Below are positions 1 to 64,000 of a stretch of 64,000 bases of DNA, piece after piece. Both the position numbers and the translations under genes were made by a program. The notes under the pieces were generated by a model. It was not told the DNA's origin and searched no databases. It saw nothing but the letters and a program-made list of their open reading frames with translations. Where the stretch lies: assembly GCF_024345975.1 (NCBI RefSeq), contig NZ_JAGQCD010000009.1, positions 1 through 64,000 of the forward strand, in the 5' to 3' direction. The stretch comes from Cyanobium sp. Cruz-8D1. Its GTDB lineage: Bacteria > Cyanobacteriota > Cyanobacteriia > PCC-6307 > Cyanobiaceae. The first letter of the stretch is position 1, and each line of letters opens with the position of its first letter.

Positions 1-326
1 TGGAGGGCGCCTGTGCGGTCGTCCTCGGAGATGTCCCAGAAGACGTAGGCCCACTGGGGATCACGGGGCAGGAAGACGACGCGGGTCTCGGCGGCGGGCC
101 GGGGGGCCGGGGCCATGTCGGCCTCGAGGGCCGCCACCGTCCTCCCCGCCTGTACTGGAGATTCGGCCGGGATTGCGCCCGCCTCGCCCGAGCGATCGGC
201 GATGGACTCGACGAGGGCGTCCCTGTCCTGAGAGCTGTAGCGCTGAATGCCCAGGGTCCTGGCCAGCTCGCGCAACTGGCGCATGCTGAGGTCGGCCAGG
301 TTCGCGAACGGATTGGTCCTGGCCAT
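1..326 (-). CDS. DUF4912 protein with Rho-N-like N-terminus (3' end outside window)
   Basis: The reading frame opens at an ATG at 326 and runs leftward off the window, so only about 108 residues are visible. The first ~45 residues (start MARTNPFANLADLSMRQL, then a LARTLGI helix and SSQDRDALVESI) resemble the small helical Rho-N/SAP-like domain. After a low-complexity linker comes RVVFLPRDPQWAYVFWDIS, which matches the start of the DUF4912 domain seen in cyanobacterial proteins of this architecture. The function is unknown; the Rho-N-like module suggests nucleic-acid binding. The domain assignment is by pattern recognition only. The C-terminal part, and therefore the total length, cannot be seen. 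Confidence 0.75.
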   Translation of the reverse strand, partial: MARTNPFANLADLSMRQLRELARTLGIQRYSSQDRDALVESIADRSGEAGAIPAESPVQAGRTVAALEADMAPAPRPAAETRVVFLPRDPQWAYVFWDISEDDRTGAL

Positions 327-387
327 GGTAATTCAAAAATGTTACATCTTAATAATCGCTGAGAGGATCAGGGTGGGATCACTCCTG

Positions 388-731
388 TCAGCAGATGCCG
401 ATAACCCCAAAGCGGCCATGATCGCCTGGCCGCAGCAGCACGGGGCCCCGCGTGAGGTCGGCCCCACGGCGCTGCGGCGGCCGGCTCGGGCGCTCCGGAA
501 CACTGGCCAGCAGGGCCGACACCGTCAGCAGGGACCCCAGCAGCAGCCAGAGGCCCCAGCGCCGTCGCGGGCCAGGGCGTTGCCACGCCCTGGCCCGCGA
601 CGGCGCGTGCCGCTGGCGACCCGACGGGCCCTGCCGATCCCCAGCGGTTCGCCACAGCGGGCGCAGACCATGCGACCCGCCAGGCTGCGGTCGGCGCGCA
701 CAGCCCAACTGCCGCACTTCGGACAGCCCAT
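388..731 (-). pseudogene. Zinc-ribbon membrane protein, frameshifted by a palindrome
   Basis: An ATG at 731 starts MGCPKCGSWAVRADRS with a second pair CARCG, a clear two-CxxC zinc ribbon. This frame then becomes low complexity and stops at 525. A different frame in the same direction carries RRRWGLWLLLGSLLTVSALL, a convincing membrane helix, and stops at 388. Reading the two together gives a small zinc-ribbon plus single-span membrane protein, but joining them needs a -1 shift. The break coincides with a 22-bp perfect palindrome at 559-606. Either the gene is broken by a palindromic rearrangement or the assembly is wrong here. The alternative is a 68-residue soluble zinc ribbon alone (525-731). 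Confidence 0.5.
559..606. repeat. 22-bp perfect inverted repeat, 4-nt loop
   Basis: Positions 559-580 pair perfectly with 585-606 around the loop TGCC. The arms are about 80% G+C and are flanked by no T run, so this is not a normal terminator. It lies inside the zinc-ribbon gene exactly where the coding frame changes. Confidence 0.9.
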
Positions 732-772
732 CCCTCTCCCGATCCATCACCCCTCCATGGTGGCGGAACGGC

Positions 773-1267
773 CTAGAGCCATGCCGGATCGGCGCCGGCC
801 GGCCGCTCGGCCGGAGGGAGATCGGCCATCAGCCGGAAATCCTCGAACGCGAAACCCGGCCCCACGCAGCAGTGCAGCAGGCTCCATCGCCCCCGGCTGC
901 GGGCCGCCTGCCACCAGCCCGCCGGCACGACCTGCAGGGGGCTCGGCTCCGGATCACCGGTCGCCTCAACGGCGAGGGGAGCAAGGAGCAGCCGTTCGGC
1001 TGCGCCTCCCTGCGGCGGCAGCCGCCAGAGGTCCAGGGGGTCACCACCGGCGTGGTGCCACACCTCATCGCCCCCCTCAACCCGATGCCAGCGGCTGCAC
1101 TGCCCCTCCGTCAGCAGGAAGGCGATCACCGTGAGTCCGGCACGCTGCTTGCCGTCGTCACTGCGGCACACCTGGCTGGCGGAACGGTGCAGCTCCCGGT
1201 ACCAGCCCCCCTCTGGATGGGGCTGCAGGGCGAAGCGGGCGATCAACGCCTCCGGACGGGAAGCCAT
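773..1267 (-). CDS. Cupin-family protein, DUF985 (Cupin_5)
   Basis: The protein is about 164 residues from an ATG at 1267 (MASRPEALIARF). The early motif LQPHPEGGWYRE is the hallmark opening of the DUF985/Cupin_5 family. It is followed by the cupin-like TVIAFLLTEGQCSRWHRV, DEVWHHAGGDPL and a C-terminal GPGFAFEDFRL. The family folds as a small beta barrel; its substrate is not established. A longer frame reaches to 1375, but those extra residues are unlike the family and would run into the divergent UmuD-like gene region. It is transcribed away from that gene. Confidence 0.85.
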   Translation of the reverse strand: MASRPEALIARFALQPHPEGGWYRELHRSASQVCRSDDGKQRAGLTVIAFLLTEGQCSRWHRVEGGDEVWHHAGGDPLDLWRLPPQGGAAERLLLAPLAVEATGDPEPSPLQVVPAGWWQAARSRGRWSLLHCCVGPGFAFEDFRLMADLPPAERPAGADPAWL

Positions 1268-1322
1268 GGCCTGACGGCAGGGGGTCGTTGCCGATGATCC
1301 CGCGGCAACGGCCACCCGGAGT

Positions 1323-1336
1323 AGAACATCCGTACT
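1323..1336 (+). promoter_or_regulatory. Possible LexA/SOS-type box
   Basis: AGAACATCCGTACT resembles the cyanobacterial LexA motif RGTACNNNDGTWCB with two mismatches (positions 3 and 9). It ends 11 bases before the ATG at 1348 of the UmuD-like gene, where a repressor would sit if that start is right. The match is by eye only. Confidence 0.35.
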
Positions 1337-1347
1337 GCTGCGGGCCG

Positions 1348-1836
1348 ATGCTTCCCCTCCCTCCCCAGGTACCACTGCCCCCGCGCCAGGGAGCCGCGGC
1401 GCTCCTGTGTCTCCTGGCCTCCGAAGCCGTCAGCGCCGGCTTCCCCAGCCCCGCCGACGACTACGTGGAGGCCCGCATCGATCTCAACGTGGAACTGATC
1501 CCCCGGCCGCTGTCCACCTTCTTCATGCGCGTCAGCGGCGATGCCATGCGGGGGGACGGCATCGTCGACGGCGACCTGCTGGTGATCGACCGCAGCGTCG
1601 ATCCCCGTCCCGGCATGGTGGTGGTGGCGGTCCACGGCGGCGCCTTCCTGCTGCGCCGCCTGGCCCGCCGCGGCACCGGCCTGTGGCTGGTGGCCAGCGA
1701 CGGCACCAGTCCGCCCCTGGTGCTGATCAGCGACGAAGGCAGCGATCGCGAAGGCCGTGGTGATGGCGCGGACCTCTGGGGCGTCGTGATCCACGCCGTG
1801 CATCACCTGGCGGGCGCCCCCTCCAGACGTCGCTGA
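1348..1836 (+). CDS. UmuD-like S24-family protein lacking the Ser-Lys catalytic dyad
   Basis: The protein of about 162 residues aligns along its length with UmuD: SAGFPSPADDYVE corresponds to the self-cleavage region of E. coli UmuD (CGFPSPAADYVE), IDLNVELI follows, and it ends in LWGVVIHAVHH. UmuD/LexA proteins self-cleave with a Ser in SGDSM and a Lys near VKKL. Here the sequence is VSGDAMRGD and FLLRRLA, so Ser is Ala (codon GCC) and Lys is Arg (CGC). The cleavage-site pair looks like Ala-Gly. I chose the ATG at 1348 because it gives an N-terminus of UmuD-like length and leaves the LexA-like box upstream; an ATG at 1288 is also open. No umuC is adjacent. It may be a non-cleavable partner or regulator, or a relic. 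Confidence 0.8.
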   Translation: MLPLPPQVPLPPRQGAAALLCLLASEAVSAGFPSPADDYVEARIDLNVELIPRPLSTFFMRVSGDAMRGDGIVDGDLLVIDRSVDPRPGMVVVAVHGGAFLLRRLARRGTGLWLVASDGTSPPLVLISDEGSDREGRGDGADLWGVVIHAVHHLAGAPSRRR

Positions 1837-1842
1837 CCGGGC

Positions 1843-2046
1843 TCACGGATCGGCGCGGTGGGGCAGGGCGCGGGAATCGCTGGGAAGGGCGGGAGGCGAC
1901 ATCAGCAGACCGCGCCGGCGCAGCTCACGCCGGAATTCACCGGCCAATCCGTCCGCCATCCAGAGCTTGCGCAGATGGCCGAAGATCACCATGCAACGCA
2001 GGGCGATGGTGGCGCAGACAAGCACCTGCAGGCAGAGTTTCAGCAC
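1843..2046 (-). CDS. Small membrane-associated protein, unknown function
   Basis: The frame from a GTG at 2046 encodes about 67 residues. It has a hydrophobic start (VLKLCLQVLVCATIALRCMVIF), a basic amphipathic stretch (FRRELRRRGLL) and a short polar tail. One membrane segment with a positively charged cytoplasmic tail is likely. A longer frame reaches 2124, but the added part is low-complexity. I do not recognise a family. It converges tail-to-tail with the UmuD-like gene, 6 bases away. Confidence 0.5.
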   Translation of the reverse strand: MLKLCLQVLVCATIALRCMVIFGHLRKLWMADGLAGEFRRELRRRGLLMSPPALPSDSRALPHRADP

Positions 2047-2184
2047 GGTGGAAGCAGCTGCAGCGCTGTGCTGAACCCAGCCTAGGGGCGTTGGCGGCGA
2101 GCGGCCGCAGCGGGACGGCGGCAAAACGCCGTCCAGGCGTCATGCTGGGGGCGATGAGCGGCAACGCCGCCCCAGCCTGCTTCG

Positions 2185-2463
2185 ATGATCGAGCCTCTGC
2201 CGGAGCTGAGCACCGCCGAACTGGAGACCCTCCTGGCCGCCCTCGATCCGTTGCTGGATGGCTTCGGCGAAGGCGGCTCCTGCCTCGACGATGCCAGCGC
2301 CTTCCTGGAACGGCTGGGCATCAGCCAGAGCGATGGCGCGGAGACCACCTCGCCGCTGCTCCAGTGGCTGGAAAGCTGGCGGGCCGCCGGCGGCAACCGG
2401 GCTACCCTGCGGCTGATGGTGCAGACCATGCTGAGCGAGCGGCAGGAGGCTCTGCCGGACTGA
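2185..2463 (+). CDS. Small acidic protein, unknown function
   Basis: This is a 92-residue acidic, largely helical protein (MIEPLPELSTAELETLLAALDPLLDGF). It has no Cys pairs, signal or membrane segment. The first ~50 residues carry regularly spaced leucines, and a second helix (LLQWLESWRAAGGNRATL) follows. It ends 14 bases before the convergent folP gene. No family is recognised; its compact acidic composition and clean frame make it likely real. Confidence 0.6.
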   Translation: MIEPLPELSTAELETLLAALDPLLDGFGEGGSCLDDASAFLERLGISQSDGAETTSPLLQWLESWRAAGGNRATLRLMVQTMLSERQEALPD

Positions 2464-2477
2464 TCGGCCGGATGGGA

Positions 2478-3341
2478 TCAGGGGCGGCAGAGGGCATCGG
2501 CCATGCGGGCCGTCTGCACGATCGGCCCGACATCATGCACCCGCAGCACATCGGCACCGGCGGCGATGGCCTGGCCGCAGACGGCCGCGGTGCCCCAGAG
2601 GCGGGCCCGGGGGCGGGGCTCAGCCAGCACCTCGCCGATGAACCGCTTGCGCGAGGGCCCCACCAGCAGGGGAAAACCCTCGGCCCGCAGCAGGGCCAGC
2701 CCCCGCAGCAGGGCGAGGTTGTGGGCGGTGGTCTTGGCGAAACCCAGCCCCGGATCCCAGAGGATCCGCTCCGGACGCACCCCCGCCGCCAGGGCCCGGT
2801 CGGTGGCGCGCAGCAGCTCATCACGTACCTCGGCGACCACGTCGCCATAGCGGGCCAGGGCGTCCATGGTGCCGCTGTCGCCGCGGCTGTGCATCAGCAC
2901 ACAGGGGCAGTCCGCGGCCGCCACCACCGTCAGCAGGGCGGGATCACGGCGGCCGGCGCTGACGTCATTGATCCAGTGGGCGCCGGCCGCCAGGGCTGCT
3001 TCGGCCACCGGGGCGAGGAAGGTGTCGATCGAGAGCAGGGGGCCGCCGGCCGCCGGGGGTGGCAGGGCCGCCAGGATTCGCCCCAGGCCGGGCAGCACCC
3101 GGGCGATCTCCACCTGGGCACCGACCTCGGGCGCCCCGGGCCGGGTGCTCTGCCCCCCCAGGTCGAGCAGGTCGGCCCCCTGGCGATGCAGCAGCCGGGC
3201 CCGCCGCACCGCCGCCTCGGGGGCCTCGAATCGGCCGCCGTCACTGAAGGAATCGGGCGTGAGGTTGAGGACCCCCATCACGAGGGTCCGATCCCCCCAG
3301 CGGAAACCGGGTGGTAGGGCGACAGACGGGACGACGCCCAC
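2478..3341 (-). CDS. folP: Dihydropteroate synthase
   Basis: This enzyme condenses p-aminobenzoate with hydroxymethyl-dihydropterin diphosphate in folate synthesis. All the family's loops are visible in order: NLTPDSFSDGGRF, DLGGQSTRPGA, LSIDTF, INDVSAG, DPGLGFAKT, GPSRKRFIGEVL and a terminal LRVHDVGP. I place the start at the GTG at 3341 because upstream codons overlap tpiA (ending 3367) and are unlike the family. That gives about 287 residues, a normal length. It lies 25 bases downstream of tpiA on the same strand, suggesting cotranscription. Confidence 0.95.
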   Translation of the reverse strand: MGVVPSVALPPGFRWGDRTLVMGVLNLTPDSFSDGGRFEAPEAAVRRARLLHRQGADLLDLGGQSTRPGAPEVGAQVEIARVLPGLGRILAALPPPAAGGPLLSIDTFLAPVAEAALAAGAHWINDVSAGRRDPALLTVVAAADCPCVLMHSRGDSGTMDALARYGDVVAEVRDELLRATDRALAAGVRPERILWDPGLGFAKTTAHNLALLRGLALLRAEGFPLLVGPSRKRFIGEVLAEPRPRARLWGTAAVCGQAIAAGADVLRVHDVGPIVQTARMADALCRP

Positions 3342-3366
3342 GGCGTTCAGGGCAGGGGCAGGCGGC

Positions 3367-4107
3367 TCAGACGGGCACCGGCACCTGGTAGTTGGCGATG
3401 CGGGCGAAGCTGACCGGATCGAGGGAGGCGCCACCCACCAGCACGCCGTCGATGTCGCTCTGGGCCATCAGCATGTCGATGGTGGCGGGGTTGACCGAAC
3501 CGCCGTACTGCACCACCACCTCGGGGTGGCCCACCCAGCCGCGGATCAGGCCGCAGATGCGGTTGGCCTCCTCGGCGGCGCAGGTCTTGCCGGTACCGAT
3601 CGCCCAGATGGGCTCGTAGGCCACGATCAGGTGCAGGGGGTCGACGCCCTCCAGCCCCTGCTCCACCTGGCGGTGGATCACCCGCTCGGTTTCACGGGCT
3701 TCGCGCTGGTCGTCGCTCTCGCCCACACAAAGGATCGGAATCAGACCCGTCGCCTGGGCCGTGCGGGCCCGCAGGTTGATCTGCTCGTCGGTTTCGCTGA
3801 AGTACTTGCGCGGCTCGCTGTGGCCCACGATCGCGTGGGTCACCCCGTGCTCCAGGAGCATGGGGGCGGAGATCATGCCGGTGTAGGCACCGCTCTCCTC
3901 CCAGTGGACGTTCTGGCCGGCGATGGCGACACCGGCGCCGGCCAGGTGACGGCAAAGGGTGGGGATGGCCGTGAACGGAGGGGCCAGCACCACCTCCCTG
4001 TCATCGGACAGATCGGCGATCAGGGGCCGGAAGGTGGCCGCAAAAGCCCGCGCCTGGGCGCAGGTCATGTGCATCTTCCAGTTGCCTGCGATGACGGCCT
4101 TGCGCAC
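3367..4107 (-). CDS. tpiA: Triosephosphate isomerase
   Basis: The enzyme interconverts dihydroxyacetone phosphate and glyceraldehyde 3-phosphate in glycolysis and the Calvin cycle. The substrate-binding Lys is in GNWKMHMT near the N-terminus, the electrophilic His in [11 protein letters not shown], the catalytic Glu in [12 protein letters not shown], and the phosphate loop in QYGGSVNP and GVLVGGASL. The GTG at 4107 is preceded by GGGAG about 7 bases upstream and yields a start like homologues ([11 protein letters not shown]); the ATG at 4167 would overlap the upstream gene. The length of about 246 residues is typical. Confidence 0.96.
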
Positions 4108-4138
4108 GTGGTCTCCCGGCAGCGACATTCGAGGCAGG

Positions 4139-4357
4139 TTAAGGCGTGATGCCGCCATCGCCCCCACGACCCAGGCGCCTGGAGAGCATCAGCACCTCGC
4201 GGCCATCCATGGCCACCGCATCGCCAGGGGCCAGCTGGCGGCCGCGCCGGGTCTCGATCGTGCCGTTGACGGTCACGTCCCCACGCTGGATGCGCTGCTT
4301 GGCCTCACCGCCGGTGCCGACGAGTCCCTGCCATTTGAGGAATTGATCCAGCTTCAC
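4139..4357 (-). CDS. Small S4-domain RNA-binding protein
   Basis: From the GTG at 4357 the frame encodes 72 residues beginning [20 protein letters not shown]. It continues with [20 protein letters not shown] and ends in a basic Gly-rich tail. This is a stand-alone S4 RNA-binding fold of the YbcJ/YaaA type, expected to bind structured RNA in the cytoplasm. It is upstream of and codirectional with tpiA (31 bases from its GTG). It is divergent from the ABC exporter starting at 4397, leaving only about 40 bases for both promoters. Confidence 0.85.
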
Positions 4358-4396
4358 CGTCAGGGGACGCCCGGAGAGCGCTGATAGGGTTCGTCG

Positions 4397-6136
4397 ATGC
4401 TTGCACCCTCGCCGGCCGGCTTCCGCAGGCTCTGGCCGCTGCTGAAGCCCCATCGGCGACCCCTGCTGCTCGGGGGGTTGTGCATGCTCGTGTTCGTGGC
4501 CTGCTGGCCCCTGCTGGCGTGGCTGGCGGGCCAGCTGATCCCGGCCATCGGCGCCGGCGATTTCACCAAGGTGCTGCGCAGCATCGCCGCGGCCCTGGCG
4601 GTGTTCCTGGTGCAGAAGATCGCCCAGTTCGGGCAGGACACCCTGCTGGCGGGACCAGCCTTGCGGGTGAGCCAGGAGCTGCGGCGGCAATTGTTCGCCC
4701 GGCTGCAGCGGCTCGATTTCGGGGCCCTCGAGAAACTGTCGGCCGGCGATCTCACCTACCGGCTCACCGAAGACGCTGACCGGGTGGGTGAGGTGATCTA
4801 CAAGACGATCCAGGACACCACCCCCAGCGCCCTGCAGCTGGTGGTGGTACTGGGGTACATGGTCTGGCTCGACTGGCCCCTCGCCCTGGCCACCCTGCTG
4901 CTGGCCCCCCTGGTGGCGCTCATGGTGAGCGCCTTCGGGGCCCGGGTGATGACCGCCGCCGAGCGCAGCCAGAAGCAGGTCAGCGATCTGGCGGCCCTGC
5001 TGGCTGAAGCGATCGGCGGCCTGCCCCTGGTGCGGGCCTTCGCCGCGGAGCCCTGGCTGCAGCAGCGGTTCGACACCGAGATCGACCTGCACCGCCGCGC
5101 CCGCTACCGCACCCTGGAACTGTTGGCCCTGCAGCACCCGGTGGTGGGTTTCATCGAGGCGGCGGGCATCCTCTCGGTGCTGCTGATCGGGGCGGCACGG
5201 ATCAAGGCGGGCGGCCTCGACAGCCAGGGATTCAGCAGCTATGTGGCTGCTTTGCTGATGCTGATCGATCCGATCTCCCACCTCACCACCAACTTCAACG
5301 AGTTCCAGCAGGGCCAGGCCTCGCTCAAGCGCCTGCGGGCGATCGAGAACGAGCCGGTGGAGCCGCCCGACCACCCCGACGCCAGGCCCCTGGGAACCGT
5401 GTCCGGAGAGCTGGTGCTGGACGGGGTGAGCTTTGGCTACCAGGGCGGCAGCCCGGTGCTGCGCCAGCTCGATCTCCACATCCATCCGGGGCAGGTGGTG
5501 GCCCTGGTGGGACCCTCCGGCGCCGGCAAGAGCACCCTGTTTTCCCTGCTGCTGCGCTTCAACACCGCCCAGAGCGGCCGGGTGCTGCTCGATGGCCAGA
5601 ACCTGGCCGACCTGCGGGCCCGGGACCTGCGCCGCGCCGTGGCCCTGGTGCCCCAGCAGAGCAGCGTGTTTTCGGGCACGGTGGCCGAGGCCATCGCTTT
5701 CGGTCGCCCCGCCAGCGGTGAGCAGATCCGCCAGGCCGCCCGGCTGGCCAACGCGGCGGACTTCATCGAGAGCCTCCCCGGCGGCTACGACAGCCGCCTC
5801 GAGGAACGGGGCAGCAACTTCTCCGGCGGCCAGCTGCAGCGGCTGGCGATCGCCCGGGCCGTGCTGGGCAACCCGGCGGTGATGCTCCTCGACGAGGCCA
5901 CCAGCGCCCTGGATGCGGAGGCCGAAGAGGCGGTGCAGCAGGGCCTGCAGCAGGCCATGGCCGGTCGCACCGTGCTGGTGATCGCCCACCGGCTCGCCAC
6001 CGTGCAGGAGGCCGATCTGATCGTGGTGCTCGACGGCGGCCGCATCGTCCAACAGGGCAGCCACGACGAACTCATGGCCAGCGGCGGGCGCTACCGCGAA
6101 CTCTGCGAACGCCAGTTCATCCGCCTGGAGGCCTGA
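4397..6136 (+). CDS. ABC exporter half-transporter (membrane + ATPase domains fused)
   Basis: This 579-residue protein joins a six-helix export-type membrane domain (about residues 20-310) to an ATP-binding domain. Walker A GPSGAGKST is near residue 372, the ABC signature NFSGGQLQRL near 473, and Walker B AVMLLDEAT near 493, with an H-loop in IAHRLATV. The domain order and length fit the MsbA/BmrA-like exporters that work as homodimers, moving lipids, peptides or drugs outward. The cargo cannot be told from sequence. It is single-gene and divergent from the S4 gene. Confidence 0.92.
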   Translation: MLAPSPAGFRRLWPLLKPHRRPLLLGGLCMLVFVACWPLLAWLAGQLIPAIGAGDFTKVLRSIAAALAVFLVQKIAQFGQDTLLAGPALRVSQELRRQLFARLQRLDFGALEKLSAGDLTYRLTEDADRVGEVIYKTIQDTTPSALQLVVVLGYMVWLDWPLALATLLLAPLVALMVSAFGARVMTAAERSQKQVSDLAALLAEAIGGLPLVRAFAAEPWLQQRFDTEIDLHRRARYRTLELLALQHPVVGFIEAAGILSVLLIGAARIKAGGLDSQGFSSYVAALLMLIDPISHLTTNFNEFQQGQASLKRLRAIENEPVEPPDHPDARPLGTVSGELVLDGVSFGYQGGSPVLRQLDLHIHPGQVVALVGPSGAGKSTLFSLLLRFNTAQSGRVLLDGQNLADLRARDLRRAVALVPQQSSVFSGTVAEAIAFGRPASGEQIRQAARLANAADFIESLPGGYDSRLEERGSNFSGGQLQRLAIARAVLGNPAVMLLDEATSALDAEAEEAVQQGLQQAMAGRTVLVIAHRLATVQEADLIVVLDGGRIVQQGSHDELMASGGRYRELCERQFIRLEA

Positions 6137-6176
6137 GCCCGGCCACTTAGGCTGACGGCCAATTGCTCCTCCCCCC

Positions 6177-6398
6177 TTGGAAACACCCAGCCAGCAACCG
6201 CCCGTGCTGACCTTCGAGGGCCTCCGCTACGACCTCAACGGCCTGCCCGACGACGTCAAGGAACTGGTACGGGGAATGCAGGTGGCCGACGCCCAGCTGC
6301 GCATGCACGAAGACACCCTGAAGGTTCTGGCCGTGGGCCGGCAGGCGATGGCCAGCCAACTCAACGACAAGCTGAAGGACATCACGCCGCTGCCCTGA
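6177..6398 (+). CDS. DUF6447-like small protein
   Basis: A 73-residue protein starting at TTG (6177). The core LTFEGLRYDLNGLPDDVKELV is the pattern of the small DUF6447 family found in cyanobacteria and bacteria. It is followed by a helical QLRMHEDTLKVLAVGRQA. There is no signal or membrane segment, and the function is unknown. It follows the ABC exporter by 40 bases on the same strand and may be cotranscribed with it. An unusual TTG start is the only one that keeps the conserved N-terminus. Confidence 0.75.
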   Translation: METPSQQPPVLTFEGLRYDLNGLPDDVKELVRGMQVADAQLRMHEDTLKVLAVGRQAMASQLNDKLKDITPLP

Positions 6399-6417
6399 GC
6401 CATAGGGAAGCTGGACC

Positions 6418-7769
6418 TCAGCCCACCACCTCCTTGGCCTGCTTGAGCACGGCCTCCGGCAAGGTCACACCGATGGCGGCCGCCATGGCCCGGTTCACGA
6501 GCATCTCGGTTTTGGTGAGGGGCTCGAAGGCCCTCGTGGCGGGAGATTCGCCCTTGAGCACCCGCACTGCCAATTTGCCTGCGGCATAACCGTCGTCGAA
6601 GTAGGACAAGCCGACCGTGGCCAGGCAGCCGGGCAGGTTGCGATGTCGTCGGCATCCACCGAATACACGGGGATTTTCTTCTCGAGGCCCACCTTGGCAA
6701 TCGAGCCGAACCCCTGGATGGTGGCGTAGTCCCCGATCTTCACGAAGGCGTCCACCTGCTTCTGGGCCGCCTCCTGCTTGAGCACCTTGGCTTCGTACTC
6801 CGAGTTGGGCTCACCGGGGTTGAAGATCAGGCCGACGGTCCTGAGCTCCGGGTCGATCTGGCGGGCCAGATCCAGTTCCTTGCCAACGGGGTTGGTGCCG
6901 ATCGTGCCCACCACGTTGGGGCGGTGCTGACCGACGCCTCCGGGGGGTGTGCCGGCCCCCGCCCCCCAGGGGTTGGAGCAACAGCAGAAGATCACCGGGG
7001 TGGTCTGGGGCGCCACCTTCATGGCGGCCTGCAGCGGCGGCGTTCCCACCGCCAGCAAGGCCCAGGGCTCGGAGCGGGGCCGCAGCACTGAGTCACCGAT
7101 GATCACCATGCCCAGGCCGAGGATCAGGGAGCCGATGCCCAAGGTCACATCGGCGAAACCCTGATACAGCGCCACCAGGGCGCCGGTCAGGGCCACCAGA
7201 CCGTTGGCGGCGGCGATGCCCATGGTGAGTCCCCGGCGCTGGTTGATGCCGTTGGCGCGGGCCATGGCGGGGTTATCGCCCAGGGCCCGCAGGGCCAGGC
7301 CGACATCAGTGGCCAGCAGCAGGCTGATCACCAGGATCAGGCCCAACATCGCCAGGGTGAGGCCCACGGCCCAGCGGCCATCGAGACCCAGGCCCAGGTC
7401 GGGCAGGACCTGGATTCCCGCCGGGGTCTCCGGCAGGGGAATGCTGGAGCGCCCCATCAGGCGCAGGGTGATCGAGTACAGGCCCGTGGTGGTGAGGATG
7501 CCGGCAAACAGATCATTCACCCCCAGACGGGTGTGGATCAGGCCGGTCACCAGCCCCGCCAGGCAGCCGAACAAAACCGCCAGGCCCAGGGCCCAGGGCA
7601 CCGGCGTGCCCCGGCTGATCAGCATCGCGGCCGTGCCGCCGCCAAGGGCGAAGGAACCGTCAACGGTGAGGTCGGGGAACTTGAGGACGCGCAGGGTCAG
7701 GTAGGTGCCCAGGGCCAGGCCGGCATAGGCCAGACCCTGGTCATAGGCGCCGAGCCAGAGGGAGAACAT
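6418..7769 (-). pseudogene. Decayed ABC importer: permease fused to substrate-binding-protein fragments
   Basis: From the ATG at 7769 about 245 residues encode the membrane permease of a TrpXYZ-like importer (GLALGTYLTLRVLKFPDLTV, LRALGDNPAMARANGINQRR). Just after SEPWALL the same frame jumps into the middle of a substrate-binding protein (PPLQAAMKVAPQTTPVIF, then GLIFNPGEPNSEYEAKVLKQ). An internal segment of roughly 35 residues is then missing between KQEAA and KQVDAF. After YSVDAD the frame is lost, and the true C-terminus (SYFDDGYAAGKLAVRVLKGE) continues in another frame down to 6418. The permease C-terminus, the binding-protein N-terminus and signal peptide are absent, and no ATPase gene is adjacent. 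The multiple deletions indicate a non-functional relic. Confidence 0.88.
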
Positions 7770-7801
7770 CGGCGCCTTGTGACCTTCGCCCGCTTCCGGG
7801 C

Positions 7802-8479
7802 CTAACCCAGGGGGGAGAGATCCTCGAACTGAAACACCTGGCGGCTGGCCGGCGTGTCGCCCTGGGCCTCCGTCTCCACCACCCGCTGGCTCAGCACCCA
7901 GGGACCCACGCCTGCCAGGGGCACGAAGGTGTCCGTGAAGCGGCTGGTGCCGCCGCGGGCCTCACCGGTGGCGGGATCGCTGTAACGGCTGGTGTAGCTG
8001 TGGCTCAGATAGCCGCTGCCGGTGTCGGTGGTGCTCTCGGTGAAGATCGTCACCACGGTGCCGTGGATGTGGCGGTGCACCATCGTCACCACGTTGTCCT
8101 TGATGCGGTAGCGGTCGCCCTCGGCCTTGCCCCCCATGATCACCTCGGTGCCCACCGCATCGGTGTCACCGGCCGTGAAGGTGTTGGCGCCGTGGGTCTG
8201 CTCGAAGGGGCGGCGCACCCGGTGGATCGCCACTTCCCAGAGCTGGGAGGCCACCGCCTTGTGCACCTCAGCGTCGCTGAGTCCCTCCACCACCGCCTTG
8301 AGGTCGGCACCGACCTGGAAGGTGCCCTCCAAGACCCGGTCGCCCTGCTCCCAGACGCAACGGCCGCCATAGCCGCCGAAGCCGGGCTCCCAGGTGTAGC
8401 GGTTCTCGTAGGCGGCACGGAAGGCCTCGCGCAGGTCGGTGCCGGGGGCGACGGGGTGGGCGGCCAGGGTGCTGGTCAC
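7802..8479 (-). CDS. DUF3386 protein
   Basis: This 225-residue soluble protein begins with a DLREAFRAAYENRYTWEPGF segment characteristic of DUF3386, a family of cyanobacteria and plastids. It continues with a beta-rich core (VHRHIHGTVVTIFTESTTDT, LSHSYTSRYSDPATG). There is no signal peptide or obvious catalytic motif; the biochemical role is unknown. It sits 22 bases downstream of carB on the same strand, so it may share its transcript. Confidence 0.82.
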   Translation of the reverse strand: MTSTLAAHPVAPGTDLREAFRAAYENRYTWEPGFGGYGGRCVWEQGDRVLEGTFQVGADLKAVVEGLSDAEVHKAVASQLWEVAIHRVRRPFEQTHGANTFTAGDTDAVGTEVIMGGKAEGDRYRIKDNVVTMVHRHIHGTVVTIFTESTTDTGSGYLSHSYTSRYSDPATGEARGGTSRFTDTFVPLAGVGPWVLSQRVVETEAQGDTPASRQVFQFEDLSPLG

Positions 8480-8501
8480 GGGCGCAGGGACGATCGGGCG
8501 C

Positions 8502-11825
<3,324 letters not shown>

Positions 11826-11947
11826 AGGGCGTGGACGGGCAAACGCGCCCAGCCTCTCACGGTCGCCGTCCCGACCGGCCTCTCCGGCGCGCTGGCACTG
11901 CACGCAATCGCTAATCTGACGGGATACCTTCGCCCGAGACGCCGCCG

Positions 11948-12583
11948 ATGAGCGAACTCCAGCGCCTGAAGGGGTTGCTGCCCCCTGAGATGCAGAGCTG
12001 GGTGTTCGTGGAAGCGGCCGCCTCCGTCGATCCCCCCTTGGTGACGATCGAGGAGATCGGCCGTGACGAAGTGGAGATCCAGGTGGATCTCGAGAAGTGG
12101 GATGGGCTGGCCCTCGATCACCGCAACCTGCTCTTCTGGCACGAGGTGGGCCGCGTCCAGAACGACGCGATCCCCAGGGATGGCTGGGAGATGGCGGCCC
12201 TGGCCATCGGTCTGGGCGGCGCCATCGGCGAACTCTGGGTGCAGGACGGTCTGCTGCTGGTGATGGCCCTCGGTCTGTCGGGCTTCGCCGGCTACCGCCT
12301 CTATCTCAAGAACAACTCCGAGAAGCGTCTGCAGGACGCCATCCTGGCCGACGAACGCGCCATCGACCTGGCCTGTCGTTTCGGCTACAGCCTTCCCAAC
12401 GCCTACAAGAGCCTCGGGGGTGCCCTCAAGGAGCTGGTGGAGCAGACCCGCAAGAAGCGGCGCCGCACCTTCTACGAGGATCGCCTTGAGGCCCTGCGCA
12501 AGAGTGCCGGCAAGGCCCGTGCCGAAATGGCCCAGCAACAGGGCTCCCGCCAATCGGTCACCAGTGAGAACGTCTATGGATAG
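11948..12583 (+). CDS. DUF3318 membrane protein
   Basis: This 211-residue protein opens with [19 protein letters not shown] and has a predicted membrane region around residues 85-118 ([20 protein letters not shown] followed by [16 protein letters not shown]). A charged helical tail follows ([14 protein letters not shown]). The pattern matches DUF3318, a cyanobacterial family of unknown function. Its stop codon overlaps the rsfS start by 8 bases, so the two are translationally coupled. A possible tie to ribosome or membrane quality control is inferred from this neighbour only. Confidence 0.82.
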
Positions 12584-12962
12584 TCGCGATTTCGCCCTGC
12601 TCGCCGCCGAGGCCTGTGATGACCGCAAGGCCGTCGACATCCGCTTGATCCGGGTGGATGAGGTGTCGTCCTTGGCCGACTTCTTCGTGATCTGCAGCGG
12701 CCTCAGCGACGTGCAGGTGCGAGCCATCGCCCGCTCGGTGGAAGACCGGCTCGAAACCGACGCCGCTCGCCTGCCCCTGCGGCGCGAGGGCCAGAGCGAG
12801 GGCCGCTGGGTGCTGCTCGACTACGGCGAACTCATTGTCCACGTGTTGACCCCCCAGGAACGCAGCTACTACGACCTCGAAGCCTTCTGGGGCCATGGGG
12901 AGCAGGAGCGCTTCGTCGGCTCCCCGGTCGAGGTGAGCGGCACCAGCCAGGTCGGCGGCTGA
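12576..12962 (+). CDS. rsfS: Ribosomal silencing factor RsfS
   Basis: RsfS binds large-subunit protein L14 and blocks subunit joining when nutrients are short. The 128-residue protein contains the family core in order: KAVDIRLIRVDEVSSLADFF, VICSGLSDVQVRAIARSVED, WVLLDYGELIVHVLTPQERS and YYDLEAFWGH. The ATG at 12576 lies inside the end of the DUF3318 gene. The next gene starts 12 bases downstream, giving a three-gene unit. Confidence 0.95.
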   Translation: MDSRDFALLAAEACDDRKAVDIRLIRVDEVSSLADFFVICSGLSDVQVRAIARSVEDRLETDAARLPLRREGQSEGRWVLLDYGELIVHVLTPQERSYYDLEAFWGHGEQERFVGSPVEVSGTSQVGG

Positions 12963-12973
12963 GGGAAGGTCAG

Positions 12974-13492
12974 ATGGCCGCCGGCACACCCAGCCTGCCC
13001 AGCCAGGACACCCCCTGTCCGGTGCCCCCGGCCCAGCGTCCTCTGCAGGAATACGACCAGCTCAGCCACTCCTGGTTCTTTCGCTGGCCTGCCGCTGGCC
13101 CAAGGGGCCTCTGGCGCCCCCTCGGTCTCACCTGGCTGCTGTCCTTCCCCCTGGCGCTGCTGGTGGCGGGGGGCAGCATCCCCCTGCGCCACGATCCGCC
13201 CCGGCTGGTGGTCGCTGCGGCTGCCACCGCCGTGCTGCTGCCGATGTTCCTGCTGCTGCGCCAGTGGCTCGGCTGGACCTACGTCCAGAAGCGGCTGGTC
13301 TCGGAAAAGGTCGCGTACGAGGAATCGGGCTGGTACGACGGCCAGGTGTGGGAGAAGCCGATCACCTGGCGCCAGCAGGACCTGCTGGTGGCCCGCCACC
13401 AGGTGCAACCGGTGCTGGCCCGCCTGCGCCAGGCCATTGCCGTGGCCATCGCCCTGATGTTGCTCGGGACGGGGCTCTGCCAGGCTCTCTGA
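12974..13492 (+). CDS. CGLD27 (DUF1230) membrane protein
   Basis: This 172-residue protein has a Pro-rich N-terminus with VPPAQRPLQEYDQLSHSWFF and two central membrane segments (LTWLLSFPLALLVAGG and LVVAAAATAVLLPMFLLLR). The diagnostic LVSEKVAYEESGWYDGQVWEK follows, then a third segment near the C-terminus. This is the CGLD27/DUF1230 family conserved in cyanobacteria and green plastids; plant and algal members are linked to photosynthesis or iron status, but the biochemical role is unresolved. It is the third gene of the DUF3318-rsfS unit. Confidence 0.88.
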   Translation: MAAGTPSLPSQDTPCPVPPAQRPLQEYDQLSHSWFFRWPAAGPRGLWRPLGLTWLLSFPLALLVAGGSIPLRHDPPRLVVAAAATAVLLPMFLLLRQWLGWTYVQKRLVSEKVAYEESGWYDGQVWEKPITWRQQDLLVARHQVQPVLARLRQAIAVAIALMLLGTGLCQAL

Positions 13493-13523
13493 ACCCGGCC
13501 TCCATGGACTTTCTCGCACCGCC

Positions 13524-14507
13524 ATGACCCTGTCCTCCAGCTTCGCCGGCCCGGCCCGTCCCGGCATTCCCCCCCTGGAGGTCCGCCTGCTGCGCAACGG
13601 CATCGTCGAATCGCGGCACCGGGTGCATGCGGTGGTCTGCGACCAGCGGGGACGGGTGCTGATGCGCGCCGGTGACCCCCAGCAACTGAGCTTCGTGCGC
13701 TCGGCCCTCAAGCCCTTCCAGGCCACCGTCTTCGTGGGCAGCGGTGCCGCCGATCGGATGGGGGCCGGGGAGCGGGGCCTGGCGATCGCCTGTGCCTCCC
13801 ATGCCGGCACCGCCCAGCAGGCCCGGGAAGCGTTCAAGCTGCTCTGGGGGGCCGAGCTCGACACCGAGGACCTCCAGTGCCCGACCCCGGCCGGGGGCAG
13901 CAGTCCGCTGCAGCACAACTGTTCCGGCAAGCACGCGGCCTTCCTGGCTGCGTGCCGGCAGATGCACTGGCCCCTCGAGAGCTATCTGCAGGCCGACCAT
14001 CCCCTGCAGCAGGCGGTGGTCAAGCGGGTCGGGGAACTGCTGGGGTTGCCGGGCGCCGAACTGATCAGCGCCCGGGACGACTGCGGCGCCCCGACCCTGC
14101 AGCTGCAGCTGGCCCAGATGGCCCTGCTGTTCGCCCATCTCGGTGGCGGTGAGCAGGCCGACCTGGAGCGGCTCAGCCGGGCGATGCTCGCCCACCCCGA
14201 TCTGATCGCCGGCGAAGGGGCGTTCGACACCGAAGTGATGCGCCTGGGCCATGGCCAGGTGCTGAGCAAGGGCGGGGCGGAGGGCATCCAGTGCCTGAGC
14301 CGGGTGGGCGAAGGGATGGGGGTGGCCATCAAGGTCGACGACGGGGCCCGGCGGGCCAAGCAGGCCGTGGCCCTGCACCTGCTGGAACAACTCGAATGGC
14401 TCACGCCGACCACCCTGGCGGAACTGCGACAGCGCTATCTCGCGCCCGCCGACCACCTGCGCCTGGAGGTGATCGGCGAGCTCCGTTTCGACGGCGCCCG
14501 CTCCTGA
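13524..14507 (+). CDS. L-asparaginase II family protein
   Basis: The 327-residue sequence matches the asparaginase II family (PF06089), distinct from the classic AnsA/AnsB type. The family predicts asparagine hydrolysis to aspartate and ammonia. Visible family motifs include VEVRLLRNG-type start (LEVRLLRNGIVESRHR), RSALKPFQA, CASHAGT, HNCSGKHAAFLAAC, DDCGAPT and GAFDTEVMR. The ATG at 13524 is 31 bases after the CGLD27 stop. A 10-bp inverted repeat follows the stop codon. The protein has no signal peptide and should be cytoplasmic. Confidence 0.9.
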   Translation: MTLSSSFAGPARPGIPPLEVRLLRNGIVESRHRVHAVVCDQRGRVLMRAGDPQQLSFVRSALKPFQATVFVGSGAADRMGAGERGLAIACASHAGTAQQAREAFKLLWGAELDTEDLQCPTPAGGSSPLQHNCSGKHAAFLAACRQMHWPLESYLQADHPLQQAVVKRVGELLGLPGAELISARDDCGAPTLQLQLAQMALLFAHLGGGEQADLERLSRAMLAHPDLIAGEGAFDTEVMRLGHGQVLSKGGAEGIQCLSRVGEGMGVAIKVDDGARRAKQAVALHLLEQLEWLTPTTLAELRQRYLAPADHLRLEVIGELRFDGARS

Positions 14508-14521
14508 GGCGCCCTTCCCCC

Positions 14522-14555
14522 ATCAGCCGATCCGGGGGCGGGCGCATCGGCTGAT
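14522..14555. repeat. 10-bp inverted repeat after the asparaginase gene
   Basis: ATCAGCCGAT (14522-14531) pairs perfectly with ATCGGCTGAT (14546-14555) around a 14-nt GC-rich loop. There is no T run, so any termination role would be weak. It overlaps the presumed -10 region of the tRNA gene (TACGAT, 14555-14560). Confidence 0.75.
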
Positions 14556-14572
14556 ACGATCTGTTGGTGCGA

Positions 14573-14649
<77 letters not shown>

Positions 14650-14678
14650 ACTCCAGAACCCCTCAAAGGGTTTGCATC

Positions 14679-14716
14679 CATCAACCCTCCAGCTTTGGCT
14701 GGGGGGTTGATGTTTT
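14679..14716 (+). terminator. Rho-independent terminator after tRNA-fMet
   Basis: A 15-bp stem (14679-14693 with 14698-14712, one G-T wobble) with a 4-nt loop is followed by TTTT (14713-14716). It lies 30 bases past the tRNA and should end its transcript. Confidence 0.88.
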
Positions 14717-14804
14717 ATGGGCACGAAAACCACCCCGATCCAGGCCCTGCTTCCCGTACAGGCTCAGATTCCGGATCAGGCGGCCGGCCAGCCGCCACTC
14801 CTGC

Positions 14805-16502
14805 ATGATGCCGAGACCGGTTCGCCTGCCGATGATCGCCGCCCCATCCCTCTCCACCGGCAGCGAGACCCCCTTGGACGCTGTGGTGGTGGGGGCGGGT
14901 GCCAACGGATCGGTGGCCGCCATGGTGCTGGCCGAAGCAGGTCTGCGAGTTCTGGTCCTTGAGGCGGGGCCGGAGCTCTCCGCCCGGCGGGCCCTAGGCA
15001 GCGAGCCACTCAACAGCCTGCGCCGCCTCGCCCACCTCAGCAGCGGCCGCCAGCGCCTGCAACGGCACCATCCGGGGTTCTGGAAGCACAATCCGGAGCT
15101 GTTCGTCGACGAGCGCCAGAACCCCTACAGCACGCCCCCGGAGGCTCCCTTCCTATGGACAAGGGGGCGCCAAGTGGGCGGCAAAAGCCTCACCTGGGGG
15201 GGGATCACCCTGCGGCTGTCGGAGGCGGAATTCCAGGCGGCCCTGCGGGACGGGCACGGCCCCGCCTGGCCGATCGGCAGCACCGAACTGGAGCCCTTCT
15301 ACGACCGGCTGGAAACGCTGCTGGGGGTCCATGGCCAGAGGGATGGCCTGAGCCAGCTTCCTGACGGTCAGTTCCTGCCGCCGCTGCCGTTCACGCCGGG
15401 GGAGCGGCATCTGCAGGGGGCGATCGCCAGGGACCTGGGCCTGCCGCTGATCCACTCCCGCGGCTTTCGCCTGCACAGGCCCACCCCGGCGGCCCCCTGG
15501 CCCCCCTCCAGCGCCCAGGGCCTCAGCCTGGCCCGGGCCCTGGCCACCGGTCGGGTGCAGCTGCGCAGCGGCGCGGTGGTGAGCCATCTGGAGATGGGGG
15601 CGGGGGGGCGCCGCGCCGAAGCGGTGGTGCTGGTGGAGGCGAGCAGCGGCCGGCGGGAGCGGATCGCCGCCCCCCTGATCGTGCTCTGCGCCTCGACGAT
15701 CGAAACCGTGCGTCTGCTGCTGCATTCCAGCGACGCCATCCGCAGCGGTGGCCTCAGCGATCCCTCCGGCAGCCTGGGCCGCTTCCTGATGGACCACATC
15801 TCCACCAGCCGGTTCTTCTCGATCCCCGCCATCCCTGCCCCAGCCGAACCCGCCGAGCTCTCCGGTGCCGGCAGTTGCTTCATCCCCAACACGGTCAATC
15901 TCGACGCGAACAGCCAGGAGAACTTCCTGCGGGGCTACGGGATCTGGGCGGCCCTGCAGCGCTTCGATCCCCCTGCGCTCCTCAGGCGCCGCCCCGGGGA
16001 GGCGGTGGGGTTCCTGATCGGCCATGGGGAAGTGCTGGCCCGGGCAGAGAACCATGTGAGCCTCGATGGCGGCCGCACCGATGCCTGGGACCTGCCCATC
16101 CCCCACATCGACTGCCGCTGGGGCACAAACGAGCAGGCCATGGTGGCCCACATGCAGGCGCGCATGGAGGCTGTGGTGGCCTGCGCGGGAGGCCGCATCC
16201 GGCCGATCGAGGAGCTGTTCATGCTGCCCCTGCTGGAGCCCCTGATCCGCACCAGCCTGGCGGTGCGCCCCGAGGCGCCGCCGCCCGGGTACTACATCCA
16301 CGAGCTGGGCGGGGCGCGCATGGCCAGCACCCCGGAGGCGGGCGTCGTCGACGCCTGGAACCGTTGCTGGGCGGCCCCCAACGTGCTGGTGACGGATGGC
16401 GCCTGCTGGCCCAGCGCCGGCTGGCAGAGCCCCACCCTGACCGAGATGGCGATCACCTGGCGCGCCTGCGCCGCCGCCGCGGACCGGATGCGGCGAAGCT
16501 GA
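14805..16502 (+). CDS. GMC-family FAD-dependent oxidoreductase
   Basis: This 565-residue flavoprotein has the N-terminal Rossmann motif VVVGAGANGSVAAMVLAEAG and the FAD-ribose acidic strand VLVLEAGPE. The GMC-like GGKSLTWGGITLRL is near residue 125. At the C-terminus are YYIHELGGARM (candidate catalytic His) and DGACWPSAGWQSPTLTEMA. GMC enzymes oxidise alcohols or sugars; the substrate is unknown. An ATG at 14832 is also possible. It stands alone between two terminators, behind the tRNA. Confidence 0.88.
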   Translation: MMPRPVRLPMIAAPSLSTGSETPLDAVVVGAGANGSVAAMVLAEAGLRVLVLEAGPELSARRALGSEPLNSLRRLAHLSSGRQRLQRHHPGFWKHNPELFVDERQNPYSTPPEAPFLWTRGRQVGGKSLTWGGITLRLSEAEFQAALRDGHGPAWPIGSTELEPFYDRLETLLGVHGQRDGLSQLPDGQFLPPLPFTPGERHLQGAIARDLGLPLIHSRGFRLHRPTPAAPWPPSSAQGLSLARALATGRVQLRSGAVVSHLEMGAGGRRAEAVVLVEASSGRRERIAAPLIVLCASTIETVRLLLHSSDAIRSGGLSDPSGSLGRFLMDHISTSRFFSIPAIPAPAEPAELSGAGSCFIPNTVNLDANSQENFLRGYGIWAALQRFDPPALLRRRPGEAVGFLIGHGEVLARAENHVSLDGGRTDAWDLPIPHIDCRWGTNEQAMVAHMQARMEAVVACAGGRIRPIEELFMLPLLEPLIRTSLAVRPEAPPPGYYIHELGGARMASTPEAGVVDAWNRCWAAPNVLVTDGACWPSAGWQSPTLTEMAITWRACAAAADRMRRS

Positions 16503-16627
16503 CCACGTCGGTCAGGGAGCCGTCACAGGAGGCGGAAGGTGGTGTCAATCACCACAGTCTTCCTCGCGCAGCGTGCGCACAATGGCGGGGCGACCTCCAA
16601 AGGGTCGGGCAAGGGAGAAAACCATCA

Positions 16628-16655
16628 GCGGGGGTTGGCACCCTCGCTTTTTTTT
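16628..16655 (+). terminator. Strong terminator 125 bases after the GMC gene
   Basis: GCGGGGGT (16628-16635) pairs with ACCCTCGC (16640-16647, one G-T wobble) around TGGC-type loop bases, followed by eight T (16648-16655). It can end the GMC transcript. The 100 bases before it also hold a small CGACC/GGTCG stem-loop, so a short independent RNA is possible. Confidence 0.85.
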
Positions 16656-16658
16656 GTC

Positions 16659-16892
16659 TCAGGGTTTCAGAAAGAGTCCGTCGAGGTAGTGCTGGGAAAC
16701 GACGGGCTCCTGGCAGCCGTTCTGGAACAGGAATCCAGCCAAAGCCGAGGTGATGACGCTGTATTGATCCCAGTGCGGATGGGTGTCGATGAAATCGCGC
16801 ATGCCTTCGTAGAGCACCTCCGGTACCTCGGCTTCAAGACTGACGCTCGCCTCGTCGCCGACGCACCCCGGGCACTCTGGATCGATGGCCAT
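16659..16892 (-). CDS. DUF2811 protein
   Basis: From the ATG at 16892 the protein is 77 residues. It has a CPGC pair near the start, then VSLEAEVPEVLYEGMRDFID, THPHWDQYSVITSALAGFLF, QNG and SQHYLDGLF. This is the DUF2811 family, common in cyanobacteria and of unknown function. An upstream ATG at 16937 would add 15 residues not typical of the family. It converges with the strong plus-strand terminator at 16628-16655. Confidence 0.85.
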   Translation of the reverse strand: MAIDPECPGCVGDEASVSLEAEVPEVLYEGMRDFIDTHPHWDQYSVITSALAGFLFQNGCQEPVVSQHYLDGLFLKP

Positions 16893-17282
16893 GCTGGTCC
16901 GGGTCGGCTGGGGTCGCCCCAAGTACGCCACAGGCAAGGCCCAGCGTCAAAAACGCCTTCAGGGGCGAAACCATGGGGCCGGGTTGATGAGACTCGTTGC
17001 CCCAACTGGGCTATGGCCGAGGTGTCCCGCAACATGCCCGCCGCCGATGGCTGCTGGCGAAGGCTGTCAAGGCTGTTCCGAGCAATCACTCACTTTCCCC
17101 AGCCCCCGCGTCCCAGGCCAGCCGGAACAGCCCTGTCTGTGGAAAAAGCCCCGTGAAACGGGGGAAAACGGCATCCCTGTGGGGGAAAACCCCGAACCAT
17201 CGGAAACATTGATCAGATAAGAGTCTCTCCAGACTCATCGCTGGTTGAGACCGGCGAGGCCAGCGGACCCTGACGTGGACAA
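16893..17282. other. 390-bp stretch without a convincing gene
   Basis: Between DUF2811 and the chelatase I see no good coding frame. It holds the promoter side of DUF2811 and, near 17141-17200, several TTTTCC-type motifs on the minus strand, including one perfect TTTTCCACA. It also holds a terminator for the chelatase (17143-17163). Confidence 0.6.
17143..17163 (-). terminator. Terminator downstream of the chelatase gene
   Basis: Read on the minus strand, CCCCGT (17163-17158) pairs with ACGGGG (17154-17149) around a 3-nt loop, then C and TTTTT (17147-17143). It lies about 120 bases after the chelatase stop. A second GGGGTTTTCCCC hairpin lies between them. Confidence 0.6.
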
Positions 17283-18404
17283 TCAGTCGGTCGTGCGCCG
17301 CAGGGTGAGGGGACCCAGGGGATGGTCGGCGTGGGGATAGATCGGATGGTGGTGATGGCCCCCCTTGGCCTGGTCATGCTCTGGGGCCGAGCCACCGACC
17401 GGCAGGGGCACCCCATCGGGCTGGCAGGCGCCGGTGCACTCCCGCTCGCAGAGGGTGCAGCTCTCCACCAGACCTTCGACGTGGTGATGGTGGCTGTGCT
17501 GGGGCGCCCCCACTTCACGCTCGAAGCCCAGGACCTGGGCGCGGTACTTGCACAGGGAGCAGTTCATGTTGGCGTCTCCCCCCAGCACTTCAGCGACCCG
17601 CTCCCGGAAGGTGTCGAGCACCAGCGGATGGTCACCGAGGTAGCCGGCCTGGACCATCTCCAGCTCGGGATGGTCGGCGGCGACCCGTTCGCTGTGCTGC
17701 CGGATCCGGCTCACCAGCACCCCGGAGAAGAGGAAATAGGGGAAAACGACGATGCGCCGGTAGCCGAGCTTGACCGCCTGGCGCAGGCCCGGCTCCACCA
17801 GGGGGAAGGTGACACCGGAATACAGCGTTTCCCCCCAGCCGAAGCCAAAGCCTTCCACCAGCATCCGGGTCACCTTGGCCACGTTGGAGTTGGCATCCGG
17901 GTCGGAGGAGCCGCGGCCTACCACCGCCAGCAGGGTCTCGTGCAGCGGAACGGGGCTGCGACCCTCCGCGAGGGCCGCGGCATCGGCGGCCTCGAGGCTG
18001 GCGCGAATGCGGGCGGCGGCGGCCTGGATCATCTTGAGATCCACCCCCAGCTCGCGGCCGTAGTCGATGCGCAGCCCCGTCTCGGCGGCATAGGTGTTGA
18101 GCACCGAGGGGATGTCGTTCTTGGCATGGCCGGCGGCGAACAGCATCGCCGGCACCGCCAGCACATGGCGCACGCCTCGCCGGCGCAGGGCGTCCAGGCC
18201 GTCGCGCAGGATCGGCCGGGCGAACTCCAGGTAGCCGTGGTCGACGGGCACCGGATCGAGGTGGTGCTGCAGCTGGTGGGCCAGGGAGGCGAATTCGGCC
18301 ACCGCCAGACGGTTGCGACTGCCATGGCCGCAGACCAGCACACCGATCGGGCCATGGGGTCCCGCCAGGGCGCCGTCTCGCTCAGGGGCGGTGATCATGA
18401 ACAT
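17283..18404 (-). CDS. cbiX: Sirohydrochlorin chelatase, CbiX long form
   Basis: CbiX inserts cobalt (or iron, as SirB) into sirohydrochlorin for cobalamin or siroheme. The first half opens IGVLVCGHGSRNRLAVAEF with the metal-binding His; a second copy starts LLAVVGRGSSDPDANSN, so the two-fold chelatase domain is fused. The C-terminus has MNCSLCKYR, matching the MXCXXC iron-sulphur motif described for long CbiX. It continues with HSHHHHVEG, CTLCERECTGAC and GGHHHH metal-rich segments. The length is 373 residues from the ATG at 18404. The next gene is divergent, 78 bases away. Confidence 0.9.
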   Translation of the reverse strand: MFMITAPERDGALAGPHGPIGVLVCGHGSRNRLAVAEFASLAHQLQHHLDPVPVDHGYLEFARPILRDGLDALRRRGVRHVLAVPAMLFAAGHAKNDIPSVLNTYAAETGLRIDYGRELGVDLKMIQAAAARIRASLEAADAAALAEGRSPVPLHETLLAVVGRGSSDPDANSNVAKVTRMLVEGFGFGWGETLYSGVTFPLVEPGLRQAVKLGYRRIVVFPYFLFSGVLVSRIRQHSERVAADHPELEMVQAGYLGDHPLVLDTFRERVAEVLGGDANMNCSLCKYRAQVLGFEREVGAPQHSHHHHVEGLVESCTLCERECTGACQPDGVPLPVGGSAPEHDQAKGGHHHHPIYPHADHPLGPLTLRRTTD

Positions 18405-18482
18405 CTGCACGTGGATTGACCCTATTCCCGCGGCTGGGACAAAGCGGGAAGCCGTCAGGATGGGGGCCAGCCACCGGCACCC

Positions 18483-19133
18483 ATGAGCCTGCACCTTCCC
18501 CCCTACCGGCCTTTGCCCCCACCGGGCCCCAGGGCGGAGCTGCTCACCGTGGCCATCGCCGACCTCCAGCCCACCCAGATGTGCGTCGGCCTGGCGGAGG
18601 TGCGCAGTCGCCAGCAGGACTTCTCCCAGGAAACGGCCGAGCAACGGTTGCGCTACCTGCGCGGCAAGCCCGTGCCCCTGGTGCGCGGTGGGGCTGGCGA
18701 GCTCTGGATGGTCGACCGTCACCATCGCCTGCGGGGCCTGATCGAAATCGATCCGGCCGCCCTGGCCTATGGCTATCTGGTGCTGGACTTGCCTGGACAC
18801 CCACCCAAGGCAGTGCTGGCCGAACTGCAGGAGCGGGGATGGCTGTACCTCTATGACGGCCGCGGCCATGGCCCCCTGGCGCCGGCGGCCCTGCCGCAGC
18901 GGCTGCCGGATCTCCAGGACGATCCCTACCGCTCCCTGGTGTGGCGACTCAAGAAGGAGGGAATGATCGATCCGGCCCCCCTGATCCCCTTCCACGAGTT
19001 CCGCTGGGGAGCCTGGCTGCGCAGCCGGCCCCTGCCCCCCTTCAGCTCCAGCAATCTGGCCCCGGCCCTGGCCGCCGCCCGTTCCCTGGTGCGCTCCGGA
19101 TCCGCCTCCCACCTGGCCGGCTGGAAGGGCTGA
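18483..19133 (+). CDS. ParB-like (ParBc_2 type) protein
   Basis: This 216-residue protein has a central LQPTQMCVGLAEVRSRQQDF, a KPVPLVRGG strand and MVDRHHRLRGLIEI. This combination is seen in putative ParB-like nuclease families (PF08857-like) rather than in chromosome-partition ParB. There is no helix-turn-helix or membrane segment. The C-terminal half, with LIPFHEFRWGAWLRSRPLPP, is family specific. Whether it has nuclease or nucleotide-binding activity is unknown. Confidence 0.7.
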   Translation: MSLHLPPYRPLPPPGPRAELLTVAIADLQPTQMCVGLAEVRSRQQDFSQETAEQRLRYLRGKPVPLVRGGAGELWMVDRHHRLRGLIEIDPAALAYGYLVLDLPGHPPKAVLAELQERGWLYLYDGRGHGPLAPAALPQRLPDLQDDPYRSLVWRLKKEGMIDPAPLIPFHEFRWGAWLRSRPLPPFSSSNLAPALAAARSLVRSGSASHLAGWKG

Positions 19134-19152
19134 ACCCCCTTCTGAGCAGGCC

Positions 19153-20460
19153 TCAGTCGGGCCTGTTGCGGGGCGGTTCGCCATCGCCCGCCAGCAGCAG
19201 CCGTTCCCAGCGATCGAAGCGCTGGGCCAGAAGCAAAGCAGCTCCGGCCAGCAGCAGCCCCACGACCAGCGCCTGGGGGGTCTGCCACCAGGCGATCGCC
19301 AGCAGGGCCAGCCAGGGAATCGCCTGCAGCAGCGGCCGCCAGCGGCGCAACCCCCGCCGGGCGCCACGGCAGGCGGCGCAGTGCTCCCCGTGGCTAACCC
19401 AGCGGTCCATCAGCGCCGTCTGGTCGAGGCGGGGTGGCAGGGGCTGGCCGGGGAACGGGTCGCCATTGTGGCCGTTGACCCAGTCGTGCAGGGCCTTGAC
19501 GTAGACGTCGGCGCTGCTGGCCAGGAAGAACGCCCGCTCGGCCCCATCGCTGCGGCCCCGCTGCTCCAGCACCCGCTCCTGCCAGTGCAGGAACACCTGG
19601 TCGTCCTCCAGCACGGTGTGGTTGGCGATGTGCTGCAGCCACAGGGGGCGTAGCCCCAGCAGCAGGGGGGGCAGCTTGGATTCGAACTGAAACGGGAAAC
19701 GGGCGAACAGGCGACATTCGCCACGGCGGATCGGCGTGGCGTAGACCACCGTGAGGATGCGGGCGAAGCCCGGCGCCGTCAGCTCGTGCCACATCAGGCC
19801 GGGGGCAGCGAAGGTGGTGGACTGGCTGCCGAGCGTGCCCTTGCGGGGCCCTTCCTGCCACAGGGCCGTGAAACCCTCCGGACCGGCACTGGTGAGGCAG
19901 GCCACCACCGGGGCAGCGTTCTCCCGCTTGCCCACGGTGCGGTGGTGGGTGAAGGGCACATGGCTCACATCAAGCACGTTCTCCAGCAGGGTGAGGGCAT
20001 CCATGGGCAGATCCCGGAACGTGTCCTGCACGAACCAGCCCGGCTCCTCCAGCACCGGCACCAGGGGCAGGGGCACCGCTGCGGCTGCGGCCGCCTCACC
20101 GACAAACACGAACAGCAGGCCCTGGCCCTCGGCGGTGGCATAGGCCCGGCAGCTGGATCGCACGGCGCTGGGGGTGGCCCCCGCCTCGACCTGGGGGATG
20201 GCGGTGCAGTGGCCATCGCCGGCGAACGTCCAACCGTGGTAAGGGCACTCCAGCTCGCCGGCCCCATTGAGGCGCCCCTGGCTGAGGGGGACCAGGCGGT
20301 GGGGGCAGACATCGGCAAAGGCACGCCAGCTCTGGCCCGCGTGATCCCACCAGAGCACGAGGTCCTGCTCCAGGAGCGTGAAGGCGGTGGGCCTGCTGCG
20401 GTCGAGGTCCCGCAGATAGGCCACCGGATACCAGTGCTGGTGCCAGGCGGTGCTCGTCAT
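19153..20460 (-). CDS. Rieske non-haem iron oxygenase, PaO/Tic55-like
   Basis: The 435-residue protein has a Rieske [2Fe-2S] site, CPHRLVPL then CPYHGWTF some 20 residues later. The mononuclear iron region follows (LENVLDVSHVPFTHHRTV). At the C-terminus come CAACRGARRG and two membrane helices (LLQAIPWLALLAIAWW and LVVGLLLAGAALLLAQRF). This layout matches cyanobacterial and plastid pheophorbide a oxygenase/Tic55/Ptc52-type proteins. The substrate is likely a tetrapyrrole or lipid but is not fixed by sequence. Divergent from the antiporter operon. Confidence 0.9.
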   Translation of the reverse strand: MTSTAWHQHWYPVAYLRDLDRSRPTAFTLLEQDLVLWWDHAGQSWRAFADVCPHRLVPLSQGRLNGAGELECPYHGWTFAGDGHCTAIPQVEAGATPSAVRSSCRAYATAEGQGLLFVFVGEAAAAAAVPLPLVPVLEEPGWFVQDTFRDLPMDALTLLENVLDVSHVPFTHHRTVGKRENAAPVVACLTSAGPEGFTALWQEGPRKGTLGSQSTTFAAPGLMWHELTAPGFARILTVVYATPIRRGECRLFARFPFQFESKLPPLLLGLRPLWLQHIANHTVLEDDQVFLHWQERVLEQRGRSDGAERAFFLASSADVYVKALHDWVNGHNGDPFPGQPLPPRLDQTALMDRWVSHGEHCAACRGARRGLRRWRPLLQAIPWLALLAIAWWQTPQALVVGLLLAGAALLLAQRFDRWERLLLAGDGEPPRNRPD

Positions 20461-20588
20461 GGGTCCGATTCTGCTGGGGGGCTGGCACGGATGCGGGCCC
20501 GTTACAAGACGCCGCCAGGGCCGCTGCCAGCGGCGGCGGCGCTCCTAGGACGTCTTGGAAGACACTCCTGCCACCCCTTCCCAAACCC

Positions 20589-22670
20589 GTGGGCACCTTC
20601 CTGGCCGGCAATCCCCTGGCGATCTTCGCCCTGCTGCTGGTGCTCAGCGTGGTGGTGCCGCCCCTGGTGCGGCCCCTGCGGCTGCCGGACCTGGTGGGAC
20701 TGCTGCTGGCCGGGGTGGCGATCGGTCCCCATGGCCTCGCCTGGCTCGTCTCCAGCAACGAGACGGTGCGGCTGCTTTCGGACGTGGGGGTGATCTATCT
20801 GCTGTTCATCGCCGGGCTGGAGATCGACCTGGGGGAGTTCCAGCGGATCCGGGCCCGTTCCTTCCGCTTTGGCCTGCTCACCTTCACCCTGCCGATGCTG
20901 GCGGGAACGGTGCTGGGATTCGCCTACGGCTACCCAGTCGTCAGCGCTGTTCTGATCGGCTCGATCCTCGCCTCCCACACCCCCCTGGGGTACCCGATCG
21001 TGCGCAGCTTCGGCGCCATGCGGGAGGAGTGCGTCACGGTGGCGATCGGCGGCACGATCTTCACCGACATCGCCGCCCTGGTGCTGCTGGCCCTCTGCGT
21101 CAGCCTGGGGCAGGGCCAGCTGAGCGCACCGGGGGTGGTCACCCTGCTGCTCAAGGTGGCCCTCTACGCCGCCGCTGTGATGCTGCTGATCCGGCAGCTG
21201 GGCCGCGGCCTGATCCGCCGCAGCGTTGATGGCGACAGCCGGTTGTTCGTGGCGGTGCTGCTGGCCCTGTTCCTGGCGGCGGTGGGGGCGGAGCTGGCCG
21301 GCGTGGAGAAGATCGTCGGCGCCTTCCTGGCCGGCTTGGCCGTGAACGGGGTGTTGCCGGAGGGCCGGGTCAAGGAGCAGGTGGTGGTCGTGGGGGCGAG
21401 CCTGTTCATCCCGCTGTTCTTCATCGACCTCGGTCTGCTGCTTGACGTGCCGGTGTTCCTCAGCACAATGACGGGCTCGGTTTTCGCCATCGCCCTGATC
21501 CTGACGCTGATCACCAGCAAGGGGTTGGCCTCCTGGTGGTCGGGTCTGCTCTACCGCTACGACGGGCCCCAGATGCTGACCCTGTGGTCGCTCTCGCTCC
21601 CCCAGGTGGCGGCCACCCTGGCGGCCACCTATGTGGGCTTCCGCCAGGGCTTGCTGGATGAGCGGATGCTCAACAGCGTCCTGGCCCTGATGGTGGTGAC
21701 CGCCACCCTGGGGCCGATCCTCACCTCGGTGGCGATGACCCGCATGGCCAACCGCCGGTCGCGGGACCTCAGCCTGCAGGAGAGTGGTCAGCTGGCCCTG
21801 GTGCGACGGGCCCTGCGGGTGCTGGTGCCGATCAGCGAGGCCCGCAGCGAGGAACCCCTGCTCGTGCTGGCCGGGCGGCTGATCGACGGGGACGCAGGCC
21901 GCCAAGGCACGGTGCTGCCCCTCTCGGTGGTGTCGCCGCGCCAGGCCGAAGCCGGCCGCGGCGCCCAGGCGGTGGTGCACCGGGCCCTGGCCGAGGGGCG
22001 CCAGCTGCTGGAGCGTGCTGATGCCTTCACCGCGGCGGCGGGGGTGCCCAGCCGCTCGCTGCTGCGGGTCGACAACGACATCCCCGGCGGCATCGCCCGC
22101 ACCGCCCTTGAACAGGGGGCCGATCTGGTCCTCGTGGGCGTGGCGGCAGCACCGCGCCTTGGGCGCTGGCTGTTCGGGGATCTGGTGGCCGCCATCTGCC
22201 GTCAGGCCCACTGCCCGGTGGTGATGGCCCGGCTGCGGGACGACCCGGCCAGCTTCCGCCGGCTGCTCGTCCCCGTGAAGGACCTCTCCGCCGGCGCCCT
22301 GGAGCAGTACCAGCTGGCGGAGCGGCTGCTCAGCGCCTGCCCCCCCGGGGAGGGTGCCGCCATCACCCTGCTGCACATCCACGAGCCCTGGCTGCCCCAG
22401 GCGGAACGCCTGCAGCTGGCCCGCCAGCTGCAGGCGTGGGTTCCCTCCCCCTCCAGGGGCGGTGGGGGCGTGCCGGTCACGGTGGAGCTTCTGGCCCACC
22501 AGAACGTGGCCGAGGCGATCGAGCGCAGCAGCGAAAGCCACGATCTTGTGATCCTGCGCTCCCTGCGGCGCCTAGTGGAGGGTCTGCCGATTCCCGCCAG
22601 TGACCAGGCCACCAGCCTGCTGCGGCGCCTGCGCTGCTCGGCCCTGGTGATCAGTGATCCACTCCACTGA
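20589..22670 (+). CDS. CPA2 cation/proton antiporter with two C-terminal USP domains
   Basis: From the GTG at 20589 the protein has 693 residues. About residues 1-380 are a polytopic KefB/NapA-type exchanger (LPDLVGLLLAGVAIGPHG, FIAGLEIDLGEFQRIRAR, GAFLAGLAVNGVLPEGRVKE). The remaining ~300 residues carry two universal-stress-protein-like folds (LVPISEARSEEPLLVLAGRL; DLVLVGVAAAPRLGRWLFG, LLVPVKDLSAGALEQYQL). Such USP tails probably gate the exchanger by nucleotide binding. It heads an operon with a free USP and an acyl-CoA synthetase/acetyltransferase. Confidence 0.92.
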   Translation: MGTFLAGNPLAIFALLLVLSVVVPPLVRPLRLPDLVGLLLAGVAIGPHGLAWLVSSNETVRLLSDVGVIYLLFIAGLEIDLGEFQRIRARSFRFGLLTFTLPMLAGTVLGFAYGYPVVSAVLIGSILASHTPLGYPIVRSFGAMREECVTVAIGGTIFTDIAALVLLALCVSLGQGQLSAPGVVTLLLKVALYAAAVMLLIRQLGRGLIRRSVDGDSRLFVAVLLALFLAAVGAELAGVEKIVGAFLAGLAVNGVLPEGRVKEQVVVVGASLFIPLFFIDLGLLLDVPVFLSTMTGSVFAIALILTLITSKGLASWWSGLLYRYDGPQMLTLWSLSLPQVAATLAATYVGFRQGLLDERMLNSVLALMVVTATLGPILTSVAMTRMANRRSRDLSLQESGQLALVRRALRVLVPISEARSEEPLLVLAGRLIDGDAGRQGTVLPLSVVSPRQAEAGRGAQAVVHRALAEGRQLLERADAFTAAAGVPSRSLLRVDNDIPGGIARTALEQGADLVLVGVAAAPRLGRWLFGDLVAAICRQAHCPVVMARLRDDPASFRRLLVPVKDLSAGALEQYQLAERLLSACPPGEGAAITLLHIHEPWLPQAERLQLARQLQAWVPSPSRGGGGVPVTVELLAHQNVAEAIERSSESHDLVILRSLRRLVEGLPIPASDQATSLLRRLRCSALVISDPLH

Positions 22671-22724
22671 TCCACTGCGCTGATCCAGGGCCTTGACTAG
22701 ACAGAGGGGAGACCCGCAGCTCCC

Positions 22725-23171
22725 ATGTCCTACAGCCATCTTCTGGTGCCCAGCGACGGCTCCGAGCTCTCACTGGCGGCTGTGCGCCACGCCGTGGCCC
22801 TGGCAGCCGCCCTCGGGGCCCAGATCACGTTCTTCCATGCCCAGGCCAGTGTGCCGGTGCAGGTGGTGGGACTCGGCGAGATGCTCGACGCCACCACCAT
22901 GGAGGCCCTGATGAACGCCAGCCGCAAGGATGGGGATCGGATCCTGGAGGAGTCGCTGGTGCTGGCGAAGCAGGCCGGCGTCAACGCCACGGCCGAGCGT
23001 GTGCTGAGCGACCTGCCCCACCAGGCCATCGTCGAGGCCGCCACCCGGCTGGGGTGTGACCTGATCCTGATGGCCTCCCACGGCCGCCGCGGCCTGGTGG
23101 GCATGCTGATCGGCAGCGAAACCCAGCGGGTGCTGGTCCAGTCCCCCTGTCCGGTCCTGGTGATTCGATGA
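22725..23171 (+). CDS. Universal stress protein
   Basis: This 148-residue UspA-family protein opens [19 protein letters not shown] and ends with the ATP-binding [19 protein letters not shown] preceded by [17 protein letters not shown]. The G-2x-G-9x-G(S/T) nucleotide motif therefore looks intact. A GGGGAGA ribosome-binding site lies upstream of the ATG at 22725. It sits 54 bases after the antiporter and overlaps the next gene by 4 bases (ATGA). Confidence 0.95.
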
Positions 23172-25993
23172 CGGCGTACCCCTCCGGCGGGGGCGGTACC
23201 GCCACGGATCGGGCCTACGACATCCTGCGCTCCCAGCACCAGCCGCTGGCGGCCCTGTTCTCCCCCCGCAGCGTGGCCGTGATCGGGGCCTCCGACCGGC
23301 CGGGCAGCGTCGGGCACGGGGTGCTCTGGAACCTGATCAGCCATCCCTTCGGGGGCACCGTCTACCCCGTCAACCCCAAACGCCGCAGTGTGCTGGGAAT
23401 CCGCGCCCACGCCTCGGTGGCAGAGGTGCCCGAGCCCGTGGACCTGGCCGTGATCGCCACCCCCGCCGCCACGGTGCCGGCACTGATCGAGGCGTGCGCA
23501 GCGGCCGGGGTGAAGGGCGTGATCGTGCTGTCAGCAGGCTTCCGGGAGATCGGCGCCGCCGGCATCGCCCTCGAGGCCCGCATCCGCGATGGCCTGCGCC
23601 GCACCGGCATGCGGCTGGTGGGCCCCAATTGCCTGGGGCTGATGAATCCCCGCACCGGCCTCAACGCCACCTTCGCCGGCGCCATGGCCCGCCCCGGCCA
23701 TGTGGGCTTCCTGAGCCAGTCGGGGGCGATCTGCACCGCCGTCCTCGACTGGAGCCTGCAGGAGAACGTGGGCTTCAGCGCCTTCGTCTCGATGGGCTCG
23801 ATGCTGGATGTCGACTGGGGGGATCTGATCACCTACCTGGGGGACGACCCGGAGACCCACAGCATCGTCATCTACATGGAATCGATCGGGGATCCCCGCT
23901 CGTTCCTCTCGGCGGCGCGGGAGGTGGCCCTCACCAAGCCGATCGTGGTGATCAAGGCCGGCCGCACGGCCGAGGCGGCCCAGGCGGCGGCCTCCCACAC
24001 CGGGGCCCTGGCCGGCAGTGACGCCGTCCTGGATGCCGCCTTCCGGCGCTGTGGCGTGCTGCGGGTGGACAGCATCGTCGACCTCTTCAACCTGGCCGAG
24101 GTGCTGGCCAAGCAACGCCGCCGGCCCCTGGGGCCGCGGCTGACGATCCTCACCAACGCCGGAGGGCCGGGCGTGATCGCCACCGATGCCCTGGTGCGCC
24201 ACGGCGGCCAGCTGGCCACCCTCCCGGCGGCCACCCTGGCGGACCTCGAGGCCGTGCTGCCGCAGCACTGGAGTCGGGCCAACCCCATCGACATCCTGGG
24301 GGACGCGGATCCGGACCGCTACGAGCGGGCCATCCGCCTGGCCCTTGCCAACCCCGACAGTGACGGGCTGTTGGTGGTGCTCACCCCCCAGGCCATGACC
24401 GACCCCACCAGCACCGCCGAACGGCTGGTGGCCCTGGCGGCGACCACCACCAAGCCGCTGCTGGCCAGCTGGATGGGCGGCCAGGACGTGGAGGATGGGG
24501 AACGCCTGCTGAATGCCGCCGGCATCGCCACCAACCGCTACCCGGATGCGGCGGTGCAGTTGTTCGATGTCCTGTGGCGCTACAGCGACAACCTGCGCGC
24601 CCTCTACGAAACCCCGGCCCTGGTGCCCGAGACCGAAGCGACCGGAGCCGGCGAGCCCCACGCCGATCGCCAACGGGTGGAAGCGCTGCTGGAAGGGGTG
24701 CTGGCCCAGGGACGCACCCTGCTGAACGAATGGGAAGCCAAACAGGTGCTGGAGGCCTATGGCATTCCCACGGTCCCCACCCACATGGCCACCAGTGCCG
24801 AGGCGGCGGCGGCGGCGGCCGACGCCATGGGCTACCCGGTGGTGATCAAGCTGCTCTCCGCCGAGCTCACCCACAAGAGCGACGTCGGTGGCGTGCAACT
24901 GAACCTGCGCGACGGCGCCGGGGTGGCCCAGGCCTTCGACGCCATGCAGGAGTCCATCGTGGCGCTGCATGGGGAGAGCGCCTTCGGCGGGGTGACCGTG
25001 CAGCCGATGCTGGAGCTGACGGGGGCCTACGAGCTGATCGTCGGCAGCAGCATCGACCCCCAGTTCGGCCCGGTGATCCTGTTCGGCACCGGGGGCCTGC
25101 TGGTGGAGGTGTTCCGCGACAGCGCCGTGGCCCTGCCGCCGCTTAACACCACCCTGGCCCGGCGGCTGATGGAGCGCACCCGCATCTATGCGGCACTGCA
25201 GGGGGTGCGTGGCCGGCCACCGGTGGATCTGGCGGCACTCGAGCGACTGCTGGTGCGTCTCAGCCGGCTGGTGCTGGAGCACCCGGCCATCCTCGAACTG
25301 GACATCAACCCCCTAAGGGTGGCACCTGGGATCGGCAAGGGATCCATGGTGGCCCTGGATGCCCGGGTGCTGCTGCAGCCATCCTCCGGGGCCACCTGCT
25401 TCACCCCCAGGCCTGCGATCCGGCCCTATCCGAGCGAGTACGTGCGCCCCTGGCACCTGCCCGACGGATCACCGGTGACGCTGCGGCCGATCCGGCCGGA
25501 GGACGAACCCCTGCTGGTGGCCTTCCACCGCACCCTCTCGGAGCAGAGCGTCTACTTCCGCTATTTCCATCTGATGACCCTGGGCCACCGCATCGCCCAC
25601 GAACGGCTGACTCGGATCTGCTTCACCGACTACGACAGGGAGATGGCCCTGGTGGTGGAACGCCCGGGGCTGAACGGCGCCGCGGCTGAGGTGCTGGGGG
25701 TGGGCCGGCTCAGCCGGATCCACGACGACAACGCCGCCGAATTCGCCATGCTGATCGCCGATCCCTGGCAACGGCAGGGGTTGGGCACCGCCTTGCTGGG
25801 ACTGCTGATCGCGATTGGGCGCGCCGAGGGGCTTGAGCGCATCTGCGCCGAGATCCTGCACGAGAACAGGGGCATGCAGCACGTCTGCCAGAAGCTGGGC
25901 TTCCGGCTCAGGCCCACGGCCGAGTGCGTGCGTGCTGAGATCAGCCTGCTTGATCCTGCAGCTGCCAGGCCCGCAGCAGATCCACCTGGGTGA
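23168..25993 (+). CDS. NDP-forming acyl-CoA synthetase fused to a GNAT acetyltransferase (Pat-like)
   Basis: The 941-residue protein has a CoA-binding domain ([20 protein letters not shown]), a succinyl-CoA-ligase-like part with the candidate phosphorylated His in [13 protein letters not shown], and an ATP-grasp region (about residues 500-720, [19 protein letters not shown]). From about residue 765 comes a GNAT domain ([32 protein letters not shown]). The arrangement matches PatZ/Pka-type protein lysine acetyltransferases, which control acetyl-CoA synthetase. Because the His is retained, ADP-forming acetyl-CoA synthetase activity is also possible. It is coupled by ATGA overlap to the USP gene. 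Confidence 0.93.
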
Positions 25994-26120
25994 CGCGGAA
26001 GCCCAGCCGGCGGGCGGCCAGCACCAGTTCCGCTCTGGAGCGGCAATGGCGCAGGCTGCGGCAGATCACCTGGTCCGCTTCAGCCTCATCAACAAGGCGC
26101 TCCAGTTCACTCCAGCTCAT
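25941..26120 (-). CDS. Nif11-domain small protein
   Basis: The ATG at 26120 starts a 59-residue protein, [16 protein letters not shown], followed by [20 protein letters not shown] and [14 protein letters not shown]. This is the Nif11 helical domain, here without a double-Gly leader or core peptide, so it is unlikely to be a RiPP precursor. Its 3' end overlaps the 3' end of the acetyltransferase gene by 53 bases on the opposite strand. Confidence 0.8.
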
Positions 26121-26324
26121 CGGGTCCTCCCACCCTCTTCTCCACGCTGCCAAGGGCAGGGCGTTCTGACCAGGGGCCGACAACAAGCGATGCAGAGGGC
26201 GGGGCTCCAGGCGAGTCGCATCTTGTCGGACATCGCCGGGGACCCGTTCATGGATCGGTCACATGACTTCGCTTGATTGATGTCATCCCCACCTCAGGGG
26301 TCGCTCCTCACAACGCGAACCACC

Positions 26325-26777
26325 ATGAACACCATCCTTCGTCAGGGTTCCCGCCGCCTCGCGGGCCTGCTGGGCACCACCGGCGCCCTGGCCCTGCTCG
26401 CCACCCCGCTGGAGGCCTTGGCCGGTCCCTGGGGCCAGGCCGGCGTTCCCCGCCAGGTCGACAGCCGCCGTGTTCCCTACCCCGTGCCCACCCTGCCCAG
26501 CCCCTCCTCCTATGGGGATGGCTACGGCGGCGGCTACCGGGCCGACTACGACCTCGACCGCTACCGGGCCAACCTGCCGGTGGCCCCCGACTTCGTCCAG
26601 GCCCAGACGGCCCAGCGCTGCAACGTGGGCCGGCTGGTGGGCGGCATCATCGGCGGCGGCCTGGGCTACGCCGCCTCCCGCCAGGACGGCCGCACCTGGG
26701 CCGTGCCGCTCGGGGCCCTGCTGGGCCAGCAGATGGGTTGCAGCATCGGCGCCCAGCGTGCTCCCCTGCCCTGGTGA
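26325..26777 (+). CDS. Secreted glycine-zipper protein
   Basis: From the ATG at 26325, residues 1-33 form a signal peptide (GLLGTTGALALLATPLEALA, then G). A Tyr/Gly-rich middle (YGDGYGGGYRADYDLDRYRA) and a glycine-zipper segment (VGRLVGGIIGGGLGYAASRQ, then GALLGQQMGCSIG) follow. Glycine-zipper proteins insert into or associate with the outer membrane. The function is unknown. It converges with the secreted pair at 26787. Confidence 0.75.
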   Translation: MNTILRQGSRRLAGLLGTTGALALLATPLEALAGPWGQAGVPRQVDSRRVPYPVPTLPSPSSYGDGYGGGYRADYDLDRYRANLPVAPDFVQAQTAQRCNVGRLVGGIIGGGLGYAASRQDGRTWAVPLGALLGQQMGCSIGAQRAPLPW

Positions 26778-26786
26778 ACCCCCGGC

Positions 26787-27791
26787 TCAGGAAGCGGTCC
26801 CGAAGGCCACCTGACAGGCGGCATTGAGGAGCTCCGCTTCCTGGGCGCTGCCAGGCGGCTGGCTGTTCAACAATCCCGACTGACAGTCGGCCGAGAGTTG
26901 ATACACGCTGCCGTTGGCACTGACATCAAAGGCCACCGTGGCGGTGCCGGTCGGCTGAACGGTGCCGAACAGCAGCTGGTACTGGGTGTTGGGCACCACG
27001 ATCACCGTCTGGCTGCTGGCCACCGCCGCATCCACCGCACTGTTGATGATCGCGGCCGTTGCCAGGGCGCCCACCCCCCAGGCGGCGGCGCTGGCCCCCC
27101 ACCATCCCCAGGACGGGGTGGCCCAGCCGCCGTACCAGCCGTGGTTCCAAGGCCTGGCGACGCCCCAGCCCGGACGGGCCCAGCCCGGCCTGACACCGAA
27201 GGCATTGACGTTGGCGGTCCGGTTCCAGTTGCGGTTGACGTTGACGTTCCGCGTGAGATTGGCGTTGACGTTTCGATTGAGACTGGCGTTGCGGTTGATG
27301 GTTCCGGCCCCGCCGACCCCACCGGGACGGTTCAGTCCTGGGGTTCCCACCCCACCAGGACGGTTGAATCCGGGTGTTCCAACGCCGCCGGTACGGTTGG
27401 CGCCGATGGAGCCAGCCCCGCCGGGTCGGGCAACGGGTCGCGCCATGGAGGGACGACCCATCCCACCGACGGCACCGCCGCTCCAGCCACCACTGGGCCT
27501 CGCCGCGCCACGGTTGAGGCCTCCGGCACCACCGGATCCCTGGAAACCACTGTGGGCCCTGGCGCCACCACCGGCCCGCGCCCCGCCACCAGCAGCCCTG
27601 CCGGCGCCGCCGCTTCGACCAGCACCACCGGCTCTGGCACCGCCACCACCGCCTCCCCGTCCACCACCGCCGCCGCGAGCGATCAGCTGCGGGGTGAGCG
27701 AGGAAGAAGACGTCTCCAGGGCCAGGGCAGCCCCGACCGGGGAGGCGATCACACCGGCCATCAACAGAGCGATTCCAGGGAATGTTTTCAT
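26787..27791 (-). CDS. Secreted Gly/Arg-rich protein with NRPGGVGTPG repeats
   Basis: The ATG at 27791 starts a 334-residue protein with a signal peptide (MKTFPGIALLMAGVIASPVG). A long Gly/Ala/Arg-rich segment follows, then NRPGGVGTPG-type repeats (DNA around 27310-27400) and an Asn/Arg segment (NRNVNVNRNWNRTANVN). Next comes a Trp/Gly-rich stretch and a C-terminal globular part with a VDAAVASSQTVIVVPNTQYQ strand. The composition suggests a surface or cell-wall protein. Its start overlaps the upstream gene by ATGA. No family is assigned. Confidence 0.7.
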   Translation of the reverse strand: MKTFPGIALLMAGVIASPVGAALALETSSSSLTPQLIARGGGGGRGGGGGGARAGGAGRSGGAGRAAGGGARAGGGARAHSGFQGSGGAGGLNRGAARPSGGWSGGAVGGMGRPSMARPVARPGGAGSIGANRTGGVGTPGFNRPGGVGTPGLNRPGGVGGAGTINRNASLNRNVNANLTRNVNVNRNWNRTANVNAFGVRPGWARPGWGVARPWNHGWYGGWATPSWGWWGASAAAWGVGALATAAIINSAVDAAVASSQTVIVVPNTQYQLLFGTVQPTGTATVAFDVSANGSVYQLSADCQSGLLNSQPPGSAQEAELLNAACQVAFGTAS

Positions 27792-28354
27792 TTCAGGAGC
27801 AGCGCGCAGGCGTCGTCGTAGCAACTGGCATCCACCCGGCCGTCCTGGCCGAAATGGACCATCACCAGATCGCGCCCCTGAAGGCGGGTATTGGAGCGAT
27901 CCTCCCTGACGCTGTTGAGATAGTTGGGGTTGACCACACACAGGTCCTTGCCGTTGAAGCAGACCGTGTTGGTGGAGAAGCGGGCCGAGGCACCGCGCAG
28001 GGGCTGCCAGTTCCTGGTGTCGTGGGCCCAGATCGCCATCGTCACCGGTTCGGCGGTGATGCGGACCGTTTCGACGCTGTTGCCGATGCGGTGGCGATAG
28101 AGGGTGGCCGCGCCCGTATCCACAGCTTCCACGCTGCAGGGCACAGGAGCCGCGCCCTGCAAGGCGCACTGGGTGGAAAGGCGATAGATCACCCTGGCGT
28201 TGGGATCCTGCTGGGCCGCGCTCGCCTCCGCAGGGGCCAGCAGAGGGCTAACGATCAGGGCAGCCAGCAGGCCTCCCCCCAGGGAAATCAGGCGCTGAGG
28301 CCATCGGCCTGTGGTGTGTCCACTGGGGAGCAGGGGATTCCGGCGCAGGAGCAT
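27788..28354 (-). CDS. Secreted hypothetical protein
   Basis: From the ATG at 28354 the frame encodes about 188 residues. An N-terminal signal-like segment (LISLGGGLLAALIVSPLLAP) is followed by a soluble domain with five Cys (CALQGAAPVPCSVEAV, TVCFNGKDLCVVNPNY, ASCYDDACALLLK). Paired cysteines suggest disulphides in the periplasm. Translation is coupled to the next gene, a glycine-rich secreted protein, suggesting joint export and assembly. The start could be upstream (ATG at 28414). Function unknown. Confidence 0.65.
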   Translation of the reverse strand: MLLRRNPLLPSGHTTGRWPQRLISLGGGLLAALIVSPLLAPAEASAAQQDPNARVIYRLSTQCALQGAAPVPCSVEAVDTGAATLYRHRIGNSVETVRITAEPVTMAIWAHDTRNWQPLRGASARFSTNTVCFNGKDLCVVNPNYLNSVREDRSNTRLQGRDLVMVHFGQDGRVDASCYDDACALLLK

Positions 28355-28573
28355 GGGACGACAGGGCAGCGGGGGCCACCGAGGGGTAGGTAGCAATGAA
28401 AACATCGTGGCCATGACCCAGCTGCGCTGGCAACATCCGGATAGTGCAAGTTTTCTGCTCCGTCCCACGGCGGCGCCGGCCTGGAGGGCAGCGATGGCCT
28501 CCACCGACAGGGTTCCCGCGTGCTCCCCAGGAGGGGCCTGGTTAGATTGCAGATCGCTACAAACACATCATCG

Positions 28574-28948
28574 ATGGCCGTTCTCAACCGCTGCGCCATC
28601 GCGGTGGCGCCCCGGCAGCCGATGGTGGACTGGACCCGGCCCTTCTGGACCCGCGAGGACATGGAAGGACTAGGAGAAGACCACAGCCTCTATCTGATCC
28701 CCACCTACGACAGCGACGTGGAAGCCCAGGACCGGCTGCTGGACAGCTATGGCCAGATTTTCGCTTCCGAACTCGAACTCTGGTGCCGCGACCGCAGCCG
28801 TTGGCCCCACCCCCGCAGCCTTGAACTGTTCGAGGCCTGGTTCTCGGTCCGCTTCTACCCCCTCGTCGAGGACCTGGACGGCGAGCCGCTGCACACGTAC
28901 GTCATTGATGACGACTTGCAGGACGCCCTGCGCGAGGCCCTGGGCTGA
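28574..28948 (+). CDS. Conserved small protein paired with a transglutaminase
   Basis: The ATG at 28574 starts a 124-residue protein (MAVLNRCAIAVAPRQPMVDW, then TRPFWTRED). It has an acidic SLYLIPTYDSDVEAQDRLL segment and a C-terminal SLELFEAWFSVRFYPLVEDL. It belongs to a conserved small family I recognise only as a hypothetical protein of bacteria. It ends 3 bases before the transglutaminase gene, so the two are probably one transcript and work together. The function is unknown. Confidence 0.75.
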   Translation: MAVLNRCAIAVAPRQPMVDWTRPFWTREDMEGLGEDHSLYLIPTYDSDVEAQDRLLDSYGQIFASELELWCRDRSRWPHPRSLELFEAWFSVRFYPLVEDLDGEPLHTYVIDDDLQDALREALG

Positions 28949-28951
28949 ATC

Positions 28952-29845
28952 ATGTTCTTCCGCATTCACCACCGGCTCAGCTACACCTACGCACGGCCCG
29001 TTTTCCTGGAGCCCATGACCCTGCGGCTGACCCCCCGTCAGGACGGCAGCCAGAGGATCCTGGAGCACCATCTGCGGCTGGTGGATCCCGCCGCTGGCCT
29101 CACGCGTGTGCTGGAGCCGGATGGCACCGACGCCATGGTGGCCTGGTTCCAGCAGGAGCGGGACCAGCTGACAATCGAGGTGGACATGCTGCTGGAGACC
29201 CTGCGCAGCAATCCCTACGACTGGATCATTACCCACAAGGAGGCCCAACACCTGCCGGTGGACTACCCGGAGGCGGAGGCCTGCTCCCTGGCGGGCTGCC
29301 GGCATGGCCAGATCGATCCGGCCGTCCGTGCCTGGGCCCAGGCCATCGCCGACAAGGTCGAGGGATCGGCCACCGCGTTCCTCGGTGCCCTTGCCGATGA
29401 GATCCACCATGGCTTCCACCATGTGGGCCGGCTGGACGGGGAGCCCATCGCAGCGGCGGACACCCTCGCGACGCTCACCGGAGCCTGCCGGGACACGGCC
29501 GTGCTGTACATCGCGGCCTGTCGCAGCCAGGGCCTGGCGGCGCGGTTCGTCAGCGGCTACTCGATGCACCATCCCCCTGAGGTGAGCGAGCATGAGCTGC
29601 ACGCCTGGGCGGAGGTATATCTGCCAGGGGGGGGCTGGAGGGGCTTCGATCCCAGCCTGGGTCTGGCGGTGGCCGATGGCCATGTGGTCCTGGCCGCAGC
29701 ACCGGATCACCATCTGGCGGCGCCGGTCAGCGGACGTTATCGGGGAACCGGCGTGGGCTCCAGCCTGGCCTACCTGATCCGGCTGCAGGCCGCCTCCAGC
29801 CGCGAGGAACTGGAGGGAACGGCTCAGCCGATGGTCTCGAGCTGA
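28952..29845 (+). CDS. Transglutaminase-like protein (bacterial N-terminal type)
   Basis: The 297-residue protein begins with the beta-rich domain of this family (MFFRIHHRLSYTYARPVFLE, TLRLTPRQDGSQ). The papain-like transglutaminase core follows: catalytic Cys in LTGACRDTAVLY, His in HAWAEVYLPGGGWRGFDPS and the following Asp. Family members are usually peptidases or amidases rather than cross-linkers. It follows the 28574 gene by 3 bases. Two relatives of the same fold lie 25-30 kb away. No signal peptide is visible, so it should be cytoplasmic. Confidence 0.88.
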   Translation: MFFRIHHRLSYTYARPVFLEPMTLRLTPRQDGSQRILEHHLRLVDPAAGLTRVLEPDGTDAMVAWFQQERDQLTIEVDMLLETLRSNPYDWIITHKEAQHLPVDYPEAEACSLAGCRHGQIDPAVRAWAQAIADKVEGSATAFLGALADEIHHGFHHVGRLDGEPIAAADTLATLTGACRDTAVLYIAACRSQGLAARFVSGYSMHHPPEVSEHELHAWAEVYLPGGGWRGFDPSLGLAVADGHVVLAAAPDHHLAAPVSGRYRGTGVGSSLAYLIRLQAASSREELEGTAQPMVSS

Positions 29846-30036
29846 AGCCAGCACCCCGCCGGGGCCAGCTTCTCAACGATCACCGGTGCCTGGTGCGTCA
29901 GGGCCAGGTTCTGGGCATAGCGTTCGGCCTCGTCACGGTGGTCGAAGAGGGGGCCGTGAACCTCGTTGGGAACGGTGGTCTCGTTCTGGTCGGCGGGTCG
30001 GACCCGGTAGCGGCCACGAGGGCTGGGTTCACTCAT
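29824..30036 (-). CDS. Small hypothetical protein
   Basis: The ATG at 30036 starts a 70-residue protein (MSEPSPRGRYRVRPADQNET), with a middle FDHRDEAERYAQNLALTHQA and a C-terminal VIVEKLAPAGCWLQLET. No family is recognised. It is charged and soluble. Its 3' end overlaps the 3' end of the transglutaminase by 22 bases on the opposite strand. It lies downstream of the RRM gene terminator and needs its own promoter. Confidence 0.55.
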   Translation of the reverse strand: MSEPSPRGRYRVRPADQNETTVPNEVHGPLFDHRDEAERYAQNLALTHQAPVIVEKLAPAGCWLQLETIG

Positions 30037-30143
30037 GGCACCAATCTGCCCCCCACGTTGCGCAAGTCGCCCCAGCAGCAGAGTGTCTTCCAATCCGTGG
30101 CCAACTCCCCACAGGACAGGAACACCCGAACCACGATCGGCCA

Positions 30144-30177
30144 TAAAAAAAACCGCCCCGGAACATCCGGGGCGGTT
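30144..30177 (-). terminator. Terminator of the RRM gene
   Basis: On the minus strand AACCGCCCCGG (30177-30167) pairs with CCGGGGCGGTT (30161-30151) around ATGTT, followed by T to about 30144. It lies 37 bases beyond the RRM stop codon. Confidence 0.95.
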
Positions 30178-30213
30178 GGAGAGGAGAAGGGACCTCTGGG
30201 GAGAGCCGGCGAC

Positions 30214-30570
30214 TCAGTAACGGCTGCGGCCGCCACCACCGCCGCCATAGCCGCCGCCGCCACCGCCACCGCCGTAGCCGCCACCGCCGCCGGAGCGACC
30301 ACCGCCGCCACCGCCACCACCACCGCCGGTGCGGGGCTCGGCCTTGTTGACGCGGATGCTGCGACCCATCCACTCCACATCCTGGAGGTCGTCGATGGCC
30401 TTGGTCTCGTCGGCGTCGTTCGTCATTTCAACGAAAGCGAAACCCCTCTTGCGGCCGGTGTCGCGATCAAGAGGAAGGGTGCATTGGCGAAGTTCGCCGT
30501 ACTGGGCGAACAGATTTTTGACATCTTCCACTTCGGCGTCGAAGGAAAGATTTCCGATGTAAATGGTCAT
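30214..30570 (-). CDS. Cyanobacterial RRM RNA-binding protein, Gly-rich tail
   Basis: The 118-residue protein is one RNA recognition motif (RNP2 IYIGNLS, RNP1 RGFAFVEM) followed by a 40-residue Gly/Tyr/Arg-rich tail. This is the cold-inducible RbpA-type protein of cyanobacteria, which binds RNA in the cytoplasm. The AT-rich 200 bases upstream of the ATG at 30570 probably hold its promoter and leader. It ends at a strong terminator. Confidence 0.95.
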   Translation of the reverse strand: MTIYIGNLSFDAEVEDVKNLFAQYGELRQCTLPLDRDTGRKRGFAFVEMTNDADETKAIDDLQDVEWMGRSIRVNKAEPRTGGGGGGGGGGRSGGGGGYGGGGGGGGYGGGGGGRSRY

Positions 30571-30775
30571 GAACCTGAAAAAACTATGAACCGATCCTTC
30601 GACAGCCCTTTTAGAAAGTGATGAGCTCGCTTGAGAGAAATCTTAGAATCTCTCCCACCTTACAGCCTCCATGGGCCCAGTTCGGCCGGTCGCCAGGTAA
30701 GGATGACCGACCGGGGAACTGCAGCAGCAACGCAGCTCATCCGCAGGCCTCATGAAGGGCGAAGCTCGCTGGAGG

Positions 30776-30881
30776 CTATGGCCCCGTGCCAGCGTCAATC
30801 ACCAAGCGGAGCATGACGAGACGGCCCTTCGAGGGTTTCGGAAAAGGCAACGAAACCGAAACGGGAGCCGGAAGTGAACAT
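30776..30881 (-). pseudogene. Broken high-light-inducible (hli) gene
   Basis: From an ATG at 30881 the frame reads MFTSGSRFGFVAFSETLEG, nearly identical to the start of the intact hli gene at 42312-42455 (SRFGFVAFAETWNGRLAM). It then reads through PSRHAP to an early stop. The continuation GRLVMLRLVIDAGTGP, matching NGRLAMLGFVIGLGTE, is in the next frame and stops at 30776. One base is inserted around the normal WNGR codons. The chlorophyll-binding helix therefore cannot be made in one piece. Confidence 0.8.
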
Positions 30882-30997
30882 GACCATTTGGGCATGACTT
30901 CACCGGTCTTCACAGTGACCCTGCCGATCACTCGACTCGACTTCTCAAGGGCAAAGCTCCAAAACGGGTGGCCTTGCAGCCCCCATCTCGGCTCCAC

Positions 30998-31324
30998 TCA
31001 CATGCGAGACATGGCCACGATCTTGCTGAGCTTGTCCTTGTCGAGTCCCTCAAGTTCGTCCACTTGGAGCAATCCGTCCTTCACCAGACTGGCGAACACG
31101 AACAAGAGTCCGGCAAGACGAAAGTCAAAGCGACCTTCGATTTCATGGCGTTGAATACTGAGGAAATCATGAAGTTTCCAGCATTCCTCCACGCAGTCCA
31201 TGCGACTGGCATGGGCCTGGGCGGCCCGGATGATACCGAGGGCCGCTCGGGAATGGGCCTTGTCAAAAGCGCAACGCGCCACTTCCTGTTCCTGTTCTGT
31301 CCACTGCAAAACCGCTGTCACCAT
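30998..31324 (-). CDS. frp: Fluorescence recovery protein
   Basis: FRP binds active OCP and returns it to the orange resting form, ending phycobilisome quenching. From the ATG at 31324 the protein has 108 residues. Family signature stretches are LQWTEQEQEVARCAFDKAHS, CWKLHDFLSIQRHEIEGRFD, FRLAGLLFVFASLVKDGLL and LDKDKLSKIVAMSRM. It is the last gene of the ocp-crtW-frp set, 25 bases after crtW. An in-frame ATG upstream (31399) would overlap crtW and is less likely. Confidence 0.9.
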   Translation of the reverse strand: MVTAVLQWTEQEQEVARCAFDKAHSRAALGIIRAAQAHASRMDCVEECWKLHDFLSIQRHEIEGRFDFRLAGLLFVFASLVKDGLLQVDELEGLDKDKLSKIVAMSRM

Positions 31325-31349
31325 GGATCCCGACGTCTGTTTTTTGACC

Positions 31350-32144
31350 TTAACGCGCGAGCCTGAGCTGCCGCGAGCCATTCCCCTGCCCGTGATCAAG
31401 GGAAACGCGGCGCCTCAACTCCGGCAGGCGAAACCATGGCACAGCCGGGTAGGCATGATGCTCCCAGTGGTAACCGAAGTGATAACAAGCCAGTAAGGAG
31501 AGAAAGTGGGAGTAACCCAGACTTTGCACGGCATGGCTGCTGACAGGGAGCGCTGCTTGGCTGCGGTGGGGAAGGTACGTGCCGAAGAGAAACAGCTGCA
31601 ACGAGCTGAGCACCAGCGGCACCATCCAGAACGCGACCACATTCACCGCCCGCGGGGGGTCCAGCAGCACCAACAGGGCTGCTGCACTGATCCAGGTGAC
31701 CAGGAGCAGGCCCAGCTGGTTCCAGGAGAGATAGTTCCCCATGAAACGCACATACCAGCGCAGGGCGCCATCACCGCTGTCCAGCCGGAAATCGGGATCC
31801 CTGGCGCTGCCAGGGGAACGGTGGTGGCGTAAGTGGTGGCGACGGCAGCGGCCAAAGGGCAGGCCGGCGTAGAGCAGCAGGGCCAGACGGCCCAGACCGT
31901 CGTTGAGGGCTGGACGCCCGGGGACCAGGGTGCGGTGCATGGCATCGTGACCCAGGATGAACAGGCCCGTCTGCAGAAACGTGCGCACCGCGATAGCCAG
32001 CAGAATGGCCGCTGGGGACCAGGGGGCCGAATGGGCCAGCAGCAAACCGATGAGGCTGGCCAACCAGCCCCAGAAGATCACCATGCCAAGCCAAAACCCC
32101 CGGCCCTTTTGGGCAGGGGGAACGGAGGAGACCATGGCCTCCAC
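31350..32144 (-). CDS. crtW: Beta-carotene ketolase
   Basis: CrtW adds keto groups to beta-carotene, giving echinenone and canthaxanthin, the carotenoids bound by OCP. The 264-residue membrane enzyme carries the three His clusters of the fatty-acid-desaturase-like fold: GHDAMHRT (about residue 65), RHHLRHHRS (about 103) and YHWEHHAYP (about 221). There are hydrophobic segments between them. It sits between ocp (33 bases) and frp (25 bases) on one strand. The LVPGRPALNDGLGRLAL linker is typical of CrtW rather than CrtR hydroxylase. Confidence 0.95.
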   Translation of the reverse strand: MEAMVSSVPPAQKGRGFWLGMVIFWGWLASLIGLLLAHSAPWSPAAILLAIAVRTFLQTGLFILGHDAMHRTLVPGRPALNDGLGRLALLLYAGLPFGRCRRHHLRHHRSPGSARDPDFRLDSGDGALRWYVRFMGNYLSWNQLGLLLVTWISAAALLVLLDPPRAVNVVAFWMVPLVLSSLQLFLFGTYLPHRSQAALPVSSHAVQSLGYSHFLSLLACYHFGYHWEHHAYPAVPWFRLPELRRRVSLDHGQGNGSRQLRLAR

Positions 32145-32176
32145 CGTGGCGGGATCAGGATGAATTGGAAGGCTCT

Positions 32177-33133
32177 TCAGCGTGCGAATTTGAGCAGTTC
32201 GGCCGGGGAAGCCAGCAGATCGATCGCCACGAAGTAGATCTTGTTGTCGGGATCCAGCAGGAAGCGCCAGGCCACATTCATGCCAACGCCAGCACCGAAC
32301 CAGGGGGTCTGGACTTTCCCGGTGACCTTGATCTGGGTGAAGCCGCCATCAGAAGGCTCGCTCACGCCACTTTCGGGGAGAAGTTTGAGATTCTGGCAAT
32401 CTTCGCGGAAGAAGCGCAGCACGGCATCGGTACCGACGATCGGTCGTTGGAACGGGGGCTGCAGGGCGCCATCGGCAAGGAACAGCTTGATCAGCTGGTC
32501 GAAATCGTTGGCATTGAGCAGATCCATGTAGGACTGGATCGTGGGGTTGTCGATTCCAGCGATCGACACCCTGGTGCGTTGCTCGGGAGCCGTGGGCAGA
32601 ACGATCGGCTCAGCAATGCGATCGACAGCGTCCACCTTGCTGGGGTCGAAGCCCATGTCAACGACGAAGTTGCGCAGAACGGTGATCTGCTGACCGGCAT
32701 CGACTCCCTTGAGCGAGGACAGCACCGAGGCGGCGTTGGCCGACAGCTGATAGCCCTCAGGGATGGGGGCAACGAGTCCTTCCTCCATCCACTCGCCGAG
32801 GCGATACCAGAAGCCAAGTTTGATGTTGACCGACCAGATGGCGTAGGTGCGGCAGATGTCGGTGTCGGCCCTGTTGGCCAGATCCACCATCACCTGGCTC
32901 TGCTCGGCGAAGGTCATGGCCTTGATCCGGCTGAGCACCGGCTCGGCGAACTGCATCCGGGCGGCGCCGGGGGCTGCGATGGTGATGGTCTTGCCCATCT
33001 CGAGATAGGCGAACCAGATCAGCGCCAGCTGGTCCTCCGCGTTCAGCAGAGCAAAGCGGGCGGTGAGGGCGGGCACCACGTCGGCGGAAAGGGTGTCCGG
33101 AAAGATCTGGGACGCCTTTTCGAGCGTGAACAT
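32177..33133 (-). CDS. ocp: Orange carotenoid protein
   Basis: OCP senses blue light and quenches phycobilisome excitation. The 318-residue protein has the helical carotenoid-binding N-domain (MFTLEKASQIFPDTLSADVV, DICRTYAIWSVNIKLGFWYR), an interdomain linker and the NTF2-like C-domain (IDNPTIQSYMDLLNANDFDQ, GVGMNVAWRFLLDPDNKIYF). Length and domain order are canonical for a full OCP, not a helical-carotenoid paralogue. The adjacent frp suggests FRP-regulated OCP1. crtW is downstream. An 8-bp hairpin (33182-33210) lies in the upstream region. Confidence 0.96.
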   Translation of the reverse strand: MFTLEKASQIFPDTLSADVVPALTARFALLNAEDQLALIWFAYLEMGKTITIAAPGAARMQFAEPVLSRIKAMTFAEQSQVMVDLANRADTDICRTYAIWSVNIKLGFWYRLGEWMEEGLVAPIPEGYQLSANAASVLSSLKGVDAGQQITVLRNFVVDMGFDPSKVDAVDRIAEPIVLPTAPEQRTRVSIAGIDNPTIQSYMDLLNANDFDQLIKLFLADGALQPPFQRPIVGTDAVLRFFREDCQNLKLLPESGVSEPSDGGFTQIKVTGKVQTPWFGAGVGMNVAWRFLLDPDNKIYFVAIDLLASPAELLKFAR

Positions 33134-33181
33134 GACAGGAAAGCTCCGGAGGTCAATAAATCTTTACAAATCCTAATACAC

Positions 33182-33210
33182 GGTGGTCCTGTGTTGCCGC
33201 TGGGACCACC
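33182..33210. repeat. 8-bp hairpin upstream of ocp
   Basis: GGTGGTCC (33182-33189) pairs with GGACCACC (33203-33210) around a 13-nt loop, 49 bases upstream of the ocp ATG. Whether it lies in the leader or is an operator is unknown. Confidence 0.5.
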
Positions 33211-33285
33211 TGACACCAAGGAAAGCACGATTCCGTGTCCACCATCACAGCGAGCAACAAGCGGATAACCCTGCAGGGATTCGGG

Positions 33286-33318
33286 AAAGGTCCCTGGAGG
33301 TGGAGGCCCCCAGGGACC
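33286..33318 (-). terminator. Weak terminator after cpcL
   Basis: On the minus strand GGTCCCTGG (33318-33310) pairs with CCAGGGACC (33297-33289) around 12 bases, followed by only TTT. It lies 6 bases past the cpcL stop and may let some transcription through into ocp. Confidence 0.45.
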
Positions 33319-33323
33319 CTCGA

Positions 33324-34091
33324 TCACTGCGCTGCGGTACTCAGCATCAAGGCCGCGGTCCACAGCACTAGGCCGGTGAGGGCAAAGCCACCAGCGGTGA
33401 CTAGCCCTTGCCAGATCTTGCGCGCCAGGGGCGAGGGCTGCTCGCCGAGCCAGGCGGGACGAGGGGTGCCCGGCGACCAGGGGCTGGCACCACGGGGCGC
33501 CCTGCTGGCGATCACGTCGCGCCAGCGGCAATCATAGCGGGGAGCTTGTTGGTTGAAGGGACGCTCTCCCTGGGCCCGGCCTGGCAACACCCTGGAGCGC
33601 TGGTAGGGCACCGTGTCGTAACCGAAAGCCTCGAGATACTCAGCCGAGTCCAGCAAGGCATCCACCAGGGTGACGAGACCATACTGGGCGATCAGGATCG
33701 AATAGCTGATGCGTTCCTGATCGCCATAGACAGGACGCCCCAGAACCCTGCCAACCAGTTGCTCCACCAGACGATAGTTGCTGTTGCAGTCATAGAAACC
33801 CTCACGGAATCGCCTGGAAAGCAGCAGCCCGCGGATGAACTCCCTCATGGTGATCTGTCCGCTGCGGAGCTGGGATTCCAGCACCACTTCGCGATCCACT
33901 TTGAAGGCATGAAAGAAGATCTGGCGGTAGGCCTGCTCGATCTGGATGTCCAAGCCGAGCCGATCCCCGGCGGCTTTGCCGGTCTCCAAGCTGGCAACGG
34001 CCTGGCGGGGTGATTCCTCGCTGGCGATCGCGTAACTCGGAACCCTGGCGTTGAGGCTTGAGGGTCGGGCGGCGAGCAGGGGAAGGGCCAT
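33324..34091 (-). CDS. cpcL: CpcL-type phycobilisome linker with C-terminal membrane helix
   Basis: From the ATG at 34091 the protein has 255 residues. The Pfam phycobilisome linker domain is clear ([56 protein letters not shown]). The C-terminus ends in [20 protein letters not shown] and VLWTAALML, a hydrophobic helix. That tail marks CpcL (CpcG2), which anchors rod-type phycobilisomes to the membrane and photosystem I, in contrast to core-binding CpcG. It lies upstream of ocp on the same strand with a weak terminator between. No rod or core genes are in the window. Confidence 0.85.
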
Positions 34092-34165
34092 GAAGGACTT
34101 CAGGGGAGAATGACCAGGAAAGATACCGAAGATCAAAAGTGGGCTTGGACCGGCGGCCCGTTCCC

Positions 34166-34495
34166 TCACACAGCTTCACTTTTCTGGCCTGCCCCTGCTG
34201 CCCCCTGCGGAGCCCGGGGCAGCAGGGGAGCAGGAAGCTCGGAGGTCTCACACTCCATTCTGAGCACCCGCTCGAGGGTCTGATTGCGGTAAGTCCGCAG
34301 ACAGTACTTACACCCCCCGGTGGTCTGGAGATGGCGCTCGGGTGTGATCACCACCTCCCTGACAGGATGCTCGACACAACGAATCTTGATCGGCGTGCGA
34401 TAACTTTTGTAGGTCATCTGGGAATAGTCGTATCTGGCGCCGAATCGAGATATGGCTCGCTCAAGAAACGTGGCTTCGTCAATCCGTAACCCCAT
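34166..34495 (-). CDS. Small zinc-finger protein, DUF723-like
   Basis: From the ATG at 34495 the protein is 109 residues. [20 protein letters not shown] with [15 protein letters not shown] and [10 protein letters not shown] matches the small treble-clef-like zinc domain (DUF723-like) often found in phage and homing-endonuclease-associated proteins. The C-terminal 25 residues are low-complexity. It is a stand-alone domain here with no nuclease beside it. Upstream of cpcL by 75 bases on the same strand. Function unknown. Confidence 0.6.
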
Positions 34496-34699
34496 TGTTC
34501 ACTCCGCGCGATTCCATTGGTAGAGCCCCCGGACGGTGCCTCAGTCGACTGTCATCAAGAACCGATCGACGCATTTGACCGTTCCAGTACTCAGGGGATT
34601 CTGCCCCCTGAGCCGGGTGGACCGCCGCAGCGCAGGATTTCTCCACACTTCAGCTCCGCCGCCGCCCAACGCCGAGGGGGTAGGGGATCCATCAAGAGC

Positions 34700-35527
34700 T
34701 CAGTGGTGGGGGCTTTTGGAGGTCTCCATCTCCTCGGTAATGACGTGGAATCCTGTGAGCTGGTGATCGCCGAAAGAGCGCAGGAAGGGCACATCCGCCG
34801 CGTCCCGACCCCGGGCGATCAGCACCCGGCCGATGCGTGGGGTGTTGTGGCGGGCATCAAAGACATACCAGCGGTCCTCGAGGAAGGCCTCAAACCAGGC
34901 CGAATAGTCGATCGGATCCGGCAGGGCCTCCACGCCCGAGTAACCCAGGTAGCCGGTGCAATAACGCGCCGGGATGTTGAGGCAACGGCAGAGGCTGATG
35001 GCCAGGTGGGCGAAATCCCTGCAGACACCGCGCCCCTCCCGTAGAGCGTCGTGGGCGGTCTTGTCGCTGCGGGCGGCGCCGTAGTCGAAGCGAAGCTGTT
35101 CATGCACCCAGTCACAGATGGCCTGCACCCGCGCCCAGCCGGGCCGGACCCCACCGAAGCGCCCCCAGGCGACCTGGGCCAGGCGATCGGTGTCGCAATA
35201 GCGGCTGGGGTTGAGATAGGGGTAGGTGACGATCGGCAGCGCCCCCACCGGGCACTCGCCCACATCCGCTGCCACCGGATCGGGATGGCCGTCATCGGCT
35301 ACCACCACCTCAAACCCCAGGGTGGTGTTGCCGGCAGAGGCCATGAAGCGGCAGGCACGGTTGCCGTCGGCATCGGTGAGCACCTCGGCGATACGATCCG
35401 GGCTCAACCACAACCGCTCCGGGCCGCGCCGATCCTCCAGGCGGCTGCCATGGGGATGGACCAGGGCCAGCACCGGTGTCGGGGCCCAGCAGGAAAGAGT
35501 CAGTTCGCAACCGAGCCGGATCAGCAT
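34700..35527 (-). CDS. Transglutaminase-like protein (GVCRDFAHLA type)
   Basis: The 275-residue protein has an N-terminal beta domain and a transglutaminase core. The catalytic Cys is in GRGVCRDFAHLAISLCRCLN, the His/Asp pair in SAWFEAFLEDRWYVFDARHN, with the signature IPARYCTGYLGYSGVE and PRIGRVLIARGRDAADV at the C-terminus. It closely resembles the gene at 55742-56581 but lacks the clustered peptidase partners. Members of this family are peptidase- or amidase-like. It is isolated, with intergenic DNA of 158-204 bases on both sides. Confidence 0.9.
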   Translation of the reverse strand: MLIRLGCELTLSCWAPTPVLALVHPHGSRLEDRRGPERLWLSPDRIAEVLTDADGNRACRFMASAGNTTLGFEVVVADDGHPDPVAADVGECPVGALPIVTYPYLNPSRYCDTDRLAQVAWGRFGGVRPGWARVQAICDWVHEQLRFDYGAARSDKTAHDALREGRGVCRDFAHLAISLCRCLNIPARYCTGYLGYSGVEALPDPIDYSAWFEAFLEDRWYVFDARHNTPRIGRVLIARGRDAADVPFLRSFGDHQLTGFHVITEEMETSKSPHH

Positions 35528-35685
35528 GGAGAAGGCAAGAGAAACGGCGCGCTACCCCGATGGTCGATTGTGCTCCCCCGACAGGGGATCCGTGGTGGAA
35601 CTGGTGGGATGTCAGGGGGACCGGAAACGGCACCGTTGCGACCTGAGCCAGAAGACGCTAGTAGGGATGTACTTGCCGTCCGGTC

Positions 35686-35946
35686 ATGTCCTCTCCCCCG
35701 CCATGCGCCCCGGCCCTCGCCTCCTGGCCCTATCTGGGGCCGGAGCAGCTGCTGCCCAGCCGCAGCCGGCGCGTCTGCCTCACCTGCCACTGGTTCCGCC
35801 ACCACGCCGGCGCCGACGGCCTGCCCCTGCTCAGCTGCCAGTGGCATCAGGCCCTGATCTGCCACGGTGACCACCCCACCCAGCGCTGCCCCTGCTGGAT
35901 CGAGCCACGGCATGTCGGCGGAGGCTGGTGCCCGGAAGCCGCCTGA
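35686..35946 (+). CDS. Small Cys/His-rich protein
   Basis: The 86-residue protein has LTCHWFRHHAGADGLPLLSC, then CHGDHPTQRCPCWIEPRHVG and a terminal CPEAA. Spaced Cys and His suggest a zinc site. There is no signal peptide or membrane segment. I do not recognise a named family, but the clean frame and Cys pattern support it as a real gene. It lies 55 bases upstream of the ABC ATPase on the same strand. The function is unknown. Confidence 0.65.
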   Translation: MSSPPPCAPALASWPYLGPEQLLPSRSRRVCLTCHWFRHHAGADGLPLLSCQWHQALICHGDHPTQRCPCWIEPRHVGGGWCPEAA

Positions 35947-36001
35947 CGCCCTCCGGCAAGCAAGGCCCCATAGGGTGGGTTTCGCCTCCAAGCCCGTCCG
36001 C

Positions 36002-36985
36002 ATGGCCATCGTCCGCGCGCAGGGCCTCGGCAAGACCTACCGGGTCGCCGACAAGCAACCCGGACTGGCCGGCACCCTGCGTCACTTCGTGAACCGCCGC
36101 GAGCGCCTGATCGCGGCCGTGCAGGACGTGAGCTTCTCGATCGAGCCGGGGGAGTTCGTCGGCTTTCTTGGGGCCAACGGTGCCGGCAAGACCACCACTC
36201 TCAAGATGCTCACGGGGCTGATCCACCCCACCAGCGGCACGGTGGAGGTGGCCGGTTGCCAGCCCCAGCGCCGCGAGGCGGACTTCCTGGGTCAGATCAC
36301 CCTGGTGATGGGCCAGAAGCAGCAGCTGATCTGGGATCTGCCGCCGCTGGATTCCCTGCGGGTCAACGCCGCCGTCTACGGCATCCCCCCTGAGGAGAGC
36401 CGGCGTCGCATCGCCGAGCTGGCGGAGATGCTCGAGCTGGGGGACGAGCTGCGCCGGCCGGTGCGCAAGCTCTCCCTCGGCCAGCGGATGAAGGCGGAAC
36501 TGCTGGCGGCCCTGCTGCACCGACCGGCGGTGCTGTTCCTCGATGAACCCACCCTGGGGCTGGATGTGAACGCCCAGGCCCGGGTGCGCAGTTTCCTGGC
36601 CGACTACAACCGCCGCTTCGGGGCCACCGTGCTGCTCACCAGCCACTACATGGCCGACATCACCGCCCTCTGCCCGCGGGTGCTGCTGATCCACGAGGGC
36701 CGCCTCTTCTACGACGGCGGCCTGGAGACGCTCACCCAGCGGCTGGCCCCCTGCCGCGAGGTGCGCCTGGAGCTGCGCGAGCCCCTGGGGGCCGAGGCCT
36801 TCGCCCGCTACGGCGAGGTGGAGGCCATCGAGGGCCGGGAGGTGCGGCTGCTGATCCCGCGGGAGCGGCTCACCGAGCAGGTGGGACGGCTGCTGGCCGA
36901 TCTCGCCGTGGTCGATCTGTCGGTGTCCGACCCGCCGATCGAGGACATCATCGGCCGGCTGTTCCACGAAGGGGCCGTGGCATGA
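36002..36985 (+). CDS. ABC transporter ATPase (ABC-2 exporter)
   Basis: From the ATG at 36002, a 327-residue ATPase with Walker A GANGAGKTTTLKML (about residue 57), signature KLSLGQRMKAELLAA (about 155) and Walker B AVLFLDEPTLGLD (about 176). Its C-terminal domain is typical of ATPases that energise ABC-2 permeases. It overlaps the next gene by 4 bases (ATGA). The three genes form one exporter whose cargo is unknown. Confidence 0.92.
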   Translation: MAIVRAQGLGKTYRVADKQPGLAGTLRHFVNRRERLIAAVQDVSFSIEPGEFVGFLGANGAGKTTTLKMLTGLIHPTSGTVEVAGCQPQRREADFLGQITLVMGQKQQLIWDLPPLDSLRVNAAVYGIPPEESRRRIAELAEMLELGDELRRPVRKLSLGQRMKAELLAALLHRPAVLFLDEPTLGLDVNAQARVRSFLADYNRRFGATVLLTSHYMADITALCPRVLLIHEGRLFYDGGLETLTQRLAPCREVRLELREPLGAEAFARYGEVEAIEGREVRLLIPRERLTEQVGRLLADLAVVDLSVSDPPIEDIIGRLFHEGAVA

Positions 36986-37794
36986 GGCCTCCTCTCGCTC
37001 AGCGGCTGGCCCACGCCCGCCGCCTCGCGGCCGTGCTGCTCTCCAGCCAGTACGCCTACATGCTCGAGTACCGGGCCGAGATCGTGCTCTGGGCCCTCTC
37101 GGGGGTGCTGCCCTTCATCATGCTGGGCCTGTGGAGCGCCGTCGATGCGGGTGGCGGGCTGGGCATGAGCTCCCTGCAGCTGGCCCGCTACTTCCTGGCG
37201 GCGTTTGTGGTGCGGCAGTTCACGATCGTCTGGGTGATGTACACCTTCGAGGAGGACAACCTCACCGGCCGCCTGTCGCCCTACCTGCTGCAGCCCCTGC
37301 CCCTGGTGTGGCGCTACGTGGCCGCCCACCTGTCGGAGCAGGCCACCCGCCTGCCGTTCGTGGCCCTGCTGGTGGGGCTGTTCTTTCTGCTGTATCCCGC
37401 CGCCTTCTGGTGGCCCTCGCTGTCGTCGCTGCTGCTGGCGATGCTGGCCACCCTGGCCGCCTTCGCCCTGCGCTTCCTGATGCAGTTCACCCTGACGATG
37501 GTGTGTTTCTGGAGCGAGAAGGCCAGCGCCCTGGAACGGCTCCTCTACCTCCCCTACCTCTATCTCTCCGGGTTGGTGGCCCCCCTGGCGCTCTATCCCG
37601 AGGCGGTGCGCAACTTCGCCTTCTGGACCCCCTTCCCCTACATGGTCGATGTGCCCGCCAGGATCCTGGCCGGTGAGCCAGTGGCGGTGGGCCAAAGCTT
37701 CGCGGCCATGGCCGCCTGGGCCGCCCTGCTGCTGCCGATCAACCTGCTGCTGTGGCGCCGGGGGCTGCGCCACTATTCGGCCATGGGGGCCTGA
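36982..37794 (+). CDS. ABC-2 permease subunit 1
   Basis: The 270-residue protein has six hydrophobic segments and few polar residues; PLPLVWRYVAAHLSEQATRL and FLMQFTLTMVCFWSEKASAL are recognisable pieces of the ABC-2 DUF990-like permease family (PF06182). It lies between the ATPase and a second, different permease, with overlaps of 4 and 1 bases. The two permeases probably form a heterodimer. Substrate unknown. Confidence 0.85.
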   Translation: MRPPLAQRLAHARRLAAVLLSSQYAYMLEYRAEIVLWALSGVLPFIMLGLWSAVDAGGGLGMSSLQLARYFLAAFVVRQFTIVWVMYTFEEDNLTGRLSPYLLQPLPLVWRYVAAHLSEQATRLPFVALLVGLFFLLYPAAFWWPSLSSLLLAMLATLAAFALRFLMQFTLTMVCFWSEKASALERLLYLPYLYLSGLVAPLALYPEAVRNFAFWTPFPYMVDVPARILAGEPVAVGQSFAAMAAWAALLLPINLLLWRRGLRHYSAMGA

Positions 37795-38582
37795 TGGGCA
37801 GGTATCTCTCCACCCTGCGCATCTTCTGGATCGCCTCGCTGACGGCCGAACTGGAATACAAGGCCAACTTCGTGATTGAGCTGGTGGCCACGGCCGGCAA
37901 TCTGGTCGGCAGCATCTTCGTGCTGTCGCTCTTCTACGGGCGCGGCCAGTCGCTGGGGGGCTGGAGCTGGGAGGGGGCCCTGGTGGTGCTGGGGGTCTAC
38001 ACCCTGCTGGAGGGGGTCACCAGCACGCTGCTGCAACCCAACCTCAGCACGATCGTGGCCCACGTGCGCACCGGCAGCCTCGATTTCGTCCTGCTCAAGC
38101 CGATCGACAGCCAGTTCTGGCTGTCGGCCCGCACCTTCTCCCCCTGGGGTCTGCCCGGCATCGCCCTGGGGGCCGGGCTGATCGGCTACGCCGCCTGGAA
38201 GGCCGGCGCCACACCATCGCCCCTCACCCTGCTGGCGGCGGCCCTGATGCTGGTCGCCAGCCTGCTGATCCTCTACAGCCTCTGGTTCGTGCTGGCGGCC
38301 AGCAGCATCTGGTTCGTGAAGATCTGGAACGCCACCGAGGTGTTGCGCAGCGTGCTGGTGGCGGGCCGTTTTCCGGTGAGCGCCTTCCCGGCGGGACTGC
38401 GCGCTTTCTTCACCTTCGTCGTCCCGGTGGCCTTCCTCACCACGGTGCCCGCCGAGGCGATCCTGGGGCGGGCCTCCGGCCCCTGGCTGCTGGCCGGCGG
38501 CGTCGTGGCTGCCGGCTCCCTGGCACTGAGCCGCTGGTTCTGGCAGTTCGCCCTGCGCTTCTACACCTCCGCCTCCAGCTGA
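37794..38582 (+). CDS. ABC-2 permease subunit 2
   Basis: The 262-residue membrane protein (MGRYLSTLRIFWIASLTAEL) has six hydrophobic segments. DFVLLKPIDSQFWLSARTF and a C-terminal SRWFWQFALRFYTSASS are typical of the second DUF990-like permease (PF06182 group). Its ATG at 37794 uses the last base of the upstream stop codon. The following kinase begins at the very next base after its own stop. Confidence 0.85.
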   Translation: MGRYLSTLRIFWIASLTAELEYKANFVIELVATAGNLVGSIFVLSLFYGRGQSLGGWSWEGALVVLGVYTLLEGVTSTLLQPNLSTIVAHVRTGSLDFVLLKPIDSQFWLSARTFSPWGLPGIALGAGLIGYAAWKAGATPSPLTLLAAALMLVASLLILYSLWFVLAASSIWFVKIWNATEVLRSVLVAGRFPVSAFPAGLRAFFTFVVPVAFLTTVPAEAILGRASGPWLLAGGVVAAGSLALSRWFWQFALRFYTSASS

Positions 38583-39458
38583 GTGGAACCGCTCCTCCCC
38601 CTTCCCCTGGACGCTCTGCCGCCCCTGCCACCCCTGGCCCTGGCGGTGGTGGGCCATGTGGAGATGGTCAGCTTCATCGGCGTGGCGCAACTGCCAGTAG
38701 CTGGGGAGATCCTCCACGCCGACGATTTCTGTGAACTTCCCGCTGGCGGCGGTGCCGTGGTGGCGGTTCAGATGGCCCGTCTCACAGGGCAGCGCCTTCC
38801 CTTCTTCACCGCCCTGGGCAACGACGCGATCGGGCGCCGGGCTGCCGAAGAGCTCGAGGGCCTGGGGCTGGAGCTGCACATCGCCTGGCGGGAAGCCCCG
38901 ACCCGGCGGGGAATCACCTTCATCGACGCCGGCGGCGAGCGCACCATCACGGTGATCGGCGAGCGGCTGAGGCCCAACGGCGCCGATGGGCTGCCGTGGC
39001 AGCGGCTGGCCGGGGCCGACGGCGTGTTCGTCACCGCCACCGATGCCGACGGCCTGCGCCTGGCGCGGCGGGCCCGGGTACTGGCCGCCACCCCGCGGGT
39101 GCGCCTGCCCACCTTGAACGCGGCGGGCGTGAGCCTCGATGCCCTGATCGGCAGCGCCACCGATCCCGGTGAGACCTATTCGCCAGGGGATCTGGATCCG
39201 GCGCCCCGGCTCCGTATCGGCACCGAGGCCGAAAGGGGTGGGGTGCTGGATCCCGGTGGCCGCTATGCCGCCGTGCCGCGCCAGGGCCCGGTACTGGATG
39301 CCTATGGGGCCGGCGACAGTTTCGCTGCTGGCGTCACCACGGCCCTGGCCGCCGGCTGGGGCCTGCAACAGGCCATCAGCCTGGGCGCCCATTGCGGCGT
39401 GGCCTGCCTGGATGGCCGCGGCCCCTATGCCAGTCAGCTCAGGCTCAGGCGGCGCTGA
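38583..39458 (+). CDS. PfkB-family carbohydrate kinase
   Basis: The 291-residue protein starts with GTG directly after the permease stop codon. It has the family's N-terminal LALAVVGHVEMVSFIGVAQL, a Gly-rich LPAGGGAVVAVQMARLTGQ and the C-terminal catalytic GPVLDAYGAGDSFAAGVTTAL with the base Asp. PfkB enzymes phosphorylate sugars or nucleosides; the substrate is unknown. The C-terminus overlaps the convergent VOC gene by 14 bases. Confidence 0.9.
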   Translation: MEPLLPLPLDALPPLPPLALAVVGHVEMVSFIGVAQLPVAGEILHADDFCELPAGGGAVVAVQMARLTGQRLPFFTALGNDAIGRRAAEELEGLGLELHIAWREAPTRRGITFIDAGGERTITVIGERLRPNGADGLPWQRLAGADGVFVTATDADGLRLARRARVLAATPRVRLPTLNAAGVSLDALIGSATDPGETYSPGDLDPAPRLRIGTEAERGGVLDPGGRYAAVPRQGPVLDAYGAGDSFAAGVTTALAAGWGLQQAISLGAHCGVACLDGRGPYASQLRLRRR

Positions 39459-39837
39459 CCAACAGCAGCAAGCGGTTTCCCTCCGGATCAGCCAGCCAGG
39501 CCTCGGCGCCGAAGGGTTCCTGCCGCGGTGGCTCCACCGGGATGGCCCCGAGGGCCAGCATGGCGGTGTGCCAGTCGCGGAGCACCTGCAGGGGTGGGGC
39601 CTCCCCCGCCGGACGGGAGAAGCAGAGGGCCAGCCGGCCCTCGCCGCGGGGGCGGGGACGCTGGCGCGACGGGGCATAGATCTCCAGCCGCCCCTCGCCC
39701 GGCCCCAGCAAGCGCCAGTGGCGGGCGCTTGCTCCCGCCAGGGGGGGGGTCTGGAGCAGGGCGCCGTAGAAAACGGCCAGGCGCTCGGGGTCGTCGGCGG
39801 CCAGCACCAGGAAAGGGGGCGGAACGGCAGGGGTCAT
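39445..39837 (-). CDS. VOC/glyoxalase-fold protein
   Basis: From the ATG at 39837 the protein has 130 residues: TPAVPPPFLVLAADDPERLA, VFYGALLQTPP, and the C-terminal GAEAWLADPEGNRLLLLVS. These are the alternating VOC-fold repeat edges. It resembles glyoxalase/dioxygenase-superfamily proteins of unknown substrate. It is opposite to, and overlaps the end of, the PfkB gene. A divergent methyltransferase starts 66 bases away. Confidence 0.78.
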   Translation of the reverse strand: MTPAVPPPFLVLAADDPERLAVFYGALLQTPPLAGASARHWRLLGPGEGRLEIYAPSRQRPRPRGEGRLALCFSRPAGEAPPLQVLRDWHTAMLALGAIPVEPPRQEPFGAEAWLADPEGNRLLLLVSAA

Positions 39838-39903
39838 GGCAGAAAGCGCCGCCTCGGGCGCTGCGATTCGCCACCATGGCAGCAGAACACATCCCCGAGA
39901 GCC

Positions 39904-40557
39904 ATGGCGGTGCTGGTGCTGAACGAAGCGGAGCGGCGCAAGCTGGACGGCTCCGACGATGGCCTCTTCTATGCCGAGCCGCGCTTCGTGCAGCACCTTG
40001 ACGGCGCCTTCCGGCGCCGGCTGACGGCGCTCTATCGCGAGCGGATCCCCCCCTGTGCGGTGCTGCTGGATCTGATGAGCAGCTGGGTGAGTCACCTGCC
40101 GGAGGACATTCGCTACGAAGAGGTGATCGGCCACGGCCTCAACGACGCCGAGCTGGCGGCGAACCCCCGCCTGGACCGGCACTGGCTGCAGAACCTCAAC
40201 CAGGACCAGCAGCTTCCCCTGGCGGACGCCAGCGTGGATGCGGTGCTGATGGTGGCCGGCTGGCAGTACCTGCAGCGCCCCGAACCGGTGGCGGCCGAAC
40301 TGCTGCGGGTGGTGCGTCCCGCCGGCCAGGTGATCGTGGCCTTCTCCAACCGGATGTTCTTCCAGAAGGCGCCCCAGGTCTGGACCGACGGCAGCGACAG
40401 GGATCACCTCGCCTACATCAGCCGAGTGCTGCAGGCCCAGGGCTGGCCGGCCCCGCAGCTGATCGCCGAGTCGACCCGGGCCGAGGGGCCCCAAGGCTGG
40501 CTGGGGGGCCAGGGGGATCCGTTCTTCGCCGTGGTGGCCGAAAAGCCCGCGCCGTAG
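39904..40557 (+). CDS. SAM-dependent methyltransferase
   Basis: The 217-residue protein has a class I methyltransferase layout: CAVLLDLMSSWVSHLP near residue 50 (motif I-like), DASVDAVLMVAGWQYLQRPE (motif II/III) and LLRVVRPAGQVIVAFSNRMF (motif IV). The N-terminus MAVLVLNEAERRKLDGSDDG and FYAEPRFVQHLDGAFRRRL are typical of a cyanobacterial subgroup. The substrate is unknown. Followed by a PNPOx-like gene 10 bases on. Confidence 0.78.
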   Translation: MAVLVLNEAERRKLDGSDDGLFYAEPRFVQHLDGAFRRRLTALYRERIPPCAVLLDLMSSWVSHLPEDIRYEEVIGHGLNDAELAANPRLDRHWLQNLNQDQQLPLADASVDAVLMVAGWQYLQRPEPVAAELLRVVRPAGQVIVAFSNRMFFQKAPQVWTDGSDRDHLAYISRVLQAQGWPAPQLIAESTRAEGPQGWLGGQGDPFFAVVAEKPAP

Positions 40558-40567
40558 GCCACACCCG

Positions 40568-41161
40568 ATGCCGGTTCCCATCCCTACGCCAACCCTGGAC
40601 GAGCCCCTTCCCCCCTGGCGCCCGCTGCTGCGTGGGGCGCTGGAGCGACAGGGACGCTCCCCCCAGGCCCGCTGGCTGCAGCTGGCCAGCTTGGCCCAGG
40701 ACGGCACACCTCGGGTGCGCACCCTGGTGTTCCGCTGCTGGTCTGGAGCGACGGGCCTTGATCTGCTCACCGACCGCCGCAGCGCCAAAAGCGGCGAACT
40801 GAAAGGGATGGCACCACTGGAACTCTGCTGGGTGCTCCCGAGGGCCCGCTGCCAGTTTCGCCTCAGGGGCCACCGGCTCCAGCTCTCAAGCGACGAGGAA
40901 CGGCAGGCCCTGGAACGCCACTGGCAGGCCCTCACCCCCAGGGGCCGCGCCCTCTGGGGCTGGCCGGCGCCGGGGGAACCCCTGCAGCCAGACGCGCCGT
41001 TCCCGCGTGAACTCCAAGACGGCACGCCGAAGCCGGAACATTTCGAACTGCTGCGGGTGCAGCTGCAGCGGGTGGAGCTGCTGGAGCTGCTGGGTCACCC
41101 GCACAGGCGGCGCAGCTGGCGAGCCGACACGGGCTGGCAGGAGGAATGGCTCAATCCATGA
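40568..41161 (+). CDS. Pyridoxamine 5'-phosphate oxidase-like flavoprotein (Alr4036 type)
   Basis: The 197-residue protein contains PRVRTLVFRCWSGATGLDLL, TDRRSAKSGEL and LELCWVLPRARCQFRLRGH, with a C-terminal RVELLELLGHPHRRRSWRAD. This matches the PF12766 pyridoxamine phosphate oxidase-like family with FMN binding, as in Alr4036. The physiological substrate is unclear. It is codirectional with the upstream methyltransferase and may share its transcript. Confidence 0.82.
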   Translation: MPVPIPTPTLDEPLPPWRPLLRGALERQGRSPQARWLQLASLAQDGTPRVRTLVFRCWSGATGLDLLTDRRSAKSGELKGMAPLELCWVLPRARCQFRLRGHRLQLSSDEERQALERHWQALTPRGRALWGWPAPGEPLQPDAPFPRELQDGTPKPEHFELLRVQLQRVELLELLGHPHRRRSWRADTGWQEEWLNP

Positions 41162-41189
41162 GGGCATGAGTCCGGAGCTTCAGCCACGT

Positions 41190-41207
41190 TTAACAGATCT
41201 TTACAAT
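41190..41207 (+). promoter_or_regulatory. HLR1-like RpaB site with overlapping -10
   Basis: TTTAACAGATCTTTACAA reads as two TTACA-type half-sites 10 bases apart, with two mismatches to the HLR1 consensus. TACAAT at 41202-41207 inside it fits a -10 element, 25 bases before the ATG at 41233, suggesting repression by RpaB binding. Confidence 0.5.
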
Positions 41208-41232
41208 AGAATCGACTGAACGTGAGTAACCC

Positions 41233-41445
41233 ATGCTGGAAGCCCTGTTCCCCATTGTTTATATGGTCAGTTTTGCGGTGATCGCCGGCGGTGCCTTTGC
41301 CCTGATGACCCAGAACCTGCGCAGCGCTTCCGCCATGCCGGCCAAGCGGGCATCCCATCCTGAAGCTCCCGCCCCGGGGGAAGAGGTTCTCTATGTGGAC
41401 CTCAGCCGCGAACGGCTCGAGCAGCTCTACGAACAGGCCAGCTGA
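41233..41445 (+). CDS. DUF2973-like small membrane protein
   Basis: The 70-residue protein has one N-terminal membrane helix (MLEALFPIVYMVSFAVIAGG, then AFALM), a polar linker with Pro and a conserved acidic C-terminus (LYVDLSRERLEQLYEQAS). It matches the small DUF2973 family of cyanobacteria. The function is unknown. An HLR1-like element upstream suggests light-stress control. It is followed by a convergent gene 10 bases away. Confidence 0.7.
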   Translation: MLEALFPIVYMVSFAVIAGGAFALMTQNLRSASAMPAKRASHPEAPAPGEEVLYVDLSRERLEQLYEQAS

Positions 41446-41455
41446 AGGGCTCGAT

Positions 41456-42229
41456 TCAGCTGGGAAAGACGGTGATGCTGGACATCTCACGGTAGTTGTC
41501 ATCCGCCATGCTGTCGACCCGGAAGGAGGTCCAGGTGGCGAATGGTTCCGGATCCGCAGCGACCACGGGCCATTCGATTCTTCGCCTCTGATAGGTGAGC
41601 CCGACACAGGTCAGGGCCTGGTCATCGGCCATCAAGGACCAAAGCAGCCTCAGATCACTGCGTTCGTAGGGAATCTTGCCCTGCTGAATGCAGGGATCGG
41701 CTGGATATCCAGGTGAAAGACCAAGGGATCGTTGGTTCTCCCAGCAGAGATAGTCACCGTTTTCGGTGGGATAGAACCAGCAGGTTTCGTTGTCGGCCTC
41801 CCTCAGGGAGAACTGATCGAGGCACCGAATCGTCTCGATGCCAAGGCGCTCAACCGGATGGCCGGTGTCTTGCAACTCGGGGCCGCGGAGTTCGTAGGCC
41901 CCGAGCCAGAGGGATCGGGGTTCCAGATGGGGAACCAAGGCGTCACAGATCAGCCTGCGGACGGATCCAACCTCAGCGGATGGGGAGGGGTCGTCCTGGC
42001 AGGGGTCGCTGCGGAGGGGCTCAAACGGGTCGGCACCACTGACGTTGGCCTGACCCGAGGCGACCAGGTCGTCAAGGTTTTGATCGGGTGGCGTGGCGGC
42101 GCGGAACATGCGCAGGGCGACGCCGCTGCCGACGCCTAGGCGCTGGGCGGCCAGGAGATCGGCCCAGGCCACGCCATCACCGGGCAGGGCACCTTCTGGG
42201 GCCAGTACGAAGACAAGAGCGTGCGCCAT
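41456..42229 (-). CDS. Hypothetical protein
   Basis: This 257-residue soluble protein opens MAHALVFVLAPEGALPGDGV and has a conserved-looking middle (ETCWFYPTENGDYLCWENQR) and several Trp and Cys. No known domain is recognised. It is acidic and lacks a signal or membrane segment. Upstream sit a terminator and an hli gene on the same strand. The coding quality is good, so I treat it as a real gene. Confidence 0.6.
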   Translation of the reverse strand: MAHALVFVLAPEGALPGDGVAWADLLAAQRLGVGSGVALRMFRAATPPDQNLDDLVASGQANVSGADPFEPLRSDPCQDDPSPSAEVGSVRRLICDALVPHLEPRSLWLGAYELRGPELQDTGHPVERLGIETIRCLDQFSLREADNETCWFYPTENGDYLCWENQRSLGLSPGYPADPCIQQGKIPYERSDLRLLWSLMADDQALTCVGLTYQRRRIEWPVVAADPEPFATWTSFRVDSMADDNYREMSSITVFPS

Positions 42230-42261
42230 GGGGGATCGGGGTGAACGCTGCAGACATCAAA

Positions 42262-42286
42262 GCCCGGATGGCAGAGCCATCCGGGC
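42262..42286 (-). terminator. Terminator of the hli gene
   Basis: A perfect 11-bp stem (GCCCGGATGGC / GCCATCCGGGC) with a 3-nt loop lies 26 bases past the hli stop. On the minus strand it is followed by TTT. It also separates hli from the 41456 gene. Confidence 0.7.
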
Positions 42287-42311
42287 AGGAGCTGGCGAAC
42301 CTTTCGGTTGA

Positions 42312-42455
42312 TCAGCCGAGGCCGATTTGGGCGAGGATGCCTTGGCCGGTGAGGATCTCGGTGCCGAGGCCGATCACGAAACCGAGCATGGCGAGACGGC
42401 CGTTCCAGGTTTCAGCGAAGGCGACGAAGCCGAAGCGGGAGGCGGAGTCGGTCAT
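42312..42455 (-). CDS. hli: High-light-inducible protein
   Basis: The 47-residue protein, too short to be easily noticed, reads MTDSASRFGFVAFAETWNGR then LAMLGFVIGLGTEILTGQGI. The ETWNGRLAMLGF stretch carries the chlorophyll-binding Glu/Asn/Arg of the one-helix Hli (SCP) proteins of the thylakoid. It is intact and serves as a reference for the broken copy at 30776-30881. A partial HLR1-like TTTACA site lies about 32-38 bases upstream. Confidence 0.95.
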   Translation of the reverse strand: MTDSASRFGFVAFAETWNGRLAMLGFVIGLGTEILTGQGILAQIGLG

Positions 42456-42518
42456 GGAAGGAGTTTGTTTGCGAAACTTGAACACAGTGTAAACGATCGT
42501 GAAGCGTTGTGACTGTCG

Positions 42519-42779
42519 TCAGCGATGCCGTTGGCGACCCAGTGGCTCGATCCATTCCTCCAGGACGCCTGGGGTGGACGTCTTGGGCCTAAGGGTGCCG
42601 GCAGACCCCAGACGACAGCCCAGCTGGATGTCGCCCTGATCGAGCAGGCGACCGAGCCTCAGGGCGGTGGCTTCCTCCAGGCGGGAGAAGCGGTCCTGGC
42701 CATGGGCGAGCCAGGAGAGTTCGGTGGGGGTGATGATCCCGGTAGAGAGGGATTCGAAATAGAGCTCGCCGACCGTCAT
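42519..42779 (-). CDS. Small conserved protein, unknown function
   Basis: From the ATG at 42779 the protein has 86 residues (MTVGELYFESLSTGIITPTE, LSWLAHGQDRFSRLEEATAL, RLGRLLDQGDIQLGCRL). It has the look of a small helical cyanobacterial protein, with no signal or membrane region. An HLR1-like motif lies directly upstream (42784-42801). It sits upstream of hli on the same strand; both could respond to high light. Confidence 0.7.
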   Translation of the reverse strand: MTVGELYFESLSTGIITPTELSWLAHGQDRFSRLEEATALRLGRLLDQGDIQLGCRLGSAGTLRPKTSTPGVLEEWIEPLGRQRHR

Positions 42780-42783
42780 GGCT

Positions 42784-42801
42784 GATGTAACGGAACGTAA
42801 A
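42784..42801 (-). promoter_or_regulatory. HLR1-like site upstream of the 86-residue gene
   Basis: On the minus strand TTTACGTTCCGTTACATC has two TTAC(A/G) half-sites spaced 10 bases, two mismatches to the HLR1 consensus. It ends only 4 bases before the ATG, so either the true start is later or the site lies in the leader. Confidence 0.4.
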
Positions 42802-42889
42802 GATCCTGGCGCGCGGCCGGAGCCATCGTGACGGCGGGCCTCGCGGGGCCGGCCTGAAGCGACCACGTGTCCAAAGGGGGGCGTGCCTT

Positions 42890-42895
42890 TACAAT
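42890..42895 (+). promoter_or_regulatory. Consensus-like -10 element (TACAAT)
   Basis: TACAAT at 42890-42895 would start transcription near 42902. No good -35 is visible. The strong terminator at 42915 then follows at once. Confidence 0.4.
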
Positions 42896-42914
42896 TCTTA
42901 AGACGTTCTTCGGG

Positions 42915-42942
42915 GACGGGTTCGCTGACCCGTCTTTTTTTT
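42915..42942 (+). terminator. Strong hairpin terminator, possible attenuator
   Basis: GACGGGT (42915-42921) pairs with ACCCGTC (42928-42934) around TCGCTG, followed by eight T. No plus-strand gene precedes it for over 1 kb, so it can only end transcripts from the nearby promoter or act as an attenuator for the gene at 42996. Confidence 0.85.
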
Positions 42943-42995
42943 GCCCGTCTCCCCTGTCCAGATGCAGGATGTAGACGCAGTCGGCGGGGAAACGG

Positions 42996-43106
42996 ATGGA
43001 GACGGAAACGGTGCTGCCCCTCGCCGGGGCGGCGGTGCTGATCGTGATGGTGGTGGTGGGGGTCGTCGTGGTGGTGCTGCGGCCCAGCGATCTGCCGAAG
43101 CGCTGA
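42996..43106 (+). CDS. Single-span small membrane protein
   Basis: The ATG at 42996, preceded by GGGGAAACGG, starts a 36-residue protein METETVLPLAGAAVLIVMVV, then VGVVVVVLRPSDLPKR. It is one Val-rich transmembrane helix with a short basic tail. It looks like a small photosystem or cytochrome-complex subunit but matches none I know. It ends 22 bases before the photolyase gene on the same strand. Confidence 0.5.
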   Translation: METETVLPLAGAAVLIVMVVVGVVVVVLRPSDLPKR

Positions 43107-43128
43107 GAGGGATTCCTAACCTGAGGCG

Positions 43129-44748
43129 ATGGCGCTTCAGGTGGTCTGGTTCAAGCGCGATCTGCGCATCCACGACCACCGCCCCTTGGTGGAGGCGGCC
43201 CAGCGGGGCCCGGTGCTGCCGTTGTTTGTGGCAGAGCCGGAGCTGTGGCAGCGCCCTGACAGCTCGGCCCGCCAGTGGAGCTTCTGCCAGGAGGCACTGC
43301 TGGAGTTGCGCGACGCCCTGGCCGGCCTGGGCCAACCCCTGGTGGTTCGTATGGGTGAGGTGGTGGCCGTGCTCGAGGCCGCCCATCGCCGCCATGGCAT
43401 CGAGTGTCTCTGGAGCCACCAGGAGACCGGCAACCTCTGGACCTACGACCGGGACCGCCAAGTGGCCGCCTGGGCCCAGGAGCGGGGGATCCCCTGGCGA
43501 GAATGTGCCAGCTTCGGCGTTATCCGGGGGCTGAACGATCGCCGTGGCTGGGCGCGGGCCTGGGAGCAGCGCATGGCCGAACCCCTGCTGGCCCCTCCCG
43601 CCGCCCTGGTTCCCCTGGCCGGGATCGCCCACCGCACCGTGCCCAGCGCCGGCGATCTGGGCCTGACGGCGGACCTCTGCCCCCAGCGACAACAGGGCGG
43701 TCGCCTCGCCGGCCGGGAGCTGCTGGAGGGGTTTCTGGGGCAACGGGGACGCGGCTACCACCGCCGCCTCTCCAGTCCCCTGACCGCCTTCGAGGCCTGT
43801 TCGCGGCTCTCGCCCCACCTGGCCTGGGGCACTCTCTCGATGGGGGAGGTGGTGCAGGAGGCCCGCGCCCGCCGGCAGGCCCTGGCGGCGCTGCCAGCCA
43901 ACGCCAGTGCCGGCTGGCTCCGGGCGCTGGACGCTTTCATCTCGCGTCTGCACTGGCACTGCCACTTCATCCAGAAGCTGGAGCGCCAGCCCTCGATTGA
44001 GATCCGGGAGCTCCATCCCGCCACCCGGGGACTGCGCCGCACCGATCCCGAACGGCTGGCGGCCTGGAGCGAAGGGCGCACCGGGGTGCCGTTCGTGGAC
44101 GCCTGCATGCGCGCTCTGCGCGATAGCGGCTGGATCAACTTCCGCATGCGGGCGATGCTGCTGTCCTTCGCCAGCCATCACCTCTGGATTGACTGGCGCG
44201 ACAGCGGCCGTCACCTGGCCCGCCAGTTCGTGGACTACGAGCCCGGCATCCACTGGAGCCAGTGCCAGATGCAGAGCGGCACCACCGGGATCAACACGAT
44301 CCGGATCTACAACCCGATCAAGCAGGGCCTCGACCACGATCCGGATGGCCTGTTTCTGGGGCGCTGGCTGCCGGAACTGGCGGCGGTGCCAGCCGTCTGG
44401 CGGCATGAGCCCTGGCGGATGGATGCGGCCACCCAGGCGGCCAGCGGCTGCCGCATCGGCCGCGACTACCCCGCCCCGATCGTGGATGTGGCCGCCGCCG
44501 CCCGGGAGGCCCGGGAACGGCTCTGGGGCCTGCGACGCCAACCCGGCTTCGGCGCTGCCGCCGACGCCATCCAGGAGCGGCATGGATCCAGGCGTTCGGG
44601 ACTGCCCCCCTCCGGCAAGGGCGGTGGCCGCCGGCGGCGGCGCGTCGCCGCCGGCCAGCTCTGCCTGGACCTGGGCCTGGACCTGGGCCTGGACCTGGGC
44701 CTGGAACCGGGGCCAGAGGCGGACCGCGCTTCACGTTCCGTTACCTAA
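43129..44748 (+). CDS. Photolyase/cryptochrome family flavoprotein
   Basis: The 539-residue protein has the N-terminal photolyase antenna domain (LQVVWFKRDLRIHDHRPLVE) and a C-terminal FAD domain with FISRLHWHCHFIQKLERQPS, VPFVDACMRALRDSGWINFR, MRAMLLSFASHHLWIDWRD and IYNPIKQGLDHDPDGLF. These are the FAD and DNA-repair regions of DNA photolyase/cryptochrome. Whether it repairs pyrimidine dimers or senses light cannot be told. The C-terminus has a basic Gly/Arg-rich tail with a DLGL repeat. It may be cotranscribed with the 36-residue gene upstream. Confidence 0.9.
   Translation: MALQVVWFKRDLRIHDHRPLVEAAQRGPVLPLFVAEPELWQRPDSSARQWSFCQEALLELRDALAGLGQPLVVRMGEVVAVLEAAHRRHGIECLWSHQETGNLWTYDRDRQVAAWAQERGIPWRECASFGVIRGLNDRRGWARAWEQRMAEPLLAPPAALVPLAGIAHRTVPSAGDLGLTADLCPQRQQGGRLAGRELLEGFLGQRGRGYHRRLSSPLTAFEACSRLSPHLAWGTLSMGEVVQEARARRQALAALPANASAGWLRALDAFISRLHWHCHFIQKLERQPSIEIRELHPATRGLRRTDPERLAAWSEGRTGVPFVDACMRALRDSGWINFRMRAMLLSFASHHLWIDWRDSGRHLARQFVDYEPGIHWSQCQMQSGTTGINTIRIYNPIKQGLDHDPDGLFLGRWLPELAAVPAVWRHEPWRMDAATQAASGCRIGRDYPAPIVDVAAAAREARERLWGLRRQPGFGAAADAIQERHGSRRSGLPPSGKGGGRRRRRVAAGQLCLDLGLDLGLDLGLEPGPEADRASRSVT
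44665..44705 (+). repeat. 12-bp tandem repeat in the photolyase tail
   Basis: The unit ctggacctgggc occurs three times in a row plus a partial copy, encoding repeated Leu-Asp-Leu-Gly at the C-terminus. The unit is a multiple of 3, so copy-number change keeps the frame. Confidence 0.85.
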
Positions 44749-44780
44749 GGCGCCAGAATCTTCATAATTCTCCCGCCGAC

Positions 44781-45449
44781 ATGACCACCACCCTCCTGCT
44801 TGAGATCTTCGCGGGGTTTTTCACTGCCTTCATTGCGCTGTGGATGCTGGCGCTCAACCGTCCGGCGGCCAGCGCTGCAGCGTTCATCAACGTGGAAGAG
44901 AGCGCCGCTGCCGCAGACAGCGCCATGGCGTCAAGGTTGCGCCAGGCCCTGTCGTCCTATGTCCTGCGGGAAGGCCGCCTGGCCAACACAGGCCTGCTGA
45001 TCCTGCGCCTGGCGATCGGCGCGATGATGATCCACCACGGCCAGGACAAATTGGCCGATCCACAGGCGTTTGCAACCAACTACGTGGTGCCCCTGCACCT
45101 CCCCTTTCCCCTGTTCCTCGCCCAGGTGGCGGGTTACTCCGAAATCCTGGGCAGCTGGCTGCTGATCCTCGGTCTGCTGTCGCCCCTTGGGGCCCTGGCC
45201 CTTACCGGCACCATGGGAGTGGCCGCCTACCACCACATCCTCACCAGCGGTCTCAACATCTACGTGCTTGAGCTGGTGGTGCTGTATCTCGGCGGCAGTC
45301 TTGCCCTGCTCCTTGTCGGTCCGGGCCGCTACTCGTTTGATGCCGGCATCGTTGAAGGGCTGCTGGCCGATTCCAGCGCCAGCGAGCCGATGGCTTCAGG
45401 CACTGGCGCCACGCCAACCGCCTATGACCTGCTGCCGGAAGTCGGCTGA
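44781..45449 (+). CDS. DoxX-family membrane protein
   Basis: The 222-residue protein has an N-terminal hydrophobic segment and then LLILRLAIGAMMIHHGQDKL, VVPLHLPFPLFLAQVAGYSE, ILGSWLLILGLLSPLGALAL and NIYVLELVVLYLGGSLALLL. This is the four-helix DoxX/MauE-like membrane domain. The family is associated with thiol or sulfur redox chemistry in other bacteria, but the role here is unknown. It is separated from the photolyase by 32 bases. Confidence 0.88.
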   Translation: MTTTLLLEIFAGFFTAFIALWMLALNRPAASAAAFINVEESAAAADSAMASRLRQALSSYVLREGRLANTGLLILRLAIGAMMIHHGQDKLADPQAFATNYVVPLHLPFPLFLAQVAGYSEILGSWLLILGLLSPLGALALTGTMGVAAYHHILTSGLNIYVLELVVLYLGGSLALLLVGPGRYSFDAGIVEGLLADSSASEPMASGTGATPTAYDLLPEVG

Positions 45450-45525
45450 GCCAACCCGAAGTGACGTTGGGTTCAGACCTTCCTGCTTAACCATGGCAGG
45501 GTGGATGTCTGTCTTCTTGAGGGCC

Positions 45526-46047
45526 ATGACCCGCGAGCACGACCCCTTCCGCATCCCCCGCGCCGGCTGGGAGGCCGCGCCCCTGGCCGGCCTGGCCTCG
45601 GTGGATCTGAACCACAACGGTGGTGCCGTCAGTGGTGGAGAGTTTTTCTCCGAGTCCACCGTCGGTGGGGTGGTGCTTTACGCCACCTATCAGGATCTGC
45701 TGAGCGCCCTGCGCACCGAGGCCCTGCGCAAACGGGGCGAAATTGATCGCCTCACCCAGGTGCGGCTGGTTCTGAGCACGAGCCTGGAATCTGCCAAAGC
45801 CGGTGTGGCCGTGGGTGCCCTGCTCTCGGTGGTGGTGTTGGTCTTCCCCTGGCTGGCGGCCCCCATGGTGGTGATGGGCGTGCTGGGCAGCGCCAAGGCC
45901 TCATTGGATCTCTTCCATGCCTTTTGGAATGGGCTTGACGCCGATCAGAAGCTGCAGGTCAGCGTTGCGGCCCACGAAGCGGGCGTGAACCTGCGCCAGT
46001 TCTTCCGTAACGATTCCTATGGCGTGGGCACCGTGGCGGCGGGTTGA
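45526..46047 (+). CDS. Hypothetical membrane protein
   Basis: The ATG at 45526, with GAGGG 5-9 bases before, starts a 173-residue protein (MTREHDPFRIPRAGWEAAPL). Its middle has a coiled stretch (LLSALRTEALRKRGEIDRL) and one or two membrane helices (AGVAVGALLSVVVLVFPWLA, MVVMGVLGSAKASLD). Two more ATGs (45493, 45505) lie upstream. No family is recognised. It ends 10 bases before a convergent gene. Confidence 0.65.
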   Translation: MTREHDPFRIPRAGWEAAPLAGLASVDLNHNGGAVSGGEFFSESTVGGVVLYATYQDLLSALRTEALRKRGEIDRLTQVRLVLSTSLESAKAGVAVGALLSVVVLVFPWLAAPMVVMGVLGSAKASLDLFHAFWNGLDADQKLQVSVAAHEAGVNLRQFFRNDSYGVGTVAAG

Positions 46048-46057
46048 CTGACGGCCC

Positions 46058-47131
46058 TCACTGGCCGCCGAACAACTGCTGCAACAACCCACCCAGGGCC
46101 TGCCCCAACCCTTCAGAGTCGCCTCCCTGTAGCACCTGTCCGTAGGCGTCCACCGGCTGCAGGGCTTGATTCAGCTGGGCGGTGGTCGCCTGGGTGGTGC
46201 TTCGGAAGCCCAGGTTGAACACGTTGCTCCAGACCAACTGGATGTTAGTGCTGTACTGGTTGGCGTTGACGTTGGACTGAAGGGCGGCGGTGGATCCGTT
46301 CGGCAACTGGATGTTCCAGGGGTTGTTGCCCTGGGCCGTGAAGCGGATCGTGCGCAGCTGGTTCGCCACCGGCAACCTGTCGAAGGTGAAGGCCAGGGTC
46401 TTGGAACCATTGACATTGTTCTGGACAATCTCGTAACGGCAGGTGCCGTTGTAGATGGAGACACCCCCGTTCGTCCAATTGCAGGTCCCGCCCTGGCGGG
46501 TGCGCGTGTAGGCGGGGCGGAAGCTGTTGTTGGGTTGCTGGCCGGGATTGAGGCCGCTGCCCGGCCCCCAGGTGGATCCGGAGCCGCCGATCACCGTGCC
46601 CTGGCCGGCCTGGTTGACACCCGCGGGATTGGAGCCGAACACCCAGGGGTTCAGCCGTGGGTCGAAGGTGGTGCGCTGGCTGTTGGTCCAGCAACCGCGC
46701 AGGTTGAAGTTGCAATAGCGGCCATCGGCGAAGGTGACGTCGACAATGGGATTGTTGACCAGATTGTTCTCCAGATTGCGGCGCGCACGACGACCAAATT
46801 GCCGCTCTGTTTCGTCCAGGGCGGCACCGGTGGCATTGAAACAGACGCTCACGGAGCTGTCACAGATCACCCCCTGCCTGGGGAAAGAAACGGATCTGTC
46901 GTTCGGCTGACCGTAGCCTGGGGACAAGGATCCGCCACCGCCGCCCCATGGAGAAATCTGCGGCTGTTGCTGCTGCGTAGGAGGACCCCAGGGATTGCCC
47001 TGGGCGCGTGCCTCAGAAGATATTGAAACAATGGGCAGGACGGCGAACAGAATGGACGAACGACCAAAGAACCTCGCGAGAGGGCGAGAATGAGCGTGCT
47101 TAAACAACCCGTTGGAGAGACTTTTCATCAT
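46058..47131 (-). CDS. Secreted protein with YcgJ/Fels-1-like domain
   Basis: From the ATG at 47131 the protein has 357 residues. A signal peptide (LFAVLPIVSISSEARAQ) is followed by a Gln/Gly-rich linker. The middle SFPRQGVICDSSVSVCFNAT, DVTFADGRYCNFNLRGCWTN and RLNPWVFGS resemble the small disulphide domain of E. coli YcgJ and the Fels-1 prophage protein family (PF05666-like). The C-terminal half is beta-rich (FDRLPVANQLRTIRFTAQGN). It is likely periplasmic. The function is unknown. Confidence 0.72.
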   Translation of the reverse strand: MMKSLSNGLFKHAHSRPLARFFGRSSILFAVLPIVSISSEARAQGNPWGPPTQQQQPQISPWGGGGGSLSPGYGQPNDRSVSFPRQGVICDSSVSVCFNATGAALDETERQFGRRARRNLENNLVNNPIVDVTFADGRYCNFNLRGCWTNSQRTTFDPRLNPWVFGSNPAGVNQAGQGTVIGGSGSTWGPGSGLNPGQQPNNSFRPAYTRTRQGGTCNWTNGGVSIYNGTCRYEIVQNNVNGSKTLAFTFDRLPVANQLRTIRFTAQGNNPWNIQLPNGSTAALQSNVNANQYSTNIQLVWSNVFNLGFRSTTQATTAQLNQALQPVDAYGQVLQGGDSEGLGQALGGLLQQLFGGQ

Positions 47132-47279
47132 GCCTTGATCACTGGAATCAAGAATACCAGACAGGCCTTTTCCTTCACAGTTTACTGGCAATCTGCAGCA
47201 TCAAAACAGAAGAAATGTCAACGGATTGGATCGTGCGCCGCGACAAGTCTCCCAGGACCTGAACGGCCTGGCTGCCACC

Positions 47280-47719
47280 TCACTCAGCTTCAATGCTGCC
47301 GCGCACCATGTTCATGCCGCAGTGGAACGGGTAGGGGCCCGGTCGAGTGGGCAGCAGCTCGATGCTGGTGGTGGCACCAAGGGGCAGGTCGAGGGTGCGC
47401 TGAAAGTCAGGAAAGATCACCTGGGCCACACAGCCGCTGGGATCGGTGCGGTGAAACCGGAGCAGCACGGGCCGGCCGGCCTTCACCCTGATCTGGGACG
47501 GGGAGTAGCCGCCATCCACGGTGATGGTGATCTCCTGCAGCCCCTGTTCCCCTTCGCTGGCCACCACGCCACCACCGTGGCGGCCCAGAAACCACCAAAG
47601 CTCCGCGGCGATCAGGGCCAGCCCAATCGCCGCCACCAGCACCTGCAGGGGCAGCGGCTGGGGAATCGTGCGCCACTGGGGCGTTGAGACAAAGAGGGGC
47701 GTTGCGACAAAGAGGGGTG

Positions 47720-47723
<4 letters not shown>
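47280..47723 (-). CDS. Membrane-anchored cupredoxin
   Basis: The ATG at 47723 starts a 147-residue protein with one N-terminal helix (LPLQVLVAAIGLALIAAELW) and a cupredoxin fold (ITITVDGGYSPSQIRVKAGR, GCVAQVIFPDF). It ends in the copper-ligand region YPFHCGMNMVRGSI. It is translationally coupled (ATGA) to the copper ATPase upstream and probably accepts or holds copper at the membrane outside. Confidence 0.88.
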
Positions 47724-49822
<2,099 letters not shown>

Positions 49823-49919
49823 CAGGGACTGGCCAGGGCCGAAGCCAGAAGGTTCACCCTATGGGCTCCCCTCCACTGGAGAGTCAAGCCCTGGCTGACC
49901 GTCCGGCCTCGTCGCCGGC

Positions 49920-50207
49920 TCAGCCTTGGGCCAGCAGGGCCCCCAGGCCCATCTGCTGCAGGATCCCCGAACCGGTGAGGGCCTCCAGCGCGAGACCGAT
50001 GCCGAGCATCGCCAAACGGCCGTTCAGCAACTCGGCGCGGTGGTGGAAGCCCCAGCCGCTGTCGCTGCCAGGACTGGCCATAGACATACGCGCCTCGATG
50101 ACTTTTGGGTCAAGAAGCTTGGATCCATCGGTGCCCCACATGCCGCCTTCCGATTCGGCGAAATGGGTGACATGGAGCTTTTTTTGAGTCTTTACAGGAG
50201 TTTTCAT
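49920..50207 (-). CDS. hli: High-light-inducible protein, extended form
   Basis: From the ATG at 50207 the protein has 95 residues with a long charged N-terminus and the Hli helix HHRAELLNGRLAMLGIGLAL, then EALTGSGILQQMGLGALLAQ. The Glu/Asn/Arg chlorophyll-binding pattern is intact. An ATG at 50222 is equally possible (five more residues). It lies behind the copper ATPase on the same strand, 97 bases upstream. Confidence 0.88.
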   Translation of the reverse strand: MKTPVKTQKKLHVTHFAESEGGMWGTDGSKLLDPKVIEARMSMASPGSDSGWGFHHRAELLNGRLAMLGIGLALEALTGSGILQQMGLGALLAQG

Positions 50208-50222
50208 AATGATGGCTTGCAT

Positions 50223-50561
50223 TGAAACTGTTGAATGCTGGGAAGGTCAAATGCTTGATGGCATCCACCACGACATCCCGTTCATTGGGGACCCCGGCAG
50301 GTTGTCAGCGATCTCGAGTCCGTAGCCGAACTGTGATGTTCAGAGGCCTTCTTCCTGCCCACAGCCTAAGGAGAGAATCCAACAACAAATCAATCGCAGC
50401 AGATTGATCTGGACTTCTATCGGATGACCCATCCTTCAGATCAGCGGAACGCAGCGCACGGGAGCCGCTCAGGGTGAAACCCGTATGCCTCCAGGGGTGT
50501 GCGGCGATCCACATAAGGTGAGGGGAAAGGCGCTGCGAGACGCCCCACCTAGGCTGCATTT
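50223..50561. other. 339-bp stretch without a convincing gene
   Basis: No good coding frame is visible. It contains the shared upstream region of the hli gene and of the GH3 gene, and a short inverted repeat ATCAATC/GATTGAT near 50387-50406 without a T run. The function is unknown. Confidence 0.6.
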
Positions 50562-52763
50562 GTGCCTACCTCTCACGACTGGAATCTCCTGGAGGCGCAG
50601 GCCCGGACCCTGCGGGATCGGCTCAGCCTGGGCGAAAAACTCGGCCTGCTCGACGGTGACACCCCGTTCTGGGGGGGCTTGGCGGAGATCGCCCTGCACG
50701 ATGCCTCCCACCGCCGCCCCTGGCCAGCCGGGGTGGTGAGCCGCCTGGGCATCGGCGGGTTGCACTTCGTCGATGGCCCGCGCGGGGTGGTGCTTGAAGG
50801 CGGCGCCACCACCTTCCCGGCGCCCATCGGACGCGGTGCCAGCTGGGACATTGATCTGGAGGAAAGGATCGGCGTGGCCATGGCCAAGGAGGCCCGATCC
50901 TTCGGCGCCAATCTGTTCGGCAGCATCTGCGTCAACCTGCTGCGCCACCCCGGCTGGGGCCGGGCCCAGGAGACCTACGGCGAGGACCCGCTGCATGTGG
51001 GCGCCATGGGGGCCGCCGCCAGCCGCGGCGTGCAGCGCCATGCCATCGCCTGCATCAAGCATTTCGCCCTCAACTCGATCGACAGCGCCCGCTTCCGCGT
51101 TGATGTAAGGGCCAGCGAACGGGTCTTGCAGGAGCTCTACCTGCCCCAGTTCCGGGACTGCATCGAGGCCGGGGCCCTGGCGGTGATGAGCGCCTACAAC
51201 AGTGTCAACGGGGCCTGGTGCGGCCAGCATCCCCATCTGCTCCAGGACATCCTCAAGGGGCGCTGGGGCTTTCGCGGCTTCGTGCTCACCGACTTCATCT
51301 TCGGAATCCGCGATGGAGAGGCCGCCATCGCGGCCGGCCAGGACCTGGAGATGCCGTTTCGGATGATCTTCCAAGCCACGCTTCCGGCGGCGGTGGCCGC
51401 TGGACGGGTGCCGATGGCGCGGATCGATGACGCCGTGCTGCGGCTGCTGCTGGCCCAGGGAACGGTGCCCGGGGGCACCTATCCCGTGAGCCTGCGGGGC
51501 TGCCGCGACCACCGTGACCTGGCGCGGCAAGCGGCCACCAGCTCGATCGTGCTGCTCCGAAATGTCGGCCCCGTGCTGCCCCTCAGCGGGATCGGCTCCC
51601 TGGCGGTGATCGGTCCCCTGGCCGACACCGCCAACCTGGGGGACCGGGGCTCCTCCGACACCCGGCCCACGCCGGGGTCGGTGGTGACGCCCCTGGCCGG
51701 CCTGCGGGCGGCGGCGCCGGAGATCAAGCTGCATCACGCCGATGGCAGCGATCTGGCCATGGCCTCGGCTCTGGCGGCCCGCAGCGATGCGGCGCTGGTG
51801 GTGGTGGGTCTGGACTGGCGCCACGAGGGCGAGCACATCCACCCCGGCGACCTCGCTCCGATCCTGAGCCAGGCCCCCCCTCCCGCTGGACTGCTGCGCC
51901 TGGTGGGCCGCCGCCGCTTGCTGCCGTTGTGGTCGCGTCTGACGGCCGCGGTCGCCCAGGTGACACGCCTGGGTTCGGCCCGTGTCGGCGGCGCCTTCGC
52001 CTCGGGTGATCGCACCATGCTCCAGCTTCCTGCTGAGCAGGAGGCTCTGATCCTGGCCGTCGCCGCCGCCAACCCCCGCACGGTGGTGGTGCTGATGGGG
52101 GGCGGAGCGATTCTCTGCGAAGCCTGGCGCCGGCGGGTACCGGCCCTGCTGCTGCTCTGGTACCCCGGCCAGCAGGGCGGGGAAGCCCTCGCCGACGTCC
52201 TCCTTGGACGGGTGTCACCCTCGGGGCGGATGCCCTACGCCGTGCCCACCGATCCCAGCCATCTGCCGCCGTTCGATCCCCGGGCCCGGCAGATCACCTA
52301 CGACCTGTGGCACGGCTACCGGCGGCTGGCACGCCTCGGCCAGCCGCCGGCCTTCCCGTTCGGCTTCGGCTTGTCTTACAGCCACTTCAGCCACAGTGAT
52401 CCGGTGGCCCAGTGGCTCCCCACCCCATCAGGAGCCGAAGGGGCCCTGGAGCTCAGCGTCACGGTGGCGAACACCGGGCCAATGGACGCCGCGGAGGTGG
52501 TTCAGATCTACGCCGAGCCTCCCGGCCGAGCCGTGGAGCGTCCGCGACGCACCCTGGTGGGCTTCCGCCGGCTGAACCTTGAGCCAGGCCAGAGCGAGCG
52601 GGTGGCGATCCCGATTCCGCTGCGGCGTCTCGCCTGGTTTGATGCATCCCGCGACGCCTTCGTGCTCGAAGCTGGTCGCCACCGGCTGCTGGTCGCACGC
52701 CATGCCGAGGACGAAGGGATCGGCGTGGACCTAACCCTCGAGGCCGGGGTGGTGGGCCCCTGA
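50562..52763 (+). CDS. Glycoside hydrolase family 3 beta-glucosidase-like enzyme
   Basis: From the GTG at 50562 the protein has 733 residues. The GH3 barrel reads GIGGLHFVDGPRGVVLEGGA, GVAMAKEARSFGANLFGS, NLLRHPGWGRAQETYGEDPL, CIKHFALNSIDSAR and GFRGFVLTDFIFGIRDGEAA, whose Asp in LTDF is the expected nucleophile. A second alpha/beta domain and a C-terminal fibronectin-type fold (LELSVTVANTGPMDAAEVVQ) follow. No signal peptide is seen. It likely hydrolyses beta-glucosides in the cytoplasm. It converges with the operon at 52780. Confidence 0.92.
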   Translation: MPTSHDWNLLEAQARTLRDRLSLGEKLGLLDGDTPFWGGLAEIALHDASHRRPWPAGVVSRLGIGGLHFVDGPRGVVLEGGATTFPAPIGRGASWDIDLEERIGVAMAKEARSFGANLFGSICVNLLRHPGWGRAQETYGEDPLHVGAMGAAASRGVQRHAIACIKHFALNSIDSARFRVDVRASERVLQELYLPQFRDCIEAGALAVMSAYNSVNGAWCGQHPHLLQDILKGRWGFRGFVLTDFIFGIRDGEAAIAAGQDLEMPFRMIFQATLPAAVAAGRVPMARIDDAVLRLLLAQGTVPGGTYPVSLRGCRDHRDLARQAATSSIVLLRNVGPVLPLSGIGSLAVIGPLADTANLGDRGSSDTRPTPGSVVTPLAGLRAAAPEIKLHHADGSDLAMASALAARSDAALVVVGLDWRHEGEHIHPGDLAPILSQAPPPAGLLRLVGRRRLLPLWSRLTAAVAQVTRLGSARVGGAFASGDRTMLQLPAEQEALILAVAAANPRTVVVLMGGGAILCEAWRRRVPALLLLWYPGQQGGEALADVLLGRVSPSGRMPYAVPTDPSHLPPFDPRARQITYDLWHGYRRLARLGQPPAFPFGFGLSYSHFSHSDPVAQWLPTPSGAEGALELSVTVANTGPMDAAEVVQIYAEPPGRAVERPRRTLVGFRRLNLEPGQSERVAIPIPLRRLAWFDASRDAFVLEAGRHRLLVARHAEDEGIGVDLTLEAGVVGP

Positions 52764-52779
52764 AGGATCCGCTGGGGAA

Positions 52780-53295
52780 TCAGGGGGCCGGGGATGGGGA
52801 GATCGTGGCGCGGCTGTCCAGACGCTGCAGCGTGCCCTTGACCCGCAGGTGGTTGTACCGCTGCAGCCAGATGAAGGGCAGGTTGAACAGGGTCGCGAAG
52901 ATGAGGTTGATCAGCACACCCACCGGCGGTACCCAGAGGGCGGTCACGAGCCAGAAGGGCCAGAGCGCCAAATGCACCAGCTCGGCCCGGCGTGTCTCCT
53001 CCAGCAGGCGCTGCAGGATGGCGCGATCCCGGCCCACCAGGCTGTTTTTGGCCACGCCGCCTGGGAAGGCCGTACCGGCGTCGGGCAGCAGGGATTTCCA
53101 GCGGTGAATGCCGAGCCGTTGCTCAAAGCCCTCCTGACTCTCCGGCCAGGGGCGCCGACCGGTGAGCCAGGTGTCGCGGGCCAGGGCCGACTGGGGCAGT
53201 CGCTGGGCCAGCCAGCCGATCAGCAACGACCACAGCAGCCAACCCAGGCCGCAAGCCAGGACCGCTAGCGCGTCGGAAATCGTCTGCCTTTCCAT
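52780..53295 (-). CDS. CrtO-like acyltransferase (glycosyl-carotenoid acylation type)
   Basis: The 171-residue membrane protein has the family's ARDTWLTGRRPWPESQEGFE, RLGIHRWKSLLPDAG, RRAELVHLALWPFWLVTALW and NLPFIWLQRYNHLR. These fit the glycosyl-4,4'-diaponeurosporenoate acyltransferase (CrtO) family. In Staphylococcus it acylates the sugar of staphyloxanthin. Its gene overlaps the glycosyltransferase stop by 31 bases, so the two are coupled. Substrate in this organism is unknown. Confidence 0.75.
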   Translation of the reverse strand: MERQTISDALAVLACGLGWLLWSLLIGWLAQRLPQSALARDTWLTGRRPWPESQEGFEQRLGIHRWKSLLPDAGTAFPGGVAKNSLVGRDRAILQRLLEETRRAELVHLALWPFWLVTALWVPPVGVLINLIFATLFNLPFIWLQRYNHLRVKGTLQRLDSRATISPSPAP

Positions 53296-54374
53296 TCGAT
53301 TGTTCCGCGCTCAAGATTCAGGATCGCCAGAACGAACACCCCCAGAAAGAACAGCACGGGAATCGGAAAGATCAGGCAGATCCAACCGAAGTCGCCGATC
53401 CGGCGGGTGACCACCAGCAGCTGCACGGCAAAGGCGACGTAGAGGAGCAGGCTGTACAGCACGGAAGCGTCCCCCAGCATCGGCCAGCCCAGCAGGGAGG
53501 CCGGCAGGCACCAGGCCGACCAGAACAGACCGGAGATCCAGAGAACCACCCCGAGCATCCAGAGCCAGCGCACCTCCCCGGCGGCGGTGGCGAAGTTCTT
53601 GGCGAAGCCCACCACCATGTCCTGGAGGCCGCCGGGATACATGCGGTAATCGAGCAGCCCCTGGCCGATGTAAGCGCTCACCCGCAGGCCTGCCTGCTCG
53701 TAAAGATGGCCCAGGAACCAGTCCTCTACGACCTTGCCGGCAACCGCCGCATGGCCACCGATGTGGTCGTAATCGGCCCGGCTGGTGACCATGGCGGGAC
53801 CGAAGGCCACGCCGCACCCCTTCCCCATCGGCACCGCCATCAGCCCCACCAGGTTGAACAGCACCGAGAGCTGCTCGTAGGGCTTCTCGGTGCGGTGGAA
53901 GGGCTGCACCGACACCAGACCACCCAGCTCCTGCTGGGCCGACACGAGACGTCGCAGGAACTCCGGGTGGGGCTCGGTGTCGGCGTCAAGGAAGACCAGA
54001 AGCTCCCCTTCGCTGGCGCGGACGCCATGGTGCAGGGCCCAGGTCTTGCCGCACCAGCCCTCCGCCAGGGGCGGCGGCTGCATCACCCTGACCCCTGCAT
54101 CCGCGGTGATGGCGGCGGTGCGATCACTGGAGTGGTCGTCAATCACGATCACCTCCGAGGGGGTGAGGCTCTGCAGCTGCAGGGCAGAGAGCAGTTTCGG
54201 CAGGGTATGTTCCTCGTTGCGGGCCGGAATCAGCACCGAAAGCGTCGGGTGACCCTGCACCCTGGAGAGCGGCAGGCGCGGCATGCGCAGGCACAGGGCC
54301 CAGCCAAGCAGCCAGCGCACCAGCAGGGAGATGGCCAACAGATCCACGGTCGGCACGGCTGCTAATGCTTTCAA
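53265..54374 (-). CDS. Family 2 glycosyltransferase, CrtQ-like
   Basis: The 369-residue protein has GT2 motifs SVLIPARNEEHTLPKLLSAL, VIVIDDHSSDRTAAITADAG, LVFLDADTEPHPEFLRRLVS (DxD-type) and KVVEDWFLGHLYEQAG. Membrane helices lie at both ends. The neighbourhood with a CrtO-like gene and overall look suggest 4,4'-diaponeurosporenoate glycosyltransferase (CrtQ) or a hopanoid/glycolipid relative. Located 1 base after the hydrolase gene. Confidence 0.82.
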   Translation of the reverse strand: MKALAAVPTVDLLAISLLVRWLLGWALCLRMPRLPLSRVQGHPTLSVLIPARNEEHTLPKLLSALQLQSLTPSEVIVIDDHSSDRTAAITADAGVRVMQPPPLAEGWCGKTWALHHGVRASEGELLVFLDADTEPHPEFLRRLVSAQQELGGLVSVQPFHRTEKPYEQLSVLFNLVGLMAVPMGKGCGVAFGPAMVTSRADYDHIGGHAAVAGKVVEDWFLGHLYEQAGLRVSAYIGQGLLDYRMYPGGLQDMVVGFAKNFATAAGEVRWLWMLGVVLWISGLFWSAWCLPASLLGWPMLGDASVLYSLLLYVAFAVQLLVVTRRIGDFGWICLIFPIPVLFFLGVFVLAILNLERGTIEWKGRRFPTR

Positions 54375-54375
54375 G

Positions 54376-54990
54376 CTAAGGACGCAACAGCTCGTCCACC
54401 AAAGCCTCCAGGGCCGCCGGGTGGGTCAGGAGCTGATGGTGATAGCGCACAGGCAGGTTTTTCCCTGGCCCGATCGGCAATAGGGCCCGCCAGGCCGGCA
54501 TCACCATCAGATCCGGCTCACAGTAAAAACTGCAGCAATCCACGGGTACGAGGGTGGCGAGATGGGCGTTGAGCTCCGCCAGCAGCGGGCTGCCCGTTTT
54601 CAGGTCGGCAATGCCAGCCAGGGGCCAGCGGGGCCAGGGCCCGGCCGTGAGGGTGCCCTGCTGGGGACTGCCCACGCTGATGAAGCGTCGGGTGCGCCGG
54701 TAGCCGCCCAGCCGCTGGATCCAGGTGCGGGCAATCACCCCTCCCATCGAAAAACCCAGCAGATCGATGGGCTGCTCCTGGCCAAAGGACGCGTCGATGT
54801 GGGTGCCGAGCAGGGCAGCCTGCAACGCGATCGGCGTCAGCCCGAACCGATGCGGCAGGCGGGGGATCAACAGGGGGTAGCGGCGCCCTGCCAGCTGGCG
54901 CTTGAGCGGCTCAAACACAGAAGGGGTGTCCAGCATCCCGTGAATCAACACCAGCGGTGGGAAGGGATGGGGCCGATCCTGAAGGGTCAT
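54376..54990 (-). CDS. Lipase-like alpha/beta hydrolase
   Basis: From the ATG at 54990 the protein has 204 residues: PPLVLIHGMLDTPSVFEPLK, IDLLGFSMGGVIARTWIQRL with the nucleophile Ser in GFSMGG, and RRFISVGSPQQGTLTAGPW. It matches the triacylglycerol-lipase/PGAP1-like hydrolase group. The catalytic His is probably in the C-terminal YHHQLLTHPAALEAL. There is no signal peptide. It lies between Anbu (26 bases upstream) and the glycosyltransferase (1 base). Confidence 0.85.
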   Translation of the reverse strand: MTLQDRPHPFPPLVLIHGMLDTPSVFEPLKRQLAGRRYPLLIPRLPHRFGLTPIALQAALLGTHIDASFGQEQPIDLLGFSMGGVIARTWIQRLGGYRRTRRFISVGSPQQGTLTAGPWPRWPLAGIADLKTGSPLLAELNAHLATLVPVDCCSFYCEPDLMVMPAWRALLPIGPGKNLPVRYHHQLLTHPAALEALVDELLRP

Positions 54991-55016
54991 CGATGGCCCG
55001 TGGCGCTGGATGTCAC

Positions 55017-55745
55017 CTACCAGACCAGCTCCGGCAACTCCCGGAACACCTGCCGCACGCCCACGCTCCACTCCCTGCTGAGGTCCTTGAAATAGGCATC
55101 ACCCTCACTGAATCGGAGCCGCTGGGTGATCTCGAGGCGATCCCGCTCGTAGAGGAGCAGGTCGATCGGCATCCCCACCGACAGGTTGCTGCGCATGGTG
55201 GAGTCGAACGACACCAGCACACACTTGGCCGCTTCCGCCAGGGTGGTCTCGGAATGGATCACACGGTCGATGATGGGCTTGCCGTATTTGGCCTCACCCG
55301 TCTGCAGAAACGGCGTGTCCTCGCCGGCTTCGATGAAATTCCCCTCGGCATACATGCGGAACAGCCTGGGCGCTTCCCCCTTGATCTGCCCACCCACCAG
55401 GAAGGACGCATTGAAACTGGAGCCGGACGCCTTGAGGTAGGGGCCATCCCGCTCCTCGATCGCCCGCACCGCATCCGACACCAGGCCCATCACCTCAAAC
55501 ATGGTCTGCGCCGTCCAGACAGTGGGCTCCCCATCGCCGGCTTCGGCCCGCTGGCGCAGCAGGCCGATGACCGCCTGGGTGCCGGCCAGGCTGCCGGAGC
55601 TGAGCAGCACGAGCACCCGATCGCCCTTGCGCTCAAACACCGTCATCTTGCAGAAACTGGCGAAATCGTCCAGACCCGCATTGGTGCGTGAATCAGAGGC
55701 GAAGACCATCCCCCCCTCCAGCAGCACGGCCACGCAATAGGTCAT
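55017..55745 (-). CDS. Anbu proteasome-like peptidase
   Basis: The 242-residue protein starts MTYCVAVLLEGGMVFASDSR. After Met removal Thr2 would be the N-terminal nucleophile, with Asp18 and Lys33 of the proteasome-fold catalytic group (DSRTNAG, FCKMTVF). GSSFNASFLVGGQIKGEAPR and LFRMYAEGNFIEAGEDTPFL are diagnostic of the bacterial Anbu family (ancestral beta subunit). Anbu assembles into a helical or ring-like oligomer. It is coupled by ATGA to the upstream transglutaminase. Confidence 0.92.
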   Translation of the reverse strand: MTYCVAVLLEGGMVFASDSRTNAGLDDFASFCKMTVFERKGDRVLVLLSSGSLAGTQAVIGLLRQRAEAGDGEPTVWTAQTMFEVMGLVSDAVRAIEERDGPYLKASGSSFNASFLVGGQIKGEAPRLFRMYAEGNFIEAGEDTPFLQTGEAKYGKPIIDRVIHSETTLAEAAKCVLVSFDSTMRSNLSVGMPIDLLLYERDRLEITQRLRFSEGDAYFKDLSREWSVGVRQVFRELPELVW

Positions 55746-56581
55746 GCCGTCCACACCTGAAACGACTCCAGCTCCGACGGGCCGAAGGTGGTGGTGAGGG
55801 CCACATCCGCCGCATCCCGGCCTCGGGCGATCAGGATCCGGCCGATCCGGGGCGTGTTGTTGCGCGGGTCGAACACATGCCAGCCATCGCCGAGATAGGC
55901 CTCGAACCAGGCATGGAAGTCCATGGCCGTATGGGGCGGCGGCACCTTGATGTCGCTCAGATAACCCGTGCAGTATCGCGCCGGGATGTTCATGCAGCGG
56001 CACAGGGCGATCGCCAGATGGGCGAAGTCCCGGCACACCCCTTCCCGGCTTTCGAGGGTCTGCAACGCCGTCTTTGTCGGGCTCGAACGGCCGTAGCCGA
56101 AGCGCACGTGCTGGTGCACGAAATCGCAGATCGCCTGCACCCGGCCCCAGCCGCCGGGAATCCCCTCGAAGCGCGACCAGGCCATGGGCGAGAGCAGGTC
56201 CGATTCGCAGAAGCGGCTGGCCAGAAGGAACAGCAGCGCTTCTTCCGGCAGCTCCTCCACCGGCTGCTGCACAAGCCATGGCAGAACGGGATCGGGCTGG
56301 CCGGAATCAGCCACCAGACCGCTGCCCCGCAGTCGCAGCACGCCGGCCGGTGCCACCAGTCGGTGGCAACGGTTGCCGTAGGAATCCACGTACAAGCGCA
56401 GCGGAACTTCCGGCTCCACCTGGAGCCGGTCGGCCTCCAGCAGATCGGCGGAGCGACTGGAATGCACGCCCAGGGTGACGATCATCGGAGTCGCCGCCGT
56501 TAAGCGCAGGGCCACGTCAAATCCCACCCGTATTTCAAGGGGTTGGTTCGGCAGCGGCGTGGCCTGTTGCAATGTGTCCAT
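55742..56581 (-). CDS. Transglutaminase-like protein, Anbu-associated
   Basis: The 279-residue protein has an N-terminal beta domain (MIVTLGVHSSRSADLLEADR) and the core with Cys in SREGVCRDFAHLAIALCRCM, His in DFHAWFEAYLGDGWHVFDPR and IPARYCTGYLSDIK. The C-terminal PRIGRILIARGRDAADVALT matches the relative at 34700-35527. It directly precedes Anbu with a 4-base overlap. In other bacteria such proteins accompany Anbu with ATP-grasp and alpha-E proteins, but those partners are not in this window. Confidence 0.92.
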   Translation of the reverse strand: MDTLQQATPLPNQPLEIRVGFDVALRLTAATPMIVTLGVHSSRSADLLEADRLQVEPEVPLRLYVDSYGNRCHRLVAPAGVLRLRGSGLVADSGQPDPVLPWLVQQPVEELPEEALLFLLASRFCESDLLSPMAWSRFEGIPGGWGRVQAICDFVHQHVRFGYGRSSPTKTALQTLESREGVCRDFAHLAIALCRCMNIPARYCTGYLSDIKVPPPHTAMDFHAWFEAYLGDGWHVFDPRNNTPRIGRILIARGRDAADVALTTTFGPSELESFQVWTA

Positions 56582-56584
56582 GCA

Positions 56585-57400
56585 TCACCCTAAAGAGCGT
56601 GGGCAAGCCTGAAGCGGCGGAAATCCCTCCGCCAGGGCGACCTCCAGCACCTCGGCGAGGCGCTCCGCCCACTCCTTCTGGCCGGCCTCGGTGGCCAGCA
56701 GGTCCTGGCGAATCTCCAGCTCCACGTGGGGAATCTGGCGCCGCTCACCGTGCACCACCAGCGTGTGGTCGCTCGCGTCGCTGACCGCATAGGGCTCGTT
56801 GTCTCCCACCTGCAGACCCTGTTCACGTTCCAGCTCCTGGTGGATCCGCCGGGCCAGGCGCTCATCGCGCCCGTACAGCACGCCCACATGCCAGGGTCGC
56901 TGCTGAGTGCCGAGCACCGGTGTGAAACTGTGCAGCGTCACCAGCACGCTGGGCTGGCCGCGCCTCCGCCGGGCCTCCAGTTCGGTGGCGATGCGGTGGT
57001 GGTAGGGGTGGAAGAGCGCGTCGAGCCGCTGCTGCCGCTCGGCGGGGGAAAGGTTGGCGTTGGCGGTGATAGCGACAGCCTCGCTGTGGCTGATGATCGA
57101 ATCCGGTGCCTGCGGCGGCCGGTTGGCATCAACCACCAGCCTTGAGTAGTTGTGCAGGATCAGGAAGGCATCGAGCCGCTTCGAAAGCCGCGAGGCCAGC
57201 CCGGCCACGCCCAGATCCCAGGCCACGTGGGTGTCAAGCAGCCGCTCATCCAGACCAAGGCCGACCAGACGACGGGGGATGGCGCGGCCAGCGTGGTCGG
57301 CCGTGAGCAGCACGGCCGAGCCACCGGCGGGGCTGACAATCCGGAAGACGGCCGGATCAGCGGCCCCCAGGAGGGGTTCTGGTTGCACCGGTGACTCCAT
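56585..57400 (-). CDS. N-formylglutamate amidohydrolase-like protein
   Basis: The 271-residue protein has SAVLLTADHAGRAIPRRLVG, DTHVAWDLGVAGLASRLS, ILHNYSRLVVDANRPPQAPD and VTLHSFTPVLGTQQRPWHVG. It ends with PHVELEIRQDLLATEAGQKE. These are the zinc amidohydrolase motifs of the HutG-type N-formylglutamate amidohydrolase family. It lies 3 bases from the transglutaminase and 52 bases from the next. It may hydrolyse amide or peptide bonds rather than formylglutamate. Confidence 0.9.
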   Translation of the reverse strand: MESPVQPEPLLGAADPAVFRIVSPAGGSAVLLTADHAGRAIPRRLVGLGLDERLLDTHVAWDLGVAGLASRLSKRLDAFLILHNYSRLVVDANRPPQAPDSIISHSEAVAITANANLSPAERQQRLDALFHPYHHRIATELEARRRRGQPSVLVTLHSFTPVLGTQQRPWHVGVLYGRDERLARRIHQELEREQGLQVGDNEPYAVSDASDHTLVVHGERRQIPHVELEIRQDLLATEAGQKEWAERLAEVLEVALAEGFPPLQACPRSLG

Positions 57401-57452
57401 GATCCGAAGCGGTTAGGCAGGCAAGCACGGCCGCTGGTGCTGAGGGTCCAAG

Positions 57453-58319
57453 CTATGTCGTGGAGCCTTGGAGTTCGGTGATCCAGACACCCACCTCCAT
57501 CGATAACAGCGCAGCTCCGCAGAAACTGCCGGCAATGGGAGGCACAGACTCGGGCCTTCGGGCCACCGCGACAGGGATGTGGGTGTCGCCCACAATCACG
57601 CCGTGGGTTGGATCAAAGCCCTTCCAACCAGCCCCCGGCAGAAACACCTCAGTCCAGGCGTGCGTGCTTCCGGCCTCCTCCGGTGGAAGCGCGGTGAAGC
57701 TGTAACCGCTGACGAAACGGGCAGCGAATCCGAAACATCGGGCCGCCTCCATGAACAGGAAGGCGATATCACGGCAGGTTCCAAAGCCGCTGTCGAGGGT
57801 TTCGGCGGAGGTCTGGACGCCAGGCTCGTCGCGCTTGCGGTAGGAGACCCTCTGGTGAGCCGCCAGATTCAGGCGTTTCAACAGGGTGTAGCTCTGGATG
57901 ATGTCGCCCGGCTGCCAGACCGTTGCCGTCCACTGCTGCAAAGCCCGGCATGGTTCCGCGGTCGCTTCCGCCAGATAGGCCCCCAGAACGGGGCGGTCCC
58001 TGGGAACGTAGTCGAAGGGATAGGAAACAGCGTCATCATCGACAAGAAAGTCGAGTGGAACACGGTCGTATTGCTGGATGATCAGATTACTTTCGATCAG
58101 CAATCTTTCGGCAGCGACGCTGAATGAGGCCATGGCAAGACAATTACCCTCAACATCACGATGCCAGCGCAGCTTCGCCGCCGGGCGAATGGAGAGCGAA
58201 GAGGTTTCGATGCGCAGATCATGGCCCTCCCGAGGACGCAGACGCAGCGTATGGGTGCCGAGTCGGACAGGGGCGCTGTAGGTGTAGGTCGTGAGATGGA
58301 GGATGTTGAAGCGTCTCAT
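57453..58319 (-). CDS. Transglutaminase-like protein (N-terminal-domain type)
   Basis: The 288-residue protein has the N-domain (MRRFNILHLTTYTYSAPVRL, HTLRLRPREGHDL) and the transglutaminase core: Cys in DSGFGTCRDIAFLFMEAARC, His in STHAWTEVFLPGAGWKGFDP. It is the same architecture as the 28952 gene and distinct from that at 55742. It is codirectional with NFGase, Anbu and the GH13 gene. Confidence 0.9.
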   Translation of the reverse strand: MRRFNILHLTTYTYSAPVRLGTHTLRLRPREGHDLRIETSSLSIRPAAKLRWHRDVEGNCLAMASFSVAAERLLIESNLIIQQYDRVPLDFLVDDDAVSYPFDYVPRDRPVLGAYLAEATAEPCRALQQWTATVWQPGDIIQSYTLLKRLNLAAHQRVSYRKRDEPGVQTSAETLDSGFGTCRDIAFLFMEAARCFGFAARFVSGYSFTALPPEEAGSTHAWTEVFLPGAGWKGFDPTHGVIVGDTHIPVAVARRPESVPPIAGSFCGAALLSMEVGVWITELQGSTT

Positions 58320-58341
58320 CAGCTCGCCATGCGGGGGTTGA

Positions 58342-60125
58342 TCATTGGGAATAGATCAAGACGCTATACGGCCCAACGCGGAAACGGGCGTGATAGGGAA
58401 AGCCATCCCACGCTCCTTGAACGGCTTCAACATCACCGCTTTGGCAGCCGTCGAAGCACTCACTGTAGCCGTGCCAATCACTGTTGAAGCGAAGTTTCCA
58501 TTCCTTGGCCGCCGGCAAGCCCACGATGTAGTCCTCTTGGGGCTGATGAAAGAAATTGGCGATCACCACCACATCATCCCCGGGCCCTCCTTGATCCCAG
58601 CGGTGGAAGGCCAGCACATTTCGCACGCTATTGAGATGAAAAACCTGGCTGAACTGACCACAAAGGCCACGGGATAGTCCCTCACCATTGAGCCGGAGAC
58701 GGATCAGATCCCGGTACAAACGCACAAGGCCGCAAAACTCCTCACGCTGGTCCCAGTCAACGGGAACCGTATCGCGGAACCAGCCGCCCTCGAGAAACTC
58801 CTGACCTTGAAACAGCATGGGAATACCAGGTGCCGTGAACACCATGGCGGCAGCCAGCGTGGAACGCTTCTGGGCATGCCAGCCCGTGGGATCAGCTGGG
58901 TTGACATCCTGGGGGATCCGAGACTGTCCGTTGGCAACGTCGTCATGGGATTCGCTGTAGATCACACGCTCGAAGGCATCGTCGTTATAGCGATAGAGGA
59001 GGGCGTCCCGGATACTCTCGAGGGCACGGTCTTCATCCTGGGAGGCAATCACGGCCTGACGGATCGGTTGGACAAAGTGAGGATCCCATTGGGATCCAAA
59101 CCCTGCCCCACCAGCCCCCACATCCTTGGTCAACCAATCATTGCTGCGCAGGTCTTCAGCAATGGTGATCCGCCCCGGGTGCAGCCGGGCCACGGGTTCA
59201 TTGATGGCCTGAAGCATACTCCAGCCATCGGGGATCTCTTCGGTTCCGGCTTCGCCGATGTTGCGGATGTAACCAGTACTGTCGAATCGAAGGCCATCGA
59301 GGTGATACTCCTCAAGCCACATACACACGTTGTCAAGGATGTACTGACGAACTTCCCCTCGGCCATAGTCGGGCCGCGTTTCCCCCCAAGGCGTTTGCGC
59401 ACGATCGTCATTGTAGAAATAGATTCCTCCCTTGCCATTCTCAGACCAACCGTCGAATCTCCAAAGGTCAAGGTCACTGGGGCCAAAGTGATTGAAGACA
59501 ACGTCCAGAATCACAGCAATGCCAGCCTGATGGGCGCGTTTGATGAACCGCTTGAAACCCAGGGAGCCGCCATAGTCGGAATCGACGGCAAAGATATGGG
59601 ATGGGTTGTAGCCCCATGAGCGTTGGCCGGCAAACTGACCGACTGGCATGATCTGAATGGCATTGATGCCAAGACGTTTCAGGTGCTGCAGCCGTGCCGT
59701 GATGGAATTGAATCGGCAGGCTGATTGAGATCGTCATCATTAAATGTGCCGACATGCAACTCATAGACGACAAGCTCATTCCAGCGCATCATGGAGAAGT
59801 CATCACCATCCCATGAAAAGTCAGGATCGTGAATGATGGCATTACCGACCGAGTTGGTCACTTCACGGGCATAGGGGTCGATGCGCTTCATGACTCCCCA
59901 CGGCGTACAGAGCTGGTATTTGTAGTGGTCGCCGATCTTGGCACTCTCAATGTTGATGGACCAGAAGCCACGCGGCTCTGAATGCATCGGATGGGCGTCG
60001 CCATCCCAGTCGTTGAAGGAACCGATCACCGAGACCCTCTCGGCATGGGGCGCCCAGACACGAAACGCCACGCCGTCAGAGGAGGGAAAGGATCCCATCC
60101 CTGGATGGATCGGCTGCTTTTCCAT
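58342..60125 (-). pseudogene. GH13 glucan-branching-type enzyme with one frameshift
   Basis: From the ATG at 60125 an N-terminal CBM48-like part (FRVWAPHAERVSVIGSFNDW) leads to HVGTFNDDDLNQPAD, then the frame runs into a stop near 59679. The catalytic barrel resumes in another frame (FNSITARLQHLKRLGINAIQ, then MPVGQFAG). It contains DGLRFDSTGYIRN (nucleophile Asp), TIAEDLRSND (acid Glu) and SESHDDVANGQ. It ends at 58342. One C missing between 59714 and 59715 (GCCGATTC for GCCGGATTC) would give PAGFNSITARL. It may be a true mutation or a sequence error. The intact protein would be about 594 residues. Confidence 0.88.
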
Positions 60126-60515
60126 GGTTCAACCCTGCTGAAACCAATCTTTCACAGGGGTTCCTTCTCAGAGCAGGCATTCAGAAACCTTGAGCAACAA
60201 GCCATGGCTGAATGCAGAGATGCAGCCAAAGCGCTGCAGGCTGATGCAGAAGTCCTTTTCAGCACCAGTCGTTGTCATGGATGACGTGTTCCTGTCACCC
60301 CTTGATTCCTTTCTGGTGAGCGGCCCCATGGAACGATGGGTCCTTGATCCACACGCGCGCCGTGCTGCCATGTCTAGGATTGAAAGGCAGCCTCAGATGG
60401 GTGCGAACACCCTGAATCTCTTCTGATTCACGCCTGATTTCGTTGCCCCTCATCGTCAACGCAATGTTGACACAAATGATCTGCGCAATGTTGATAACCA
60501 ATCGCGACTAACACC
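60126..60515. other. 390-bp region with csbD promoter-like signals
   Basis: No convincing gene is seen, though weak short frames exist on both strands. Near its right end CGCAATGTTGA occurs twice (60460-60470 and 60484-60494). A consensus TTGACA (60467-60472) followed by TTGATAA is a likely promoter for csbD. Confidence 0.55.
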
Positions 60516-60734
60516 ATGTCCAACAAAGCTGATGCCGCAGCCAAAGAGGCGGAAGGCAAACTTGAATCGGCCCTGGGTGAGCTGACTGGCGACACTGAAC
60601 ACCAGATCAAGGGCAAAGCCAAGCAGGTTCAGGCCTCGGCCATGAACGCGGCAGAAGAGTTGAAGGATGGCGCCAGGTCATTGGCCCAGAAGGTCAGCGA
60701 CGCTGCCGCGAAACTGGCTGACGGAAAGGGCTGA
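60516..60734 (+). CDS. CsbD-like small stress protein
   Basis: The 72-residue protein, MSNKADAAAKEAEGKLESAL, then GELTGDTEHQIKGKAKQVQA, is the CsbD family, charged, helical and stress induced in many bacteria. Function unknown. TTGACA and a direct repeat precede it. The base composition is lower in GC than the neighbours, and it is set apart from them. Confidence 0.9.
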   Translation: MSNKADAAAKEAEGKLESALGELTGDTEHQIKGKAKQVQASAMNAAEELKDGARSLAQKVSDAAAKLADGKG

Positions 60735-60774
60735 CAGTCAGCGTCGACCAGGCACTCCATGCAAGTGGAGGGTC

Positions 60775-61504
60775 TCAGCCATGGCGTCCGCCGGCGTCAA
60801 GACTGGCAGGCGCTGGGGTCTGCCCCCCTCGTCGGGTCAGGGAACTGATAGGGCGGCGAAGCCGTCGCAGACCATTGGCAATGACAAGCAGGCTGGTGCC
60901 CGCGTACACAGGATCACCGCAAGCCTTGTCGACCGGCAGGCTTTCGCCGGTGATCGGGGCCTGGTTGATCGCGCTCTCCCCACGGAGCACCGTGCCATCC
61001 AGTGGCAGGCGTTCCCCCGGTCTGACGCGTACCCGATCGCCGACTTGCAAAGCACGGACCGGCAGCTTGTGCCAGCGGCCTTCGGCCCAACGGACCTCGG
61101 CCTCCTCTGGGGCCATCGCCATCAGGCTGGTGATGGCCTGGCGGGCCCGCTGCACCGCCCGTGCCTCGATCGCCTCGGCCAAGGAGTAGCACCATCTCCA
61201 TGGCGGCTTCCGGCCAGCGACCGATCAGGAAGGCGCCCGTCACCGCCACACGCATCAGCGCATTGATGTTCAGCCGCCCCTGGCGCAGGGCAGCCAGACC
61301 CTTGCGATAGACGGAGAAGCCCGCGAAGGCGATCCCGATCTTCAGCAGCTCCGCACCTGGGCAGGCGGGTATGACCAGATGCAGGAGTTCCGCGATGCGA
61401 AACAGCACTTCCGAGCTGCTGGCAGGCAGAATCGATCTGGTGGCCTCGTCCGGCTGTCCGCTGGACTCTGATTCGCAACGCCGCTGGGGCAAAGGCCACA
61501 CCAT
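60775..61504 (-). pseudogene. Truncated heavy-metal P1B-type ATPase
   Basis: The remnant encodes membrane helices (LLKIGIAFAGFSVYRKGLAA, LRQGRLNINALMRVAVTGAF, LIGRWPEAAMEMVLL), then breaks frame by about two missing bases. It resumes as AEAIEARAVQRARQAITSLM and the A-domain VRVRPGERLPLDGTVL with INQAPITGESLPVDK. After DPVYAGTS homology is lost. The DKTGT phosphorylation domain, metal site and hinge are missing. The sequence resembles Zn/Cd-type (ZiaA-like) ATPases. It cannot transport. Confidence 0.85.
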
Positions 61505-61715
61505 CCAGATCCCATCCAGCAGCGGCTGAGGCTGGAGAACAGATCGAAGAGCCGAGCTGGCACCGAGCGCTGGCTAGCCATGCAGCCATGGTGCACAGAG
61601 AGGCCTGAATCATCAGGTGAAGTCCAGGGGTGCGGTGGCATGGGCTGCAGACTCCGATTCCCTTGACTCTCCTGCCCGGGGGAGACCATACGGTGAAGGT
61701 TCCTTTTCCATCGCC

Positions 61716-62435
61716 ATGCGCCCCAGCCGAATCTCCACCGCTTTGCTCGGGGTCCTTGGCGCCCTGACGCTGGCCGCCCCCGCCCTGGCGCAGAACCACG
61801 GCGGCATGGAGCACAACCATCACAACCACGCCACACCAAGCCAGCCCAACGCGGCCGGGGCGTCGGCCCATGCCGAGCACGCCCATGACGTGGGCCCGGC
61901 CGGCGCCACCTACGACCTGCGCTTCATCGACGGGATGGTGCAGCACCACACCGGCGCCCTGCGGATGAGCGAATTCGTCTTCGGCATCGGCGCGCCTGGC
62001 GTGGGGGCTCTGGCCACCACGATCTGGCGCGATCAGGCCAACGAGATCCGGGCGATGGGGCTGTGGCGCAAGGCCTGGTACCCCCAGGCGCCCGTCTATC
62101 CGGTGGCCCTGGCCAAAGGTGGCGATCCCAACAGCCTCGCCGGCCTGAGCCGCATGGGCCAGGCCCAGATCGATGGCATGCGCATGATGGGCGACGCCCC
62201 CACAAAGGAGAACAGGGTCACCTGGTTCCTGGAGGGGATGCTCCATCACCACGGCGGGGCGCTGACCATGGCCCATGACGCCCTGGCCAAGAGCACCAAT
62301 CCCACGATCCGGCGCTTCGCCCGCCAGGTGATCGTGGCCCAGCGCGCCGAGATCATCGAACTGCGGCGGATGCTGGCGGTCGATGGCCTGCGCAAGCCGG
62401 TATACGCCCGCTACGACAGCCTGTTCGCACTCTGA
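61716..62435 (+). CDS. Secreted His-rich DUF305 protein
   Basis: The ATG at 61716 starts a 239-residue protein with a signal peptide (STALLGVLGALTLAAPALA) and a His-rich linker (GGMEHNHHNH). The ferritin-like DUF305 domain follows (DLRFIDGMVQHHTGALRMSE, WFLEGMLHHHGGALTMAHDA). DUF305 proteins are often found beside copper or metal genes; the Met/His pattern suggests metal binding in the periplasm. A metal ATPase relic lies next to it. Confidence 0.9.
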   Translation: MRPSRISTALLGVLGALTLAAPALAQNHGGMEHNHHNHATPSQPNAAGASAHAEHAHDVGPAGATYDLRFIDGMVQHHTGALRMSEFVFGIGAPGVGALATTIWRDQANEIRAMGLWRKAWYPQAPVYPVALAKGGDPNSLAGLSRMGQAQIDGMRMMGDAPTKENRVTWFLEGMLHHHGGALTMAHDALAKSTNPTIRRFARQVIVAQRAEIIELRRMLAVDGLRKPVYARYDSLFAL

Positions 62436-62485
62436 GCCGCCAGCCGGACTGACCTTGCCAGCCTGCCGAAGGCCGAGGCAGGAGT

Positions 62486-62504
62486 GAGAATGGTTCCCAT
62501 TCTT
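62486..62504 (+). promoter_or_regulatory. Fur-family-like palindrome
   Basis: GAGAATGGTTCCCATTCTT holds the perfect palindrome AGAATGG-TTC-CCATTCT. It matches 12 of 19 positions of the Fur box and may bind Fur or Zur. It lies 24 bases upstream of the porin ATG. Confidence 0.5.
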
Positions 62505-62528
62505 TTCCTGCCACCTGGCGGAGCTTCC

Positions 62529-64000
62529 ATGAACATCCTTGGCGTCGTTTCCAGGTTCTGGCACGTCCCCCTGGGCCTCGGGCTTCTGGCCGCCCAGCCC
62601 GCGGCCGTGACGGCCGGGGAGCTCAATCTCGACGCCATCAATCGCTACGCCAGGAGCGCGACGGGGCAGAGCCAGGAGCAGGCCACCAGCATCAACCAGT
62701 TCTCCGACGTCAAGCCCACTGACTGGGCCTATCAGGCGCTTTCGAACCTGATCGAGCGCTACGGCTGCGTCGCCGGCTACCCGAACGGCACCTACAAGGG
62801 CGGCCAGGCCATGACCCGGTTTGAGGCGGCGGCCCTGCTGAACGCCTGCCTCGACCGGATCACCGAGGTGACCGATGAGCTCAAGCGCCTGATGGCCGAG
62901 TTCGAGAAGGAGCTCGCCGTGCTGCGCGGCCGCGTGGATGGCCTGGAGGCCAAGGTGGGTGAGCTCGAGGCCACCCAGTTCTCCACCACCACCAAGCTGA
63001 GCGGCCAGGCCACCTTCGTGATCGGTGCCAATGGCTTCTCAGGCAACGACAGCCTCAACGTCGATGCCGCCCGGGCCGCCGTTGGCGCCACCACCTTCAG
63101 CTACGACATCCAGCTGAGCTTCGACACCAGCTTCACCGGCAAGGACCTGCTGCGCACGAACCTGCGGGCCGGCAACTTCGCCGATTCCGCCTTCGGCGGC
63201 GCTGGCCCCACCGGTGGGCTCTCCACCCTGGAGGCTGCATTCCAGGAGGACTGCGGTGGCCCCGCCGACTGCGGCGATGTGGTGGCGATCGACAAGATCT
63301 TCTACCAGTTCCCGATCGGCAGCTCGTTCACCGCGACCGTCGGCGGACGGGTGGGTCAGGAGGACATGCTCGCCATCTGGCCGAGCGCCTACCCCGCCGA
63401 CACGATCCTCAACCTGTTCACCCTCAACGGCGCCCCGGCGGCTTACAACAAGAACCTCGGACCGGGGGCCGGCCTCTGGTGGCAGCAGGGCGGCTTGAGC
63501 ATCAGCGCCAACTACGTGGCCGCCAACGGCGATGGGGGCGATCCCAACATCGGCGGCATCGGCACCGTGGCCTCGGCCGGCACGGGCACTGTGCAGATCG
63601 GCTACGCCAAGGAGCAGTGGGGCCTGGCGGCGATCTACTCCCGCATCCAGTCGGGCGTGGGCGTTCCGGGCACCACCCCCTTCACCGGCCTCACCTTCGA
63701 GGCCAACCCCAACAGCCGCACCGATGCCTTCGGCGTCAGCGGCTACTGGCAGCCGGCCGAGTCCGGCTGGATTCCCTCCATCAGTCTCGGCTGGGGCCTC
63801 AACGGCACCAGCGACAACACCGCCCAGGCCCCCGGCGCCCTGCGCACCAGCCAGTCGTGGATGGTGGGCCTGCAGTGGGACGACGCCTTCGTCAAGGGCA
63901 ACGCCCTCGGCATGGCGGTGGGTCAGCCCAGCTTCGCCACGGCCCTGACAGGCGACCAGACGCCCCAGGACGGCAACTTTGCCTGGGAAGGGTGGTACAA
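62529..64000 (+). CDS. SLH-domain outer-membrane porin (C-terminus outside window)
   Basis: The ATG at 62529 opens a protein of at least 490 residues that runs off the window. It has a signal peptide, an SLH domain (FSDVKPTDWAYQALSNLIER, YGCVAGYPNGTYKGG) and a short coiled coil (ELKRLMAEFEKELAVLRGRV). A beta-rich OprB-type barrel follows (QIGYAKEQWGLAAIYSRIQS). This is the cyanobacterial iron-uptake-porin/SomA family. A Fur-like palindrome upstream suggests metal control. Confidence 0.93.
   Translation, partial: MNILGVVSRFWHVPLGLGLLAAQPAAVTAGELNLDAINRYARSATGQSQEQATSINQFSDVKPTDWAYQALSNLIERYGCVAGYPNGTYKGGQAMTRFEAAALLNACLDRITEVTDELKRLMAEFEKELAVLRGRVDGLEAKVGELEATQFSTTTKLSGQATFVIGANGFSGNDSLNVDAARAAVGATTFSYDIQLSFDTSFTGKDLLRTNLRAGNFADSAFGGAGPTGGLSTLEAAFQEDCGGPADCGDVVAIDKIFYQFPIGSSFTATVGGRVGQEDMLAIWPSAYPADTILNLFTLNGAPAAYNKNLGPGAGLWWQQGGLSISANYVAANGDGGDPNIGGIGTVASAGTGTVQIGYAKEQWGLAAIYSRIQSGVGVPGTTPFTGLTFEANPNSRTDAFGVSGYWQPAESGWIPSISLGWGLNGTSDNTAQAPGALRTSQSWMVGLQWDDAFVKGNALGMAVGQPSFATALTGDQTPQDGNFAWEGWY

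Follow-up and report, generated by a model that had tools for sequence, protein, structure and literature searches.

Two adjoining gene modules in a Cyanobium Anbu locus: a possible amide-cleaving trio beside a putative acyl-glycoside cassette

Introduction

The classical Anbu operon comprises four genes, for an ATP-grasp protein, an alpha-E protein, a transglutaminase (TG) and Anbu. Structures of Anbu have been solved; to our knowledge, neither its function nor its substrate is known. In the staphyloxanthin system of Staphylococcus aureus, the end steps are catalysed by CrtQ, a GT2 glycosyltransferase (GT), and CrtO, an acyltransferase, and the rest of the C30 carotenoid pathway is encoded by CrtM, CrtN and CrtP-type genes.

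Excerpts of PMC5491218 describe ATP-grasp, alpha-E and TG genes of Burkholderia cenocepacia H111 that are, like urease, NtrC- and sigma54-dependent, and an association of urea domains with alpha-E, ATP-grasp and TG domains is recorded in an excerpt of PMC3597751. Work cited in the excerpts of PMC5666114 and PMC6376114 found Anbu to be raised under nitrogen limitation. The excerpt of PMC6376114 names Thr1, Asp17 and Lys32(33) as the catalytic residues of Anbu and states that peptidase or amidase activity was not detected.

The window studied here, i.e. the whole 64,000-nucleotide stretch of Cyanobium sp. Cruz-8D1 DNA that was analysed, includes genes resembling parts of both systems. As in the classical operon, Anbu has the Thr/Asp/Lys residues and an adjacent TG gene, but a gene for an N-formylglutamate amidohydrolase-like protein (FGase) replaces those for ATP-grasp and alpha-E, both of which are found at the urease locus. 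As for CrtQ and CrtO, a GT2 gene overlaps a PF18927 acyltransferase gene; here, however, lipase and GH3 genes are attached, the GT falls short of the cut-offs for CruG and HpnB, and a carotenoid substrate is not implied.

Results and discussion

Organisation of the locus

The order, direction and spacing of the eight genes at 52780-60125, all on the minus strand, are as described in a sequence-only reading of this DNA (Table 1), and the intervals of 22, 52, 3, -4, 26, 1 and -31 bases are exact with the starts used here. Its gene identities were borne out by Pfam matches above cut-off for all eight, except that GH13 is not a single frame, being split by a one-base frameshift. For the lipase-like gene, a longer frame from a GTG start at 55071 is possible.

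Table 1. Features of the Anbu locus and its immediate flanks.
Feature	Module	Position	Strand	Remarks
GH3 beta-glucosidase-like, convergent		50562-52763	+	PF00933 and PF01915
CrtO-like acyltransferase	B	52780-53295	-	PF18927, 85.6 bits (cut-off 27.3)
GT2 glycosyltransferase	B	53265-54374	-	TTG start; PF00535, 82.4 bits; membrane-like segments by eye
Lipase/thioesterase-like alpha/beta hydrolase	B	54376-54990	-	longer frame matches PF12697 and PF02089
Anbu (window type)	A	55017-55745	-	PF00227; match to solved Anbu chains
TGa, transglutaminase-like	A	55742-56581	-	PF01841, 84.7 bits; 4-base overlap with Anbu
FGase-like amidohydrolase	A	56585-57400	-	PF05013, 160.5 bits (gathering score 28.9)
TGb, second transglutaminase-like		57453-58319	-	PF08379 and PF01841; GC 0.608
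GH13 with CBM48, frameshifted		58342-60125	-	PF00128 and PF02922; GC 0.563
CsbD-like, divergent from cluster		60516-60734	+	PF05532, 42.2 bits (cut-off 40)

A break in GC content lies between FGase and TGb, with TGb, GH13 and csbD being of lower GC. In a promoter and terminator scan, sites were no more numerous than in shuffled sequences, and no clear operator was seen by eye in an alignment of six upstream sequences. Assignment to a defence system was rejected: PADLOC was run with the seven proteins other than GH13, and none gave a match.

The FGase, TGa and Anbu genes

Window-type Anbu is present in 20 of the 151 genomes of the family, and FGase was found in 19 of these versus none of the 131 others, a co-occurrence confounded by the common descent of the genomes. 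Outside the cyanobacteria, 48 Anbu loci (among the best 80 of 282) include FGase within 3 kb in 24 cases, TG in 41 and both in 23; as these are the closest relatives of the window Anbu, they are evidence for this Anbu type only. A Pfam check in these loci covered five FGases and one TG. The FGase-TG-Anbu trio recurs in Pseudomonadota and Actinomycetota, and two genomes carry FGase-TGa near a different Anbu paralogue (L082 and L083; 1.7-2.0 kb, divergent).

The window Anbu matched the solved Anbu chains 5loy_A (designed; E 4.4e-89) and 5nyj_A (E 8.4e-81), and T2, D18 and K33, counting Met, are conserved in 97% or more of 124 rows. TGa has the Cys, His and Asp motifs. FGase shares PF05013 with the N-formylglutamate deformylase HutG, but its score of 29.8 bits against the HutG equivalog TIGR02017 (NCBIfam) is far under the cut-off of 278.75, and its nearest solved relative is 2odf, the hypothetical protein Atu2144 (E 4.1e-42). 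Given its family, we take FGase to be a zinc-type amidohydrolase. Our literature search returned no text in which 'formylglutamate' occurs together with 'Anbu', or 'transglutaminase' together with 'formylglutamate amidohydrolase' and 'operon'; Iyer 2009 or Valas and Bourne 2008 may contain an FGase link. We propose that FGase, TGa and Anbu, referred to as module A, are three amide-bond enzymes that have long been inherited together.

ATP-grasp and alpha-E genes at the urease locus

The ATP-grasp and alpha-E partners had been reported as missing from the window. Neither was found among its Pfam-scanned genes (about half of the called genes), but the genome has both, on contig C12. The sole alpha-E match in the genome is at 41112-42038 of that contig, adjacent to a CP_ATPgrasp_2 gene. 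Contig C12 has the same gene kinds, and the same link to nitrogen and urease, as the NtrC-controlled cluster of B. cenocepacia H111 in the excerpts of PMC5491218, though in the present genome the cluster is separate from Anbu. Of 21 loci examined, 17 combine alpha-E, ATP-grasp and TG genes with ureC and none has Anbu nearby; ATP-grasp was found near Anbu in 0/32 named cyanobacterial loci and 4/48 others (among the best 80 of 282). Alpha-E also turns up where window-type Anbu is lacking (68 genomes), and G005 carries Anbu but gives no alpha-E match; both findings count against the dispersed-system reading given below. GlgP accompanies the alpha-E genes at 8 of the 21 loci. Contig C13 carries another TG match (L009), which did not enter the comparisons.

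Five of 21 loci carry the NtcA-type motif GTAN8TAC upstream of ATP-grasp, versus 0.033 expected per locus (P 5e-4), the whole-locus background understating chance in the AT-richer upstream DNA. The motif is absent throughout the window, and it was found upstream of FGase in 0/42, GH13 in 0/17, TGa in 0/50 and Anbu in 1/63 cases, which speaks against the nitrogen-linked reading.

The genome encodes three Anbu paralogues. That on contig C47 adjoins a glutaminase gene, with a Na+/glutamate symporter gene near, and the third is beside HrcA/TrpB. Glutaminase is a neighbour in 6 of 20 paralogue loci, a frequency that counts against the nitrogen reading, and TG in none. Anbu and glutaminase are mentioned together in 11 papers, PMC6376114 among them. 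Taken together, the FGase-TG-Anbu partnership, the glutaminase at another Anbu and the siting of the amidoligase arm with urease suggest Glu/Gln amide chemistry that may be under nitrogen control, which would narrow the search for the Anbu substrate to something that laboratory strains could test.

The lipase, GT, CrtO and GH3 genes

GT and CrtO are found together in 39 of the 151 family genomes, GT alone in one and neither in 111, and where both are present they are less than 200 bases apart in 32 of 39. The DD, DAD and ED residues of GT are conserved in 97% or more of 37 rows. The lipase-like protein retains its S (in a GFSMGG-type motif), D and H residues. A lipase gene lies near GT in loci without Anbu (L084, L089-L094, L096, L098 and L099), and GH3 is convergent beside lipase-GT-CrtO in L089-L093 and L098. 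The parts of this set, referred to as module B, seem suited both to assembling and to degrading an acylated glycoside; a carotenoid as the substrate is unproven.

In one genome (G048, locus L084), TGb adjoins lipase-GT-CrtO with no Anbu, and TGb probably belongs with module B or with the stress-related part of the locus. A TG gene was near GT without Anbu in 5 of the 17 GT loci inspected, making a link between TG and acyl-glycosides plausible.

Linkage of modules A and B among relatives

Lack of linkage in related genomes had been named as an outcome that would speak against a joint role. Linkage is conserved: GT-CrtO is beside Anbu in 8 of the 20 family genomes that carry the window type, and 13 of 32 named cyanobacterial loci show the same neighbourhood. 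The eight-gene order is complete in four further family genomes, and six genes (all except lipase and TGb) are present in three more; hence, the arrangement is more than chance. In the GT tree (32 rows, including one odd long-branch row, L094_6903), a single 21-row clade with support 100/99 contains all 17 Anbu-linked GTs. On the trees, no more than 2 to 3 changes are needed for the linkage label, and a single origin is therefore possible.

GT is also present in 24 family genomes without window-type Anbu, CrtO in 23 and the adjacent pair in 18, and four genomes have this Anbu without GT. Exchange of GT-CrtO at the locus seems to have been independent of Anbu. The comparison with relatives suggests that two older gene sets came to adjoin each other rather than that one new pathway arose.

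Proposed explanation and alternatives

The reading tentatively preferred here, which may well prove wrong, is that Anbu, TG and FGase do the amide cleavage in an amidoligase system that is dispersed and linked to nitrogen, and that in one lineage these three adjoin an acyl-glycoside cassette, giving two modules. Module A would cleave and recycle amide or isopeptide conjugates of the Glu/Gln type, with TG and the Ntn-hydrolase Anbu opening the conjugate and FGase trimming the freed N-acyl-glutamate-like end. What would be the making arm, i.e. the circularly permuted ATP-grasp protein, alpha-E and another TG, is encoded separately, with urease. Module B (GT2, the CrtO-like acyltransferase, the lipase and the convergent GH3) would have what is needed to make and degrade its acylated glycoside. 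Module A would have landed beside it in one cyanobacterial lineage, with TGb, GH13 and the divergent csbD alongside. The make-up of the modules, the co-occurrence of their genes, the grouping of the linkage on the trees and the presence of the motifs are observed; we infer the order of the enzymes, their substrates, the role of nitrogen and any substrate common to A and B.

A less probable explanation is mere neighbourhood, with a stress-gene island (CsbD, TG, GH13 and Anbu) collecting unrelated cassettes and being maintained by descent. The occurrence of CsbD-like ORFs at L084-L086 and at 7 of 32 named cyanobacterial loci (and, within the family, at 4 of 20 Anbu loci), the reduced GC content of TGb, GH13 and csbD, and the few changes of the linkage label are all consistent with such an island. 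However, the FGase-Anbu co-occurrence is near perfect and extends across phyla, which takes module A, at least, beyond mere neighbourhood.

That the cluster is one joint pathway, as the sequence-only reading had it, appears unlikely. TG and FGase would act on the amide part, and GT and CrtO on the sugar and fatty acid, of a peptide-bearing glycosylated, acylated lipid or carotenoid, which the cluster would make and trim. The inherited linkage agrees with this idea, as does the occurrence of TG within 3.4 kb of GT where Anbu is lacking, at 4 of 14 family GT loci and, for other cyanobacterial families, at 1 of 3 loci, compared with TG at 0/20 Anbu-paralogue loci; in three g37 genomes, OCP lies 3.8-4.9 kb from CrtO. 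The idea of a single pathway is nevertheless weakened by the presence of GT and CrtO without this Anbu and of this Anbu without GT, by the separate exchange of GT-CrtO, by the GC break between FGase and TGb, and by the lack of a carotenoid family call for GT. A pathway common to both modules and acting on a carotenoid is not shown by these data.

Degradation by Anbu of TG-crosslinked or TG-modified proteins under stress, with FGase stripping formyl or acyl ends, is likewise improbable: Anbu is a proteasome homologue and has CsbD and, at one paralogue, HrcA as neighbours, but excerpts of PMC5666114 and PMC6376114 report no known AAA+ partner and no peptidase activity.

The two-module reading could be extended, as a long shot, to a dispersed nitrogen-linked amide-conjugation cycle in picocyanobacteria, comprising a single amidoligase arm encoded with urease together with several Anbu particles, of which two or more would each have a different partner for hydrolysing Glu/Gln amides (FGase-like plus TG in one case, glutaminase in another). 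In one lineage, this cycle would act on an acylated glycoside, and a peptide-bearing glycolipid would be made jointly by TG, GT and CrtO.

The GH13 gene

The GH13 product is GlgB/TreZ-like, with a score below every cut-off shown. As a general partner of Anbu it was rejected, being present in 12/32 named cyanobacterial loci but only 1/48 others (among the best 80 of 282). In this assembly, the gene forms two ORFs (59679-60125 and 58342-59649), and comparison with three relatives placed a one-base gap near 59718. The frameshift may be an assembly error or the mark of a dying gene; 594 codons are open in five of six relatives checked, and the sixth (G090) has a different frameshift.

Gene content of the eight-gene stretch

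The eight co-directional minus-strand genes, with the spacing described in the sequence-only reading, were borne out for all but GH13, which keeps its minus-strand place but is split over two frames rather than lying in one. A one-base gap near 59718 was evident on comparison of the window sequence with three relatives; GH13 has 594 open codons in five of the six relatives checked and a different frameshift in genome G090. The GC content is 0.64-0.69 across the genes from the CrtO-like acyltransferase (CrtO) to the N-formylglutamate amidohydrolase-like protein (FGase) and lower in the other two (TGb, 0.608; GH13, 0.563). Residues of the expected catalytic motifs were found in Anbu, both transglutaminases (TGa, TGb), the lipase and the GT2 glycosyltransferase (GT).

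Features in the window and at other loci of the genome
Feature	Location	Strand	Content or neighbours
Eight-gene stretch	52780-60125	-	CrtO, GT, lipase, Anbu, TGa, FGase, TGb, GH13
TGa paralogue	34700-35527	-	49% identical to TGa; orange carotenoid protein (OCP) and CpcG-like linker genes near
CrtW-like ketolase gene	31350-33133	-	Below NCBIfam cut-off; adjoins OCP gene
Further transglutaminase	28952-29845	+	Bact_transglu_N; Cys/His/Asp motifs present
Anbu paralogue, contig C47	L060:10322-14986		Adjoins PF04960 glutaminase gene; PF03616 Na+/glutamate symporter gene near
Third Anbu paralogue, contig C76	L061:9830-11643		Adjoins heat-shock repressor gene hrcA; trpB-like gene near
Alpha-E cluster, contig C12	L008:3518-13929		Alpha-E, CP_ATPgrasp_2, transglutaminase, glycogen phosphorylase (GlgP), DUF2126; beside urease genes

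Conservation of the linkage and two proposed modules

Window-type Anbu (at least 70% identity) was found in 20 of 151 family genomes; as one of them has two copies, the loci number 21, the window's among them. The linkage of GT-CrtO to Anbu noticed in the window is conserved at eight of these loci, five of them in genomes of the window's genus and the other three in genus g37. FGase adjoins Anbu at 15/21 loci, and lipase with TGb at 5/21, in this set only in the window's genus, two genomes of which (G062 and G148) have GT-CrtO without window-type Anbu or FGase. Among 80 named loci, the best of 282 Anbu matches, 32 are cyanobacterial by title; at these, FGase (22/32), transglutaminase (24/32), GT with CrtO (13/32) and lipase (11/32) lie within 3 kb of Anbu.

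Co-occurrence of gene pairs in 151 family genomes (sets compiled by hand; GT at E 1e-40 or better)
Pair	Both	First only	Second only	Neither
Window-type Anbu, FGase	19	1	0	131
GT, CrtO	39	1	0	111
Window-type Anbu, GT	16	4	24	107
Window-type Anbu, CrtO	16	4	23	108

Fisher P values for these pairs take no account of shared descent. The distance between GT and CrtO is at most 200 bases in 32 of the 39 genomes with both; in the other seven the two genes are separated. A GH3 gene is convergent with lipase-GT-CrtO, away from Anbu, at six loci (L089-L093 and L098), and at the remaining fetched loci away from Anbu at least one of lipase, GT, CrtO and GH3 is absent or separated. Genome G048 has TGb-lipase-GT-CrtO together without Anbu (L084) and FGase-TGa-Anbu on a different contig (L059). 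FGase-TGa lies away from window-type Anbu in four genomes of genus g35 (L080-L083), in two of which (L082, L083) a C47-type Anbu is 1.7-2.0 kb from it.

In the GT tree, a 21-row clade (100/99) holds all 17 Anbu-linked GTs and four unlinked ones. Since the GTs of loci L101, L042, L043 and L105 cluster inside it with three unlinked GTs (100/99), and their Anbus with the window Anbu (98/98), GT-CrtO would appear to have been exchanged separately from Anbu.

The strongest argument for a joint role is the presence of transglutaminase near GT without Anbu. Among 14 fetched family GT loci with no window-type Anbu nearby, four (L084, L085, L086, L096) have a transglutaminase within 3.4 kb of GT; none was found at a comparison set of 20 Anbu-paralogue loci. 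Few genomes of the phylum sample have CrtO (6/244), and GT adjoins it in all three CrtO genomes outside the family, with a transglutaminase next in line in one (L207). The carotenoid reading of GT-CrtO draws on family names only.

The trio beyond cyanobacteria and its proposed function

The 48 non-cyanobacterial loci of the same best 80 of 282 matches represent the closest Anbu relatives, and many of them are on short contigs; their counts thus apply to this Anbu type rather than to Anbu in general. Within 3 kb of Anbu, FGase was found at 24/48, transglutaminase at 41/48 and both at 23/48, the last in Pseudomonadota, Actinomycetota and one Binatota MAG, whose locus might be a stray contig. PF05013 is present in the five FGases checked; ATP-grasp was found at four and alpha-E at three of the 48 loci.

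Given gene context and family chemistry, we propose that FGase, TGa and Anbu would form an amide-cleaving trio, with the ATP-grasp/alpha-E/transglutaminase cluster as a separate amidoligase arm, and that GT, CrtO, lipase and GH3 may make and degrade an acylated glycoside. The window FGase scores below the HutG cut-off, and no peptidase activity of Anbu was reported (PMC6376114).

Alpha-E, ATP-grasp and the nitrogen signal

As noted from the sequence, alpha-E and ATP-grasp are missing from the window, as far as the window genes scanned with Pfam show (about half of those called); the only alpha-E match of the genome is on C12, beside CP_ATPgrasp_2. At 21 alpha-E loci (this one and 20 fetched from 86 other alpha-E genomes), ureC was matched at 17, GlgP at eight and Anbu at none. 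GTAN8TAC, the NtcA consensus, occurs upstream of ATP-grasp at 5/21 loci (0.033 expected per locus from the whole-locus background, P 5e-4), and upstream of FGase in 0/42, TGa in 0/50, Anbu in 1/63 and GH13 in 0/17 cases. The nitrogen signal of the amidoligase arm, present in some genomes, is absent from the trio. In Burkholderia cenocepacia H111, both the ATP-grasp/alpha-E/transglutaminase cluster and urease need NtrC and sigma54 (PMC5491218).

Other Anbu and transglutaminase copies

The genome has three Anbu matches, in the window and on C47 and C76. A glutaminase neighbour was found at six of 20 fetched Anbu-paralogue loci, as well as at L082 and L083, and the hrcA/trpB-like arrangement recurs in several other genomes.

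The TGa paralogue has YSAWFE in place of FHAWFE and may be inactive, because Ser replaces the catalytic-type His. In three genomes of genus g37, CrtO lies 3.8-4.9 kb from the OCP gene.
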